DNA from: Pseudomonas kitaguniensis
GTDB lineage: Bacteria > Pseudomonadota > Gammaproteobacteria > Pseudomonadales > Pseudomonadaceae
DNA length: 64,000 nt
Assembly (NCBI RefSeq): GCF_009296165.1
Contig: NZ_VUAZ01000052.1
Coordinates: 1-64,000 of the forward strand
Direction: 5' to 3'
Shown here: positions 1 through 64,000 of the stretch, in pieces
How positions within the stretch are numbered: the stretch's first letter is position 1
How the letters are laid out: each line of letters starts with the position of its first letter
Notes under the pieces: model-generated
The model's database searches: none
Told to the model about the DNA's origin: nothing
What the model saw: only the letters and a program-made list of their open reading frames with translations
Translations under genes and position numbers: made by a program

Positions 1-619
1 CGACGCGTATAGCTGTTTTTGAATATCGAAGCACCGAGTGCGTTCTTCGGTAAGGCTGTGCCCATTTTTTGCAGTCGAGGGCGTAGGCATCCGGGTTTTT
101 AAGGCGCTCTTTACTACTGGCTCTTTTCAGCGCATCGATCAGGCGGGTCAGTGCCCAGTTGATCCTGTTCTCGCCGCCTGTCGACATCGTCAACCCTTGA
201 CTGTCAGGTTTGAACTCGCCTATTTCTTTGAACTCGGTGCCAACCCCCTGCATGTAGTAAGCATAAAAACCTTCTTGCTCAGCGGCCTTGCTGTCATTCC
301 TACCCACACTGGCGTGGTACAAGCGAGCCACATTGGTCGTAGTTGAAGGCAATGCCATAGCGTCTGACGGTTCATGGTTGTTGGTGCCGTCAAAGCAAAG
401 CGTGATCGTCACGATCTTCATGCATGGCGGGCCCGGGTAAACCAGCCCAGCCGCACGGTGTGCGTCCATCGATTGTTGTTCAAAAGGGTCGTAGGCCGTC
501 CGTTGCGTCCGATAATTACGCAGTACATCCCCTCGTGTTTGCGGCAGCAGCCCACCCATTTCGAAATCGGGAGTTGGGCTGAGAAATTCCGCAGCAGGCT
601 TTTTGAGTTGTGGGGTCAT
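1..619 (-). CDS. Tle1-like type VI secretion lipase (DUF2235), partial at left edge
   Basis: Translating the reverse complement from the left edge gives an uninterrupted frame of about 206 residues that leaves the window without a stop. It contains the segment TLCFDGTNN followed by TTNVARLYHAS, the N-terminal signature of DUF2235 proteins, which include Tle1-type phospholipase effectors of type VI secretion. The catalytic GxSxG would lie beyond the edge and is not seen. I place the start at the ATG at 619, which overlaps the stop of the upstream lipoprotein gene by 4 bp (ATGA); an in-frame ATG at 631 is the alternative. Known members hydrolyse phospholipids in the periplasm of rival cells and are encoded beside lipoprotein immunity genes, which matches the neighbour. 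The family call is fairly firm. The effector role is inference, since only the N-terminal third or so is present. Confidence 0.75.
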   Translation of the reverse strand, partial: MTPQLKKPAAEFLSPTPDFEMGGLLPQTRGDVLRNYRTQRTAYDPFEQQSMDAHRAAGLVYPGPPCMKIVTITLCFDGTNNHEPSDAMALPSTTTNVARLYHASVGRNDSKAAEQEGFYAYYMQGVGTEFKEIGEFKPDSQGLTMSTGGENRINWALTRLIDALKRASSKERLKNPDAYALDCKKWAQPYRRTHSVLRYSKTAIRV

Positions 620-1134
620 GGCTTCGGACATGTGACTGGCTCCAGCATTTTTTGAGGGAAGTTAAACGGATAGCCGGGTTGGCCCGGAAGCACGGCTACT
701 GCTGAAACCGCGACCTGATTACACGGCAGAAAATGCACGTCTATTGCGCCCAACTCGTCATAGGGCGCGACGACTACAACCGCACGATGGCGCGTGTATT
801 TGGCCGCATGCAGTTTGTAAGCAGCCCGGTAGCCATCTGTCCCAAGCGGAGGCCAATTGGCTGAAGCATGCGGATTCGGGTCTTTCTCCCACTCAACCAC
901 GACGGTCAAACCGGGATACCACTTCACCGGAAGCGGCGCGCAGCAGTTCTGCTTTCCACCGCCACCATAAGGGCCGACATTCGGCCCGCCATTACCATTT
1001 ACCGAGAACCGGTTAATCGCTGCCGAGGTATGGCTATAACCCTCAATGGGCGTGCCTAATCGTTCAGGCTGGGGCTGCGCACAGCCCAGCAGCGACATAC
1101 CGCCCATTAACAGCACAAGGAATAAACGGCTCAT
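616..1134 (-). CDS. DUF3304 lipoprotein, candidate immunity protein for the Tle1-like effector
   Basis: This is a 172-residue protein with a lipoprotein signal: a short N-terminus, a hydrophobic stretch and the lipobox LLGC, so Cys18 is the likely lipidated residue. The mature part carries the pattern HTSAAINRFSVNG, a glycine-rich PYGGGGKQNCC segment and KWYPGL, typical of DUF3304 proteins as I remember them. It is expected to be anchored at the periplasmic face of a membrane. The gene overlaps the next one (the DUF2235 effector) by 4 bp and itself starts 4 bp inside the preceding small ORF, so the three are probably co-transcribed. Lipoproteins encoded beside Tle1 effectors serve as immunity proteins; that role here is inferred from position. 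Confidence 0.7.
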   Translation of the reverse strand: MSRLFLVLLMGGMSLLGCAQPQPERLGTPIEGYSHTSAAINRFSVNGNGGPNVGPYGGGGKQNCCAPLPVKWYPGLTVVVEWEKDPNPHASANWPPLGTDGYRAAYKLHAAKYTRHRAVVVVAPYDELGAIDVHFLPCNQVAVSAVAVLPGQPGYPFNFPQKMLEPVTCPKP

Positions 1135-1367
1135 AAAAGGGTTTCAGGACGCGTCAACGCCAGTGGAGGTTTGCGCAGTGCGCTTGCGATAACATCCTTG
1201 TGATGCCGCTTGTCCTGGTCAAACCAGTGCCACTGGATCACCGGGACTTTAAAAAGCCCTCGCTGGCGGCAATCAAGTAACAACGTGAAGTGCGCAGCAT
1301 TGGCCGGTGCGAACATACGCTTATCCTTTAAAACGCGATGCTCAAGCCACAGCCTGCGCAAGCTCAA
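1131..1367 (-). CDS. small unrecognised ORF, possibly a C-terminal remnant of a longer gene
   Basis: This is a 78-residue frame opened by TTG immediately after an in-frame TGA. I do not recognise it. It has no signal peptide or membrane segment, and it holds an aromatic/His patch (IQWHWFDQDKRHHKD). Its stop overlaps the start of the DUF3304 lipoprotein by 4 bp, which argues that the frame is or was translated. The lack of a good start and the abrupt 5' end suggest that it is the surviving 3' end of a longer gene in the type VI effector cluster, but no sequence evidence proves that. Confidence 0.35.
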   Translation of the reverse strand: MSLRRLWLEHRVLKDKRMFAPANAAHFTLLLDCRQRGLFKVPVIQWHWFDQDKRHHKDVIASALRKPPLALTRPETLL

Positions 1368-1481
1368 ATTTCAGAGCACGCTAACAAGACGGAAAAAGAT
1401 TTGATGTAGGAAGCCTCCCAAGTTCGTGTGGTATCCGTTTGATACGGCGAATACGCAATGCTTGAGAGGGCTGTGAGAATC

Positions 1482-1501
1482 GCGCCGAGTGCATTCGGCG
1501 C
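1482..1501. terminator. short perfect hairpin downstream of the SbmA/YddA-like ABC gene
   Basis: GCGCCGA (1482-1488) and TCGGCGC (1495-1501) form a perfect 7-bp stem with a 6-base loop, 27 bp beyond the stop of the minus-strand ABC gene. No T-run follows on either strand, so a classical intrinsic terminator is uncertain. The rest of 1368-1527 holds nothing I can identify. Confidence 0.3.
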
Positions 1502-1527
1502 ATCGGTATTTCGTAATGCGCTGCCGC

Positions 1528-3231
1528 TTAAACCGGTTGCCTCACCTCACGACGCACCCATTTCACCTCACCCTGCAACTCCAGCACCTGCTGATGAAAA
1601 CCCTCCAGCGAGACAGTGTGCCCAACGCTGATCAGGATCGTTTCCGGAAGCATTTCCTTGAGCAACTGGTAACACCGCGCTTCGTTGGCGGCGTCCATTG
1701 CCGAGGTGCTTTCGTCGAGGAACAGCACCGCAGGGCGGGCCAGGAGCGCGCGCACGAAGGCGCAGCGCTGTTGTTCGCCGATGCTCAGGGTTTGTGCCCA
1801 GTCGCGCTCTTGGGCGAGTTGCGGGCACAGGTGTTCGAGGCCGACTTGCTGCATCAGCTGCTGCAACAGGGCGTCCTCTGTGGCAGGCGCGGGGTTCGGG
1901 TACCAGAGCGTTTCGCGCAGGCTGCCGAGGGGCAGGTAGGTTTTTTGCGAGAGCGTCAGCGTACGCTCACGGTCATAGGCAACCGTGCCTGACGCGTGGT
2001 GCCAAAGCCCGGAGACGGCGCGAATCAGCGTGGATTTGCCGTACCCTGACGGCGCCCTGATCAGCAGGCTTTCGCCGGGCTTGAGCGCGAGGTTAAAGCC
2101 GGTAAACAGGCGTCGGCCATCGGGCAGCCAGATGTCCAGGTTGCGAATCAGCAAACCGTCGCGCTGTTGCGTCAGCACTACGTCGGAGTTGACCTTGACG
2201 TTATCCAGGCGTTTCTGGAAGCCGTCCAGCCGGTCGATCACCGATTTCCACTCGGCCAGCTCTGGAAACACGCCAACCAGGTAGGCCACGGCCGAATGCA
2301 CTTCGCCAAACGCCGCGCTGATCTGCGTGAGGCGCCCGAGGGTAAAGGCCCCGGCGAAGAACTGCGGCGCCATGATAAACATCGGAATCACTGTGGCGCT
2401 GCGCAGGTAGAAGGTCGAGTAGCCCATGATCAGCTTCTGCTTTTTCACCAGTACCCAAAAGTTTTGCAGCGCAGCTTCGAGGCGTTGGTTGAACCGCTGA
2501 TTTTCCACGGCTTCGCCACGGTACTGCGCAACCGAGTCGGCGTTTTCGCGCAGGCGCATCAACGAGAAACGAAAATCCGCCTCGCGGCGTTGCTGCATGA
2601 AGTTCAGCTGGGGCAGGGCGCGGCCGAGCCAGAACGCGAAACCGGTGCCCAGCAGCGCATACACCAGCGCCACCCACACCAACAGCCCCGGGATGACCAC
2701 GCTTTGATCGCCCAACGGAATGCTGATCAAGCCCGAGGCCTGCCACAGGATGTTCAGGAACGAGAACAGCGACACCACTGCCGTCAGCAACCCAAGGCTC
2801 AGCTTGAGCGACTTGATGATAAACAGGTCGATGTCTTCAGCGATGCGCTGGTCGGGGTTGTCGACATCGGTTTCGGTCAGTTTCAGCTTCTGGTAGCGCT
2901 GATTGTCCAGCCACTGATCGAGCATGTTGCGCGTGGACCAGCGCCGCCACAGCAAGGTGAGTTTTTGCTGAAAGTGAAACGCGCCGACGGTAAACGCCGC
3001 GAGCCCAACTTGCAGCAGAATGAATTGCAGCCCGCCCACCAAAAAGCCCGGGTAGTCCTTCTCTTGCAGTGCGTTATAAAAATGCAGGTTCCAGAAGTTG
3101 TTGAGGATATTCACGCCCACCAGGCACAGGTTCATCAGCACGGTGGCCAACAGCAACAGCAAGGCCGGGTATTTCTGCTCGGAGGTCCAGAATGGCCGTG
3201 CCAGGCGCCAGAAATTACGAAGTGTATGCAT
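1528..3231 (-). CDS. ABC transporter, fused permease/ATPase of the SbmA-BacA/YddA type
   Basis: This 567-residue inner-membrane protein has an N-terminal transmembrane half (about residues 1-330, several hydrophobic segments) and a C-terminal ATPase. The ATPase shows a Walker A motif (APSGYGKST), a signature (LSIGEQQR) and Walker B (AVLFLDESTSAMD). The N-terminus (FWRLARPFW) and the short divergent nucleotide-binding domain resemble the SbmA/BacA and YddA/ABCD group rather than ordinary lipid exporters. It lies at the downstream end of the siderophore locus, divergent from the FhuF-like gene, with a Fur-like site between them. A role in moving the peptide siderophore or its precursor across the inner membrane is inferred; direction of transport cannot be read. 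The family call is good, the substrate unproven. Confidence 0.8.
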   Translation of the reverse strand: MHTLRNFWRLARPFWTSEQKYPALLLLLATVLMNLCLVGVNILNNFWNLHFYNALQEKDYPGFLVGGLQFILLQVGLAAFTVGAFHFQQKLTLLWRRWSTRNMLDQWLDNQRYQKLKLTETDVDNPDQRIAEDIDLFIIKSLKLSLGLLTAVVSLFSFLNILWQASGLISIPLGDQSVVIPGLLVWVALVYALLGTGFAFWLGRALPQLNFMQQRREADFRFSLMRLRENADSVAQYRGEAVENQRFNQRLEAALQNFWVLVKKQKLIMGYSTFYLRSATVIPMFIMAPQFFAGAFTLGRLTQISAAFGEVHSAVAYLVGVFPELAEWKSVIDRLDGFQKRLDNVKVNSDVVLTQQRDGLLIRNLDIWLPDGRRLFTGFNLALKPGESLLIRAPSGYGKSTLIRAVSGLWHHASGTVAYDRERTLTLSQKTYLPLGSLRETLWYPNPAPATEDALLQQLMQQVGLEHLCPQLAQERDWAQTLSIGEQQRCAFVRALLARPAVLFLDESTSAMDAANEARCYQLLKEMLPETILISVGHTVSLEGFHQQVLELQGEVKWVRREVRQPV

Positions 3232-3296
3232 GAGGGCTGAAGAGGTCCGGTCGTTGGCGACGTTGAGTTTGCAGGGGAGGGAGGATAGGATCTGCC

Positions 3297-3315
3297 AATG
3301 CTAATCGCTTGCATT
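3297..3315. promoter_or_regulatory. candidate Fur box between the ABC and FhuF-like genes
   Basis: AATGCTAATCGCTTGCATT matches the Pseudomonas-type Fur site AATGATAATCATTCTCATT at 14 of 19 positions and is itself an imperfect inverted repeat (AATGC...GCATT). It lies in the divergent region between the minus-strand ABC gene (start 3231) and the plus-strand fhuF-like gene, so it could repress both when iron is plentiful. Confidence 0.6.
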
Positions 3316-3454
3316 CATAAGGGAAAGCCACAGGAGCCGCGTTATCGAATTTCCAGACTGGCTCAAGCAGGCGTGGCCGCCTATTCAGCGGGTCATCCAG
3401 CTTGAACCGAATGATCAGCCGTTCATCCCACTGAGCCGCGCCGCCGCCCCCGCG

Positions 3455-4114
3455 TTGTTGCACCCGGTGCTGGCCGAGTTCGCCCTGCGTTACCCCGGCA
3501 TCAACCAGCCGGCCGTGGTGTCGCAGTGGTCGATGAACTACATGAGCATCGTGGTGCCGGCAACGCTGGCCTGCGTGCTCACCGGGCAGCGCGCAATCGA
3601 CTTTTGGGGCGATGACGCGGTGTTGCGCCTGGATGCCGGCCAACCGTTGGCGTTGTATTTTTCCAGCGCCTTGCCGCCCATCACCGCAGCGGAGCGCGCC
3701 GCGTATTGGTCGCGCTGGGTGCACGAACACCTGGCGCCGTTGTTCGCCAGCCTGGCAGTAGCGGGTGGCTTGGCGCCGAAGGTGCTGTGGGGCAATTTTG
3801 TGGCGATCTGGGACGGCGCTTTCGACCGGCTTGACCCCGACTTGAGCCGCGAAGGCTTTGCCGAGGCGCACCAGTGGCTGGAAACGGTCAGCGTCAACGA
3901 CGGGCGCTTGAAATTGCGCGGCCTGCAACGCCAGGTGCCGTCGCCGGCCCCCGAGATTTGCCCGCGCCTGCCGCTGCGTCGGCATTGCTGCCTGCACTAT
4001 CAACTGCACCCGCTGGTTGAAGGCGAGCCGTTGGTGCTCTGCGAATCCTGCCCCAAACTGCACCGCCTGCCCGTCGCCGAGCAGGTCAGTTACCTGCATT
4101 CGCTTTACGACTGA
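3455..4114 (+). CDS. FhuF-like siderophore-iron reductase; true N-terminus probably upstream
   Basis: The protein resembles cytoplasmic [2Fe-2S] FhuF reductases that release iron from imported ferric siderophores. The C-terminus carries a Cys pair and a later CxxC (RHCC at about residues 179-182, then LCESCPKLHR), with 16 residues between; E. coli FhuF has a shorter gap. The listed start is a TTG without a clear ribosome binding site. The same frame stays open upstream to 3305 with protein-like content (EFPDWLKQAWPP). A good AGGAG at 3332-3336 stands just before GTT/ATC at 3341-3346, but no ATG, GTG or TTG sits there. The real start may be non-canonical, or a base is wrong. It is the only plus-strand gene between the two ABC genes, and it converges with the exporter gene, overlapping it by 10 bp. 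Confidence 0.75.
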   Translation: MLHPVLAEFALRYPGINQPAVVSQWSMNYMSIVVPATLACVLTGQRAIDFWGDDAVLRLDAGQPLALYFSSALPPITAAERAAYWSRWVHEHLAPLFASLAVAGGLAPKVLWGNFVAIWDGAFDRLDPDLSREGFAEAHQWLETVSVNDGRLKLRGLQRQVPSPAPEICPRLPLRRHCCLHYQLHPLVEGEPLVLCESCPKLHRLPVAEQVSYLHSLYD

Positions 4115-5745
4115 AGTTCAACCTCGGCATGCGCGCTCAGGCGTGATTCGCTCAGCCGTCCGTGTTCAATGCGCAGCAGCCGGTCGGCCAGGCCGAAATA
4201 CGCATCGTCGTGGGAGATCACGATCACCAGTTTGCCGCGCTCACGCAGGTCCGCAAGAATTCGCGTGTAGAAAAAGTGCTTGAACACCGGGTCCTGATCC
4301 GCCGCCCACTCGTCGAACAGGTAGCACGGGCGGTCATCCAGGTAGGCACTGAGCAGCGCCAGGCGTTTGCGTTGCCCGGTCGACAGGGCCAGCGTGGTCA
4401 GGCGGCCTTTTTCGATTTGCACCTTGTGGTCCAACTGCAAGTGCACCAGGTAATCCTGCGCCTGCTGCACCAACTGTGGGTTGTCACCGTCGAACAGATT
4501 TTCGAACAGGCAGAAGTCGGTGAAGATCGCCGAGAAATGCTGGCGGAAATGGTGGTTGTCGTTGCTTGACGAGACCTGCTCGTCGAGCATTACGTCCCCA
4601 CTTTCCGGGCGATAAAGCCCCGTCAGCAACAGCGCCAGGGTGGTCTTGCCGCTGCCATTGCCGCCGGTGATGAACACCACTTCGCTGGTACTCAACGTGA
4701 CATTGATTGGCCCCAGCGTGAAATGCCCGTCCTCGCGTTCGCGGTAGTAGGTGTGGGTGACGTCACGGCACACCAGGCTGCGCACCTGAGTCGGCGCGAA
4801 GGTTTCGAGGGTTTCGCTGGCGCCGTGCATCTCGCTTTCCAGGCTGCGCACCTTGTTCAGCGCAACGCTGGCGCGGCCGAGTGTCGGCAGGGCGTGCATC
4901 AGTTCCGACAGCGGCGTGATCATGTACAGGATCGTGAGGATGTAACCGGTGACCAGGCTGACGCTCAGGTCGATGAAGTGCGGCGCGACAAACAGCACCA
5001 CACCGATCAGCATATAAAACACCGCATTGCCCCAGTTGAGCACCACGGCATAAATGCTCATGCCGCGCACAAAGTCGCGGCGGTATTGCTGGCTGACCGG
5101 CAACAACAGGCGGGTAAAAAAGTGCTGGCGACGCGGGTGGTTGAGCTGCAGTTCTTTACTGCCATCGGTGAGCAGGCGGTAATGCTCGAACAACTGGTCC
5201 TTCAGCTCGCGCGCACGCGAGATCGAGGTCAGCGCGCGGCGTTGCGGCCAATTGAAACTCAAGCTGCCGAGTACGATCAGCAACACCGTCAAGCCCAGCA
5301 ACGGCAAGCTGAGCCAGCCGAGGTAGCCGAGGCAGGCAATGATGATTCCGCCATTTACCAACAGAATCGGCACCAGCTCCACCGCTTGGCTGATGGTTTG
5401 CGTGTCGTCGGTCAACATCGCCAGCAGCCGGTGTTTGCCCAGGCGCTGCAATTGCGCATAGGGCGTGTCGATCAGCTTGGCGCTCAGGTGCAGGCGCATA
5501 TCGTTGACTGCCGCCTGGCCCAGGCGCAGCAGGCTGATGTCGGAAATAATCCGCGACACCGCTACCAACAGCACCAGGCCGCCAAAGTACAGGCCGTCAA
5601 TCGGTCGCAGTTGATCGAACACCGTGAGGCTGTGGTTGATCATCGCGATCAAGCCTGCCGCCGCGAGCCCGCAGGCCAAGCCCGTCAGCGTCGCCACCAA
5701 CAGCGCGCGCCACGAGCGCTTGGCCATGAGTATCAGCAAATCCAT
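4105..5745 (-). CDS. PvdE/SyrD-type cyclic-peptide/siderophore ABC exporter
   Basis: This 546-residue fused transporter has an N-terminal membrane half with about six hydrophobic segments (residues 10-300) and a C-terminal ATPase with Walker A GGNGSGKTT, signature LSTGQRKR and Walker B CYLFDEWAADQD. The wording of Walker B and the overall length fit the PvdE/SyrD family, which moves NRPS-made siderophores or lipopeptides across the inner membrane. Its ATG overlaps the stop of the terminal NRPS gene (TAATG at 5743-5747), so it is translationally coupled to the end of the assembly line. Export of the lipopeptide or its precursor to the periplasm is the expected job. Confidence 0.85.
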   Translation of the reverse strand: MDLLILMAKRSWRALLVATLTGLACGLAAAGLIAMINHSLTVFDQLRPIDGLYFGGLVLLVAVSRIISDISLLRLGQAAVNDMRLHLSAKLIDTPYAQLQRLGKHRLLAMLTDDTQTISQAVELVPILLVNGGIIIACLGYLGWLSLPLLGLTVLLIVLGSLSFNWPQRRALTSISRARELKDQLFEHYRLLTDGSKELQLNHPRRQHFFTRLLLPVSQQYRRDFVRGMSIYAVVLNWGNAVFYMLIGVVLFVAPHFIDLSVSLVTGYILTILYMITPLSELMHALPTLGRASVALNKVRSLESEMHGASETLETFAPTQVRSLVCRDVTHTYYREREDGHFTLGPINVTLSTSEVVFITGGNGSGKTTLALLLTGLYRPESGDVMLDEQVSSSNDNHHFRQHFSAIFTDFCLFENLFDGDNPQLVQQAQDYLVHLQLDHKVQIEKGRLTTLALSTGQRKRLALLSAYLDDRPCYLFDEWAADQDPVFKHFFYTRILADLRERGKLVIVISHDDAYFGLADRLLRIEHGRLSESRLSAHAEVELQS

Positions 5746-8700
5746 TAAACCGCTCCATCTGTTGCCAGCGCCGCAAGGGCGGCCGCCAATTGTTCATGCA
5801 CCGCCGGGTGCTCAAGAATGTTCAAGTGCTGCGCCTGCACCACTTCACACGCGAATGGCCCGCTGCTCAGTTGTTGCCACTGCGGGTCGGCAAAGTCCGC
5901 CTCGCCCAGCGTGGCGTCGGCCCACCACACATGCACCGGGCAACTCAGCCGTGGCGGTTGGAAGCTGCCGAGTAGCTGCTGCGTATGCTGTTGGTAACCC
6001 AGCCGCGTGTGCAGGTGCTCCCAACTGTCGCCATCGAGTTGCAAGCCCTGCTGCTGTGCCCATTGCGCGAGCGCGGGCAGGCGCTGCGCGACCGGCAGTG
6101 TAGCGAGGTGTGCGCTCAACGCGGCGGATACTGCTGCCGGCAACTGGCGCAGTAGCGCCTGACTGTCTACGGTCAGCGCTTGCGCAGCCGAGGCAATCAG
6201 CGCCGCGACGCTGTCTTGCGCGGCCTCGCGCTGGTATTGCGAGTCAAGAATGCCGAGAAACGCCACCTGTTCGCCGCAACGCTCCAATTGCGCCGCGGCG
6301 CTGATCGCCAGCAGCCCACCGAGCGAGAACCCGAGCAGATGATACGGCCCATTGGGCTGTTGTTGGCGCAGGTGTTCGACGTACTGCGCAGCCAGGCTAT
6401 CGATGTCGCCGTCGGCCAGGGGTGCGCTGTCATCGCCCAGATACGCCGCCTGCAACCCCCACAATTGCCAGTTCGGCAGATGCGGCGGCAGCGTGCGGTA
6501 ATCCTGTACATGGCCGGTGGACGGGTGGAAGCAGAACAGCTTCGCGCCGCTGTCCGCTGGCGACAACCGCACCAGCGGCGACAGTTTGAACTCGGACTGC
6601 ACCAGCGCTGCAAACGCCGCGACACTCGGCGCATTGAACACCGCATTCACCGTGACCGGCGCCGACAGCACGCTTTGCAATCGGCTGGCCAGGCTCACCG
6701 CCGCCAGCGAGTGCCCGCCCAGCGCGAAAAAGTCATCCTCGATACCCACCCGCTCCAGCCCCAGCACCTGCGCCCAGACCTCGGCCAGCAGCGCTTCCAA
6801 CGGCGTGCGCGGCGAGGCACCGCCAACGCTGTCGAGGACCTTGTCGGCCCATTGCTGCAAGGTCTTGCGGTCGAGTTTGCCGTTGCCCATCAGCGGCAAG
6901 GCGTCGACGATGCGCAAGCTCGGCAGCATGTAATCCGGCAAGCGGTCCTGCGCCTGGCCGTGCAGTTGCGCCACGCTCACTGAATGCCCCGGCGCGAGGG
7001 TCAAGAAGGCAAACAATTGCTGGCCCAGTTCGCCTTTGGGCAAGCATTCCACCGCCGCCTGCGCCACGCCCGGCAGGCTGGCGAGCTGCGCCTGAATCTC
7101 GTCGAGCTCGATGCGAAACCCGCGCACCTTGACCTGGCGGTCCGAGCGGCCGGTGATTTCCAGGCTGGCGTCGTGCCGATAACGCGCGCGGTCGCCACTG
7201 TGATACAGGCGTTCGCCGTCGCGCTGGATAAAACGTTCGGCGTTGTGTTGCGCATCGAGGTAGCCACGCGCCAATTGCGGGCCGGCGATATACAGCTCAG
7301 CGTGTTGCCCCGGCGCCGCCAGTTGCTGTTGCTCATCCAGCAGGTACAGGCGCATGCCGTCGAGTCGATCGCTCAGCGGCAGGCGCCGGTAGTCACAGGC
7401 CGGGTCGAGCGTGTGCATCGCTACGCCGACGGTGGTTTCCGTCGGCCCGTAGTGGTTGAACAGCTTCAGTTGCGGTGCGAACTGGCGGATCGAGTGCAGC
7501 AGGCGCTGCGAGCAGCTTTCGCCGCCCACAATCAGTTGTTTGCGTGGCAATACCGCGGCGCTTTGCGCGCTGATCAGCCAGGCGTCGAGCAGCGACGGCA
7601 CGATTTTCAGGTGATCAATCGGGTAGCGCAACTGCCAGGCGGCCCACGCCTGGGCATCCATCGCAGTTTGTTTGTCGAGCAGGTGCAGTTCGCCGCCGCT
7701 GAGCAGTGCCGGGAACAGCAGGGTGTAACCCAGGTCTGCGGCCAGCGAGGTGACCACGGCGCTGCGCTCGAAGGCTTGCAGTTGCAGGCGTGCGGACACG
7801 CTGTCGACGTAGCTGGCGAGTTGCGCGTGCTCGATGATCACGCCCTTGGGCACGCCGGTGCTGCCCGAGGTAAACAGCACGTAGGCCGCGTCATTCGGCT
7901 GAATCTCGTGGCTCACGTCGGTCATCGGCGTGTGTTGCCACGCGGCAGTATCGCGCAGGTCAAGGCTGCCCATCGACGCCAGCAGCGGCGCATTGCCGTC
8001 GGCGCCAGTGAGTACAAAGCGCGCTTGCGCCTGTTGCAGGATCGCCAGGCAACGCTGCGCCGGCTGGTGCACGTCCAGCGGCACAAACGCTGCGCCGCTC
8101 TTGAGCACCGCGAGCATTGCCAGCACCATCGGCGCCGAACGGTCCATGTACAGCGCCACGCGGTCTTCGCGGCCAATGCCTTGGGCGCGCAGGTAATGCG
8201 CCAACTGGTTGCTGCGCGCGTGCAGTTCGGCGTAACTCAGGTGCTGGCCGGGGTCGCGCAACGCCAGGTGTTCGGCAAAGCGTGCAGCGCCCGCATTGAA
8301 GCGCGCAGGCACACTGACAAAGGCCGGTGCGACGCTGGCATGCCTTGCCGCCAACGCCTGCGCAAAGCCCGGCGCGTGCAGCGACAGCTCGGCCAAGGGT
8401 TTGGCCGGGTGGGTGAGGGCGTCGAGCAGCAGCGATTGCAGTTGTTCCAGCAAGGTCTGTGCGGCCTGCACGCTGTAACGATTGGCCTGATGGCACAGCG
8501 TCAGGCGGTAGGCGCCCGTCGCGTGCGCTTCGGCGACCAGCAGCAGTTCGATGCCGGCGGGGATCGCGTCTACCTCCAGCACGTTGAACGGGCTACCCGC
8601 AGCAACATCGGGGGCCGCGCTCCACTGAAAACCATACGCTGAGGTGTTGACCGGCGGTGAGTATTCCTGCCATTCGCCGACTTGCTCGCAGAGCGCTTGC

Positions 8701-9497
8701 AAGGTCGCGAGTGCCGCGCCGAACGGGTGCTCGAGTGCCGGTTGCCAAGGCAATGGCAGGGCCTTGGCGAACAAGCCCCAGCACTCGGCGAGTTCTTCAT
8801 AGTCGTCACGGCAGTCATGCACCCAGTTCAGGCTCAGGGCCGGGTTGTCACTCGCGCTCAAACGCTGTAACAGCACACCCCAAGCGGCCATCAGCAACTG
8901 TTCGGCGGGCGCGCTGTGCCCTTGCAACGCGGCGCTTAACGCCGGGTTGAGCGCGCAGCGCGTGGTCAGCGGCGTATCGGTCTGATCGCTGCGCGCTTCG
9001 CGGTACAGCAACTCGCTGCCGGCGTGCTCGCCCAGCGCCAGGCCGGCCCAGTATTGCCGGCCTTGTACCGCGTCTTCATCGGCCTGCAAGTCGTGAATCC
9101 AGGCGCTGTATTGGGTGTAGGTCATCGCCTCGGCGTCAGCCACCGGCGCTTGCGCCGAACCCAGCGCCCGCGCCAGCCGCAGCAGCGTGCCACGGTCGGC
9201 GGCGAGGGCGGGCAGTTGCAACGTGACCCGCCGCACTTCATCGCCCAGCGCCTGCACGTCTACACCGATGGCGCTGGTGGCGGCGACGATCTGCAGCGGC
9301 ACCTGCAAGCCCGGCTCAGGCCGGGTGTGCAGGCGCAGTGCATCGTGAACCGTGGCCAGCGCCGCCAGCCGTTGCTGCAACTGTGCCAGCGCGGTGGCGC
9401 CGCGCACCTCCAGCACCAAGCGTGCCGGTGGCGCGTTCGCCAGCCATTGGCTGCGTTGCTGGGGCGACAGGGCGAATGCTGCCGGGTGGTTACTCAT
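5745..9497 (-). CDS. NRPS, terminal module: degenerate C-like domain, A (Asp), T, thioesterase
   Basis: The protein has 1250 residues. Residues 1-380 look like a condensation-family domain but no HHxxxDG can be found; the expected place reads LAADRGTLL. The adenylation domain (about 395-890) has the core LFTSGSTGVPKG; its pocket residues read D-L-T-K-I-G-H-V-G, the aspartate code. The carrier domain has GGHSLAA (about 930) and the thioesterase has GFSLGG (about 1060) for chain release. No working C domain is present, so the peptide bond must be made by the C domain at the end of the preceding protein, which also carries a fused hydroxylase. The gene overlaps its upstream neighbour by 4 bp (ATGA) and the exporter by 1 bp. 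It likely installs a C-terminal beta-hydroxy-Asp. Confidence 0.88.
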   Translation of the reverse strand: MSNHPAAFALSPQQRSQWLANAPPARLVLEVRGATALAQLQQRLAALATVHDALRLHTRPEPGLQVPLQIVAATSAIGVDVQALGDEVRRVTLQLPALAADRGTLLRLARALGSAQAPVADAEAMTYTQYSAWIHDLQADEDAVQGRQYWAGLALGEHAGSELLYREARSDQTDTPLTTRCALNPALSAALQGHSAPAEQLLMAAWGVLLQRLSASDNPALSLNWVHDCRDDYEELAECWGLFAKALPLPWQPALEHPFGAALATLQALCEQVGEWQEYSPPVNTSAYGFQWSAAPDVAAGSPFNVLEVDAIPAGIELLLVAEAHATGAYRLTLCHQANRYSVQAAQTLLEQLQSLLLDALTHPAKPLAELSLHAPGFAQALAARHASVAPAFVSVPARFNAGAARFAEHLALRDPGQHLSYAELHARSNQLAHYLRAQGIGREDRVALYMDRSAPMVLAMLAVLKSGAAFVPLDVHQPAQRCLAILQQAQARFVLTGADGNAPLLASMGSLDLRDTAAWQHTPMTDVSHEIQPNDAAYVLFTSGSTGVPKGVIIEHAQLASYVDSVSARLQLQAFERSAVVTSLAADLGYTLLFPALLSGGELHLLDKQTAMDAQAWAAWQLRYPIDHLKIVPSLLDAWLISAQSAAVLPRKQLIVGGESCSQRLLHSIRQFAPQLKLFNHYGPTETTVGVAMHTLDPACDYRRLPLSDRLDGMRLYLLDEQQQLAAPGQHAELYIAGPQLARGYLDAQHNAERFIQRDGERLYHSGDRARYRHDASLEITGRSDRQVKVRGFRIELDEIQAQLASLPGVAQAAVECLPKGELGQQLFAFLTLAPGHSVSVAQLHGQAQDRLPDYMLPSLRIVDALPLMGNGKLDRKTLQQWADKVLDSVGGASPRTPLEALLAEVWAQVLGLERVGIEDDFFALGGHSLAAVSLASRLQSVLSAPVTVNAVFNAPSVAAFAALVQSEFKLSPLVRLSPADSGAKLFCFHPSTGHVQDYRTLPPHLPNWQLWGLQAAYLGDDSAPLADGDIDSLAAQYVEHLRQQQPNGPYHLLGFSLGGLLAISAAAQLERCGEQVAFLGILDSQYQREAAQDSVAALIASAAQALTVDSQALLRQLPAAVSAALSAHLATLPVAQRLPALAQWAQQQGLQLDGDSWEHLHTRLGYQQHTQQLLGSFQPPRLSCPVHVWWADATLGEADFADPQWQQLSSGPFACEVVQAQHLNILEHPAVHEQLAAALAALATDGAV

Positions 9498-12400
9498 GCC
9501 TGTTCCTCGGTGCGGTTCAGTGGTTCGCGGTTCATCATCTGGCCCATGGCAACGCAGATTTTGCGTTCACCCTCAAACGGGTCGCGAGCATGCGCCACCA
9601 GCATATTGTCGAGCATCACCATGTCGCCCTTTTGCCAGGCGAAGCGCACCGCACAGGCTTCGTACGCCGCGCCGATCACTTCCATCACCGCGTCTTCAAT
9701 CACGCTGCCATCGCCGTAATAGACGTTGCGTGGCAGGTTGCCGGCGCCGAACAGGTTGATCAGGTTGCGCCGCACTTCCGGCTCCAGGCAGGCGCTGTGA
9801 TGCAGTTGCACCTGGTTGAAAAACGACGCCTCGCCGGTGTCCGGGTGAGCAACAATCGCCGGGCAATACTGGGCGATTTTCAGGTTGTCTGCCCCCAGCC
9901 ATTCCCACTGCATGCCCGATTTCCGGCATTGGCGCTCGACCTCTTCGCGCTGCTCGGTTTTGAAAAAGTCTTGCCAGCGCACATCCAGCTTGTCGGTGAA
10001 ATGCCGCACGTAGAGCAGGCCCAAGGCCTTGAAGCGTTCAACGATGTCGGCCGGCAACTGCGCTAGCACCTGGCGGCAGTCGACAACCGGCGTGCAGCCA
10101 CCGCGTGGTGCCGGTATCTCGCAGTAAAACCACTGCTTGCGCGGCCACTGCGGCAAGTGCGAGCTTTCGTTGTGGAACAGAATCATGTGTTGTTCCGGGT
10201 ACGGCGTGGAGTGGTAGATATTCTTCCCGGACTTGTTCTTCGGCAGGTCGCCGTACGTGCCGAACAGGTCCGGTTCGATGGCTTGGGCGAACTGCTCGAA
10301 GGCGCTTGCGTCCGGCAGGTTAAAACCGCGAAACAGCAGGCCGCCGTGGGTGCGCAGTTGCGCATTGATCCACTCACGCGCTTGCACGGCCCAGTGCACC
10401 GGGTCCAAATCCGCCAGCAGCGGTTCAATCACCAGCGGCAGCGGTTGCGCGTCACTCAAGGTGCGCGTGCGTACCTGCTCATGCGCCAACTGGCTGACGG
10501 CGGTGGCGCGGGTGTTTTTCAGCTTGCTCATCTTCGACTGCTTGCGCTCACTGCGCGCTTGCGCCTCGTCTATGGCCACCGGCGCAGGCTGGCTGTCGCC
10601 TTCCAGGCGCCAAGCCCACGTCTGCAGCGTCAAGCGTTCAAGCAGTTGCTCGAAGCCTTGTTCCAGCCGCGCAATGGTCTGCGCCTGCAGCACGCTGGTG
10701 CGATACACCCAGCGCACGTTCAGGCCGCTTTCGTCTTCCTCGACAAACACCGCGAGGTCGAACTTGCTGGTCTGCTGCTGCGGCTCCAGGTGTTCCACCT
10801 CAAGGCCCGACAGGCTGGCCGTGCCCTGCGGGGTGTTCTGCATCACGAACAACACCTGCACCAGCGGGTTAACCCCCGGCGTGCGTGGTGGTTGCAGCGC
10901 TTCCACCAGCTTGTCGAACGGCACTTGCTGGTGCTGGAACGCCGCCAGGCAGTCTTCGCGCAGGCGTTGCAGGCGGCTGTCGAAGCTGTCGCTGTCGCTC
11001 AGGCGTGCGCGGATCGGCAGCACGTTGACGAAGAAGCCGATCAGTTGTTCCAGCGCCGGTTGCTCGCGGTTGGCAAGGTCGGTGCCAACGATAAAGTCGT
11101 GCGTGCCGGTGGCGCGTTGCAACAGGCTGTTGAAGGCGTTGAGCAAGACCATGAACAGCGTGGCGCGCTGGGTGTGCGCGTACGCCTTGAGCACCTGCGT
11201 TTGCGCCTTGCTGAAGTGCTGGGTCAGCACCGCGCCCTGGTAGTCCGGCTGCGTCGGGCGCGGCGCATCCAGCGGCAACGCGATCAGGGTTGGCGCGCCG
11301 TCGAGCTGACGCCGCCAGTAATCAATCGCCCGCGCCAATTGGCGCTGCTGCGGTTCACTGCGTTGCCATTGCGCGTAATCGGCGTACTGGATCGGCAGCG
11401 GCGTGAATACCGGCGCCGAACCGCTGGCGTAGGCCTGGTAGCCGGTGATCAGCTCCTGAATCAGAATGCCCATCGACCAGGCGTCCGTGGCGATGTGGTG
11501 CAACACCAGTTGCAGCACGTGATCATCCGCGCCCACCTGCAGCAAATGCGCACGCAGCATCGGTGCATGTTGCAGGTCGAACGGCTGCGCCGCGTGCTGA
11601 TCAATCAGGCGTTGCAGGGCGTGCGCTTGCACGCTGATCGGCGTGAGGTTGAGCATCGGCGCCGGGTTGATCACCTGGCACGGCTGGTCGCCTTTCAGGT
11701 GGAAGCTGGTGCGCAGCGATTCATGCCGTTCCAGCACGCGTTGCAGCGCTTGCTGCAAGGCGCCGGTGTCGAGCGCGCCACGCAGCCGCACCACGCTGGT
11801 CATGTTGTAGGCGGCATTCGGGCCTTCGAAGCGGTCGAGGAACCACAGCCGTTGCTGGCTGTACGACAACGCCAGGGTCTGGTTACGCGGCACCGGCACG
11901 ATGGGGTTGTCGTCGGGCACCTGAGCCTGTTGCTCTACCGCCAGCGCCAATTGCTCCAGGGTGCCGCCTTCGAACAGGGTGCGCAGCGGCAGGCTGACGT
12001 TCAGGCGTCGACGAATGCGCGAGAGCATTTGCGTGGCCAACAGCGAGTGCCCGCCGATGGCAAAGAAGTCATCGTGCACGCTGACAGTGGCCACGCCGAG
12101 AATGTCCTGCCACAGCTCGGCCAAGACGTGTTCTGTCGGCGTACGCGGCGCCACCGATTCGCCTTCGGCCTGCTCGGCGTGCGGCACGTCGAGTGCCGCC
12201 AAGGCCCGACGGTCAACCTTGCCGTTGGCGTTCAACGGCAACTGCGCGAGGTTCAGCCAGCGCGCCGGCAGCATATAGCTCGCCAGTTGCTGCGCGAGGT
12301 GCGCGCTGAGTACCTGCTGCGCGGGTTGCCCGCCGAGGTCTGCGGTGTCGTCGAGTACGTACCAGGCCACCAGTTGCAACGCGCCACGCGCATCCGGCAG

Positions 12401-15400
12401 CGCCAATACCGCTGCGCTGTCGACCGCCGGGTGCTGCATCAGGCGGTTTTCGATTTCGCCCAGTTCGATGCGATAGCCACGGATCTTCACTTGCTGGTCG
12501 CGGCGCCCGAGGTATTCGATCACTCCATCCGCGCGCAGGCGGCCAATATCACCGCTGCGATACAGGCGCGCGCCCGGCTCGAACGGGTGCGCGACAAACG
12601 CTTCACGCGTGCGCTGCGGGTCGTGCAGGTAACCACGGCCGACACCCGCGCCGCCGATGCACAGTTCGCCCGGCACGCCGATGGGCACGCTGCGCAGCTC
12701 GGCATCCAGCACAAACACTTGGTTGTTCGCGGTCGGCCGACCAATCGGCATGTGCAGGCAGTCATCGCCCGGCGCCTCGCTGATCGGGTAAAAGGCCACG
12801 TCATCCGAACACTCGGCGGGGCCGTAGGCGTTCATCAATGGCACCGAGGCGAAGCGCGCAAACCAGTCCTGCGCCAGCGCCGGTGGCAGCGCTTCGCCCG
12901 TCGGCAGCAGCCAGCGCAGCGTCGACAGGCTGTGCTGCGCACGCGCCTCCTGCAACATTCCGCGCATCAGCGCCGGTACGGTTTCGAGCAGGCTCAATTG
13001 CTGCGCCTGCACTGCGTCGAGCAAGGCCAGTGGGTCATGCGCCTGGCTGTCCGGCAAAATGTGCACAGTGGCGCCTACCAGCGGCGCGGCGAGGAACTGC
13101 CACACGCAAATATCGAACGCCGGCGAGGCGGTTTGGGCGATGCGGTCGTGCTCGCCGAGGCCCAGCGCCGGAACTTTGCCGAAAATGTTGTTGAGCATGC
13201 CGCGCTGTTCGACCATCACCCCTTTGGGTTTGCCGGTGGAGCCGGAGGTGAAAATCACGTAGGCCAGTTGGTCGGGGTTGTGTGTGTAAGCCACGGCCGG
13301 CTTGGCCTCGCCTTGCCAGAGTGGCTGCGCGATCAGGCAGGTGGGCTGCTTGAGAATCTGCGGCAGCACCGCATCAAGCTCAGCGGCGGCGCTGTCGCAC
13401 ACCAGCAGCAGCGGCGCTGCACTCAGGTTCAGCAGTTCGGCCAGGCGCGCGGGCGGCTGTTGGATGTCCAGCGCCTGGAACGCAGCGCCGGCTTTGAGCG
13501 TGCCGATCATCAGCGTCAGCAAGGCCAGGCCACGTTCGGCGAACAGCGCCACCAGGCTTTCCGGGCCGGCACCGGCGGCTTGCAAGGCATGGGCCACAGC
13601 GTTGGCGCGACGGTCCAGCTCGGCGTAGGTCAGCGTCTCGTGCTGATGCACGGCGGCAATCTGTTGCGGCCGACGGCGTACCTGATCGGCGAACAGCGCC
13701 GCGTAGCCTTGGCTCAGCGGGAAGTCTACCGCGCTGCGGTTCCAGTCCACTTGCAATTGCTCACGCTCTGCGGGCGGCAGCATGTGCAGGCTGCCCAATG
13801 GCGCTTCGGGCGCATCAAGCATGCTCGACAGCAACTGCACCAAGTGGCCGAGCATGCGCTGCACGGTGTCGCTGCTGAAACGCTGGCTGTCATACGACAA
13901 GCGAATACCCAAGCGGTCGCCGGGGTACAGCACCACGGTCATCGGGAAGTTGGTGTGCACGCGATCTTCATAAATGTCGATGCTGAAGGCATCCAGCTGC
14001 ACGCTGCTGATGTCCAGCGGCGCGTTTTCGAACACCACCAGGCTGTCGAACAGTGGTTGGCCGCGCGGTACACCGCTGCTGCGCTGAATATCCACCAGCG
14101 AGGCACTTTCGTGTTCGCGCAAACGCGCGTTGTGCGAGAGCAAGGCTTGCAACCAATTGGCCACCGGCGCTTGCGGGTCCACATCAATGCGCAACGGCAG
14201 GCTGTTGATGAACAGGCCGACCATTTCTTCGACACCCGCAAGGTCAGTCGGGCGACCGGCCACGGTCACGCCGAACAGTACGTCGCGGTTGCCGCTGTAG
14301 CGCGACAACAACAACGCCCACGCACCCTGAATCCAGGTGTTGGGGGTCAATTGGTAATGCTGGCAGAGCTGCTGCAACCGTTGGGTCTGGCTGATGCTCA
14401 GGGTCTGGTCGAAGTCGCCGACCTGTTCCGGTGCTTGTTCCGGGCGGGCGAGGGCGGTGTCTACATGCAGCGGCGTCGGCTCGCTGAACCCGGCCAGGTC
14501 GGCCTGCCAGAAGGCGTGCGCGGCGGCCATGTCCTGGCGTTCGAGCCAGCTCATGTAGCCACGGAACGAACGCAAGCGCGGGCGCGCTATCGGCTCCTGA
14601 CGCACGATGGCTTGGTAGATCGCCAACAGGTCTTCCATCAGCAGGCCGAAACACCAGGCATCGGTGAGGATATGGTGGAAGCTGCGCACCACGGCGAAGC
14701 GGCGCTCATCCAGCTGGAACACGCGCAAGTGCGTCAACGGTGCGCTGCTCATGTCAAAACCCTGCACGCGCTGCGCTTCCAGAGCCTGGTCCATCGCTGC
14801 GCGTTGCTGCGCGTCATTCAAGTGGCGCAGGTCTTGCCAGTCGAACGCCGGGTCGGTGCTGCGGTACACGCATTGCAGCGGCTCATGGTCGTCCTGCCAC
14901 CAGAATGCGGTGCGCATCATTGGGTGCCGATCAAGGAACACTTGCCACGCCGCCTGCATCGCCGGGCGCTGCAACACGCCGTCCCAGCTGTAGCGTTGCT
15001 GCATCAGGTAGATGCCGCTGTTGGGCTGCAGCAACGTGTGCAAGAGCATGCCCTGTTGCATCGACGACAGCGGGTACACGTCTTCGAGGTTCGCCCAGTC
15101 CAGCGGTTCGGCGGCGAGGGTGGCCGCCTGTTGGTGGCACAGCGGGAACGCTTGACTCGCCGGGCGCAGCTCAGGCTCGGCGAGCAGTGCCGCCAAGGCG
15201 CTGAGGCGTTCGGCGAGTGGCGCGGCCCACTCGGCGGCGAGTGCGCCTTCGCAGCGCAGGTGCAATTGGCCGTCCTGCCAATGCGCATCGATGCGCAACG
15301 CGTGCGCCGAGGGTGTTGGCGTGTTCGCCGCCGTCACTTGCTCAAGCAGGCCGCGCTGTTCGCGGTGGCTGTCGAGGTCGCCGCGCCAATGGATCGCAAC

Positions 15401-18400
15401 CGCTGCCGGCGGCAACTCGCGCAAGGGTTCTTGCAGGTAGGTGTTATCCGACAGGTAGCGCAAGGCGCCATAGTCGGCGCCGTGTTGCGGGTAGTCGCGC
15501 AGTTGCGCCGCGACTGCCTGCACGCGTTGCAGCAGCGTCGCGCCCTCGGTGTGCACGAACACCGGCACGGCCAAGTCCAGCGCGCCGATGATCAGGTGCG
15601 GTTGCAGGTCGGCGAGGACGATGGGCGCGTTGACCGGCAAGCGCTCGGCAGTCGCACGTGCGGCGTGCAGGTCTAACGCGAGCAGGCCGTCGCCACAGTG
15701 GGCGCGGCATTCTTCAACCACGGCGCTCGCGAGCAGGCTGTTCCAGTCCAAGTGCAGCACGTCGACCAAGCGCTTGAGGTCGCCGCTGGGCTTGGCGCCC
15801 AGGCGGTGCTCCATCACTTGGCTGACGTGCTGGCTGTGCGGCAGTTGCAGCGTGTCTACCGCGGCGTATTGCAGCCAGTGTTCCCACGCGTCGTCGAGCG
15901 CATCGCTTTCGGCGTAGGTGTGCTGGTGGCGTGCCCATTGGGTGAAGTTACCGCCGGTGTAAGACAAGCGTACCGGCCGTTGGAAGCGCAATTGGCCCAG
16001 CGCCAGGTTGAGGTCGTTGAGCAGCAACGGCCAGGACGCGTCATCCACACACAACGGGTGCGCGGCCAGCAGCAGGTGGTGCTCGCCCAACAGGCTGGCA
16101 TGCAGGCTTTGCCCGGCGTGCAGGTCAAGGCGCTCGACAGCGGCTTGGGCGACGTTGTGCAACTCGGCCTCGGTGTACTCGCCCAGCGAAACCGCTGGCG
16201 CTGTGGGGGCGACCAGCACGCGCTGTTGCCAGTCGCTGTCGAGCGCCAGCCGCAGCGCTTGATGATGTTGCTGCAGCGCGCCGAGGGCTTCGGCGAGCAG
16301 TTTTCTGTCCAGCGGCTGTGCGAGTTTCACGCAACGCCAAGTGGCGGTCAGCGGGCCTTGTTCGAGGCGTGCGCGTTGGCCGGCGCTCAGTGGCAACGCA
16401 TAACCATCGGCAAGTTGCTCGGCCACCGCATGGCTGGCATCGGCGCCGAGTACGCGGGCGATGTCGGCAATGGTGCGGTTTTCGAACAGTTGCCGTGGGG
16501 TGAGCTTGAGCCCTTGTTGGTTGGCCCGCGCGATGATTTGCAGGTTGAGGATCGAATCACCGCCAATCGCGAAGAAGTTATCGTTGACACCGACCTGCTC
16601 GCGCTTGAGCACGTCTTGCCAGATCGCCGCCAACAGCGTTTCGACTTCATTGCGCGGGGCGACGTGGGTAGCGCTCTCGTCGTTGGCGGGTTGCGGCAGC
16701 GGCAGGCCTTGTACGTCGACCTTGCCGTTGCGCGTCAGCGGCAGCTCATCCAGCGTGATGAAATGCGCGGGCACCATGTAATCCGGCACGCGGCTGCTCA
16801 GGTCGTTACGCAGCTTGACCGCTGACAGCGACTGGCTGGCAACCAGGTAGGCGACCAAACGCACACTGCCGTCCAGCTCGACCGCGCGCACCACTACTTG
16901 CTCGATCAGCGGCGACAAGCGCCTGATCTGCGCCTCGACTTCGCCCAGCTCCAGGCGGTTGCCACGGATCTTCACTTGGCTGTCGACGCGGCCGAGGAAC
17001 GCCAGTTGCCCGTCGACCAGCCAGCGCACGCGGTCACCGGTGCGGTACCAGCGTTGCTGCTGTGCATCGCTGTGAAAGCGCTCGGCGGTCAGGTCGTCAC
17101 GGTGCAAGTAGCCACGGGCGAGGGCGCCGCTGATCAGCAGTTCGCCGCTGACCCCGGTGGCCACGTCGCGACCTTGCGCGTCGACCACCCGCAGTTGGCG
17201 GTTGGGCAGTGGCTTGCCCAGCGCGATACTGCGCTGGCCCGCTGTGAGTTCGGTGGCGATTGCGCCAACCGTGGCTTCGCTCGGCCCGTAATGGTTGAAC
17301 ACGCGCAGGCCGGGGGCCAGGCTGTTGACCTGGGCCAGCAGCGCGGGGCTGAGGGCATCGCCACCAAACACCAGCAGCGCGGTGGGCAACAAGCGCGCAT
17401 CCGGCAGCGCCTGTAACAGGCCGCCGAGGTGGCTTGGGGTGATTTTCAACACATCTACCGGGTGTTGGCTGAACAGCTCGGCGAGTGCCAGTGGGCTGAA
17501 CCCGCTTTCGTCATCCACCAGCAACAGGCTGCCGCCGCTGCACAGCGCGCCGAACAATTGGGTGTGGCCCAAGTCGGCGGCAATGCTCGACAGCAGGCCG
17601 TAGCGCGCGGCGGCCGGCGGCTTGAGCACGCTGTGCACCGCCGTCAGGTAGTCGACGATGGCGCGGTGCTCGACCACCACGCCTTTTGGCGTACCGGTGG
17701 AGCCCGAGGTGTAAATCACGTAGGCCGCAGCATCCAGCGCGTGCGTGATTACCGGCGCGGTGTCGGGCTGGGCGGCAATCACGGCGGCCTGTTCAGCCAG
17801 GCACAGCAGTGGTGTGTGCTCGGCCAAGCGGGTCAGCAAGGGCGACGCGGTCGCGCCGATCAACAGCGCGGCGCGGCTGTCTTGCAGCACATCGGCCAAA
17901 CGCCCGAGCGGTTGTTTCAGGTCCAGTGGCAGGTAGGCGGCGCCAGCCTTGAGGGTGGCGAGCAGGGCGATGACAAAATCGGCGCTGCGCTCCAGCGCCA
18001 GGGCGACCAGGCTGTCGTGGCCGATGCCTTGGGCGCGCAAATGCTGGCTGAGGCGATTGGCGCGCTGGTCGAGTTCGCGGTAACTCAGCGCGCCGTGTGC
18101 GTCACGCAGCGCCGGTTGATCGGGGGCGGCTGCAACCTGTTGCTCAAAGCGCTGGTGCAGGCACAGTGGTGCTACGGCGAGCTGTGCACCGCGCCCGAGG
18201 GCTTGTAACTGCGTGCGCTCGGCAGCGCTGAGCCAGTCGAGTTCGCCCACGCGGCACGCTGGCTGCGCGGCCATGGCCAACAGCACACTGCGCAATTGCG
18301 TCGACAGCCGCGCAATTTCGGCATCGCTGAAGCGCTTGCGGTCGTAGCTGAACAGGTAATGCAGTTGCTCGCCCGGCACCACGATCAGCGACAGCGGGAA

Positions 18401-19588
18401 ATGGTTGCGGCCTTGGGTCAGCGTCAGGCCATCGACGGCCTGCGCACGGTTCGGGTCGGTGAAGCTCAAACCGCCCGCGTCCTGGTTCAGCGCGTCGGTG
18501 ACCGGGAAGTTTTCGAACACCAGGATCGAGTCGAACAGCGCCTGCTCGGCGGCGATCTTGCTCATCGCCTTGAGTTTGCCCAGCGGCAGGTAGGCGTGGT
18601 GGCGCAGGTCGCTGTTGGCCTGCTGCAACTGTTGCAACCAGTCCACCAACGCCGGGCCTTCGGACCATTGCACGCGCAGCGGCAGGGTGTTGATGAACAG
18701 GCCGACGGTGCTGTCGATAGCCGCCAGTTGTTCCGGGCGACCGGCCACGGTGACGCCATAGATCACGTCGTCGCGCCCGGCATGTTGGCCCAGCAGCAAC
18801 GCCCAGGCGCCCTGGATCAGGCTGTTCAGGGTCAGGTGATGACGGCGCGCAAACTGCGACAGTTGCTCGGTTTCGTCGACACTCAAGCGGTTTTCGCGCT
18901 CGGCGCAAGGCGCGTCGGTGGGCGGCGTCAGGCGCAGGCCGAAGTCGGGCAATGGCGTTGGTTCGCTGACGTCGTGCAGTTGTTCACGCCAAAAGCCTTC
19001 GGTGGCGGCCATGTCCTGCTCCGCCAGCCAGGCGATGTAGTCGCGGTAAGCGCGGGTCGGCGGCAGGTTGGCCGGGCGGCCATGCGCGTGCTGGTAGTAG
19101 AGCGCCAGCCATTCCTGAATCGCGATGCCCACGCTCCAGCCGTCCATGATGATGTGGTGGAAGGTCCAGATCAGGTGCCAGCGCGCAGGCTCAAGCCGCA
19201 CCAGCGCGAGGCGCATCAGCGGCGCGTCATTCAGCTCCAGCGGCTGGGCGCGTTGCTCCAGCGCCAACTGCTGCAGCGCGTTTTGGGTGTCGGTGCGCGT
19301 TTGCCAGTCGAGTTCGGTCAACGGCAGTTGCAGGTCGCCCTGGACCACTTGATAGGCGTCGTCGAGGTCTTCCCACAGGAACGCGCTGCGCAACACCGCG
19401 TGGCGTTGCATCAGGGCTTGCCAGGCGCCGCGAAACGCGTTCAGTTGCAGCGGGCCGTTCATTTCCAGGCTCAGTTGCTGGTAGTACACCCGTGAGTCGG
19501 GCTCCACCACGCTGTGAAACAGCAAACCGTGTTGCGTCGGCGAAAGCGAGTAGATGTCTTCGATGTTGTTCATTGGTGTGCGATCCAT
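9494..19588 (-). CDS. NRPS: C-A(Asp)-T-[inactive E-like]-C-A(Dab)-T-C-TauD hydroxylase
   Basis: The protein has 3364 residues. The first C domain has HHIIMDG at about 144. The first A domain (core TSGSTGTPKG near 628) has pocket D-L-T-K-V-G-H-V-G, the Asp code. T1 has GGDSILN near 1008. It is followed by an epimerase-like domain whose motif reads HPLCVDDASW (near 1178), so the second catalytic His is Pro. The second C domain has HHILTDAW near 1640. The second A domain has pocket D-I-W-E-L-T-A-D-D, the diaminobutyrate code. T2 (GGHSLLA, near 2512) precedes a third C domain (HHIATDAW, near 2700). From about 3050 to the end lies a TauD/SyrP-family Fe(II)/2-oxoglutarate dioxygenase (FHNES near 3138, VAHARDP near 3333). 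The final C-TauD pair has no A domain, so it acts on the next protein's carrier. A fused terminal hydroxylase of this kind is known for beta-hydroxy-Asp in siderophores. Confidence 0.9.
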   Translation of the reverse strand: MDRTPMNNIEDIYSLSPTQHGLLFHSVVEPDSRVYYQQLSLEMNGPLQLNAFRGAWQALMQRHAVLRSAFLWEDLDDAYQVVQGDLQLPLTELDWQTRTDTQNALQQLALEQRAQPLELNDAPLMRLALVRLEPARWHLIWTFHHIIMDGWSVGIAIQEWLALYYQHAHGRPANLPPTRAYRDYIAWLAEQDMAATEGFWREQLHDVSEPTPLPDFGLRLTPPTDAPCAERENRLSVDETEQLSQFARRHHLTLNSLIQGAWALLLGQHAGRDDVIYGVTVAGRPEQLAAIDSTVGLFINTLPLRVQWSEGPALVDWLQQLQQANSDLRHHAYLPLGKLKAMSKIAAEQALFDSILVFENFPVTDALNQDAGGLSFTDPNRAQAVDGLTLTQGRNHFPLSLIVVPGEQLHYLFSYDRKRFSDAEIARLSTQLRSVLLAMAAQPACRVGELDWLSAAERTQLQALGRGAQLAVAPLCLHQRFEQQVAAAPDQPALRDAHGALSYRELDQRANRLSQHLRAQGIGHDSLVALALERSADFVIALLATLKAGAAYLPLDLKQPLGRLADVLQDSRAALLIGATASPLLTRLAEHTPLLCLAEQAAVIAAQPDTAPVITHALDAAAYVIYTSGSTGTPKGVVVEHRAIVDYLTAVHSVLKPPAAARYGLLSSIAADLGHTQLFGALCSGGSLLLVDDESGFSPLALAELFSQHPVDVLKITPSHLGGLLQALPDARLLPTALLVFGGDALSPALLAQVNSLAPGLRVFNHYGPSEATVGAIATELTAGQRSIALGKPLPNRQLRVVDAQGRDVATGVSGELLISGALARGYLHRDDLTAERFHSDAQQQRWYRTGDRVRWLVDGQLAFLGRVDSQVKIRGNRLELGEVEAQIRRLSPLIEQVVVRAVELDGSVRLVAYLVASQSLSAVKLRNDLSSRVPDYMVPAHFITLDELPLTRNGKVDVQGLPLPQPANDESATHVAPRNEVETLLAAIWQDVLKREQVGVNDNFFAIGGDSILNLQIIARANQQGLKLTPRQLFENRTIADIARVLGADASHAVAEQLADGYALPLSAGQRARLEQGPLTATWRCVKLAQPLDRKLLAEALGALQQHHQALRLALDSDWQQRVLVAPTAPAVSLGEYTEAELHNVAQAAVERLDLHAGQSLHASLLGEHHLLLAAHPLCVDDASWPLLLNDLNLALGQLRFQRPVRLSYTGGNFTQWARHQHTYAESDALDDAWEHWLQYAAVDTLQLPHSQHVSQVMEHRLGAKPSGDLKRLVDVLHLDWNSLLASAVVEECRAHCGDGLLALDLHAARATAERLPVNAPIVLADLQPHLIIGALDLAVPVFVHTEGATLLQRVQAVAAQLRDYPQHGADYGALRYLSDNTYLQEPLRELPPAAVAIHWRGDLDSHREQRGLLEQVTAANTPTPSAHALRIDAHWQDGQLHLRCEGALAAEWAAPLAERLSALAALLAEPELRPASQAFPLCHQQAATLAAEPLDWANLEDVYPLSSMQQGMLLHTLLQPNSGIYLMQQRYSWDGVLQRPAMQAAWQVFLDRHPMMRTAFWWQDDHEPLQCVYRSTDPAFDWQDLRHLNDAQQRAAMDQALEAQRVQGFDMSSAPLTHLRVFQLDERRFAVVRSFHHILTDAWCFGLLMEDLLAIYQAIVRQEPIARPRLRSFRGYMSWLERQDMAAAHAFWQADLAGFSEPTPLHVDTALARPEQAPEQVGDFDQTLSISQTQRLQQLCQHYQLTPNTWIQGAWALLLSRYSGNRDVLFGVTVAGRPTDLAGVEEMVGLFINSLPLRIDVDPQAPVANWLQALLSHNARLREHESASLVDIQRSSGVPRGQPLFDSLVVFENAPLDISSVQLDAFSIDIYEDRVHTNFPMTVVLYPGDRLGIRLSYDSQRFSSDTVQRMLGHLVQLLSSMLDAPEAPLGSLHMLPPAEREQLQVDWNRSAVDFPLSQGYAALFADQVRRRPQQIAAVHQHETLTYAELDRRANAVAHALQAAGAGPESLVALFAERGLALLTLMIGTLKAGAAFQALDIQQPPARLAELLNLSAAPLLLVCDSAAAELDAVLPQILKQPTCLIAQPLWQGEAKPAVAYTHNPDQLAYVIFTSGSTGKPKGVMVEQRGMLNNIFGKVPALGLGEHDRIAQTASPAFDICVWQFLAAPLVGATVHILPDSQAHDPLALLDAVQAQQLSLLETVPALMRGMLQEARAQHSLSTLRWLLPTGEALPPALAQDWFARFASVPLMNAYGPAECSDDVAFYPISEAPGDDCLHMPIGRPTANNQVFVLDAELRSVPIGVPGELCIGGAGVGRGYLHDPQRTREAFVAHPFEPGARLYRSGDIGRLRADGVIEYLGRRDQQVKIRGYRIELGEIENRLMQHPAVDSAAVLALPDARGALQLVAWYVLDDTADLGGQPAQQVLSAHLAQQLASYMLPARWLNLAQLPLNANGKVDRRALAALDVPHAEQAEGESVAPRTPTEHVLAELWQDILGVATVSVHDDFFAIGGHSLLATQMLSRIRRRLNVSLPLRTLFEGGTLEQLALAVEQQAQVPDDNPIVPVPRNQTLALSYSQQRLWFLDRFEGPNAAYNMTSVVRLRGALDTGALQQALQRVLERHESLRTSFHLKGDQPCQVINPAPMLNLTPISVQAHALQRLIDQHAAQPFDLQHAPMLRAHLLQVGADDHVLQLVLHHIATDAWSMGILIQELITGYQAYASGSAPVFTPLPIQYADYAQWQRSEPQQRQLARAIDYWRRQLDGAPTLIALPLDAPRPTQPDYQGAVLTQHFSKAQTQVLKAYAHTQRATLFMVLLNAFNSLLQRATGTHDFIVGTDLANREQPALEQLIGFFVNVLPIRARLSDSDSFDSRLQRLREDCLAAFQHQQVPFDKLVEALQPPRTPGVNPLVQVLFVMQNTPQGTASLSGLEVEHLEPQQQTSKFDLAVFVEEDESGLNVRWVYRTSVLQAQTIARLEQGFEQLLERLTLQTWAWRLEGDSQPAPVAIDEAQARSERKQSKMSKLKNTRATAVSQLAHEQVRTRTLSDAQPLPLVIEPLLADLDPVHWAVQAREWINAQLRTHGGLLFRGFNLPDASAFEQFAQAIEPDLFGTYGDLPKNKSGKNIYHSTPYPEQHMILFHNESSHLPQWPRKQWFYCEIPAPRGGCTPVVDCRQVLAQLPADIVERFKALGLLYVRHFTDKLDVRWQDFFKTEQREEVERQCRKSGMQWEWLGADNLKIAQYCPAIVAHPDTGEASFFNQVQLHHSACLEPEVRRNLINLFGAGNLPRNVYYGDGSVIEDAVMEVIGAAYEACAVRFAWQKGDMVMLDNMLVAHARDPFEGERKICVAMGQMMNREPLNRTEEQA

Positions 19589-19627
19589 TTCAAAAACGGG
19601 GAGAAAACGGCGAACGACGCAGCGTTT

Positions 19628-22600
19628 TCAGGCATTCGGTTTGCGCTTTAGCTTGCTCAGCAAGGTGTCCAGCGACTTCTGATTCAGCGCCTTGGCCAAC
19701 GGGAAGTCAGACGGCATCAGTGCCCCGGCGTGTGGATCAAGGCAGTGTTCGAGCAGTGCTTGCAGGTGCGTCAGCAGGCGCGCCGGCAGGTCGCGATCGG
19801 CGGCCGGGCTGACGCTGTGCCAGTGCAGGTGCAGCACGCCGTCTTCCAGCCATGCCACCACTTCACGGGCATGGCTCACCCGGTTAATGCCGGCAACCTC
19901 GGGCGGCGCCGCCAGTGTGCTGGCGCGCAGCCAACCGGCGGGCGGTTGCTCGTGGCCCAAATAGTTGAACAGCACGTCACCGGTGGCCGCCGGCAATTCA
20001 CCGCGCAGGCGCAGCAAACCGTGGCCCAAGCCCTGGCCTGGAACCGCGCGCAAGGCCTCTTTGGCCTGGCGCACCCAGTCGCCGACGCTGCCACGCGCGT
20101 TCACCCGCAGCGGGAACAGGGTGGTGAACCAGCCCACGGTGCGGCTGACATCCAGCCCCGCAAAACCTGCATCACGGCCGTGGCGTTCCAAGTCGACGAC
20201 GATGTCCTGGCGCTGCTCGACTTCCGCCAGCGTTGCGACGAGCGCGGCGATCAACAGTTCTTCGGGCTGGGTGCGATAGGCCGCATGGGACTCGGTCAAC
20301 CATTGATGAGTGCGCGGCGCATCCCAACGCGCCGCCAGGGTCTCGCGCTCGGCCACCGTTGCCTGTGGCCGAGGGTTAGCAGCGACCTGGCTGGCCCAGT
20401 AAGGCTGTTCGGCGCCGACGTTGGCTGCGTGCGCGTGCATCTGCTCGGCCCACTGGCGATAAGCCGTGGTTTTCGCCGGCAGTGTCGCCGGCGTGCCGTT
20501 CTCCAGCGCGGCATACAGCGTCTGGAAGTCTTCCAGCAGCGGCGCCCAGGAAACCGCATCGATCACCAAGTGATGCGCCACCAGGTACAGGCGTTGCGGC
20601 GTGCCTTCGAGCAGCGCGGCGGCGAACAGCGGGCCGTGTTGCAGGTCCAGGCTTTGTGCGACCTGTTGCAGTTGCTCCACGTGCGTCACGCGGGTCAACT
20701 GCGCAGGTTCGACCGCAGCGATGTGCGCTCGCCATGCGCCGTCCACTTCGGTGAAGCGCAGGCGCAAGGCGTCGTGATGCGCGACCAGCCGATCGAGTGT
20801 CGCTTGTACGTGGGCGAGTTGCAGCGGGCGCTCGCTGTCGGCCAGCACCGACTGGTTCCAGTAAGCGGCCTGCGGTTGTTGCTGGTCAAAGAACCATTGA
20901 TGCAGCGGCATCAACGGCATCGGGCCAACGATGTCACCTTGCTCGGCCACGGCCAGCAGTGGCGTGATCACCAAGGCCAGTGCCGCCGGGGTTTGCGCGC
21001 GGAACAGGTCTTTCGGCGTCAGCGCGTAACCGTGGTCGCGCAGGTGTGAGATCAACTTCAGGCCGAGGATCGAGTCACCGCCCAAGGCGAAGAAACTGTC
21101 TGCAGCACCGACCGCGCGGCCAGCGGTGAGGCTGTCGCCAAGCAACTCGCTGAACAGTTGGCACACCAGGCTTTCCAGCGCAGTGCGCGGCGCCACTGGT
21201 TCGTGCTGCGTCTGTGGCAACGGCAGCGCCGCCAGGGCTTTGCGGTCGAGTTTGCCGTTGCTGGTCAGCGGCAGGCTCGGCACCTCTACCCAGACCGCAG
21301 GCAGCATGTACGCCGGCAACTCGGCGCCGAGCGCAGCGGCCAGGTCCGGCTGCGGCGAGTGGCTGCTATAGAACGCCACCAGGCGGTTGTCGATGACCAG
21401 CGTGCACGCACCGGTGATGCCCGGTTGAGCCAGTAGCGCGGCATCAATTTCGCCCAGCTCGATGCGCTGGCCACGCAGTTTGACCTGATGGTCGAGGCGG
21501 CCGAGGTAGTCGACATTGCCGTCAGCGAGGAAGCGGCAACGGTCGCCGGTGCGGTACAGGCGTTCGCCGTCGACCATCAGGAAGCGTTCGGCGCTGAGGT
21601 CGTCACGTTTCAGGTAGCCACGCGCGACACCGACGCCACCGATGTACAACTCGCCGATGCTGCCAATCGGCAGCGGTTGCTGGGCGTCATCGAGGATGTA
21701 CAGGCGCAGGTTGGCAATCGGTTTGCCGATGGGCACCACGCTATCAGTGACTGAACAGCGCCATACCGACACGTCAATCGCCGCTTCGGTCGGGCCGTAC
21801 AGGTTGACCAACACGGCCGGGTGTTGCGACATAAAGCGCTGCACCAAGTCGACCGGCAACGCTTCACCGCTGGCAAACACTTGGCGCAGGCTGCGGCAGT
21901 CGGCCAGGCTGGGCTCTTCAACAAACGCGCGGAGCATCGACGGCACGAAGTGCAGCGTGGTGATCTGTTCCTGTTGAATCAGTTGGCTGAGGTAAGCCGG
22001 GTCACGATGCCCGTCGGGGCGTGCAACCACCAGCGTGGCCCCGGTGATCAGCGGCCAGAAAAACTCCCAGACCGACACGTCAAAGCTGTACGGGGTTTTC
22101 TGCAAGACTCGGTCGTTCGGGCCAATCGGGAACGCGTCCTGCATCCAGTGCAGGCGGTTCATCAGCGCGCCATGTTCGTTCATCACGCCTTTGGGCTGGC
22201 CGGTGGAACCCGAGGTATAGAGCACGTAGGCGAGGTCACTGGCGTGGACGCTCAGCGGGTCTGCGGCAGGTGCCTCTGGCAGCGTCTCCAGCGTCCAGGC
22301 GGTGTGGCCTGCGGGCAAGTGTGGCAGCCACTGCGCTTGCGTCAGCGTAACGTGTGCGTCTGCGTCAGCGATCAAGAACGCCAAGCGCGCAGCCGGCAAT
22401 TCCGGGTCCAGCGGCAACCAGGCCGCACCGGCATGCACCACGCCGAGCAAGGCAACGACCATCTCCACCGAACGCTGCATGCACACCGGCACAATCGACT
22501 CGCGGCCAATACCGGCGCTGCGCAGGGCGCGGGCGACGGATTGCGCGCGCTGGTCCAGCTCGGCATAGCTGAGGCGCTGGCCTTCAAACACCAATGCCGT

Positions 22601-25600
22601 TGCATTCGGGGTCAGTGCGGCTTGTTGGGCCAAGGCCGTGTGCAGGTTGCTTGGGCCTTTATAGTCACGCTCGGTCGCGTTCCACTGCGCAAGCTGAGCC
22701 TGATCCTGCGACTGCGGGAACAGCTCGACCAGCGCGCGTTCCGGCGCAGCCACCAGTGCATCGAGCAGGGCACACCACTGCGCGCTCCAGCGTTGCATCG
22801 TCGCGGCGTTGAACAGCGCGGCCTGGTATTCCAGCGTAAGGCGCATGTCGCTACCGTCATCGTGGACTTCCCAGCTTTGTTCGAACTTGGCGTCGATGGC
22901 TGGCAGCGTTTGTTCCGTCAGGCTCATGCCAGGCCACTGGCGACTGTCCATGCGGCCGTGGTTGAGCGAGAACAGCACCTGAAACAGCGGCGTGCGGTTG
23001 AGGTCGCGGCGCTGGGCCACGGCGCCGACCAAGGTGGCGAAAGGCAGGTCGGCATGCGCCTGGGCGGCGCGCAGGTCGGCTTCCAGGTTGGCCAATAAGG
23101 TCGCCGCCGGGGCCTGTTGATCGACCTCGCTGCGGAGCACCAGCGTGTTGACCAGGCAGGCCAGCAGCGCTTGGGTTTGCGGCTGATCACGCTGGTCGGC
23201 CGGGGTGCCCAGGCGAATCTCGCGCTGGCCGCTGTAACGTGCGAGCAGTGCACTCAGGGCCGCCGCCAGCACCACGTACGGCGTGCTGCCGCGCAGCCGC
23301 GCAAACTCGCGGATCGCGGCGGCGCGCTGGGCGCCAAGGCTGACGCTCAGTTGACCGGCGCGCCGATCCGCTTCGGCGGCGCGTGGCTGGTCGAGTGGCA
23401 GTTCGAGGGCATAGTCGTCCTGGCCGAGGTGCTGTTTCCAGTAGTCCAGGCTGAGCTGGCGCCGGGCCTGAGTGTCCGCTTGGTGTTGCCACACGGCGAA
23501 GTCAACATAGTCGATCGCCAGTGCCGCCCAGCCCGGCGCTTGCGCGTCGAGGCCGGCACGGTAGGCCTGCGCCAGTTCGTCGATCAACAACTGCATGGCC
23601 CAGCCATCGGTGGCGCTGTGGTGCAGGCACACCAGCAGCAGGTGTTCGTCGCTGCCGTGGCGTTGCAGCAACTGCGCGCGCCACGGGGCGGCGTTCGCCA
23701 GGTCAAACGGGGCCATCAAGTCAGTTTGTGCCTGGCTACATGCGGTGTTCCAGTTATCGGTGGCAACCTCGATCACGCGCAGCGCCGGGCCTTGCGGGTC
23801 GATGAGCAATTGCGCTTCGCCGGCGACGTCGACAATGCGGCTGCGCAACACCAGGTGGCGCTCACTGACCAGGTCAAATGCCTGCCGCAACACGGGCACG
23901 TTGAGGCTGCCGCTCAAGCTCAGTGCGAACGGCATGTGGTATTCGCGCGACTCCGGCACCAAGCGGCTGAGCATCCAGAAGCGGTGTTGCGCCAGGCCCA
24001 GCGGCAATACTGCCGGGCGCGGTTGTGCAGTGATCAGCTCGCCAGGCAGCGCATCGCGCAGGTGCGCGGCCAGCGCCGCCACCGTCGGTTGGGCAAACAC
24101 CAGCGCCAATGGCAAGCTGACGTTGAGGCGTTCACGCACACGGGCGACCAAGCGCGTGGCGAGCAGCGAATGTCCGCCGAGCTGGAAGAAGTTGTCGTCG
24201 ATGCCTGGCAGCGGGCATTCCAGCACGTCGCTGAACAGTTCGCAGAGCAGCGTTTGCGTGGCGTTTTGCGGCGCCCGGTGCGGCTGTTCGCGGGGCGCGT
24301 CCGGCAGCTTGATGGCGGCGAGCGCTTTGCGGTCGAGCTTGCCGTTGCTGTTCAGCGGCAGGTGGTCGAGCTGCACCAGCAGGCTTGGCAACATGTGCGT
24401 CGGCAACTGATTGCTGAGTGCCGCGCGCAGGCTGGCTTCATCAGCGTCGCCACTCCAGAAACTCACCAAACGCTGATCCAGCAACAAGGTGGCGGCGTCA
24501 CGCACGCTAGGCTGAGCCAGCAACGCGGCGTCGATTTCGCCCAGTTCGATACGCTGGCCGCGCAGTTTGACCTGATGGTCGAGGCGGCCGAGGTAGTCGA
24601 TGTTGCCGTCAGCGAGGAAGCGGCAACGGTCGCCGGTGCGGTATAGGCGTTCGCCATTCACCATCAGGAAGCGTTCGGCGCTGAGGCCGTCACGCTTCAG
24701 GTAGCCACGCGCGACGCCGACACCACCGATGTACAGCTCGCCGATGCTGCCAATCGGCAGCGGTTGCTGGGCGTCATCGAGGATGTACAGGCGCAGGTTG
24801 GCAATCGGTTTGCCGATCGGCACCACGCTGTCGGTGACCGAGCAGCGCCATACCGACACGTCAATTGCCGCTTCGGTCGGGCCATACAGGTTGACCAGCG
24901 CCGCCGGGTGTTGCGACATAAAGCGCTGCACCAAGTCGACCGGCAACGCTTCACCGCTGGCGAACACTTGGCGCAGGCTGCGGCAGTCGGCCAGGCTGGG
25001 CTCTTCAACAAACGCGCGGAGCATCGACGGCACGAAGTGCAGCGTGGTGATCTGTTCCTGCTGGATCAACTGGCTCAGGTAAGCCGGGTCGCGATGCCCG
25101 TCGGGGCGTGCGACCACCAAGGTCGCACCGGTGATCAGCGGCCAGAAGAACTCCCAGACCGACACGTCAAAGCTGTACGGGGTTTTCTGCAAGACTCGGT
25201 CATTCGGGCCAATCGGGAACGCGTCCTGCATCCAGTGCAGGCGGTTCATCAGCGCGCCATGTTCGTTCATCACGCCTTTGGGCTGGCCGGTGGAACCGGA
25301 GGTATACAGCACGTAAGCGAGGTCACTGGCGTGCCCATCGAGTGCCGGGCTGTTTTCAGCGGCGGGCAGCGTGTCCAGGGTCCAGGCCGTGTGCCCAACC
25401 GGCAAGTGTGGCAGCCACTGTGCTTGCGTCAGCGTCACTTGGGCGTCTGCGTCAGCGATCAAAAACGCCAAGCGTGATGCCGGCAATTCCGGGTCCAGCG
25501 GCAACCAGGCCGCACCGGCATGCACCACGCCGAGCAAGGCAACGACCATCTCCACGGAACGCTGCATGCACACCGGCACAATCGACTCGCGGCCAATACC

Positions 25601-28600
25601 GGCAGCGCGCAGGGCGCGGGCGACGGTGCGCGCGCGCTGGTCCAGCTCGGCATAGCTGAGGCGCTGGCCTTCAAACACCAGCGCCGTTGCATTCGGGGTC
25701 AACGCGACTTGTTGGCTCAGGGCCGTGTGCAAGTGCGTCGGCCCGGGGTAATCGCGCGCGGTAGCGTTCCATTCAAGCTGCTGCTGACGTTCGGCGGGCG
25801 TCACCGCTGACCAGTCGCCAAGGCGCATCTGTGGCGTTTCCAGCATGGTTTCCAACAGCGCTTGCCATTGCGTCAACCAGCGTTGGGCGGTGGCGTGGCT
25901 GAACAGCGCGCTGCGGTATTCGAGCAACACCGACAGCACCTCGCCGTCGTGCACTTCCCAGTTCAGGTCGAATTTGGTTGCGCTGGCGGTGACCGCACGT
26001 TCGCTGACCTGCAATTGCGGCCACTGGCTGGCACTCGCGGCGCCGTTCTGCATCACGAACAGCACCTGGAACAACGGCGTCTGGCCGAGGCTGCGCTGCG
26101 GCGCGAGGTGTTCGACCACTTGATCGAACGGCACCTGTTGATGCTGTTGCGCGTCCAGCACGGTATTACGCACCTGATCGAGCAAACCGGCAAAATCCAG
26201 GCTCGGCTCCAGGTCGGCACGCATCACCACGGTGTTGACGAAGCACCCGATCAGCGGCTGCAACTCGGCCAAAGGCCGCTGGGCCACCGGGCTGCCGATG
26301 CGCACGTCGCGCTGGTTGGCGTAACGCCCGAGCAACAGTTGTGCGGCACTCAGCAGCAGCATGTACAGGGTCGCACCGCGCTGTTGCGCGAACTGGCGCA
26401 AACGCGCGGTCAGCTCGGCGGGCAGTTGCAACTGCACCGAACCGGCGCGCGGGTCGAGCACCTGCGGGCGCGGCTGGTCGGTGGGCAGTTCAAGCCGGTA
26501 GCCTGGGTCTTCAAGCTGCGTGCGCCAGTACGCCAGTTGGCTGTCGAACAGCGCCTGCTGCGCAGGCTCGCGTTGCCACACGGCGTAATCCGCGTAGTGC
26601 AGCGCCAGCGTTGGCAGGTTGGGCGTGCGGCTCTGGCAGTGTGCGCTGTAACACTCGGCCAATTCGTCGAGCAGGTTCTGGGTGGACGCGTCGTCGGTGG
26701 CGCAGTGATGCAGGGTCAGCACCAACAATGCCTGGCGGTTGCGCTGAAGCAACGTCGCGCGGATCGGCACTTCGTGCGCCAGGTCGAAGCGCTGCGCGGT
26801 GGCGGCCTGGATCGCGGCGTCGGTCAGTTGCTGCCAGCGTTGGTCGTCGACGGCATCCAGCGGCGTCAGGCCCAGCGGCAGAGCAAACGACGGCTCAATC
26901 ACCGACGCCAAGTCACCTGCGGCTTCACGCACGATGCGGCTGCGCAGGATTTCGTGGCGTTGAATCACCGTGTTCAGCGCCGATTGCAGCGCCGCCAGGT
27001 TCAGCTCACCGTCGAACTGCACGGCGCTGACCGCATTGTATTCACTGACGCCGCTCAGTTGTTCGAGGAACCACAGGCGCTGCTGTTCGAACGACAGCGG
27101 CAAGCTGGCGGGGCGCTGCGCCGGTACAAAGGTTGCGGCAGGGCTTTGCAGCGGCTGCGTCAGCAACGCGGCCAGCGCTTGCAAGGTTGGGTGTTCGAAC
27201 ACTGCACGCAGCGGTGGCACCGAGGCAAATTGCTGACGCAAGCGTGCAAACAGCACCGCCGCCAGCAACGAATGGCCGCCGAGATAAAAGAACTGGCTGT
27301 CACGCCCGATAGCGCTCACCGGTACAGTCAGCAGCTCGGCCCACAAGGCCGCGAGTTGGCGTTCGGCGTCGGTACGCGGCGGGTCTTGCGCGTCCGGTTC
27401 GGCTTGGGTGTCTGGCGCGGGCAAGGCCTTGCGGTTGAGTTTGCCGTTATCGGTCAGCGGTAATTGGTCGAGCACCACGAACGCCGAAGGCACCATATAG
27501 TCGGGCAGCGCGGCGCCGAGGCTGTTGCGCCAGGCATTTACATCAGCCGCGTGGTCGGTGGTGACGTAGGCCACCAGGCGTTTGTCGCCGGGCACGTCTT
27601 CACGCGCCAACACCACCGCCTGACGCACGCCGGGTTGCGCGCCGATCAAGGCTTCGATCTCACCGAGTTCCACGCGGAAACCACGAATTTTGACCTGATG
27701 GTCCATGCGGCCGAGGTATTCAAGCTGGCCGTCCGGCAGCCAGCGCACCAAGTCGCCGGACTTGTACATGCGCGCCTTTGGCAGCGGCGAAAACGGGTCG
27801 TTGATAAATACCTTGGCGGTTTGTTCAGCGCGGTTGAGGTAACCCAAGGTCACCCCGGCACCGCCGATGTGCAGCTCGCCGGGCACGCCCACCGGCATCG
27901 GGTTAAGGAACGCGTCCAGCACGTAGGCACGCACGTTGGCGATCGGCCGGCCGATGATCGGGCGTTGCGGGAAATCCTCCACCGCGCAACCGGTGGCGTC
28001 CACCGTGCATTCGGTCGGCCCGTAGGTGTTGAAAAAGCGGCTGCCGCGTATTGCCGGCAGGCGTTGCCAGAGCTGCGCATCCACCGCGTCGCCGCCAAAC
28101 AGCACAAAGCGCGGCAGGTAGGTGTCGCCACGGCGCACGCCGTCGGTTTCGAGCAGGTTTTTCAGCTGCGCCGGGGTGCATTCGAACGCGTCCAGGCGCG
28201 TCTCTTTGAAAAACTGCGCGAGTGCAGCCGGGTCGTAACGCACGTCTTCGGGCGTGAGGTACAGACTGTGGCCGTCGAGCAGCAAGATCAGCTCGGCGAC
28301 GGAACTGTCGAACGCGAATGAATAGTTGAAGCTGGTGCGCATCGGCTGATCGGTGTAGCGCCGGTACAGGCCGTGGATACGCGCCCACGCGAGGTTGACC
28401 ACGGACGCGTTGGTGACCAGCGTGCCTTTAGGCTTACCGGTCGAACCCGAGGTGTACATGATGTAGGCCAGGTCATCCGGCCCCGCGACTGGCGCGAGGT
28501 TGTCGCCTGGCTGCGCGGCGAACAGCGCGGCATCGGCGTCCAGGCGCAAGCGCGGCAACTGGCTGCCGAGCTGTTCGAGCAGGCGTTGCTGGCCGAGGAA

Positions 28601-31600
28601 CAACAGCGGTTGTGCGTCTTCAAGCATGTACGCCAGGCGCTCCACCGGGTAGCTCGGGTCCAGCGGCACGTAGGCGCCACCGGCCTTGAGAATGCCCAAC
28701 AGGCCGATCAACAGCTCCAGCGAACGCTCGACACACAGCGCCACCGGGCTATTGGCAACCACGCCTTGCGCCCGCAGCGTGTGCGCGACCTGGTTGGCGC
28801 GCCGGTTCAATTCGGCGTAGCTCAGGCGTTGGCCTTCAAAGCACAACGCATCGCGCTGCGGGGTGCGCTCGGCTTGCTGTTCAAACAACTGGGCGAAGGT
28901 CAGGTGCTGCGGCACCTCCATCTCGGTGCGGTTCCACTCGACCACAGTGCGTTGCCATTCCGCCGGCATCAACAAGGGCAGGGCGGCGACTGCGCGCTGT
29001 GGCTCGGCCAGCGTTTGTTCCAGCAAGTGTTCCAGGCGCGCGAGGGTTTGGCGCGCGCTGTCTTGGGTAAACAGGTCGAGGGCGAACATCAGCTCCAACT
29101 GGATCGGCGCATTGGCCGGGCACAGAACGTGCAGGTCGAGGTCGCATTCGGAATGTTTGAGCGGCGTGTCGAGGGCTTGGAAGGCCAGCCCCGGAAACTG
29201 CAAGCGCGACTCCATGGCCAATTGCTGCGCGACCATCACTTGATACAGCGGCGCATGGCTGAGGCTGCGCGGCAGTTGCAGGCTGTCGACCAATTGCTCG
29301 AACGGCAAGTCCTGATGCTGCAGGCCTTCGCGCAAACGGCTGGCGATTTGGCTGACCAACTCACTGAAGTCGGTTTGCGCGGTAAAATCAGCGCGAATCG
29401 CCAGGTTGTTGAGCAAGATCCCCAGCAAACCCTCGGTGCCTGGTTGCTCGCGGTGAGTCACCGGCGTGCCGATCAGCACCGTGGCATCGCCACTCAAACG
29501 GTGCATCAGTACCGCAAAGCCTGCGAACAACACGCAGAACGGCGTGGTGCCCAAGCGACTGGCGAAGGCTTGCACGCGGCCGCTCAGGCCGGCGCTGAGT
29601 TCACGCTGTACCAGGCCTGCGCGGTAGCTTTGCACCGACGGCCGTGGGTGGTCGGTGGGCAACGCCAGCAACGGGCTGGCGTCCTGGTCGCGGCGGTCGA
29701 GGGTGCGCGTCCAGTAATTGAGTTGACGCGTGAGTTCGGCGCCTTGCAGGTGCTCGCGCTGCCACAGCGCGAAGTCGGCGTATTGCAGGGGCAGGGCGGG
29801 CAATTGCGCGGCGCTGCCGTTGCAACGCGCTTCATAGCCCAGCGCCAGTTCGCGCAGGGCGATGGTTGCCGACCAGGCGTCGGAGACCAGGTGATGCAAG
29901 GCGATGCCCAGCACATGCTCGCCCGGCGCCACTTTGAGCAGGCGCGCACGCAGCAGCGGTGGCGCCGTCAAGTCGAACGGTTGTTCAAAGGTCGCTTGCA
30001 GCGCGCTGAATTGCGCGCCCTCACGCGCCGTGGCGCTCAGGTTCGACACATCTTCGAACGGCAACGCGAAGTCCAGCGCCGCGCTGATCTGCTGGCTGGG
30101 CACGCCGTCGACACTGCGGATGCCGGTGCGCAGGATTTCGTGACGTACCAGCAAGTCATTCAGGCTCGCCTGCAGCGCTGCAATATTGAGTTGACCTTCA
30201 AGGTGCAGGGCAAACGGGATATTGAACAGCGTGGTGCCCGGTGTCAGTTGCTCGATAAACCACAGCCGTTGTTGCGAGAACGACAACGGCAGCAGCGCTG
30301 GCCGAGGCTTGGCCTGCGGCGCACTGTGCGCGGCGGTGTGCGCTGTGGCGGCGTGCGCCTCACGCTCGGCGATGGCCACGGCCAGCAGCGCGACGCTCGG
30401 CTGTTCGAACAGCACGCGCAGCGGCAGGTCGAGTTTGAACTGGCTGCGCAAGCGCGCGACGATCTGGGTCGCCAGCAGCGAGTGGCCGCCGAGGGTGAAG
30501 AAATTGTCTTCCACGCCGACGCTGTCGCGACCGAGCACCTGCGCCCAGATAGCGGCGATGGCGGCTTCGCGTTCGTTGCGCGGTGCGATGCTTTCCAGCG
30601 TGTCGGCCTGCCAGTTCAGTTGCAGCGCGGCGAGGGCTTTGCGGTCGACCTTGCCGTTGTTGTTCAGCGGCAAACGTGGCAGGCATTCAAACGCCGCCGG
30701 CACCATGTACGGCGGCAGTTGCGCGCGCAGGTGTTGGCTTAAACCGCTGTCGCCCAGCGTGTCGTCATGCGCCGACCAGTAGGCCACCAACCAGGCTTCA
30801 CCGACGCTGTTCTCGCGCAGCAGCACGGCGGCTTCGCGTACGTTCGGGTGCTGCGCCAGGCGGTGTTCGATTTCAGTCAGTTCGATGCGGTGCCCGCGCA
30901 ATTTGACTTGCTGGTCGCGCCGGCCGAGGTATTCGATCACGCCATCGGCGCGCCAGCGGCCGAGGTCGCCGGTGCGGTACACGCGGCCGTCGAGGTGCGG
31001 GTGCTGGATAAAGGCCTCGGCGGTACGCTGCGGGTCGTGCAGGTAGCCACGGCCGACGCCGACGCCGCCCACGCAAATTTCCCCGGCCACGCCAATCGGC
31101 ACTGGGCGCAGGGCTTCATCCAGCACGTACAAGCGGTTGTTGGCCGTCGGCTGGCCGATCGGCATATGGCTGATGCTGGCGTGCGGCGCTTGGGTAATCG
31201 GTTGGAACGCCACGTCATCCGAGCATTCGGCCGGGCCATAAGCGTTCATCAGCGCGATGCCGGGGAACCGCGCAAACCAGTCGCGGGCCACCGTCGGCGG
31301 CAGTGCTTCGCCGGTCGGCAGCACCCAGCGCAGGTCCGGCAGTTGCAAGTCGCACGGGCACAGCGCAAGCAGCGTGCGCATCAGGCTCGGGACGATTTCC
31401 AGCACATTCAGGCGCTCGCTGGCGAGCACCTGCAGCAGGCGTTGCGGGTCGTGGGCAATCTCGTCCGGCAGAATATGCACGGTCGCGCCGAGTACTGGCG
31501 CGGCGAGGAACTGCCACACGCAAATGTCGAAAGCCACCGACGCGGTCTGCGGGATGCGGTCAGCCGCGTTCAGCCCCAGCGCCGGGACTTTGCCAAAAAT

Positions 31601-33536
31601 GTTATTGAGCATGCCGCGTTGTTCGATCATCACGCCCTTCGGCGTGCCGGTCGAACCCGAGGTGAACAGCACGTAAGCCAGGCTGTTCGGGCTGCCAAGG
31701 GGCGCCAGCGGCGCGTCGTTCGGGGTGTTCCAGGCCGCTTCGGCAAACAGCGCCGTGGGCGCGAGGTCGAGGCCGCTGAGCAATTGATCGAGTAGCGCGT
31801 GGCAATCTTCAGTCGCCACCAGCAGCGGCGCGCGCGACAGGGTGAGGATCTCGCGCAGGCGCTCCGGCGGGTGGTTGACTTCCAGCGGCAGCATCGCCGC
31901 GCCGGCCTTGAACACGGCAATCATGCAGGTTAACAACGCCAGGCCACGCGGCGCGACCAGCGCGACCAACTGGTCTTCGCCAGCACCGGCGGCGCGCAGC
32001 GCATGCGCCAGGCGGGTGGCGCGCCGGTCCAGCTCGGCGTAGGTCAGCGACTCGCCGTCGCAGACTGCGGCAATCTGCTCGCCGCGCTCTGCGACGTGCC
32101 TGGCAAACAGCTCGGCGTAACTTTTGCCCAGCGCAAAATCGTGCGGGTTCACGGCCCATTCGCCGAGCAATTGCTGACGCTCGTCAGTGGCCAGCAGCTC
32201 GAAACTGCCCAGCGGCGCCTCGGGCGCGGCGAGCATGCCGCGTACCAGGCTCGCCAAGTGGCCGAGCAAACGCTGCACGGTGTCGGCCTCGAAACGTTCA
32301 CGGTCGTACGACACGCGAATGCCCAGTTGCTCGCCGGGCAGGATCACCACGGTCAGGCCGTAGTGGGTGTGCACGCTGTGGTCCATGCCATCGAGGGTGA
32401 ACTGGAAACCACCGTGCAGAATCTGTTCGTCAATCGGCGCGTTTTCAAACACCAGAATGCTGTCGAACAGGGTTTCGCCACGCGGGAAATCGCTCCAGCC
32501 CTGAATGTCGGTGAGCGGCGTGTGTTCGAAGTCGCGCATGTCGACGTTGAGCCCTTGCAGCGCGCTGAGCCAATCACCCAAGCGCGCTTGCGGGTCGACG
32601 CTGACGCGCAGCGGCAAGGTATTGATGAACAGGCCGATCATCTCGCCGACGCCGGTAAGCTCGCCGGCGCCCGGCCACGGTGACGCCGAAGACCACGTCG
32701 CGTTGCCCGCTGTAGCGCGACAGCAGCAGCGACCATACGCCCTGGAAAAACGTGTTCGGGGTAATCCGGCGGCTGCGGCAGAAGCTGGCCAGCGCCTGGG
32801 TTTCGCTCGCGCTGAGGTGAATCAACTGATCGGCGACCAGCACCGCGTCGGTGTAGCGGTCGCGCGTCACGCCATTGTCGACCGTCAGCGCGGTCGGTGC
32901 GTTAAGCCCCTGCAACTGACCGCGCCAGAACTGCTCGGCTTTGCCAGCGTCCTGGCGTTGCAGCCATTGAATGTAGTCACGGAACGGCCGAGGGCTTTTG
33001 ATCTGTGGCGTGCCACCGTTGCACAAGGCCTCGTAGACCTTGAGAAAGTCCACGGTCACCAAGGAGATGCACCAGGCGTCCATCAGGATATGGTGGAAGC
33101 TGCGGATGAATTCATACGACTCGTCCGCCAGACGCACCAGGCGAAAGCGAATCAGCGGCGGTTTGGACAGGTTGAAGCCGAGTTTCTGCTCGTCTTCGAG
33201 CAGCGTACGAATACGCGCTTCCTGTGCCGCTGGCGCCAGCCCGCGCAGGTCGAGGGTATCCAGCGGCACCTTGACCTCGCGGTGGATCACCTGCACCGGT
33301 TGCTTCTGGGTTTTCCACTGGAAGCTGGCGCGCAGCGACGGGTGCAACGCGACCACTTGACGCCAGGACTCAAGGAACGCGCCTTCATCAATGGCCCCAC
33401 CGATGCGGTAACGATCCTGCATCAAGTACACGCCGGAGTCTTCGTGCAGCAGGGAGTGAAACAGCATCCCTTGTTGCAGCGGTGACAGCGGGTAGACATC
33501 TTCGATCGGATTGCGGGTGGTCTGTTCGGTGGTCAT
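19628..33536 (-). CDS. NRPS: C-A(Dab)-T-C-A(X)-T-C-A(Ser)-T-C-A(Ser)-T-E, broken by a frameshift near 32665
   Basis: Two frames (33536-32574 and 32641-19628) form one protein of about 4640 residues. The first runs to GVTVAGR and then goes off frame; the second resumes with GEMIGLFINTLPLRV, the normal continuation. Restoring one G near 32663 and one near 32666 gives VAGRPAELTGVGEM. Domain order: C (HHILMDAW); A with pocket D-I-W-E-L-T-A-D-D, Dab; T; C (HHLVSDAW); A with pocket D-S-A-E-L-G-T-V-D, substrate not assignable; T; C (HHCATDD, Gly replaced by Asp); A with pocket D-V-W-H-F-S-L-I-D, Ser; T; C (HHSATDG); A, same Ser code; T (GGDSILG); and a complete epimerase (HHLVIDAVSW), making the second Ser D-configured. 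The two Ser adenylation regions are near-identical DNA. The start ATG is 46 bp after the preceding gene. Confidence 0.85.
21425..22640. repeat. internal repeat copy A within the second NRPS (Ser adenylation domain of the fourth module)
   Basis: This block aligns without indels to 24512-25727 at a constant offset of 3087 bp (1029 codons, one module). By eye nearly all bases agree, and differences are mostly at third positions. It encodes the Ser-specific adenylation domain just upstream of the last carrier and epimerase. Confidence 0.85.
24512..25727. repeat. internal repeat copy B within the second NRPS (Ser adenylation domain of the third module)
   Basis: Partner of 21425-22640. Both copies carry identical pocket residues (D-V-W-H-F-S-L-I-D) and long identical DNA stretches, whereas the flanking C and T domains are much less alike. 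This pattern suggests domain duplication or gene conversion limited to the A domain. Confidence 0.85.
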
Positions 33537-33582
33537 TCAAAACGTCCTGCAAAAAAAGGGGCTACGGCGCCGGGCGCGGCGG

Positions 33583-36500
33583 TTACAGGTCGGCGTCGTT
33601 GAGCTCGGCCATCAGCGCGTTGAGTTCGTCTTGCGACATCCCGGAGGCACTGAACTCGGCGCTCTCGGCTTCGACATGGCGAGCGTCCAGCGGCTGCGCG
33701 ACGCTGGCCATGGCGGCAATAGTCTGGTGTTCAAACACATGCTTGGCCGACAGCGCGATGCCGTGCTCATGCGCCTGCGCCACCACTTGCAGGCTGAGGA
33801 TCGAGTCGCCGCCAATCGCAAAGAAATTCTCGGTGACGCTGATGCTCGACAGCTTCAAGACCTTGGCGACGATGCCGTGCAGCGTGGTTTCCATCGGCGT
33901 GCGCGGGGCAACGTGGGTGCTTTGGTCAAAGGCGTCCGGGTCGGGCAATTGGCGCGTGTCGAGCTTGCCGTTCGGCGTGCGCGGAAACGCGCTGAGGGTC
34001 AGCACGCGCGCGGGCACCATGTACGACGGCAAGCGCTCGCCCAGGTAGCGCTTGAGCGCTTCCGAATCCGGCGCGTAGCCATGCGCGGCCAGCACGTAGG
34101 CGAGCAGGCGTTTGCCGGCAGGTTGGTCCTGCACGATCACCGCGGCTTCGCGCACGTCGCTGTGGCTGCACAGTTGGCGCTCGATTTCGCCCAGCTCGAT
34201 GCGGTAGCCGCGCAACTTGACTTGATGGTCCTTGCGCCCCAGGAACGCCAAGCGCCCGTCGGCCAGCCAGCACGCCAGGTCGCCGGTGCGGTAGGCGCGG
34301 GTGCCATCGGCGAGGGTCACGAAGGCCTTGGCGGTTTCAGCGGGTTTGTTGCGATAACCGCGCGCCAGGGTCGGCCCGGCAAGCACAATTTCGCCGGGTT
34401 CGCCGATACCGCTGGCGGCCTCGTGCTCGTTCAATACGCGCAGGTCCATGCCGGCAATCGGTCGGCCGATGGTCAAGGCGCGCTCAGGGCTGAGCACGTC
34501 GCAGGTCGCCCACACGGTGGCTTCGGTCGGCCCGTATTCGTTGACCAGCAGGGCGTGCGGCAAGGCTTTACTGTGCTGGGCGATCAGCGACGGCGGGCAG
34601 GCCTCACCGGCGACGATCCAGCAGTGCAGGCTGTCGGCGCTGCCGAGTTGATCGAGCAACGCCTGGTACAACGACGGCAGCGACAGGCCATGGCTGACGC
34701 GGTGCGCGGCGATCAACTGCGCCAGGCGCGGCATGTCGAGTTCTTCACCCGGCGCCGGCAATACCAGGCGCCCGCCTTGGGCCAGGGTCCAGAAAATACC
34801 CGCCACCGAGCTGTCGAAGGCAAACGAGGACAGCAGCAGGTAAGCGCTGACTGGCGCCGCATACGCGGCCATGCGCACCTGCGTTGAATAGCTCAGCGCG
34901 GCGTGGCTGATTTCCACCGCCTTGGGTGCGCCGGTGGAGCCGGAGGTGTAGATCAAATACGCCAGGTCATCGGCGTGGGGCAGTGGCAACGACGGCAAGG
35001 CTTCGCCGCCGTGCAGGTCGTCCAGCACAAAGCATTGCAGGCCAGCCGGCACGCTGTCGGCCAGTTCCGGGCTGACCACGATGTGCGCGATGCCGCTGTC
35101 GGCGAGCATGTAAGCGCGCCGCTCCTGCGGGTAGCTCGGGTCGACGGGCACATAGGCGCCACCGGCCTTCAGCACGGCGAGCATGCCGACGATGGCGGCG
35201 TTGCTGCGCGGGAACAAAATGCCCACCGGCACGCCCGCGCCGATGCCGGCGTTGACCAGTTGGTGCGCGAGTTGCGTCGAGCAGGCGTCGAGTTGCGCGT
35301 AGCTCAGGTCGCCATGTTGGTCACTGAGGGCGACGGCGCTGGGGTGTTGCTGCACTTGGCGAGCGATCAGCTCGACCAGCGTGACCGCTTCGATCTGCGG
35401 CGGTTGCGCCTGGCTCGCGATGATCTGCGCCTGCAGCGGGCCGTTCATCGGCAGTTGCGCCCACGTGTGTTGAGGTTCGGCCAGCGCCGCCAGCAGCAAC
35501 TGCGACCATTGTTCGGCGAGGCAGGCGGCCGCTTCCGCGCTGAGCACGTTGCGGTCGTAGATGATCTGCGCGTTGAGCTGGTCGGCGCCTTGATGCACGT
35601 GCAGGCATGCCTTGGCCGGGCTCATCACCGCGCTGGCGTCGCGTTCACGGGCGTCGCTTGCACGCCAGGCAAACGCGTAGCCGCCCTTGAGGTCTTGGGT
35701 GTAATAGTCTTGCCAGCCCGTGGCATGTTCGACCACGGCGCTGACGTGGCGGCTCTGTTCCAACAGCGTGGCCTCGGCTTGCAGGTCGATGCGCACGGGC
35801 AGGGCTTGCTCAAACAGGCCCACGGCGCTGTCGAGTTCCGGGCCTCGGCTGGCATGCATCAGGCTGATCGGCACGTGTTGTTGCCCTGACAAACGCCCCA
35901 GCAGAACGGCCCATGCCGTCAGCATCAGGTCGGCGGTCAATGCCGGCTGCAATGCCGGCTGCAATGCCGGGTAGTACGCCAGGTTCACCGCCACGCGCGC
36001 CGGGGCAAACCCGCCGCCCAGCGGCGTTTCCAGCGACAACTGCAAGGCGTGCTGTTCGCTGTCGGCCGAGGGATTCCAGAACGCCGTACCGGGGTGCTCG
36101 GGCGCGTCTTCGCTGAGGCTCCAGCGCCACTCCGCGTAGTCGGCGTATTGCAGGGTGTCGGACAGGTCGGGCGGGGTGTCTTGCAGCAGGGCCTCGGCCA
36201 GCAATTTCAGGCTGGTGAGGTCGAGGTGGCTGCTCGCAGCGGCCAGGTGCAACTGCGGCCCATCGGGCAATTGCAGCAGCGTGACCGCCAGCGGTTGGCT
36301 CCAGTCGCGCGTGGCCAGTGCGGCCTGTTGCTCAGCCGGGCTGAGGTGACGCAAATCCTTCAGCGTAACGCTCAGCGAGGTGGTGTCATGGATCACCTGC
36401 ACCGGGTGGCGCAAGCCCGGCACGCTGGTCAGTTGAGTGCGCAATATCTCGCTGCCGTTGGCCAGCGCTTGCAGGCGCTGGGTCAGCGTGTGGGCGTCCA

Positions 36501-36624
36501 GCGTCTGGCTGATCGACCATTGCAAATGGCAACTGAACGGGTGTTCGGTTGCACCGTTGAGGTGTGGGTACAGCGCCGCCTGTTGCGGCGAGATGCGAAA
36601 ACCTTGAAGTCCGTTCATGTTCAA
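33583..36624 (-). CDS. NRPS, first module: degenerate C-like domain, A (His), T
   Basis: The protein has 1013 residues. Residues 1-400 have a condensation fold signature, but the catalytic motif reads SSHLDLTS (near 135), with only one His and no DG. The adenylation domain (about 410-900; core YTSGSTGAPKA) has pocket D-S-A-L-I-A-E-V-W, which I recall as the histidine code of Pseudomonas siderophore synthetases. The carrier domain has GGDSILS near 940. The natural partner for the acyl-His bond is the active C domain at the end of the loading protein. A TauD hydroxylase is encoded just upstream (28-bp gap), so the residue is probably beta-hydroxy-His and the disarmed C-like domain an interface for that enzyme. 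There is no C-terminal communication domain that I can identify. Confidence 0.87.
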   Translation of the reverse strand: MNMNGLQGFRISPQQAALYPHLNGATEHPFSCHLQWSISQTLDAHTLTQRLQALANGSEILRTQLTSVPGLRHPVQVIHDTTSLSVTLKDLRHLSPAEQQAALATRDWSQPLAVTLLQLPDGPQLHLAAASSHLDLTSLKLLAEALLQDTPPDLSDTLQYADYAEWRWSLSEDAPEHPGTAFWNPSADSEQHALQLSLETPLGGGFAPARVAVNLAYYPALQPALQPALTADLMLTAWAVLLGRLSGQQHVPISLMHASRGPELDSAVGLFEQALPVRIDLQAEATLLEQSRHVSAVVEHATGWQDYYTQDLKGGYAFAWRASDARERDASAVMSPAKACLHVHQGADQLNAQIIYDRNVLSAEAAACLAEQWSQLLLAALAEPQHTWAQLPMNGPLQAQIIASQAQPPQIEAVTLVELIARQVQQHPSAVALSDQHGDLSYAQLDACSTQLAHQLVNAGIGAGVPVGILFPRSNAAIVGMLAVLKAGGAYVPVDPSYPQERRAYMLADSGIAHIVVSPELADSVPAGLQCFVLDDLHGGEALPSLPLPHADDLAYLIYTSGSTGAPKAVEISHAALSYSTQVRMAAYAAPVSAYLLLSSFAFDSSVAGIFWTLAQGGRLVLPAPGEELDMPRLAQLIAAHRVSHGLSLPSLYQALLDQLGSADSLHCWIVAGEACPPSLIAQHSKALPHALLVNEYGPTEATVWATCDVLSPERALTIGRPIAGMDLRVLNEHEAASGIGEPGEIVLAGPTLARGYRNKPAETAKAFVTLADGTRAYRTGDLACWLADGRLAFLGRKDHQVKLRGYRIELGEIERQLCSHSDVREAAVIVQDQPAGKRLLAYVLAAHGYAPDSEALKRYLGERLPSYMVPARVLTLSAFPRTPNGKLDTRQLPDPDAFDQSTHVAPRTPMETTLHGIVAKVLKLSSISVTENFFAIGGDSILSLQVVAQAHEHGIALSAKHVFEHQTIAAMASVAQPLDARHVEAESAEFSASGMSQDELNALMAELNDADL

Positions 36625-36652
36625 CTCAACTGCAAAATGGGGTAAGTGGCGC

Positions 36653-37699
36653 TCACACAGCCACGTCGCTGGACAGCAAGGCCTCGGCCATGCCGGTCAT
36701 GATTGCGCGCTTGCCGGTGAAGGGCTCGCGACCATGCACCGCCAGCATGTTGTCGATAAACAGCACGTCGCCCTGTTGCCAGGTAAAGCGCACCAGCGAA
36801 TCCAGGTAGGCAGCGCGCAGCGACTCCAGCACCTGCGGCTCGATCGGTGTGCCGTCGCCATAAAAGGTGTTGGTGGGCAGGTCGAGGTCGTTGAAGTTGC
36901 CTTGCAGCGAGTCGCGGATGGCCGGTGGCAGGGTGCTGATGTGAAAGAAGGTCGCGTGGTTGAACCAGACTTCTTCGCCAGTGCGCGGGTGACGCACCGT
37001 CGCCGGCCCGCGTTGGCGGGTGCGCAGGCGGTTGTTTGGTTTCCATTCGACTTCAATGCCGACGCTGGCGCAGTAGGCTTCGACTTCGCTGCGCTCCGAG
37101 GACTGAAACACGCTCTGCCAGGGCAGGCCGAAACCGTCGCCGTAGTTGCGCACGTAGAGCACGCCTTTTTCACTGAAGCGTGCTTCGATTTCCGGGCTGA
37201 TGCGGTTTTTTACCGCTCGCGTCGAACCGATTGGGGTTTCGCCGCCGGTCTCGGAAGGCAGTTGGCAATAGAAGAACAGCCGCAGCGGAAAGCGCGGCGA
37301 ATACGAATGCTCGTTGTGCGGGAAAATCATCTGGTCGGCCGGGTAATCGGTCGAGGTGTAGATATTGCCGCCGACGCGGGTACGCGGTGAGGCGCGGAAC
37401 ATGTATTCCAGCGCGCCGGGCGACAGGGCAGCGATCACCTGGTCGAATTGCTCCACCGACGCCACGCCGAACCCGCGAAACAGCAGGGCGCCGTAGTGCA
37501 GCAGTTTTTGTTCGAGGCTTTCACGTTCGCTGGCGGCCCAAGCGGCGAGGTCGACGCCGCTGACTGTCGGCTCAATCACCAGCGGCAAGGCGTGGTCGGG
37601 GCTGAGCAGGCGTTCGCTGACCAATGGCTGTTGCGCGACGTTCAGCGCTTTGCGGCGTACACCGCCGAGTGTGCGGGGTGCTGGGGGCGCGATAGGCAT
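36653..37699 (-). CDS. TauD/SyrP-family beta-hydroxylase (Fe(II)/2-oxoglutarate dioxygenase)
   Basis: This enzyme of about 348 residues has the facial-triad pattern: HNE in IFPHNEHSYSP, the conserved PSETGGETP strand, a distal His in AVHGREPF, and a following Arg for 2-oxoglutarate. It belongs to the TauD/TfdA branch that hydroxylates Asp or His while tethered to NRPS carrier proteins. I choose the ATG at 37699 because AAGGTGG lies about 8 bases before it; an in-frame GTG at 37711 is the alternative. It sits between the acyl-loading protein and the His module, so beta-hydroxylation of carrier-bound His is the best guess, with Asp as the alternative. Confidence 0.82.
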   Translation of the reverse strand: MPIAPPAPRTLGGVRRKALNVAQQPLVSERLLSPDHALPLVIEPTVSGVDLAAWAASERESLEQKLLHYGALLFRGFGVASVEQFDQVIAALSPGALEYMFRASPRTRVGGNIYTSTDYPADQMIFPHNEHSYSPRFPLRLFFYCQLPSETGGETPIGSTRAVKNRISPEIEARFSEKGVLYVRNYGDGFGLPWQSVFQSSERSEVEAYCASVGIEVEWKPNNRLRTRQRGPATVRHPRTGEEVWFNHATFFHISTLPPAIRDSLQGNFNDLDLPTNTFYGDGTPIEPQVLESLRAAYLDSLVRFTWQQGDVLFIDNMLAVHGREPFTGKRAIMTGMAEALLSSDVAV

Positions 37700-37715
37700 A
37701 CAGGCATCCACCTTA

Positions 37716-40700
37716 TCAAAGGGTCAGTGAGCGACGTTTGGTGTGCAGCAACTGGCTGCGACCGGCGAGGGTTTGCGACTGTTGGGCGTCACGGCGCACG
37801 GCCTGGTCCCAACCGTCGAGGCGCTCGGCCAGTGCCGGCAGCGGCTCGCCGAGCAGGTCGCGGGCTTCGCCCAACAGGCGCGTCCACAGGTGTTGCAGGC
37901 GCTCGGCGCGTTGCGGGTCGAAGTACTCGCCACGGTATTTGAGGGTGGCGTCGATACCGTGGGCGGCATGCACCAGGTCGAGTACCAAGTGGAAATCCCC
38001 CGGCGCCTGTGCCACCGCCATTGCCGTAAGCTCGGCGCCAGCGAGGGTGGCGGGTGCCACGCGTGACGGCTGATAGTTGAGCTTGACCTGAAACAGCGGC
38101 GAATGCCCCGGGCGCCGTGCGGGTGCCAATGCGGCGACCACCAGGTCGAACGGCAGGTCTTGATGGGCGTAAGCCAGTCGCGCCTGATCGCGCACCTGCT
38201 GGAAAAACTCAGCCAGGGTTAACTCACCCTGCACGTCGCAGCGCACCGTGAGTTGGTTGACGAAAAAGCCGATCACCTCGTTATGCGCGGCCAGCGGGCG
38301 GCCGCTGACATCGGTGCCGAGCAGGAACTGCGCCTGGCCGCCCAATTGTTTGAGCACCAGTTGGTAGCTGGCCAATAACAGCATGAACAGGGTCATGCCG
38401 TGTTCGCGGGCAAGGCTTGCCAGGCTGTCGCAGGTGGCTTGAGGCAGGTTGAAGTTCAGGCTGTGTTCGGCGTGCGTGCTGCCACTGCCGCCCAAGTCGA
38501 GGCTTTGCGGCACGTCGGCCAGGTGCTCGCGCCAGAACGCTTGCTGCGTGGCGATGCGTTGCGGCGTCCAATGCGCGGCTTCCCAGCGCGCAAAGTCGAG
38601 GTACTGCACGGGGCTGGTTGGCGCGGTTTCGGCGGCCAGTTCGGCGAGCAATAGTTGCGCGGAACGGCCATCGAAGGCGATGTGGTGCAGCGTCAGCAAC
38701 AGGTGGTGTTGCGGCGCGTGGCTGATCAGATGAGCGCGCAGCACGGGGCCGTGCTCCAGATCGATCGGGCTTGCGTGTTCACGGTCCAGGCAATCCTGCA
38801 ACTGAGTATGGCGGCTCAGCACCACCGCGCGGGTGGGCAATACCCGCTGTTGCGGCCCTTCGGCGCTGTCGTGGTAGACCGTGCGCAGCACACTGTGACG
38901 CTCGACCAGTGCATTCAGCCGTTGCGATAACGTATCTACATCAAGTGGGCCTTGCAGCGTGAGGTGCAACACCAGGTTGTGGCGGCTGTCTTGTGGGTTC
39001 AATTGATGCAGAAACCACAGCCGGCGTTGCGCGAAAGATTGGCGGCTGTGGCTAGCGGTGGTACTGGTTGCGGCCTCGGCAATCGGCGCTGGCGTACTGA
39101 GGTAGACCAGCAGCGCGTGTGCCCATTCGGCAAGGCTTTGCTCGCCGAACAGGCTTTGGGTGTCGAGGTTCCAGCCGAGGTCGCGGTGCAGGCGCGCGGC
39201 AAAGTCGGCGACGCCGATGGAGTCCAGGCCCAAGCCGATCAGGCTGAGTTCGAAATCGACTGCCAGGTACGGGTTGATTTCAGCCAGGGTCTGTTGCAGC
39301 CACTGGCGGCACGTCGCAGTGCTGCCGTGCTGACGCAGGTGTTCGACGTCAATGCGTTCGACAGGCGCGGCAGTTGCAGCACCGCTCTGGGCGATGATGC
39401 TCAGCGTACCGGCGGCGAGTTGCGTGCGCGCCCCTTGGCGGGCAATTTTGCCGCTGGTGGTCATCGGAATGGTGCCGGCTTGCACCAGCACAATCTGGTC
39501 AATGCCGCAGTCAGCGGCTTCGCGCACGGCGGCTTGCATTGACGCAAACAGCGCGGGGTGGTGCGCCGGGTCGACGAATTTGCGTTGCGGTTCGGCGACG
39601 ATCACCAGTTTTTCGCGGCCCAACAGCGGGTCCATCTGCGAGAAGGCGGCGATGCGCCCGGTGCGAATGCCTGGCTCGCTGTCGGTGATCGCAAACTCGA
39701 TGTCGTGAGGGTAGAGGTTGCGGCCGTTGAGGATCAGCAAGTCTTTCAGGCGCCCGCAGATCACCACTTGGCCTTTGTGCATAAAACCCAGGTCGCCGGA
39801 GCGCAGGTAATGCCCAGGCTCGCCGACAATTTGCGCCTCGAACGCGATGCGGCTGGCTTCGGGGTTTTGCCAATAGGCCTCGGCGTTGCTTGGGCCTTGC
39901 AGCCAGACTTCGCCGATGCGGTCGGCGGCGCAGCGCTCAAAGGTCTGCGGGTCGGCGATGGCGATACGGTGCAGGGCCTGCGGGTAACCGCAGGCGACAA
40001 ATTCCACGGCCGCCGCGTCGCCGCCTGCGAGCACCGCGCGGCCGCTTTCCAGCACTTTCTTGTCCAGGCGCAACACCACCGGCAGCGCGTCGGCGGGCGT
40101 TGCGCTGACACACAAGGTGGCTTCGGCCTGGCCGTAACCGGGGCTGATCGCCAGAGGGTTGAGGCCGCAGACGGCAAAACGCTGGGCGAAGGCGTCGAGG
40201 GTGCCGGGGTGGATCGGCTCGGCGCCGTTGATGGCGTGCCGCCAGGCGCTCAAGTCGAGCTGGGCAATCAGGTTGTCGCTGACCACACGGTTGCACAGCG
40301 CGTAGGCGAAATTCGGCGCGAAACTGGCGGTGGCGCGATAACGGCTCAACGCCTGTAACCACGTCGACGGCGAATTGACGAAGGTTTGCGAGGCGATCAG
40401 GTAGCACGGCATGCCGCTGTAGAGCGGCGCGAGTACACCGCCGATCAGGCCCATGTCGTGGTACAGCGGCAGCCAGTTGACCATCGCGCCGTGCTCATCG
40501 AAGCCATAGGCCTGACGCATCAGCTCGACGTTGGCGAGCAGGTTGCGCTGGCGAACTTCAACCCCTTTCGGCGTGCCGGTGGAGCCCGAGGTGTATTGCA
40601 GGAACGCGACGCTGGCGCCGTCCACCGAAGGCCGTTGCCATTGATCGGCGGCAGGCGTGCCGAGGTCGCTGACGGTGAACACGTCGATGCGATGCTCCAC

Positions 40701-41087
40701 CAGCTCGCGCAGCGCTTCGCAGTGCTCAAGCGGGGCGAGGATCAATGCCGGCTGCGCATCAACCACCACATTGCGCACGCGGTCCAGGTGCCGCGGTTTG
40801 CGCGACGGCGGCGGAAACAACGGCACGGCGATCAGCCCGGCATATAAGCAGGCGCAGAACGCGCGAACATAGTCGAGGCTGCTGGGCAGCATCAACAGTA
40901 CCCGCTCGCCTGGTTGGCAACGCGCTTGCAAGGCGGCTGCCAGCGACTGGGATTGTTCGTGCAGTTGAGCAAAGGTGAGGGTTTCGCCGATCTCGACGCC
41001 GTCAGGCAAAAAATGCAGGGCGGCACGCTGCGGGAAGTGCAGGGCGTTAGCCTCCAGCACGTCGATCCAATGATTGAAGGTAAACAT
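37716..41087 (-). CDS. Fatty-acyl-AMP ligase - ACP - condensation loading protein
   Basis: The protein has 1123 residues. The N-terminal 560 residues form a fatty-acyl-AMP ligase (core QYTSGSTGTPKGVEV, then WLPLYHDMGLIGG), which activates a fatty acid without needing CoA. A carrier domain follows (GLDSIGV near 623), then a complete condensation domain (HHIAFDG near 803) that ends the protein. It should load an acyl group and join it to the first residue, His, carried by the next NRPS, whose own C-like domain lacks the catalytic motif. This starts the lipopeptide; acyl length cannot be read from the sequence. It lies 8 bp after the frameshifted hydroxylase and 4 bp from the stop-proximal end of the next transcribed region, consistent with one operon. 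Confidence 0.9.
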   Translation of the reverse strand: MFTFNHWIDVLEANALHFPQRAALHFLPDGVEIGETLTFAQLHEQSQSLAAALQARCQPGERVLLMLPSSLDYVRAFCACLYAGLIAVPLFPPPSRKPRHLDRVRNVVVDAQPALILAPLEHCEALRELVEHRIDVFTVSDLGTPAADQWQRPSVDGASVAFLQYTSGSTGTPKGVEVRQRNLLANVELMRQAYGFDEHGAMVNWLPLYHDMGLIGGVLAPLYSGMPCYLIASQTFVNSPSTWLQALSRYRATASFAPNFAYALCNRVVSDNLIAQLDLSAWRHAINGAEPIHPGTLDAFAQRFAVCGLNPLAISPGYGQAEATLCVSATPADALPVVLRLDKKVLESGRAVLAGGDAAAVEFVACGYPQALHRIAIADPQTFERCAADRIGEVWLQGPSNAEAYWQNPEASRIAFEAQIVGEPGHYLRSGDLGFMHKGQVVICGRLKDLLILNGRNLYPHDIEFAITDSEPGIRTGRIAAFSQMDPLLGREKLVIVAEPQRKFVDPAHHPALFASMQAAVREAADCGIDQIVLVQAGTIPMTTSGKIARQGARTQLAAGTLSIIAQSGAATAAPVERIDVEHLRQHGSTATCRQWLQQTLAEINPYLAVDFELSLIGLGLDSIGVADFAARLHRDLGWNLDTQSLFGEQSLAEWAHALLVYLSTPAPIAEAATSTTASHSRQSFAQRRLWFLHQLNPQDSRHNLVLHLTLQGPLDVDTLSQRLNALVERHSVLRTVYHDSAEGPQQRVLPTRAVVLSRHTQLQDCLDREHASPIDLEHGPVLRAHLISHAPQHHLLLTLHHIAFDGRSAQLLLAELAAETAPTSPVQYLDFARWEAAHWTPQRIATQQAFWREHLADVPQSLDLGGSGSTHAEHSLNFNLPQATCDSLASLAREHGMTLFMLLLASYQLVLKQLGGQAQFLLGTDVSGRPLAAHNEVIGFFVNQLTVRCDVQGELTLAEFFQQVRDQARLAYAHQDLPFDLVVAALAPARRPGHSPLFQVKLNYQPSRVAPATLAGAELTAMAVAQAPGDFHLVLDLVHAAHGIDATLKYRGEYFDPQRAERLQHLWTRLLGEARDLLGEPLPALAERLDGWDQAVRRDAQQSQTLAGRSQLLHTKRRSLTL

Positions 41088-41095
41088 GCTGGGAT

Positions 41096-42075
41096 TTACG
41101 CCATGGCCACGATGACTTTGCGGTCACCGGTGTAAGGGTTGCGCCCGTGGGCGACCAGTCGGTTGTCGAGCATCAGAATGTCACCGGCTTGCCACGGGAA
41201 GCTCACGGCGGTCTGGTCGTAGACCTCACGCACCGTGGCGAGCATCGCGTCGGGGATCGCCGAGCCGTCGCCGAAGTACACGTGGCGCGGCAGGTTTTCT
41301 TCACCGACCGCCGCCAACAGGCTGGCGCGTACGCCAGGTTCAATGGCCGAGACGTGAAACAGGTGGGCCTGGTTGAACCAGACCCACTCGCCGGTTTGGG
41401 GGTGCTGCAACACGGCTGCGCAGCGCTGGCGGGTGCGCAGGTCACCGTCGGGTTTCCATTCCCACTCGATGCCGTTGGCCTGGCAGTAGCGCTCGACCTG
41501 GGCGCGGTCTTCGGTGTTGAACACCTTCTGCCAGGGCAGGTCGAGGGCGCCGCTGTAGTTGCGCACGTAAAGCAGCTCACGGCTGGCGAACAGGTCGCGG
41601 ATCTCGGCGGGCATGCGCTGATAGATCAGGCGGCTGTCGCAGATCGGCGTTTCGCCGCCGTTTCACTGGCCTTGATGCAGTGAAACCAGATGCGCGACGG
41701 CCACGGCCGGGTGTAGGCCTGTTCGTTGTGCAAGGGAATACATTGATGGGCCGGGTATTCAGTCGAGCTGTAGACCCCGGCGAACACTTTGCTGCGTGGC
41801 GTGGAGCCGAATTCGTAGCTGGCCAGCGGCGCGCCGAAACTCGCGGCAAAACGCTTGAAGTCGATGGGTGTGGCCACATTAAAGCCGCGAAACAGCACGC
41901 CGCCGACGCTGCGCAAGGTCGCATCGAGGCTGTCTCGGATCGACGGGTCGAGGGCGTGGATCGATTGCCCTGGTTCGGCCTGAATCAACCTCGGCAGCGT
42001 CGCTGCAGCGGGGGCTCCATCTGTGTTGATGGAAACAGGCGCGGAACGTCCGTTGGGGTGTTCGATTGAGGTCAT
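41096..42075 (-). pseudogene. TauD/SyrP-family beta-hydroxylase, frameshifted at about 41658 (possible sequencing error)
   Basis: Two frames make one hydroxylase of about 326 residues. The first (from 42075) has HNE in PLHNEQAYTRPW and runs to IKASET, then goes out of frame; the second resumes at MPAEIRDLF and includes AHGRNPYTGDRKV with the distal His and Arg. Adding one C to the CC at 41658-41659 restores ETGGETPICDSRLIYQRMPAEI, the standard family sequence, with no other change. The start at 42075 is preceded by AGGA; the longer frame to 42195 runs into the promoter region. It is the first gene of the biosynthetic series and faces the receptor gene. It probably makes one of the beta-hydroxy residues (Asp or His). 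If the frameshift is real, the enzyme is dead. Confidence 0.75.
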
Positions 42076-42205
42076 CCTTTGCACATCCTGTTGTTTTTCT
42101 GGCTCTGTAGCAACGTCAAAGCGGGCCTTGAAAGCTGGGCAGAGGCCTTCACAAAACATTGAAACGAAATGTGTGCATCTCGATACTGAGGCCATACTAG
42201 GTGTG

Positions 42206-42224
42206 AATGCGAGGGATTATCAAT
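42206..42224. promoter_or_regulatory. candidate Fur box in the divergent hydroxylase/receptor promoter region
   Basis: AATGCGAGGGATTATCAAT matches the Fur site AATGAGAATGATTATCATT at about 15 of 19 positions. It lies in the 265-bp gap between the first biosynthetic gene (minus, start 42075) and the siderophore receptor (plus, start 42341), so one site could control both arms. A T-rich stretch (42239-42249) follows on the receptor side. I could not define -10 and -35 elements with confidence. Confidence 0.6.
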
Positions 42225-42340
42225 ACTATTCCTTTAATATTTTTTTTCGACTAGACTCCGCCCCGCTGGGAAAAAACAGGGGTTTGCCGACGGATAAAAA
42301 TACCAATAACTGCATAAACAACTGCGGTAGGGGGCGGGGC

Positions 42341-44400
42341 GTGAATTACAAAATTAATACACTTGCGTTGGCGGTAGGGTCTGCTATGTGCCTGATGAAC
42401 AGCGCATGGGCCGACGATCAGCCAGCCGCACTGGAAATGGCTCCGATCACCGTCACCGGTGAAAAAATCAACCGCACGCTTGAGCAAACCCAGTCGAGTG
42501 TAGCCGTGGTCACGGAACAGCAACTGCGCGACAAGGCGGATCACAGCCTGATCGACGTATTTGCGCGTACCCCTGGCGTGTACAACCAGGCCGGTAACGA
42601 AAACTGGGGCATCCGCGGTGTGCCGGTGTCGGGTTTCGATGACCAGGGCCCGGCCACCCTTAATGGTGCAGTCTCGGTGTACGTTGACGGCGCCCAGCAA
42701 CCCAACCGCGCGCTGACCCTGAGCCCGATCGGGCTGTGGGATACCGAGCAGGTCGAAGTGTTCCTTGGCCCGCAATCCACCACCCAGGGCCGCAACTCGC
42801 TGGCCGGCGCGGTGGTTATCCAGACCAAAAACCCTACCTTTGACCCGTCGTTCTCCGCGCAGACCAACATTGGCAACTACGGTGAACGTGGTGTGGCCGT
42901 GGCGGGCGGTGGCTCGATCGTCGACGACAAGATCGCCGGGCGTATCGCCATCGACACCCAGGACGGCGACGGTTATATCCGCAACACCACCAACCACGAC
43001 GATGCCAACCCGCACCGCACCAGCAACTATCGCGGCAAGTTGTTGATCACGCCGAACGACGACACCGATGTGCTGCTGACCTACGCGCACAGCGAACACC
43101 GCCAGGGCGACAACTCGATCACCCGCATCGGCGACAAGGTGCAGTATTACAAGATCGACTCCAACACCAAGGCCTACGACAACCTTAACCAGGACACCCT
43201 GAGCGCGAAGATCGACTGGCGCCTCAACGATGCCTGGACGCTGACCAACCTGACCACCTACACGCATTCGGACTACACCGCGCGCAAGGACTTCGACCAG
43301 ACGTCCACGGCCAACAATGTCATCTATCGGAAACAGTCCGGCGATATGTTCAGTCAGGAACTGCGTTTGGGTTATCAGTCCGATACCGTGCGCAGTTTTG
43401 GCGGGGTGTACTTCGGCAACACCACCAACAGCTTCCACGACCGTTTGGAGTTCAACAACGTGCCGCGCGGTGCCGCCAAGGGCGACGTCGATATTAAGAA
43501 CGCTGCGCTGTTCGGTGAAGTGGACTGGGACTTCGCGCCCAACTGGACGCTGATCACCGGCCTGCGCTACGACTACGAAACCAACGATACCGACATCAAG
43601 CAGGACGACTTCTCCAGCCCTGGCAAGGTCAAAAAGAGCTTCAATGCGCTCCTGCCAAAAATTGGCGTGGACTATCAATTCGTTCCTGACCAATACGTCG
43701 GGTTCATGGTGCAGAAGGGCTACCGTGGCGGTGGTGTGAACGTGCGGGCAGGTGGCGGTCACCAGGCTTACGATCCTGAATACACCACCAACTACGAGCT
43801 GTCGTACCGTGGTTCGTTCCTCGAAAAGACCCTGCGTGCGCGTGCCAACCTGTACTACACCGACTGGAAAGACCAGCAGGTCAGCGTGCTTGACCCGTCG
43901 GGTGATTTTTTCCTGGTTTACAACGCCGGGCGCAGCGACATCAAAGGCTTGGAAGTGTCTGTCGAAAAAGACTTCGGTGAGCAGTTGACCCTGAACGTCG
44001 GCGGCGCTGTCACCGACGCCAAGTACAAGGACTTCAACACCGGTGATGGCCTCGACCGCAGCGGCCAGCCGTTCCTTTATTCGCCGAAATACAAAATGTC
44101 GGTGGGCGGTACGTACCGCTGGAACGAGCGTCTGACCCTTAACACTGACCTCACCTATCAAAGCACGGCGCCGTCCGACTTCGAGTTCGATGATAACGGC
44201 CAAGTCAGCAAAGTACGCCGCAGCGACAACTATGTGCTGACCAACTTCAGCACCGAATACAAGGTCACCAAGAATGTGGCGGTGTCCGGTTACCTGAAAA
44301 ACGCGTTCGGTAAGGAATACGTTACCAGCAACCGCATCGGCGACATCATTGACGTGGGCGCCCGCGTACGTTCGGCCTGGTGCTGCGTTACGACATGTAA
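42341..44400 (+). CDS. TonB-dependent siderophore receptor, frameshifted near its last 13 codons
   Basis: This is an outer-membrane receptor of about 686 residues once repaired. It starts at GTG 42341 after a purine-rich GGTAGGGGG and has a signal peptide ending in AWA, then a TonB-box-like stretch (APITVTGE) and a plug domain (TPGVYNQ, VEVFLGPQST, NSLAGAVVIQTK) before the barrel. There is no N-terminal STN signalling domain, so it is not of the FpvA surface-signalling type. At 44361-44363 a CCC run should be CCCC: adding one C gives GAPRTFGLVLRYDM and a stop at 44400, the canonical aromatic barrel end. As written, the frame reads on for about 40 unrelated residues to 44518. It diverges from the biosynthetic genes and is the likely importer of the lipopeptide siderophore. 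Confidence 0.85.
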
Positions 44401-44517
44401 GTCGATGGGCGCAGGGATGCGCGTTCCCTGCGTCTGGTTTCAAGAGTTTGGCTGCCGGGCGCATGCGTGCCCGGGCAGCGCTGCTTGCTTCCAAACCCAG
44501 CCTCCGTGGAGGACGTA

Positions 44518-45933
44518 ATGAACGCTTTTTCGAATGCCACAACCGGTGGCGCGTCACAGCTACGCCTGTCGCACACGGGCCTGTCGCAGCCTTATTGCCT
44601 GGACCTGACGCCGATGCTGGAGCGCCAGCAACAGCAGGAATCGAACGCCCGCAGCTACCCGCGCCGCATCCCGCTGGTGCTGGAGCGCGCGCATGGGATT
44701 TACGTACAGGACAGTCGCGGCCAAGTGTTTGTCGATTGTTTGGCCGGTGCCGGCACCCTGGCGCTGGGCCACAACCACCCGGTGATCATTCAAGCAATCA
44801 CCCAACTGATGGCCGCCGGTGTGCCCATGCACACGCTGGACCTGATGACACCGGTAAAGGACGCCTTCGTTCAGGAAGTCTTCGGCTGCCTGCCCGCCGA
44901 TTTCGCGCGCACTGCACGTATCCAGTTTTGCGGCCCGAGTGGCGCGGATGCGGTGGAAGCCGCGCTCAAATTGACGCGTACCGCGACCGGGCGGCATTCG
45001 GTGCTGGCGTTCGAAGGTGCTTATCACGGCATGACCTTGGGCACCTTGGCGATCAGCGGCAACCTGTCGCCAAAAAATGCCCTCGGCGCATTGATGCCGG
45101 GCGTGCAGCGCCTGCCGTACCCGCACGATTATCGCTGCCCGTTTGGCGTTGCAGGCGAGGAGGGCGTGACCCTCAACGTGCGCTACCTGGAACATCTGCT
45201 TAACGACCCGGAAAGCGGCGTCACCTTGCCGGCCGCGATGATCCTTGAGCCGATCCAGGGCGAGGGCGGTGTGATCGCAGCGCCAGACCGCTGGCTGCAG
45301 GAACTGCGCCGCTTGACCAGCGCCCACGGGATTCCGCTGATCGTCGACGAAATCCAGTGCGGTATCGCGCGCAGCGGGCGCATGTTTGGCTTCGAGCAGT
45401 CGGGCATTACCCCGGACGTGATCACCTTGTCCAAGGCCATCGGCGGCGGCCTGCCGTTGTCGGTCGTGGTCTACAACGATTCGCTGGATGTATGGCAACC
45501 CGGCGCGCATGCCGGCACCTTCCGTGGCAATCAACTGGCGATGGCGGCCGGCACGGCGACCTTGCGCTTTATTCGCGACAACCAGTTGGTGGCGCACGCC
45601 GAGAGCGTGGGCGCACACCTGCGCAAACAGTTGCAGGCGCTGCAAAGCGAATTCGCCTGGGTCGGCGATGTGCGCGGGCGCGGGCTGATGCTCGGCATGG
45701 AAATCGTCGACCCGCACGGGGTTGCCGATGTACAAGGGCACCCGCCGGTCGACGCTGCGCGCGCCAAGGCGTTCCAGCAGGCCTGTTTGCGGCACGGCTT
45801 GATCGTGGAGTTGGGCGGGCGTCACGGCGCAACCGTGCGTTTTCTGCCGCCGCTGATCATCACCGAACAAGAGATCGACTTTGTTGCGCAGATCCTGTTC
45901 AAGGCCGCGCATTCGATCACTACGCAGCCCTGA
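44518..45933 (+). CDS. dat: Diaminobutyrate--2-oxoglutarate aminotransferase (PvdH/Dat type)
   Basis: This is a 471-residue class-III PLP aminotransferase. Visible motifs are CLAGAGTLALGHNHP near the N-terminus, FCGPSGADAVEAALKL, FEGAYHGMT, EPIQGEGG, VDEIQCGIARSGRMF, and ITLSKAIGGGLPLSVV with the PLP-binding Lys. Enzymes of this subgroup turn L-aspartate-4-semialdehyde into L-2,4-diaminobutyrate, the substrate predicted for two adenylation domains of this locus. The start at 44518 follows GGAGG with proper spacing. The gene lies about 120 bp after the siderophore receptor and may be transcribed with it. Pseudomonads usually have another copy (pvdH) for pyoverdine; this one looks dedicated to the lipopeptide. 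Confidence 0.9.
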   Translation: MNAFSNATTGGASQLRLSHTGLSQPYCLDLTPMLERQQQQESNARSYPRRIPLVLERAHGIYVQDSRGQVFVDCLAGAGTLALGHNHPVIIQAITQLMAAGVPMHTLDLMTPVKDAFVQEVFGCLPADFARTARIQFCGPSGADAVEAALKLTRTATGRHSVLAFEGAYHGMTLGTLAISGNLSPKNALGALMPGVQRLPYPHDYRCPFGVAGEEGVTLNVRYLEHLLNDPESGVTLPAAMILEPIQGEGGVIAAPDRWLQELRRLTSAHGIPLIVDEIQCGIARSGRMFGFEQSGITPDVITLSKAIGGGLPLSVVVYNDSLDVWQPGAHAGTFRGNQLAMAAGTATLRFIRDNQLVAHAESVGAHLRKQLQALQSEFAWVGDVRGRGLMLGMEIVDPHGVADVQGHPPVDAARAKAFQQACLRHGLIVELGGRHGATVRFLPPLIITEQEIDFVAQILFKAAHSITTQP

Positions 45934-46041
45934 TCGGGCGATGCCCGGCTGTTCCATACGGGGCCGATACGCTCGGTGTACGTGCGCGATCCGGACCTTA
46001 ACCTGATCGAGATTTGCGGGTACGTCGAGGTTGCCGGTTAG
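45934..46041 (+). pseudogene. C-terminal remnant of a VOC/glyoxalase-family gene
   Basis: Directly after the dat stop, and in the same frame, about 35 codons encode the segment GPIRSVYVRDPDLNLIEI and end in TAG at 46039-46041. This is the classic last strand of VOC (glyoxalase/bleomycin-resistance) proteins. No start or N-terminal part exists upstream, because that space is occupied by dat. The remnant marks an old recombination joint at the end of dat. It overlaps the convergent receptor gene by a few bases. Confidence 0.65.
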
Positions 46042-48119
46042 AAGTCCAGAGTGACTCCGGTATAAAGCGCGCGACCATCTCCCGGAGAGTGCAGCGACCC
46101 TCGGGCACCGTCCGGGTCGTACCACACGTATTCGTAATAGCGGTTGGTGAGGTTTTTCAGCTGCAGGTCGACGCTCACCGACGGCGTCACTTTGTAGGTT
46201 GCACCGAGGTTCATCAGTACGTAACCGCCATACGTGCCTTGGGTGTTTTCGCGCTCCAGGTAATAGTCGGTCTGGCCGTTCATCCACGCAGTCAACTGCA
46301 ACGCAGGTGTCGCCTCGTAGCTGATGCCGGCGTTGTAGAGGTGATGGGGGATGTGGTCGATTTGCTGACCTTTGCTGTCAGGTAACGTGGCACTTGGCTG
46401 GAGTATTTTCGAATACTGCCAAGAGTAGGCCAGCCACAGTTCAGTGCGGTCGTTGGGGTGCAGGTTCACCTGTAAATCGTAACCCCAGCGCCGGGTTTCG
46501 CCGACGTTATCCGACTCGCCGCTTGGGTCGTTCAGCCTGCGACTGACTTCCCCGGAGGCCTCTTGCTGCCAATAGGCGACACGCCCGTCCACCCAGTCAG
46601 CCGGTGTGAACTTGATGCCGGTTTCCCAGCCGTCGTTGATCGACGGTGCCAGGTCGGTATCCCTGGGCGGAATTTTGTACGCCGCCGCACCCGTGCCGAC
46701 TTGAAAGGTACGCCCCCAGTTCGCGTAGACGCTGGCGACGTCCCACGGCGAATAGACCACGCTGAGCTTCGGCTGCTTGATCAGCCCGTAGTGGTTGATG
46801 TCGTAATCGGTGCCGGTCATTTCATTGGTGAAGTTGCCCTGAATTTTATCGACGCGGTAGGCCGGTACGATCTTCAGGGACTCGAACGGTTTGATCTCGG
46901 CCTGGACATAAGCGCCGTAGGTGTCGAAGTCAAACTGCTGGTCGCGCGTGGTGGCCAGGCGCGCACGCTCTTTGCTGCGATAGCGCTCACTTTTGTTTTG
47001 CTGCTGTTGTACGTCTGCGCCACCTTCCAGCGCGAAATCGTAGAGCCAGCTGACTTCAGGTCGCCAGGTCAAAGAGGTGAGGGCGCCATACTGTGTCTCG
47101 TAGGCGTCGCGCTCTTGCTGCGAGCTTGTGCGCCAATACTGCGTCCAACGCCTGTCATCAAAGGTATTCACGTAGGTTTTCGCTGACCAAGCCAGCGTAT
47201 CAGCCAGGTCTGTGTCGACATGCAGGCTGACCTGATTCATGCGCCGCGTGCCTGTGTCGGTAGCGTTAAAACGGTTGGTCATTTGGGGATGACGACGCGC
47301 ATCCTCCTCAGTCAGATAACCCGGCTCCTGTGCCTCGGTTTCGTAGTGACGGGCGATCAGGCCGATGCGGTAGCTGTCATCGTCCGGCGTGTAGAACCAT
47401 TTGCCCGACATCGAAAACTTGTCTGCCTGAGCGTGATCCCGGTAACCAGCGGATTTCTGATAGGCGAAGAAGTAGTTCTGCGTCCAATTGCTGCTTTGAA
47501 TGCCCTTGGCGAGTTGGGCCTCCTGAGTATTGAAGCTGCCATACCGCAGGCGCGCCTTGGTGTAGTCGCCACCGGTGCGGGTCAGCATATTGACGTTGCC
47601 GGCGATGTTATTCAGGCCATAGCGCGCATCACTGGTGCCACGCACCACCTCGATGCTGTCCAGCTCCATAGGGAAAATCATGTCCATGTACGGCATGTTG
47701 CCGTCATTGCTGTTACTCGGAATGCCGTCAATCAGCAGCTTGACCGCGTTGACTTCGCCTTCGCCGTTGAAGCCTCGAAACGAGATTTTGCCGGAGGTGG
47801 TGCCTTGGTTGAATTCAGTCAGCATCACGCCCGGTGCGCGGCTGAACAGCTCCCAGCTGTAGTTGACCGGCATTTTATCGAGGATGTCGGCGCCCAGAAT
47901 ATCGACTGAGCTGAGTACATTGCTGGTGTTCAGCGGGCCGCTGGCGGTGCCCTGGACGCTGACCGCGCCCAAGGTCAGCGTTGAGTTTTCGAGGTTGCCG
48001 GCGTCGGCCAGTGCCACTGACAGCGGGCTTGCTGCAAGCATGCCTATCGAGAGCAAGGGCCAGATAGAACAGCAAATAAACAAAGGCTTTGCACGCGGCA
48101 AAGTGATTGAACTAGGCAT
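46038..48119 (-). CDS. TonB-dependent outer-membrane receptor, substrate unknown
   Basis: This is a protein of about 693 residues. I choose the ATG at 48119 (MPSSITL), preceded by AGGAAG, over the longer frame to 48152. It has a signal peptide ending near ALA, then a plug domain (TLGAVSVQG, APGVML, ISFRGFNGEGEVN, LIDGIPS, IEVVRGTSDARYGLNNIAGNVN) and a beta barrel ending in an aromatic residue (VTLDF). There is no signalling domain. It converges on dat and lies 120 bp downstream of a DUF2946 gene on the same strand. DUF2946 proteins often accompany receptors for metals such as copper, so this may not belong to the siderophore system. The barrel is intact, without frameshifts. Confidence 0.82.
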   Translation of the reverse strand: MPSSITLPRAKPLFICCSIWPLLSIGMLAASPLSVALADAGNLENSTLTLGAVSVQGTASGPLNTSNVLSSVDILGADILDKMPVNYSWELFSRAPGVMLTEFNQGTTSGKISFRGFNGEGEVNAVKLLIDGIPSNSNDGNMPYMDMIFPMELDSIEVVRGTSDARYGLNNIAGNVNMLTRTGGDYTKARLRYGSFNTQEAQLAKGIQSSNWTQNYFFAYQKSAGYRDHAQADKFSMSGKWFYTPDDDSYRIGLIARHYETEAQEPGYLTEEDARRHPQMTNRFNATDTGTRRMNQVSLHVDTDLADTLAWSAKTYVNTFDDRRWTQYWRTSSQQERDAYETQYGALTSLTWRPEVSWLYDFALEGGADVQQQQNKSERYRSKERARLATTRDQQFDFDTYGAYVQAEIKPFESLKIVPAYRVDKIQGNFTNEMTGTDYDINHYGLIKQPKLSVVYSPWDVASVYANWGRTFQVGTGAAAYKIPPRDTDLAPSINDGWETGIKFTPADWVDGRVAYWQQEASGEVSRRLNDPSGESDNVGETRRWGYDLQVNLHPNDRTELWLAYSWQYSKILQPSATLPDSKGQQIDHIPHHLYNAGISYEATPALQLTAWMNGQTDYYLERENTQGTYGGYVLMNLGATYKVTPSVSVDLQLKNLTNRYYEYVWYDPDGARGSLHSPGDGRALYTGVTLDF

Positions 48120-48239
48120 AACGCACACTTCCTGATAACCAAGCGTATTCATCGGCGTTTAAGTGGCCACGCGCAGGCCGCACAAACACCGTGCAATGAA
48201 AACAGCGCCGAACATGCGTCGGCTAACTGCGAGGGTTAA

Positions 48240-48632
48240 TCAGGCGAAAGGCGAGGCGCGCGGGCTTAGGCTCGGCCAACGAATTCGAGGATGTAGCGTG
48301 GGTAATTCCAAGTAGACGAGCGCGGCGTCAGGCGTGTATCGCGGCAGGAAATTGCGGTAGTAGTTAGAGGGCAGTGCTGCCAGGCCGGCATGCCCACAGC
48401 AGCAATCGCCGTGTTGCATAAGGGTCTTGGAGGGCGTCTGCTGTTGAAGCGGATCGCTAAGTTTGACGAAACCAGGCGGCAGTACTTTTGAAGGGCCTGC
48501 GGAGCAAAAACCGCCCCACAGCATCAACTGCACGTCTGGCGTTTGCATAGCGCGGCTTAACGGCATGGCCAACATGTTTAACAACACGGCCAGGCAGGCA
48601 ATCCACGGGCAGATGCGTTTCAACGAAGACAT
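48240..48632 (-). CDS. DUF2946-like small exported/membrane protein
   Basis: This protein of about 130 residues begins with a membrane or signal segment (IACLAVLLNMLAM). It carries a characteristic CCCGHAGLAAL motif (Cys-Cys-Cys-Gly-His) and an upstream LMLWGGFCS, the pattern I associate with DUF2946. Cys and His residues suggest metal handling in the periplasm. I place the start at 48632 (MSSLKRI); the same frame extends to an ATG at 48725, adding a Cys-rich leader that looks less natural. It is followed on the same strand by the receptor at 48119, so the two are probably an operon. Specific function is unknown. Confidence 0.6.
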   Translation of the reverse strand: MSSLKRICPWIACLAVLLNMLAMPLSRAMQTPDVQLMLWGGFCSAGPSKVLPPGFVKLSDPLQQQTPSKTLMQHGDCCCGHAGLAALPSNYYRNFLPRYTPDAALVYLELPTLHPRIRWPSLSPRASPFA

Positions 48633-49105
48633 GCAAGAGTCGCTGCAAAGGGGCTGGCATTTAGCCAGAGTTCGATAGCGGTGTAAAATTCTATGGAGTG
48701 CGCTATTTCGCCGCACACTGAACAATGCACATTGTTAGTTAGCTAACCATAGTAGGCCGTTTACAAATCGTGTGTCGATGTCCTCAATCTGTCATATCGA
48801 AACCTTAGAGTACGCGCAAATGTAAGGAAATATTTCAGGCGCATGAGTTCAATAGCGCGTCGCCAAGTGCTTGTCGGCGATGATGCCCGCTATAGAATCT
48901 AATGACCCCGTTTTGGCCAGGAGCGTTATTGCTGCATAACTTTCCGAGTCAACCTGTTTTGTCTTGAGAGCGCGCATCTGCGATGCACACTTCGAAACGC
49001 AGGTTGTCTGTCCAACATGGATATTGACTTGCCTATGAACGCGCAGTTTTCGAAGGTTGATTGGCTGATTGCAAGCGTTGGCATCCCGGCACGGGTGTTG
49101 GCAGC
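48633..49105. other. divergent intergenic region
   Basis: This stretch separates the DUF2946/receptor pair (minus) from the secreted-protein series (plus). A perfect 10-bp palindrome GTTAGCTAAC lies at 48738-48747 and may be an operator for the minus-strand genes. A single CTGTCAT occurs near 48786, but no second half of a PHO box follows at the expected spacing. No RNA gene or convincing ORF was found. Confidence 0.35.
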
Positions 49106-50266
49106 ATGATCGCGCATGGAACCATAATGACACTGGCGGCGAGCGTAATGCTCAGCGCAAGTTTCGCAATGGCTGCTTCTGCACCCGTCAAAGACCAGAC
49201 TGTTGTCGCCGTCATTAAATTTGTGAAGCGCGCCGAAGGGCCAGGCTTGCGCTTCGATCCAGCGAGTTGCACCCCCTGCAGGCGAGTGACAGACCCCGAC
49301 TGGAACGCCGACAACCCGCGCGAGACGATCATTGCGCTGACAGTACCGCGCTCACGGATGCTCGAACTGAGGTTCGACGGCGCAGTGGCTAATACCTCGC
49401 GAGTGATTCTGGAGACCGGTGACATTCCGTTCAGGCTCGATGACGGGCGTTTGTACGTGGTACTGCCGCCACTGGCTGCGGATGCGATAACGGCCGCCGA
49501 AGTGTCCACGCATATCGTTGAGCAAGGTATGGTCCTGCGCTTCGAGCATGCTGACCCTGCACGTCGTGCGGGTTTTTATAGTCAAGGTGAGTTTCCTTCT
49601 GTGCAGCGCGCGGCGGCCAACGTGCTTGAGTTCGCGCAGCGTGAGGCCGTGCGTGACCTGGGGCTTGGGCACACGGTAGAAAGCCGCGGGCTGGGCAAGA
49701 TCCAGATCATGGGGTTCGACACCAATGCCCCCCACGGCCATGAAGATGCGCCGCCCCACATGCACATGCACCTGCGTTGGCCAGCGAACACCGGCACGCA
49801 AATCGCCCACTACTACATCGGCACGGACGGTCTGCTGCTGCACAACATTGTCGGCGTAAAAGGGATTGATGCCCCGGAAAGGCGCTTTGAGCGCGGGGAT
49901 TCATTTACCACGGTCGGCCCTGATGGTCGCCCGGTCTACACCCATCGCATTACGCCACAGGGCGCGCTGCAGATCACTCGTCCTGATGGCGCGATGTGCC
50001 TGATAGAGCCTGCCGGGGCAGGGCGCGAGGGCTTCGCAGGTGGAGCGAGTGTGAGCTGTTCCACCGGCACTAAACGGTTGGTCAACGTGGATGACGATCT
50101 GCACAAAGGCCGACTGAAAGTCAGCATCGACAATATTGAGGAGATCTACTACTACGACCCGGACACCGGCGTTTTGCTGTCCCCCAGGCAACCACCTCCC
50201 GTACCCCCTTCGGTGTATGTGGAAGCGGTGTCAGGCCCAGGCCTGTCATCGTCAGTGGCTGACTAG
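49106..50266 (+). CDS. secreted protein of unknown family with a His-rich HGHEDAPPHMHMH motif
   Basis: The protein has about 386 residues. A signal peptide is evident (hydrophobic TLAASVMLSASFAMA followed by small residues), so it is exported. I do not recognise the family. Striking features are a CTPC motif early in the mature protein, a metal-site-like run HGHEDAPPHMHMHLRWP near residue 215, a following AHYYIGTDGLLLHN and a proline-rich tail. The His cluster would suit a metalloenzyme or metal carrier. Start candidates are ATG 49106, which gives a complete signal peptide, and ATG 49127. The next gene, 59 bp downstream, is a secreted phosphodiesterase, and both precede a TonB system; the two may act on the same extracellular substrate. 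No function is assigned. Confidence 0.6.
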   Translation: MIAHGTIMTLAASVMLSASFAMAASAPVKDQTVVAVIKFVKRAEGPGLRFDPASCTPCRRVTDPDWNADNPRETIIALTVPRSRMLELRFDGAVANTSRVILETGDIPFRLDDGRLYVVLPPLAADAITAAEVSTHIVEQGMVLRFEHADPARRAGFYSQGEFPSVQRAAANVLEFAQREAVRDLGLGHTVESRGLGKIQIMGFDTNAPHGHEDAPPHMHMHLRWPANTGTQIAHYYIGTDGLLLHNIVGVKGIDAPERRFERGDSFTTVGPDGRPVYTHRITPQGALQITRPDGAMCLIEPAGAGREGFAGGASVSCSTGTKRLVNVDDDLHKGRLKVSIDNIEEIYYYDPDTGVLLSPRQPPPVPPSVYVEAVSGPGLSSSVAD

Positions 50267-50325
50267 CGCTGTTGCTTTCGCACGTACAAACCTAATCCAC
50301 TTCTGACCTTGCGGGAGTTAAGTCT

Positions 50326-51522
50326 ATGTTTTGTATACCGAGAATAGTTCTACTGTGCACATCGATAGTTGTTCTGGCGGCGCCATGCATTGCGCGCGCA
50401 GAGTACAACACCGACAAGATCGGCGGGATACTCAAAGACGCCCACAACGACCTTACGATTGTCTGCGCCCACCGCGGATTGCACGGCACCGCGATAGGCA
50501 CCAACGCTCACCCGGACTGGCTGCGCGATGTGCCGGAAAACTCGATCGCCGCCATTGAGCAGGCTGCCAGCAGTGGAATCGAGTGTTCGGAAATCGATCT
50601 TCAACTGGACCGCAACGGTAACGTGATCGTGTTGCATGATTCCAACCTCGGCCGAACCACCAACGCCTACACCACCGCAAACTCGACCGAGTATGACCCT
50701 TACGGGCATGGCGGCTATAACCCGAACTTGTCGAACTATTTTGGAAACACCCTGAATCTAAACCTTCGGCATCCCTCCCTGAATGGCTACAGCAACCAGA
50801 AATTGCCCACGTTCGATGCCATTTTGGACACGATCAAGCGCGATAAAATCGCGATGATCCTGCTGCTTGATGTAAAGAACATCGAAGCCGCCAAAAAAGC
50901 CTGGCAGAGCGTGAAGACGCACACCAACTGGTGGGGCACGCCGGCCGAGCGCTGGGTGTACTTCAAAATGCCGGTCAACGTGATTGGCACGACCGCTGCC
51001 AATTTTGAAGCCAAGGGCATCATGAATGCCCAGAGCGAAGCCGGACGCTTCCGCCTGATTCCGGTGTTTGGTGCAGACTTTATTGACGCCAGTGGCGGGC
51101 CGGCAAATTCGCTTATGAACTGGCAAGGTTACTACAACAAGGGTTATGTCTACGCCACCGAAGTGCGACTCAAGGAATATGACAACACACTCAGGTTTCC
51201 GCTGAACAACATCATGAACAGCTACTACGCCATGCGAACCACGCGCGATGTGAAAACCATGGGTGCTTATCAGCCTGTCGCGGAGACCAAGTTCTATAGC
51301 TTCTTTGCCGCCGATGGCCATTGCTGCACGGAGCCCAAGTACTGGCTGTGGAAATCCCAGAAGGGCTTTGGCCAAGAGACGGGGGATAACCGCACAAGCC
51401 TCAACTGGATCATGAACACCGCAGGCAAAAGTTTCAGCTACATCATTACGGACGATCCTCTGACTGCCATGTCGGCACTAAAAAATGATAACCGTCGAAA
51501 CACGGGTCTTATTTCAAACTAG
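50326..51522 (+). CDS. secreted glycerophosphodiester phosphodiesterase family protein
   Basis: This 398-residue protein has a signal peptide ending at ARA. The GDPD core is clear: AHRGLHG, then PENSIAAIEQAA, then CSEIDLQLDRNGNVIVLHDSNLGRTT, which supplies the metal-binding Glu and Asp and the two catalytic His of the TIM barrel. It would cleave glycerophosphodiesters to glycerol-3-phosphate and an alcohol outside the cytoplasm. A Cys pair near the end (GHCCTEP) is unusual. A good GGGAG lies about 8 bases before the ATG. Position before tonB-exbBD and a receptor suggests a nutrient-scavenging role; phosphate-starvation control is possible but no clear PHO box was found. Confidence 0.82.
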   Translation: MFCIPRIVLLCTSIVVLAAPCIARAEYNTDKIGGILKDAHNDLTIVCAHRGLHGTAIGTNAHPDWLRDVPENSIAAIEQAASSGIECSEIDLQLDRNGNVIVLHDSNLGRTTNAYTTANSTEYDPYGHGGYNPNLSNYFGNTLNLNLRHPSLNGYSNQKLPTFDAILDTIKRDKIAMILLLDVKNIEAAKKAWQSVKTHTNWWGTPAERWVYFKMPVNVIGTTAANFEAKGIMNAQSEAGRFRLIPVFGADFIDASGGPANSLMNWQGYYNKGYVYATEVRLKEYDNTLRFPLNNIMNSYYAMRTTRDVKTMGAYQPVAETKFYSFFAADGHCCTEPKYWLWKSQKGFGQETGDNRTSLNWIMNTAGKSFSYIITDDPLTAMSALKNDNRRNTGLISN

Positions 51523-51750
51523 TTGTTTGATAGCCGTTGGGTGAGTGAACACTTTTATTACGCCGGCCGGATGCGCATGCCGTGTCCGGTCGATAGCGTG
51601 CTGTCTAACGGTCTATTGGAAAGACAGGTGGCTGTTATTCAATCAACTGAAGTTGTTGTCATCATAATAAAAACAGCCGCATCGACGCGATATTTAAAAG
51701 CCTTTTTAAAGCGCCATGCTGCTATTTATTTTGTCCCGATTGGTGATGTT
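51523..51750. other. intergenic region upstream of tonB
   Basis: This AT-richer gap holds the likely promoter for the tonB-exbB-exbD-receptor series. I saw no convincing Fur box. A single CTGTTAT near 51631 resembles half a PHO box, without a properly spaced partner. No coding content was found. Confidence 0.3.
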
Positions 51751-52559
51751 ATGTTCGCGTTACTTTCATCGCGTCATCCTGCGCAACTTTTTCGCGACTG
51801 CGATCTGTTGCGTGCTTCGCCGGCAGTTACGTTCGATACCCCCGCGACACCTTTACCGGCAGTCGCTGTGCCCCGCAGTGGCGTGGGGCCTATTGCTTGT
51901 GTATGCCTTGTTGCATTGGGTATGCATGCGGCGGGCTTTCTATGGTTTCGCAACAGCGCGCCCGCGCAGCCTTTACCGCCTATCACCCGGCCGATGCCGA
52001 TTGCAATGCAAATGGTTGCCAAGCCCAAGCCGCCGCCTCCAATGCCGGCGGTTGAACAACCGGCGCGCCGCCACCCGTTACACCGGCACCGCCCCCCAAA
52101 CCTGTGGCCACCGCGCCGAAGGCTGAGGCGCCACGCGCGCAGCCCGCCAAGCCACCGGCCAAACCACAACCTGCCCAGAAGCCGGCTGTCGAGAAGCAAC
52201 CGCCTGCTGCGGCGCCCCAATCGATGCCGACCCAGCGACCTGCGCCAGCTTCGCCCGTCAGCCGCGAACCGACTACCACGGCACCCATCGGCCGCGCCGG
52301 TTACTTGAACAACCCGCCACCGGTGTATCCGCCCGCAGCGGCCAAACGGCATCAGCAAGGCACGACAGTGCTGCGCGTGCATGTACTGGCCAACGGTCGC
52401 CCGGACCAGGTTGAGGTTGCTCAGTCCAGTGGTTTTTCGGCCCTGGACGATGCCGCCCGCGCGGCTGTTCGACAGTGGTCCTTCACTCCTGCCAAGCGCG
52501 GTGACAGCCCGGTCGATGGCTGGGTCAACGTTCCGCTTGCCTTCACTCTCGCTCCTTGA
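51751..52559 (+). CDS. tonB: TonB-family energy transducer, frameshifted near 52066
   Basis: One protein is split over two frames. The first (ATG 51751) has a membrane anchor (VCLVALGMHAAGFLWF) and the beginning of a Pro-rich linker (KPKPPPPMPAVEQPA). The second continues the linker (PAPPPKPVATAPKAE) and has the complete TonB C-terminal domain (PPVYPPAAAKRHQQG, VEVAQSSGFSALDDAA, WSFTPA). Adding one C at about 52066 joins them as VEQPAPPPVTPAPPPK. If repaired, the protein has about 270 residues and spans the periplasm to energise receptors together with ExbB and ExbD, which follow within 11 bp. As written it would be truncated before its receptor-contacting domain. Confidence 0.8.
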
Positions 52560-52570
52560 GGCGCCTTACC

Positions 52571-53257
52571 ATGACAATCGACTACTCAACGCTGATTCAG
52601 CAAAGCTCCATGGGCATTCTGCTGCTGTTCTCATTGGCGACCTGGGCCGTACTGCTGCTCAAGGCCTGGCAGCAGGGCAGGGTGAAAAGCCAGAACAAGC
52701 GCTATGCGCAGGCGTTCTGGGCCGCGCAGGATTTTGATACGGCGTTGCACAGCGGTCCGCAAAAAAGCCAGTTGGCGCGTCTTGCGCAAGTCACCACGCA
52801 AGCGCTGTCCGGCGGCCACGATGGCCACGAACCGGCTGACAGCTGGAGCCGCCAGGAACTGCTGGAGCGCAGCCTGCATCAGCAGATTTACGCTGAACGA
52901 CGCACCCTTGAAAGCGGCATGATCGTGCTCGCCTCCATCGGCAGCACCGCGCCTTTTATCGGCCTGTTCGGTACGGTGTTCGGCATCATCCATGCCCTGC
53001 AAGCCATCAGCACAGCCAAGTCAGCGAGCATTGCGGTGGTGGCAGGGCCGATCGGCGAAGCCTTGATCGCCACCGGCGTCGGCATTGCCGTGGCGGTGCC
53101 GGCAGTGCTCGCCTACAACTTTTTCAGCCGCCGATTGAAACTCATGGTGGCCGACCTGGATGTGTTTGCGGTCGACCTGCTGAACCGCGCCCAACGCCAT
53201 GCCTTCAGATTGAAAGGCGAGCGTGACGCTGGTCGCAGCCTGAGCGGGGTGGCTTGA
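52571..53257 (+). CDS. exbB: ExbB/MotA/TolQ-family proton channel protein
   Basis: This is a protein of about 228 residues with the ExbB layout: an N-terminal membrane helix (GILLLFSLATWAVLLLKAW), a cytoplasmic loop, and two later helices containing the family motif SIGSTAPFIGLFGTVFGI and EALIATGVGIAVAVPAVLAYN. It forms the inner-membrane motor with ExbD and drives TonB. The ATG at 52571 is 11 bp after the tonB stop, and exbD begins one base after its own stop. Confidence 0.92.
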   Translation: MTIDYSTLIQQSSMGILLLFSLATWAVLLLKAWQQGRVKSQNKRYAQAFWAAQDFDTALHSGPQKSQLARLAQVTTQALSGGHDGHEPADSWSRQELLERSLHQQIYAERRTLESGMIVLASIGSTAPFIGLFGTVFGIIHALQAISTAKSASIAVVAGPIGEALIATGVGIAVAVPAVLAYNFFSRRLKLMVADLDVFAVDLLNRAQRHAFRLKGERDAGRSLSGVA

Positions 53258-53258
53258 G

Positions 53259-53663
53259 ATGGCCTTCTCTTCAAGCCACGACGACGATGCAATCAGTGAC
53301 ATCAACATCACGCCTCTGGTCGACGTGATGCTGGTGCTGCTGGTGGTGTTTATCGTGACCGCACCGTTACTGACCAATGCGATACCGCTCGATTTGCCGC
53401 AGACAGTCGCCACGGCGCCGCTGGACGACGCCAAGCCGGTGGCTATCAGCATCGACGCCAAAGGCGGGTTGTTCGTCGACGACCAGCCTGTGCCCGAAGC
53501 GCAATTGCCGGACACCCTGCAGAACCTGCGTGCGCGTGACCCGGACGTGGCGCTGACCCTGCGTGCCGACACCGCGACCGACTACGGGCACGTTGCCAGG
53601 GTGCTGGCAGACGTGCAAAGCGCGGGCATAACCCGCTTGGCGGTAATCACCGAAAGTCCCTGA
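53259..53663 (+). CDS. exbD: ExbD/TolR-family biopolymer transport protein
   Basis: This 134-residue protein has a short cytoplasmic N-terminus, one membrane helix with the conserved acidic residue (INITPLVDVMLVLLVVFIVTAP) and a periplasmic domain with the usual DKxxx-like fold end (YGHVARVLADVQSAGI). It is the partner of ExbB in the TonB motor. It directly follows exbB and precedes a TonB-dependent receptor by 73 bp. Confidence 0.92.
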   Translation: MAFSSSHDDDAISDINITPLVDVMLVLLVVFIVTAPLLTNAIPLDLPQTVATAPLDDAKPVAISIDAKGGLFVDDQPVPEAQLPDTLQNLRARDPDVALTLRADTATDYGHVARVLADVQSAGITRLAVITESP

Positions 53664-53736
53664 TGACTGCCATTGCGATTAATAAAAACACGGCGCCAGA
53701 GCCTGTCGCCTCATTAAGCCTTTAGGAAACGCTTTC

Positions 53737-56037
53737 ATGATCATGTTATCGACTGCGCGTGCGTCTGGTTTTCCCCTTAAACGACTGGTGTTGGTGATCG
53801 GGCTGCATGCCCTTAGCCCGGCGAGCTATGCACAGGACGCCGCGACACCGGCAGCGGCGGCGGAGGAGGCTGCCTCCGGCGCCGGCGATACCACGCTGGG
53901 CACTGTTTCGGTGATTGGCCAGGGGGAAACGCGCCAGGTACAGCGCGTCGATGAAAAGGACATCAAGGCTTACTCGGCGGGCACCAACCCGATGAAGGTG
54001 CTGCAGCGTCTTGCCGGGGTCAGCTTTCAATCGGGCGACCCGCTCGGGCGCGAAGAAAGCAGCCAGCGCATCAGCTTGCGTGGCTTCGACATGCATCACT
54101 TGGGCTACACACTGGACGGCGTCACACTGGGCAACATGAGTTTCGCCAACTTCAACGGCCTGAGCATCACCCGCGCAATCATCGCGGAAAATATCGCCAA
54201 GAGCGAAGTCGCGGCCGGGATCGGCGCCTTGGGCACTGCCTCCAACAGCAACCTGGGCGGTACGGTCGCGTTCACCAGCGCAAACCCCGACAAGGAGTTT
54301 GGCGCACGCCTTTCGCAAACCCTGGGCAGCTATGCCACCCAACGCACCTACATGCGCGTCGATACCGGCGAATACAATGGCCTGGCGGCTTATGTCTCGG
54401 GGGAAAAATACGACGCCGACGCCTGGAAAGGTCACGACAACCCGCAGGAATCGGACGCGCTCAACGCCAAGGTTACCTACGATTTTGGCGGCAATCACCT
54501 GAGCTTCTATCACAGTACTTCAACGCACAATGAAGCCAACCTGCCGGCGATGTCGACCAGCATGATCAGTCGCTTGGGCTACAACTGGAGTTACTACACG
54601 CCTGACTGGACGCGGGCCGTGAACGCCGCCAACGGTATTTTTACCGGCGGCGTCACACGGGCGTCAGATGCAACCTACAACGGCAGCAGCTTGCGTGATG
54701 ATGAACTTGACATCCTCAGCGGCAACTTTTCGCTCACCGATGATCTGCTGCTGGACGCCACGGTCTATCACCACCACGACTCAGGCCGCGGCAACTCTTA
54801 CTACCCGTTCGTCTACACCAGTGGCAGCACGACCGTGCCCACCAACTCGATTCGCAGCACGGTGTACGGCATCAACCGCACGGGTTTCCAGACCGCGCTG
54901 ACGTACTTTCTCGGTCAGCATGAAATACAGGGCGGCTTCTGGATCCAGTCGAACAAGAATGACGTCTCGCGCTACCTGTTCGACCCGACCGGCACCGCGC
55001 CGCAAAACCACATTGTGAGAACCGACGGGTTGCCGCTGGTCGCCACCGTTCTGTCCCAGGATTACAACGACCTGACGCGACAGTTCTATCTGCGCGACAG
55101 CTACACCTTGCTTGACGACCGTTTGAAGCTGGAGTTCGGCGCCAAGAACACGGTCACTACCTCTACGGTGGAAGGCAAGGGCGGCGGTTACGCCAGTGGT
55201 TCGCTGGAGGCGCGAGACCGGTTCCTGCCGCAACTGGGTGCTACCTATAAGCTTAATGATCAAGATGAGGTGTTTACCTCGTACTCGGAAAACGTCGCCG
55301 CATTCCCCAGCAGCGGTTACAGCCCATTCTTCACCACCCAAGCGGCCGTCGACGCGGCAGACGGGTTCAAGAACCTCAAACCGGAAACCTCCAAAACCAT
55401 TGAAGTGGGTGTGCGCCGCAGCAACCCGCTTTATTCCACTTCGGCCGCGGTCTACAACACCCGGTTCGATAACCGCCTGGTTGCGATTACCAACTGCACC
55501 GGTATTGTGATTTGCCAGAACAGCGTGGCCAACGTCGGCTCGGTGACCAGCCGAGGCCTGGAACTGACTTTCGCGCTGACCCCCAACGAAAACTGGAGCT
55601 GGTCCAACTCTGCCTCCTACAACCACAGCACATACGACGACGATTACCAAAGCGGTACCAGCCAAGTTCACGTCAAAGGCAAGACCGTGGTCGACACGCC
55701 CAAGCTGATGTATTCAAGCGCCCTGGACTGGCATTGGCAGCACTGGAATGCGGGGTTGCAGGGCAGCTACATGAGCAAGCGTTATTTCACCTACACCAAC
55801 GACGCAAGCGTTGCCGGCTATTGGCTGGCCAATACAACGCTGGGCTATGACTTCGGCAAGTTGGGCGCGGTCAAAGACACCACCGTGTCGCTGAACGTGG
55901 TTAACCTGTTCGACAAGCGCTACATCTCAACGATTAACACGGATGCCACTGCTGCAAGTGACCCCACCGGTGACTTGCAGATACTGCAGGTCGGCAACCC
56001 GCGCAGCGCGTTCGTCACCCTGGCGGTGCGCCTTTAG
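53737..56037 (+). CDS. TonB-dependent receptor served by the adjacent TonB-ExbB-ExbD
   Basis: This 766-residue receptor has a signal peptide ending in SYA, an Ala/Glu-rich spacer, a TonB-box-like TLGTVSVIG, a plug (RLAGVSFQSGDPLG, ISLRGFDMHHLGYTLDGV, SNLGGTVAF) and a barrel ending in VTLAVRL. No signalling domain is present. AGGAA precedes the ATG at suitable distance. The dedicated TonB system and the nearby secreted phosphodiesterase suggest import of something released outside the cell, not necessarily iron. The substrate cannot be read from sequence. Confidence 0.85.
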   Translation: MIMLSTARASGFPLKRLVLVIGLHALSPASYAQDAATPAAAAEEAASGAGDTTLGTVSVIGQGETRQVQRVDEKDIKAYSAGTNPMKVLQRLAGVSFQSGDPLGREESSQRISLRGFDMHHLGYTLDGVTLGNMSFANFNGLSITRAIIAENIAKSEVAAGIGALGTASNSNLGGTVAFTSANPDKEFGARLSQTLGSYATQRTYMRVDTGEYNGLAAYVSGEKYDADAWKGHDNPQESDALNAKVTYDFGGNHLSFYHSTSTHNEANLPAMSTSMISRLGYNWSYYTPDWTRAVNAANGIFTGGVTRASDATYNGSSLRDDELDILSGNFSLTDDLLLDATVYHHHDSGRGNSYYPFVYTSGSTTVPTNSIRSTVYGINRTGFQTALTYFLGQHEIQGGFWIQSNKNDVSRYLFDPTGTAPQNHIVRTDGLPLVATVLSQDYNDLTRQFYLRDSYTLLDDRLKLEFGAKNTVTTSTVEGKGGGYASGSLEARDRFLPQLGATYKLNDQDEVFTSYSENVAAFPSSGYSPFFTTQAAVDAADGFKNLKPETSKTIEVGVRRSNPLYSTSAAVYNTRFDNRLVAITNCTGIVICQNSVANVGSVTSRGLELTFALTPNENWSWSNSASYNHSTYDDDYQSGTSQVHVKGKTVVDTPKLMYSSALDWHWQHWNAGLQGSYMSKRYFTYTNDASVAGYWLANTTLGYDFGKLGAVKDTTVSLNVVNLFDKRYISTINTDATAASDPTGDLQILQVGNPRSAFVTLAVRL

Positions 56038-56076
56038 CGCAGCGCTTTGGCGCGCCTGACCCAGAGGCTGAAGCGC

Positions 56077-56817
56077 ATGCGTGATAGCCGAGCCACCCCG
56101 GTAAGCCGCCAGCGTGGTATTGCGCTGCTGATGGTGCTTTGGGTCATGGCCTTGCTCAGCCTGCTGTTGGCTTCACTCGCCGCCTGGGTGCAACTCGAAA
56201 GTCGCCAGGCCGTGTACCTTCGCCAGCACACGCAAGCACTGCTGGCGGCAGAGGCGGGCGTCGAGTTGGCGGTGCAAGCCTTGGCTGATCCTGTGCAGCG
56301 TAAAAAGTGGGTCGCCGACGGACGTGAAATGGCCCTGACATTCGACGACGCGCAACTCTCGGTCAGCCTGCACAGCGAGAATGGCAAGCTCTACCTGAAC
56401 AACGCCGAACCGGATGATTTTTCCCGCTTGGCGCTGGCGTGCGGCGCGAGCCAGGCACAAGCCAGCCAATTGGCTGATGGACTGCTAGCGCGCCGGAATA
56501 AAGACCAGCCGCCGTTTCGCTTGCTTGAAGAAGTACGGCAACTACCGGGCATGACGCAAGCGCTGTACAGCCGGCTGTTGCCGGAGATTACGCTATGGAG
56601 CGGCTTTGATCGGCCCGATCCGGCTTTTGCCAGCCCGCTGATGCGCACTGCACTGAACCTGCCAAAGGGCAACCCGGCGGGTGTGGACCCTGGCGAGGTG
56701 TTGGTGATTGACAGCCGGGCGCAGCGCGGTGATGGGTATATCGCGCGGTTGCAGGTGACGGTGTTGTTGAATACGGTGAAGGGGCGGGCCTATACGGTGC
56801 TGCGGTGGGAGGAGTGA
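56077..56817 (+). CDS. GspK-like type II secretion minor pseudopilin, without other secretion genes nearby
   Basis: The N-terminus has a prepilin peptidase site and helix (RQRGIALLMVLWVMALLSLLLASLAAW, cleavage after Gly), followed by a GspK-type soluble domain (EAGVELAVQAL, LYLNNAEPDDFSRLA, FRLLEEVRQLPGM). At about 246 residues it is shorter than the usual 300-330 for GspK. I prefer the ATG at 56077 with AGAGG before it; a TTG at 56047 extends the frame. It begins within 40 bp of the receptor stop, so it is probably part of that operon. No other gsp gene is in the window. It is either a remnant of a type II system or a partner of one encoded elsewhere that exports the neighbouring secreted proteins. 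Confidence 0.7.
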   Translation: MRDSRATPVSRQRGIALLMVLWVMALLSLLLASLAAWVQLESRQAVYLRQHTQALLAAEAGVELAVQALADPVQRKKWVADGREMALTFDDAQLSVSLHSENGKLYLNNAEPDDFSRLALACGASQAQASQLADGLLARRNKDQPPFRLLEEVRQLPGMTQALYSRLLPEITLWSGFDRPDPAFASPLMRTALNLPKGNPAGVDPGEVLVIDSRAQRGDGYIARLQVTVLLNTVKGRAYTVLRWEE

Positions 56818-57080
56818 GGTGACCAATCCAAGTGAACTATGCGGTAGCGTCGGCGATTACCAAACAAGGGTTACCAACCTTGCCCGCCATGGGAACAGCA
56901 TTGAGCGCAGGCAGTCATTCGGGTTGAACCGTGAGTGAGGCGCAGGCGGCTGGCCAGGCAGCTTATGAGCTTCATCATTTTTGAACTAATCATCACGCTC
57001 ATCCACCTAATTCTGTGCAAATAGTCTATAGCTCAGGCTTATCCTGGGTTACTCATTCACACATGAAGGTTTGGTGGATC
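56818..57080. other. intergenic region
   Basis: There is no convincing gene here. An imperfect short inverted repeat (AAGGGTT ACC AACCTT, near 56867) may be a weak hairpin after the GspK-like gene. The right part is AT-rich and probably contains the CsbD promoter. Confidence 0.3.
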
Positions 57081-57329
57081 ATGAAGAGCGAACAGGTTGA
57101 AGGCGTTGCAGAAAAGATTACCGGCAAAGCGCAGAGCGCAGTAGGGAAACTGTTTGGTGACTCGAAGCTGGAAGCTGAAGGTACTGGACGCCAAGCTGCC
57201 GGTCAGTTGACCCAAGCCTATGGCGATGCATTGGACAGCGTATCGACGTTCGTCAAAGAAAAGCCAGTCGCCGCGATCGCAATTGGTGCAGTCGCACTGC
57301 TGGTTATGGACCGTCTCTTTCGCCGCTGA
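57081..57329 (+). CDS. CsbD-like stress protein with C-terminal membrane segment
   Basis: This is an 82-residue protein. The N-terminal half has the CsbD pattern (VEGVAEKITGKAQSAVGKLFGD, then EGTGRQAAGQ), and the C-terminus is a hydrophobic helix followed by basic residues (AIAIGAVALLVMDRLFRR), typical of the membrane-anchored CsbD/YjbJ variants in pseudomonads. The start at 57081 gives the usual length; an upstream ATG at 57063 is possible. Such proteins are induced by general stress and their biochemical role is unknown. It stands alone. Confidence 0.75.
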   Translation: MKSEQVEGVAEKITGKAQSAVGKLFGDSKLEAEGTGRQAAGQLTQAYGDALDSVSTFVKEKPVAAIAIGAVALLVMDRLFRR

Positions 57330-57363
57330 CTCAGGCGCACAGCTGAACGGGCCTGATGAATTT

Positions 57364-57410
57364 GCACACCGCAACAGGGCGCTATGATGGCGCCTAAACC
57401 TGCGGTGTGC
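57364..57410. other. long composite hairpin downstream of the CsbD-like gene
   Basis: GCACACCGCA (57364-57373) pairs perfectly with TGCGGTGTGC (57401-57410), and inside it GGCGC (57378-57382) pairs with GCGCC (57390-57394). No T-run follows on either strand. It could be a transcript-end structure or a regulatory RNA element. Confidence 0.45.
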
Positions 57411-57555
57411 AGATAAGCGAAAGTCCTGCTCAAGCGAGTTCAAGCTCAACGCCGCAAGTAGGGTGCCTGACCAAAAAAAGTGCAATCTGCAATGCAAGCG
57501 TTGAGCAACGCTTGAGTTATCAGCTCATGCGCACACCGGCATTTACCTGAAAACG

Positions 57556-57948
57556 CTAAAGGCCGTTAATCTTGGTTTCCGGACTTCCTGGCATTAGTTT
57601 TTTAGCTAAAAACTGCCAGGTCTTCCAGGAAAGTAGCGCAAGGAGCGCCCCAAACGTACCGTAGAACAAACCCAGCTTAACGCGAACCCAAGGGCTGAAA
57701 TGGCAAGGCGCTGTGGGGAGGCCAGAGGCGGGCATGCAGGGTTCAGGAAAAATAATCAACCCTGCATGAGGCCAGAAGATGATTGAAACAAACCCTATCG
57801 TGAACAGTGCCGCTATTTTCCATTGAGAAACACCTGAAACTTTCTTGATTGTGCAGATCAAGAAGACGACTAAGGCGAACGACAGCAGCAGTGGCGTTAC
57901 TATCTCTTCGTAGTAAACCTGAACAATTAATTGCGTATAAGCATTCAT
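57556..57948 (-). CDS. small membrane protein, unknown
   Basis: This 130-residue protein is not recognised. It has an N-terminal helix after a short acidic start (LLLSFALVVFLICTI), a second around residues 45-60 (IAALFTIGFVSIIFW) and a third near 95-110 (GLFYGTFGALLALLSW), with a Cys/Pro-rich loop between the last two. No homologous domain is evident. The remaining 57411-57555 is non-coding as far as I can see. Confidence 0.5.
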   Translation of the reverse strand: MNAYTQLIVQVYYEEIVTPLLLSFALVVFLICTIKKVSGVSQWKIAALFTIGFVSIIFWPHAGLIIFPEPCMPASGLPTAPCHFSPWVRVKLGLFYGTFGALLALLSWKTWQFLAKKLMPGSPETKINGL

Positions 57949-57976
57949 GTAATCTCCAGGGAAGTCGTTCCGTCTG

Positions 57977-58266
57977 CACGATCTACCGTACCCTACTTAT
58001 TGAAGCATACATACCTGGCAATGAGCCTGACGTTTTCCGATCACCTGGTGGACCCATTCGAAGAGGGTATCGATTTGTTGGTACGGTTCGGCGAACTACA
58101 GGACACCAGCGGCCTGGTAGCGCGGCGATTGACCCGTCAACGCTGGGCCATCTGCGCATCCCCTGACTACCTTGCGCGCTTCGGCACCCCGCAAACCCTG
58201 GAAGAGCTGACTCAGCATCTTGTGCGCGCCTTGGCAGTAAAGGCTCTGCGCGCATTTAATCGCTGA
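57977..58266 (+). pseudogene. LysR-type regulator remnant (effector-binding domain piece)
   Basis: About 80 codons carry FSDHLVDPFEEGIDLLVRFG, then LVARRLTRQRWAICASPDYLARFGTP, which is the middle of the substrate-binding domain of LysR regulators. The N-terminal helix-turn-helix is missing, and after LTQH the sequence becomes unrelated and stops. It is a decayed fragment at the edge of an AT-richer, probably acquired region. Confidence 0.65.
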
Positions 58267-58376
58267 ACACGCAAAACGCCAGGGGGAGGGGAAATTACTT
58301 ATGAAAGTGCGTGGGTGCGCGGACAGCTGAAGATGCAGTTAGAGTGGTCATCATTCTCCTGATTATTGTGTGACAA

Positions 58377-58988
58377 ATGAATATTCCGTTTTTTGTTTCT
58401 CTGGATGGACCCAAAGGCACCGGCAAAACCACGCTATTGGAGGCCGTAACGGCAATGCTGAGGGCGGACAACAAGAAAGTCATCCGACTTTGCGAGAGAA
58501 AAAGCGATCCCTACAGAAGGGAAACCATGGCCCTGGTTAATGAACTTGCCAGAAATCCGTCAAGAGATCTGGAATGGGCTGTGTGCGAGCGCTTTGCCGA
58601 CAGTCGCAGTTGGATATCCCGGAACGTACTGACTCAGCAGCCGTTGGACAGCATTATCCTGATTGATCGCTGGTATCCGTCTGATGCTGCGTTTCGACAC
58701 ACCGTTCCGTTTGCAGAGATTCTTCAGTTGAACCGGGAGCGCGACGTGCGAGTGCCGGATGTGCATGTCGGCGTTGTCACCGCGCCGGATATTTCGTGGG
58801 CAAGGGCAACTGCACGGTCGCGAGGATTGGGCGGTACAGTGATCCAGAAGTATGCAGAGCATGTTGCATGTACAGAGATATTCGAGCAGGCGGTCGCGGA
58901 TCATGGCTGGGTGATGTGCCGTAATGAAGGTGCGATCGAAGACGCAGTGAAGCAGGTGGTGGCTGAGATCCTAAAAGTAGCTGGGTGA
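58377..58988 (+). CDS. dTMP-kinase-like P-loop nucleotide kinase
   Basis: The protein has 203 residues. The P-loop reads SLDGPKGTGKTTLLEAV at the N-terminus; a DRWYPSDAAF segment corresponds to the DR(Y/F) base-binding region of thymidylate kinases, and a LID-like Arg-rich stretch (SWARATARSRGLGG) follows. It resembles dTMP kinase but is divergent, and it lacks the usual holB context of the housekeeping tmk, so it is more likely an accessory paralogue. The base composition around it is more AT-rich than the left part of the window, suggesting transfer. A weak hairpin follows the stop near 58985-59003. Confidence 0.65.
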   Translation: MNIPFFVSLDGPKGTGKTTLLEAVTAMLRADNKKVIRLCERKSDPYRRETMALVNELARNPSRDLEWAVCERFADSRSWISRNVLTQQPLDSIILIDRWYPSDAAFRHTVPFAEILQLNRERDVRVPDVHVGVVTAPDISWARATARSRGLGGTVIQKYAEHVACTEIFEQAVADHGWVMCRNEGAIEDAVKQVVAEILKVAG

Positions 58989-60326
58989 CACGTAGTGTGA
59001 CCGGTAAGCAAAAATGATAAATATAAAAATTAACTATTTTTCAGTAGGTTAAAAGGAAATGACTTTAAAAAAAATAGATTCCGAGTCGAATGTTAGGGGA
59101 CTTATCATTTTTTGAGTCGTGATTGACCTGAGCAAATCACCATTTCGATGTAATGTGGTTCACATACTTGCTGATTTTTTCCCATCTTGCTGAACTGCAT
59201 TCTGACTTGATGTTGCACCCGCCGAGGGCTTTTTGAGCACATCGAATTCAGCGATTTGAATCTGATGATTTCTTCGACCTGAACCAGCATCAAAAAAATG
59301 ACCTGCTCAGCGGAAATGGCAGCTATCCGCGGAGGTTAGTTAAAGCCTCTGAGCAAGCCTACTTATTCAGGCAAGCACCGTGCTTCTATAAAGGCTTATC
59401 CCAAAAGCCTCATCGAATATTATGAGTATCGCGATTGGCTGGACCACTATGAATATAGGCCCGCGAAAGACCGTAATTGAAAGTTTTGCAGCCAATTTCA
59501 ATCTGAATGCTCCTCCAATGTTCGTACATACAGGATCGAATGCGCATTTGAAGGCAAGCATGCTGACATCTTCAAACCATGATTCCAGCCAATGCTGGCA
59601 CAACGTCAGGAGGCCAGCAGCGGCCTAATTCTCGGCAGACCATACATACAGGATGACGATAGCTGGAAGTTGTAATCAAAATTCATGATTACCTAAAAAA
59701 ACAAAACGGATCAATACGTTGTGGGTTGATAAGATAACTTTCTTTAAAAACCTTTAAGAGTTTCGTCCTGTCTTGGCTAGCTGCACAAAATGATATGGAG
59801 TAAATATCCATATAGGGGGCATAGAAGAACCTCTCAAGGTCGATCATTAACCCGAGCGGCAATTTTCTCAATGTTGAGGAAAATGCTAGCTACGACCCTG
59901 AGAGCTAAATCACCGCGGCCATAAGCTTGCATTTGCGACAGACTACCCGCCGAAACCGGACGTCTGCAAGGTACCGCTAACGGCCGAGGCTGTGTAAAAA
60001 CGTTTTTGAGCGCGTCAGGTGCTCAAAACCAGACTGGAAATTGCGTTTCTACGCGAAATCCACATCTGCAGATGTGCCGATAAATTTCAGATTTAACGTA
60101 GACGCGGGCACTTCAATTCTGGCGAAGCGTTTTTACACACTCTGGGCCGATTTCTGTCGGTGACGACCGACTAAAAACGGCAAAAACAGTCATTCCCAAG
60201 AGCTTTTTTCCGCCCCAAGATGGCGAATCTATAGATGCGTACCTACCGCCGCGCGAAGCCAAACCTCCGTTAGGGCTTGGCTCGCGCTCAGCTTGCACTT
60301 AGATCGTCGCCCGAAAGGTATCTGCA
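58989..60326. other. gene-poor AT-richer region between the kinase gene and the ATPase operon
   Basis: No complete gene could be supported. A short Tyr-rich frame on the plus strand (about 59341-59478, with SLIEYYEYRDWLDHYEYRP) and a 60-codon frame on the minus strand (59689-59871) look protein-like but have no proper start or family match. A MITE-like inverted-repeat element occupies 59991-60139. The drop in GC and the scraps of reading frames suggest an accessory region of repeated insertion and decay. Confidence 0.4.
59991..60139. mobile_element. MITE-like element with perfect 12-bp terminal inverted repeats
   Basis: TGTGTAAAAACG at 59991-60002 and CGTTTTTACACA at 60128-60139 are exact inverted copies enclosing about 125 bp with no ORF. 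Size and ends fit a miniature element mobilised by an IS transposase. No target duplication was recognised beside the ends. Confidence 0.5.
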
Positions 60327-63320
60327 TTATTGAATGCGCTGTTTCCAGTTCCCTGCTTGCGCAGTGACACCATTTTCAGTCGGCACGAGCGTCCAGATCT
60401 TGGCCTCAATCCCGTCGTTTTGCAGCTTGCGCAGGAAGTAACGCGCCTGCAGAGCATCATGGGTAGCGATCACGACCTGGAAACCATGATCAACGATGTA
60501 GTCACGCAGCAAATCGAAAACCGCAGAGGCATGCACCAGATCGTGGTGCTGAGTCGGGTCATCCAACAACAGTGCTTTCCAAGGAGACCACTGATGACTA
60601 ATGGCCATCGAGAGCAGGAAGGTCAGTTGAAGATCTGTCAACTGTGCCTCACTCGCGATATCAGGTACCGGTACCGCTTTATTGCCAAGCGGTACAGAAA
60701 CACCGGCACGATCTTTGTTATACGAGCTGAAGAACTTCAAGCTTGCCTCGTGGAATCTGGACTCCCGCACGACCCGTTTCAGCAGCGCCTGCCAGCGGGG
60801 TACCACCTTGCCGACATGCTTCTGAACGTTCTCAATTTCTTTCTTGAGTGAGCCGTCCAGCAAATCCATCGCGTCCGAGATCAGGGTCAATCGCAAGAAG
60901 CTGGATCGCGCCGCATTGATGCTGTCATTGAGAAAAGCTTCGAAGGCCTCTTCTGAACGGTCAAGACGCTGAGCATCAATCAGCCGCTGGGCCAGTTGTG
61001 ATTCATTCAACTTGGCCCAAGCAGAAATTTCCACCCCAATGCCTTCTAGTGCTGAAACATAACCTTCTAGGAGGGTCAACGTAGCGCGCAGCGTCGCTTC
61101 ACGGGCTTGCGCAGCTTCTGCAAGTGGGTCGCCGGTCAACTCCAGTTCTTGCCAGCTTGCCCGGAATTGAAGAAGGAGCGTTTGAACCCTTCTGATTTCT
61201 TCCTCAGTCCCCTGGACAACGGTTGATGACTCAAGCAACAGATGCTGTTGGGTGTCTAGGGCGGATTGCACAGTCCCGACCTTACCGTTTAGATCGCTGA
61301 TATTCTGTTCCAGCTGAGCTTTTGCTGCAGTGAGTTGCTCGAGCGTACGAGCCAGCGGTTCCCCAGAGGTGAGCGCGGCCAGTGAGGCGACTGCTTGATC
61401 CAGCCGCGTGGCCGCTTCGCTCTGTTGAACTCGGGCCAAGTCAAGCATGTGCTGTGCCGAGTTGAATGCTCGCTCGGTTTGTTCAAAGGCTTCAGGGGTA
61501 GGGAAAGCGTCCAACGCCGCTCGCTGATCAGCCAAACGCTTTTTGGCAGGAACAATGCTATCGAGTTGCTGCCTGAGCGCCTCTCTTGCCAACGGGAGCG
61601 AGTCACTAGCCAAAATCGGATCTGTACGAAACTGCGTAACTTGCCTTCCCAGCTCCACGCGTCTGGACTCCAAAGCACCCAATTCCCCTCGACTGAGGTC
61701 TAGTGCTTGATGCACTTTCTCAACCGCGACCTCACTGGCCGTTACCGCTTCCACCGCAGCCCGCAATTGCTGCTCAGCTGAGGTCAAACTAGGATTGATC
61801 GCCTCAAGGGCTTGAGCCACACGGGACTGAAGTTTGGCTGCACCATGCGGCTCCAGGCAAAGCGGGCATTGATCTTGGTCAGCGGGAAGATGTTGCGCTA
61901 TGGATGCAACAGCCTGACGGATTGCGTCGGCGGAAGAACTGAGCATCTCATAATGTGATCGGGCAGTGGCCTCCGCAGCTTTACACGTCTCATACGAGGA
62001 CCGTTCGGCATCCCGATCGATGCCCTGTTTATCGATGATCACTTCGAGCGCTGTGATTTGCTGAACAACCTCGCTGATCCGCTGCTCAGTGGCCTGCCAG
62101 TCGGCAAGCATTAGTTGACCCGCGTCCAGGCGCCGCTCGGTCTGGCTAATGCCCTGAAGCTGGGCGTCAATCTGAGCATGCTGGTTCCGAACACGTTGGT
62201 TGTGCTCATGCTGCTCGCGAAGTACACGAGAATCTTTTTCGGCCTCACGTAGGGCGGCAATCGCTGATGTCAACGCATCATTACGGTGATCGATCTCCTG
62301 TTTCGCACTTGTTTCTCCGATCAGGCGCTCAAGTTGCTGCCCGATACTGGCGAGCTCTTGCTGTGCAGAGTGGATACTGGCCTGATGCTCGTGCAATGCG
62401 GCACTGCCTTGAGCCCTTTTAGTTGTGTGGTGGCCAAACGTTTCACTCGCTGCCGTGAGGTCTGCATTGAGCTTTTCAAGCTGCTCCCGCGCCGCAACGA
62501 AGCTTTCAACAAGATCATTTACCAAGGCGAGGTTTGAGATTTGCGTCCGAGCACGCTCGACCTTTCCTTGCAAAATTTCGAACAGTGCGGAGTGTGCAAT
62601 CGTCAACTCCTCCTGGCTCACAGGCCCGGTCAACAAGCCAGGCGGAATCTGACTCAAGCTTTTCGTCTGGTTTGCAGCGTCAGAGAGAATGTCCGCAATT
62701 CGATCGCGCGGACGCAATGCACCTACTGCACCAGCAGCAGCGATGCCACGCTCGTCAAGTAGACGATTCCACTCGTTCAAATCAGCCTCATGCCCAATCA
62801 GCACTTCTTCTGCGCGGGCTTTTTGCTCCGTGAGCGACCTTCGCACAGCTGCGAGGTTGGCGCGAGCTTTAGAACCGTCGCGACCAATCGGCAGCTTTGC
62901 CAGCTGGGATCCGGCTTCCTTTTCTTCCGCATTGACGATCCACCCGTTCTCCCTTTGATCCAAAAGGTGGGTTAGGCGCAGTAAAAATGGGATGTCACTT
63001 GAGGACACATTAGGAAAGACGCTGCTTAAGTCCCCGTCCTGGTTGACCTTGCCAGCTGAAGTCACACGTGATGTCGCGGTCAGCTCAGAAAAATTCAAAC
63101 TGACTGCCGCTTCGGTCTGATCATCACGAATGATGTGGGCAATGTCGTCACGGAGTCGTGCGACTTTCCCAGTCAGACCAAACTCGATCGCCTCAAATAC
63201 CGTTGTTTTCCCCGTCCCATTTGGTGCGAGCAAAATAGTCGCACCAGGACTCAGATCGATGGTGACGTTAGCCCCGAATTTACGCAGGTTCGACAGGGTG
63301 ATTGAATTCAACTTACTCAC
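60327..63320 (-). CDS. Rad50/SMC-like ABC ATPase with zinc-hook motif, likely part of a defence system
   Basis: The protein has 997 residues. The N-terminus has a Walker A (APNGTGKTTVFEAIEFGL). The C-terminal lobe has a Walker B (WKALLLDDPTQHHD) followed by a switch His (ATHDALQ) and a Q-rich signature region (TDLQLTFLLSM). Between them lie long coiled coils (about 170-480 and 530-800) with a central CPLCLEP at about 500, the CxxC zinc hook of Rad50-type dimers. A 197-residue protein is encoded immediately upstream with a 4-bp overlap, and a third gene overlaps that one. This three-gene arrangement resembles ABC-three-component and Lamassu (LmuB) anti-phage systems, where the ATPase senses or holds DNA and controls an effector. 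Fold is certain; system assignment is inference because the effector is outside the window. Confidence 0.75.
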   Translation of the reverse strand: MSKLNSITLSNLRKFGANVTIDLSPGATILLAPNGTGKTTVFEAIEFGLTGKVARLRDDIAHIIRDDQTEAAVSLNFSELTATSRVTSAGKVNQDGDLSSVFPNVSSSDIPFLLRLTHLLDQRENGWIVNAEEKEAGSQLAKLPIGRDGSKARANLAAVRRSLTEQKARAEEVLIGHEADLNEWNRLLDERGIAAAGAVGALRPRDRIADILSDAANQTKSLSQIPPGLLTGPVSQEELTIAHSALFEILQGKVERARTQISNLALVNDLVESFVAAREQLEKLNADLTAASETFGHHTTKRAQGSAALHEHQASIHSAQQELASIGQQLERLIGETSAKQEIDHRNDALTSAIAALREAEKDSRVLREQHEHNQRVRNQHAQIDAQLQGISQTERRLDAGQLMLADWQATEQRISEVVQQITALEVIIDKQGIDRDAERSSYETCKAAEATARSHYEMLSSSADAIRQAVASIAQHLPADQDQCPLCLEPHGAAKLQSRVAQALEAINPSLTSAEQQLRAAVEAVTASEVAVEKVHQALDLSRGELGALESRRVELGRQVTQFRTDPILASDSLPLAREALRQQLDSIVPAKKRLADQRAALDAFPTPEAFEQTERAFNSAQHMLDLARVQQSEAATRLDQAVASLAALTSGEPLARTLEQLTAAKAQLEQNISDLNGKVGTVQSALDTQQHLLLESSTVVQGTEEEIRRVQTLLLQFRASWQELELTGDPLAEAAQAREATLRATLTLLEGYVSALEGIGVEISAWAKLNESQLAQRLIDAQRLDRSEEAFEAFLNDSINAARSSFLRLTLISDAMDLLDGSLKKEIENVQKHVGKVVPRWQALLKRVVRESRFHEASLKFFSSYNKDRAGVSVPLGNKAVPVPDIASEAQLTDLQLTFLLSMAISHQWSPWKALLLDDPTQHHDLVHASAVFDLLRDYIVDHGFQVVIATHDALQARYFLRKLQNDGIEAKIWTLVPTENGVTAQAGNWKQRIQ

Positions 63321-63910
63321 AGCTGAACCTCACTTTCACTCAGCGAACCGATGAGTACACGCACGACATCCGCTCCGTTTTGGTTGGTCAGAAGCTGCGT
63401 TCTCCAGGCAGCGATGTGTGGAACTGACCAAGGGCGCTCATTGGACAGAGTATTCAACGCCGACACCAAAGGGTCGCTAAGCATCTCGACATCGCCAGCA
63501 GGATCCAAAGTCGCCAAGAATGTCCGGTTAAGAAAATCACCAGCCGCTTCAGATTCGCGCACAACAACCTTGCGGCAGAATCTGTCATCAGTCTCAATCC
63601 GAGCAGCATCATCCTTGGCGATACCGCTGATCATCAGAAACATATAGAGGTCTGCAGTCTCAGGTTCCGGCAGCACATCCCGGACATCGGCGGCCCATTG
63701 GTTGGCTGCCTGCAGGGCCGTTAGTGGAAGCTCGATGAGCAGAACCGTCCGCCAGCCCGCCCGTTCGATGTGGGAGCGCTTGAGCCGAAGAACATGCGAG
63801 TCGTACTCGACCTCAGGCAGCATAAGTTCCGTTACGTCCCGGGGACACAAGTCATACCGACCCTCTACACGCTGAATGATTGCGCTAGTCAATTCCTGCA
63901 GTGTCAGCAT
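63317..63910 (-). CDS. middle component of the Rad50-like ATPase operon
   Basis: This is a protein of about 197 residues from ATG 63910 (MLTLQELTSAI); the frame stays open farther upstream, but there it lies inside the preceding gene. It has no signal peptide. Segments such as RAGWRTVLLIELP, QWAADVRDVLPEPETADLYMFL and ERPWSVPHIAAWRTQLL give the look of the small middle components in ABC-three-component systems (LmuC-like). Its stop overlaps the ATPase start by 4 bp, so the two are co-translated. A bridging role between effector and ATPase is expected from the family, not shown by the sequence. Confidence 0.6.
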   Translation of the reverse strand: MLTLQELTSAIIQRVEGRYDLCPRDVTELMLPEVEYDSHVLRLKRSHIERAGWRTVLLIELPLTALQAANQWAADVRDVLPEPETADLYMFLMISGIAKDDAARIETDDRFCRKVVVRESEAAGDFLNRTFLATLDPAGDVEMLSDPLVSALNTLSNERPWSVPHIAAWRTQLLTNQNGADVVRVLIGSLSESEVQL

Positions 63911-64000
63911 GATTAGTGCCTTCCCCATAAGCTTCGATTGCTGCTTCGCGCGTGTCGCGCCAAGCATCCCAATGACGTTTAAATTGCCCTTGTAGCTGGG
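63885..64000 (-). CDS. 3' end of the upstream gene of the ATPase operon, partial at right edge
   Basis: The last 38 codons of a frame entering from the right edge end in TAG at 63885-63887. The tail is hydrophilic and helical (FKRHWDAWRDTREAAIEAYGEG) and overlaps the start of the middle component by 26 bp, the spacing expected within a tight operon. It is too short to identify. By analogy with ABC-three-component systems this position would hold the effector. Confidence 0.5.
   Translation of the reverse strand, partial: QLQGQFKRHWDAWRDTREAAIEAYGEGTNHADTAGID

Follow-up and report, generated by a model that had tools for sequence, protein, structure and literature searches.

Organic phosphodiesters form a large phosphorus and carbon pool for plant-associated and gut bacteria. 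Two kinds of described uptake system come closest to the locus analysed here. In loci of the SusC/SusD type, and in those with TonB-Xanth-Caul (TIGR01782) receptors, the receptor gene lies directly before that of a dedicated exported protein, in the company of a sugar-type regulator and an inner-membrane carrier. In glycerophosphodiester scavenging of the GDPD/Ugp type, a GDPD-family phosphodiesterase (PF03009) acts under Pho control. Here we describe a gene, termed gene X, from a 64,000-nucleotide stretch of Pseudomonas kitaguniensis DNA (assembly GCF_009296165.1, contig NZ_VUAZ01000052.1, positions 1 to 64,000 of the forward strand), referred to below as the window. The Sphingomonas loci that carry X share the gene order, the regulator and the carrier of the first kind of system. 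Unlike SusC/SusD-type loci, however, X has no SusD profile, also occurs without a signal in Firmicutes and tends to pair with phospho- or sulfo-esterases. With the second kind, X loci share an adjoining GDPD gene and, in Pseudomonas, a Pho-box-like site; unlike Ugp-type systems, the Proteobacterial loci link a TonB-dependent receptor as the importer, and X is an additional component for which we know of no counterpart in glpQ/ugpQ systems. The type of locus, TonB-linked nutrient uptake, is known; the family of X is uncatalogued and has an invariant site. We interpret X as an enzyme of the periplasm that represents an undescribed family, probably depends on a metal and helps in the uptake and breakdown of a small sugar- or polyol-containing phosphodiester, and give this reading a probability of about 0.5. 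An earlier, sequence-only reading had arrived at an unrecognised exported protein with a metal-binding motif; it is partly supported, and the genomic context, which it did not use, is the best clue to function.

A rare gene for a predicted exported protein

Gene X (49106..50266, forward strand, ATG start) encodes a 386-residue protein that is predicted to be exported and belongs to an undescribed family. Its N-terminus (approximately residues 1-26; 49106..49183, forward strand) is hydrophobic and signal-peptide-like as judged from hydropathy, with the cleavage site predicted by no tool, in agreement with the export that had been proposed for it. To place the protein, we aligned 15 full-length copies: three from Pseudomonas (the window, L008 and L009), ten from Sphingomonas (L006, L011 and L026-L033) and two from Firmicutes (L007 and L012). 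L006 and L011 are 98% identical and L008 and L009 are 97% identical; these were counted separately, so that 13 of the 15 sequences are clearly distinct. The alignment leaves out the weak matches L004 and L005 (E about 7e-4, internal stops), as well as L024 and L034 (E 3e-5, partial), at which no receptor of such a kind as accompanies X and no ROK regulator was found.

N-terminal hydropathy is 1.57-2.98 in all 13 Proteobacterial copies, the lowest value belonging to L033, whose start is uncertain; the Sphingomonas starts were chosen by script. The two Firmicute copies score 0.42 and 0.69, and by this measure both lack a signal-like N-terminus. Inspection by eye found no cysteine in the N-terminus of the window copy and the sequence AASC, a candidate lipoprotein signal, in those of L008 and L009.

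The CTPC that had been noted beside the histidine-rich segment lies at residues 55-58 (49268..49279, forward strand) and, together with C298 and C318, could form two disulfides. C55, C298 and C318 are each kept in 13 of the 15 copies and C58 in 14. CTPC is therefore not invariant and is probably a disulfide that varies separately from the His site. Neither Firmicute copy has C298 or C318, and this absence, together with that of the signal-like N-terminus, is compatible with disulfides that form outside the cytoplasm. The CTPC pair fits such a reading less cleanly: the corresponding region of L007 has no cysteine, and that of L012 has two (C-x5-C), which other alignments place under C55 and C58.

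Few genomes carry X. The window's own genome gave the only match both among 57 relatives drawn and in a class-wide search (1/274). Within the window's genus, 5 of 398 genomes match X at E ≤ 0.001: the window's own and two further genomes at 74% have full-length copies, and the remaining two have weak fragments. A scan of contigs with two short peptide patterns returned three loci: one in a Sphingomonas MAG, one in a Clostridia MAG and one in Pseudomonas syringae pv. cilantro, the last on a contig already represented by one of the two 74% genomes. X is also found on a Sphingomonas parapaucimobilis plasmid (62%), and a phage-labelled faecal scaffold carries a relative (36% over 40% of X). Of 121 genomes in the genus to which the Sphingomonas MAG belongs, all called Sphingomonas here after that MAG, 9 match and 8 of these have full-length copies (9 copies); in the MAG's family, only the MAG itself matched (1/199). 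Around the Clostridia MAG, likewise, only that genome was found (1/295, 1/197 and 1/329). The 46-62% identity of window X to the Sphingomonas copies, set against its near absence elsewhere in Pseudomonas, suggests that X may have spread by horizontal transfer.

We rejected the possibility that X is a phage protein. MT836780 (L007, labelled 'Bacteriophage sp.') is a faecal scaffold without annotation; it carries genes for a GDPD, a LacI-type protein and a metallophosphoesterase and looks like a fragment of a gut Firmicute chromosome. No relative of X was found in IMG/VR, either in two protein scans or in one pattern scan, and the parts of the literature returned by our searches contained no publication on the X locus.

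Comparison with described protein families

The protein had been said to fit no family, and the profile and Foldseek searches proposed as a check on this matched no characterised one: Pfam, NCBIfam, PHROGs, PDB sequences and Foldseek were all without a convincing match. Window X exceeds no cut-off in Pfam-A 2025 (best 13.7 bits against a cut-off of 27.6) and none in NCBIfam 20, and a Pfam scan of six members reached E=0.013 at best. Searches of PHROGs 4 and of PDB sequences gave no match below E 0.12 and E 0.02, respectively. PDB matches to the ClpC N-domain (E 0.02-0.04) were discarded, as they disappeared with a six-member profile of X, which itself matched no PDB sequence below E 0.6. Neither Pfam nor NCBIfam returned a SusD/RagB match at E ≤ 1 for window X, nor did Pfam for the six members. 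None of the sequence or fold matches points to a reaction.

An invariant site of His, Asp and Tyr residues

The segment HGHEDAPPHMHMHLRWP (residues 210-226; 49733-49783), which lies close to AHYYIGTDGLL (residues 234-244), had drawn attention because it packs five His plus acidic residues into 17 positions, a count that we confirm. Such a density is by itself modestly unusual, being reached in 176 of 20,000 shuffles of X. It is also reached in 10 of 167 called ORFs of 150 residues or more from the last 24 kb of the window and 13 fetched loci; nine of those ten are either X itself or the ORF opposite it. We rejected a chance cluster of His residues on the grounds of conservation across the aligned copies. 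The pattern H-x-D-x-PPH-x-H-x3-RWP-x8-H-x-Y, running from H212 to Y237 in the window copy (H212-x-D214-x-PPH218-x-H220-x3-RWP-x8-H235-x-Y237; 49739..49816, forward strand), is present in 15/15 copies, with H212, D214, P216, P217, H218, H220, R224, W225, P226, H235 and Y237 identical throughout, down to 25% identity to the window copy. Within the run of five, H212, H218 and H220 are invariant, and H210 and H222 vary (12/15 and 13/15), so the impression of five His is partly accidental; as read from the alignment, the true site is H212/D214/H218/H220/H235/Y237 and not the five-His run. The proposed resemblance to a metalloenzyme active site is thus plausible for three of the five His together with D214, H235 and Y237, which are invariant, with H-x-H and H-x-Y on neighbouring strands of both predicted models, and does not extend to H210 and H222. 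We consider it likely that the site holds a metal.

AlphaFold models of window X and of the distant Clostridia copy are of middling confidence (pLDDT 71 and 74). In both, H-x-H and H-x-Y lie on consecutive strands, which span residues 218-224 and 231-238 in one model and 203-209 and 216-223 in the other. The loop before the PPH strand, including H212 and D214, has pLDDT below 50 (residues 206-214 and 192-198). Pairing of the two strands as a hairpin would bring H218, H220, H235 and Y237 together on the same face. The predicted body is mostly beta, and its N-terminal half is sandwich-like. No Foldseek match reached E ≤ 0.001; matches in Foldseek and VIA to Rhs repeats, OspA, fatty-acid-binding proteins and a de novo design were set aside at E > 0.001 and Z ≤ 5.2.

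Cupin metal sites are similar to that of X in having PPH-x-H on a strand and a further His on the next strand. X differs from them in that the signature HxHx(3,4)E occurs in 0/15 copies, as does the longer G(X)5HXH(X)3,4E(X)6G, which we take to be the cupin motif and used as a test pattern. No cupin profile appeared in the Pfam scans of X, and the cupin fold is absent among the fold matches listed, which are weak and come from mid-confidence models. The 2-oxoglutarate/Fe(II) oxygenases have an HxD...H triad whose distal His usually lies 50 or more residues further on; in X, H212-x-D214 is invariant and the last invariant His, H235, follows D214 by only 21 residues. Zincins are marked by HEXXH and metallo-beta-lactamases by HxHxDH, and each motif was found in 0/15 copies.

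The Pseudomonas locus

In all three Pseudomonas loci, X is followed in order by genes for a GDPD, TonB, ExbB, ExbD and a TonB-dependent receptor, which in the window all lie on the forward strand. The GDPD-family phosphodiesterase (50326..51522, 398 residues, with a signal-like N-terminus) matches PF03009 at E=1.3e-11 (45.5 bits against a cut-off of 23.6). The catalytic pattern of this family is HR...ExD...H, and the window protein shows it as HRG, EID and LHD. Within the genus, this GDPD was found in 1 of 117 drawn genomes, its own (E ≤ 1e-20), and its only plasmid relative at E ≤ 1e-10 (28.5% identity) lies beside a C-P lyase phn cluster in Mesorhizobium. tonB (51751..52559; PF03544, E=1.1e-23 on the C-terminal ORF) occupies two reading frames in the assembly, as a tblastn search with the L008 gene shows (frame 1, then frame 3). 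The L008 tonB is a single ORF of 277 residues and L009 matches it over the full length; the split in the window reflects a draft error or decay. exbB (52556..53257; PF01618, E=7.8e-33) and exbD (53259..53663; PF02472, E=6.8e-30) follow. The outer-membrane receptor (53737..56037, 766 residues; PF00593, E=1.5e-43) is kept in L008 and L009 and is nearest to the siderophore receptors of TIGR01783, below their cut-off (128 against 223.5 bits). In L009 the receptor gene contains one in-frame stop, and X is open.

Other parts of the window are occupied as follows. Divergent from the X cassette, at 46038-48725 on the minus strand, are genes for another TonB-dependent receptor, which has no match in L008 or L009 and a 48% relative in L034, and for a DUF2946 protein. 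A thymidylate-kinase-like P-loop protein is encoded at 58377-58988. A two-gene unit at 60327-63967 (minus strand), encoding an SMC/AAA-type ATPase (997 residues) and an ABC-three component system Middle Component 1 protein (PF20289), is probably a defence system. Two giant adjacent ORFs at 9494-32641 (minus strand; 3364 and 4337 residues) probably encode non-ribosomal peptide synthetases, judged from their size.

The region upstream of X in the three Pseudomonas was examined for consensus sites of Pho, Fur and Zur. At 48778..48795 (forward strand), some 310 bp before X, the window has a Pho-box-like site, ATGTCCTCAATCTGTCAT, with two mismatches to CTGTCATNNNNCTGTCAT (12/14); L008 and L009 each have one at the corresponding alignment position. 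The score was reached by 1, 0 and 0 of 200 shuffles in the three genomes, two of the three sequences being near-identical, and both mismatches fall in the first half. Between the window and L008, the block with the site is better conserved than any other stretch upstream of X: values in 40-column steps are 72-85% and then 65-75% in the block, and 38-57% elsewhere. Across the genome, 23 sites with up to two mismatches were found, against 4 for the reversed pattern; one is 79 bp upstream of a pstS gene, and one, with a single mismatch, sits between PhnR-like and PhnS-like genes, both of which are below the NCBIfam cut-offs. When up to three mismatches are allowed, the 64-kb window has 2 sites where 3.1 are expected, so the pattern shows no enrichment there. 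On the best reading, the imported ester-bearing glycoside would serve partly as a phosphorus source in Pseudomonas.

A dense His site next to a TonB-ExbB-ExbD-receptor set whose receptor is nearest to a siderophore family, albeit below its cut-off, and a second TonB-dependent receptor nearby could also mean that X belongs to metal acquisition, as a periplasmic carrier of a metal or metallophore that takes its cargo from the receptor. The Fur and Zur patterns, however, did not rise above shuffles upstream of X in any of the three Pseudomonas, and we rejected metal-starvation control of the gene there; the L006 receptor belongs to TIGR01782, and the ROK, MFS_2/GPH-like carrier, GDPD, sulfatase and LacI partners of X are untypical of metal genes. 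We regard a role in metal acquisition as quite improbable.

Loci in Sphingomonas and Firmicutes

The linkage of X as seen in these neighbourhoods is to an outer-membrane receptor gene in Proteobacteria, and to LacI-type and ABC-type genes in Firmicutes. All ten Sphingomonas loci have the receptor followed by X, and in each the receptor gene's TGA overlaps a GTG at which X could start (GTGA); all ten also have a ROK regulator nearby. An MFS carrier is present in eight (seven by tblastn, L029 by Pfam). The L006 receptor passes TIGR01782 (551 against 310 bits). In L031 the receptor gene is in two frames and the GDPD gene is split, with X open, and in L029 a Tn3 transposase gene directly follows X. 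Pho control was rejected for Sphingomonas, where no site matches at 12 or more of 14 positions. An 11/14 match in L027-L030 overlaps the palindrome ATATCA-N7-TGATAT between the ROK and receptor genes; by eye, this palindrome is a conserved element in several of the aligned ROK-receptor intergenic stretches of L026-L032, and it is more likely an operator for ROK than a Pho site.

The tight coupling to the receptor gene could also suit a non-catalytic periplasmic protein that binds or escorts the receptor's ligand, in the role that SusD has towards SusC, with the His site binding the ligand, possibly via a metal. The stop/start overlap in ten of ten Sphingomonas loci and the mostly beta, partly sandwich-like body predicted by the models agree with such a role. 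Against it, X pairs with a different receptor in Pseudomonas, the L006 receptor having no match in the window at E 1e-6, and the two Firmicute copies have neither a signal-like N-terminus nor an outer membrane to serve. The number of invariant charged residues also looks catalytic, the invariant charged or polar positions including E73, R145, E147, R153, Y158, N247, D331 and E346 besides the site. An escort function is, in our judgement, doubtful. The existence of a copy of X without a signal peptide argues for an enzyme rather than a part of the receptor.

A GDPD gene lies within the stretch read in six of the ten Sphingomonas loci; in L033, as read by eye, the receptor gene and then a transposase-like ORF stand between X and the GDPD gene. 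No GDPD was found in the stretch read of L027, L029, L030 and L032, and no other esterase was identified there. Seven Sphingomonas genomes have 2-3 Pfam-detectable GDPDs each, three of these matches being X-linked, and some X-linked GDPDs are so divergent that Pfam barely detects them (L026, E=0.0026, below cut-off). A binomial estimate of the linkage, which takes 3 of every 3,500 genes to be GDPDs and X to have six neighbours, gives 4e-12 for 6/10 and 5e-8 for a stricter 4/8; GDPD was picked for this estimate once it had been seen in the first loci. In the Firmicutes, a metallophosphoesterase gene adjoins X in L007, with a GDPD with DUF4996 3.6 kb away, and a sulfatase-family gene directly precedes X in L012. 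Each of these two loci has a LacI/solute-binding-type fusion, and the L012 permease, nearest to MalF/GlcT/UgpA (below their cut-offs), adds a likeness to Ugp-type scavenging. In total, a GDPD, metallophosphoesterase or sulfatase gene is near X in 11/15 loci. The partner esterases differ by lineage, each Firmicute partner being represented by one locus only, and no glycoside hydrolase lay beside X among the neighbours scanned with Pfam.

His/Asp clusters are typical of metallophosphoesterases, and X remains in the four of ten Sphingomonas loci where GDPD was not found. Both points would fit a phosphodiesterase or phosphatase of new fold in X itself, which would make GDPD dispensable in some loci. 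Yet X matches no phosphoesterase profile, and the separate esterase in 11/15 loci would then be redundant, so we think it unlikely that X is the phosphoesterase. That X is an enzyme in a catabolic locus for an ester compound has, by contrast, slightly better than even odds in our view. The esterase partners (GDPD, metallophosphoesterase, sulfatase) change around a constant X, which hints weakly that X acts on the shared, non-ester part of the substrate.

Discussion

Under our reading of X as a probably metal-dependent enzyme, the receptor, in Pseudomonas with its own TonB-ExbBD, would bring the compound into the periplasm. X would bind a divalent metal via H218, H220 and H235, with H212/D214 as a further ligand or base, and R145, E147, R153, Y158, R224 and Y237 are candidate substrate residues. 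X would then act on the compound, with the sugar or polyol part as the likeliest point of attack; that it acts on the sugar part rather than on the phosphoester is nevertheless a tentative proposal, which we would not favour at present. GDPD would cut the phosphodiester, and the products would enter through the MFS carrier (in Sphingomonas) and as phosphate. In some hosts the imported compound is perhaps a sulfate ester. X would work in the periplasm where a TonB-dependent receptor imports the compound, and in the cytoplasm where an ABC transporter would do so.

For the receptors, X gives a handle on the substrate, an assignment of which for such receptors did not appear in the parts of the literature that our searches returned. 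It is possible, with odds somewhat short of even, that X founds a new metalloenzyme family, perhaps with a new fold, and that it performs a step not yet recognised in breaking down glycosides that are phosphodiester-linked (or sulfated). One core would then work in the periplasm of Proteobacteria that import through TonB and in the cytoplasm of gut Firmicutes that import through ABC transporters. Few genomes have X, and they span distant phyla; with its invariant metal-type site and its linkage to receptor and esterase genes, X is a concrete candidate for a missing step in the use of phosphodiesters.
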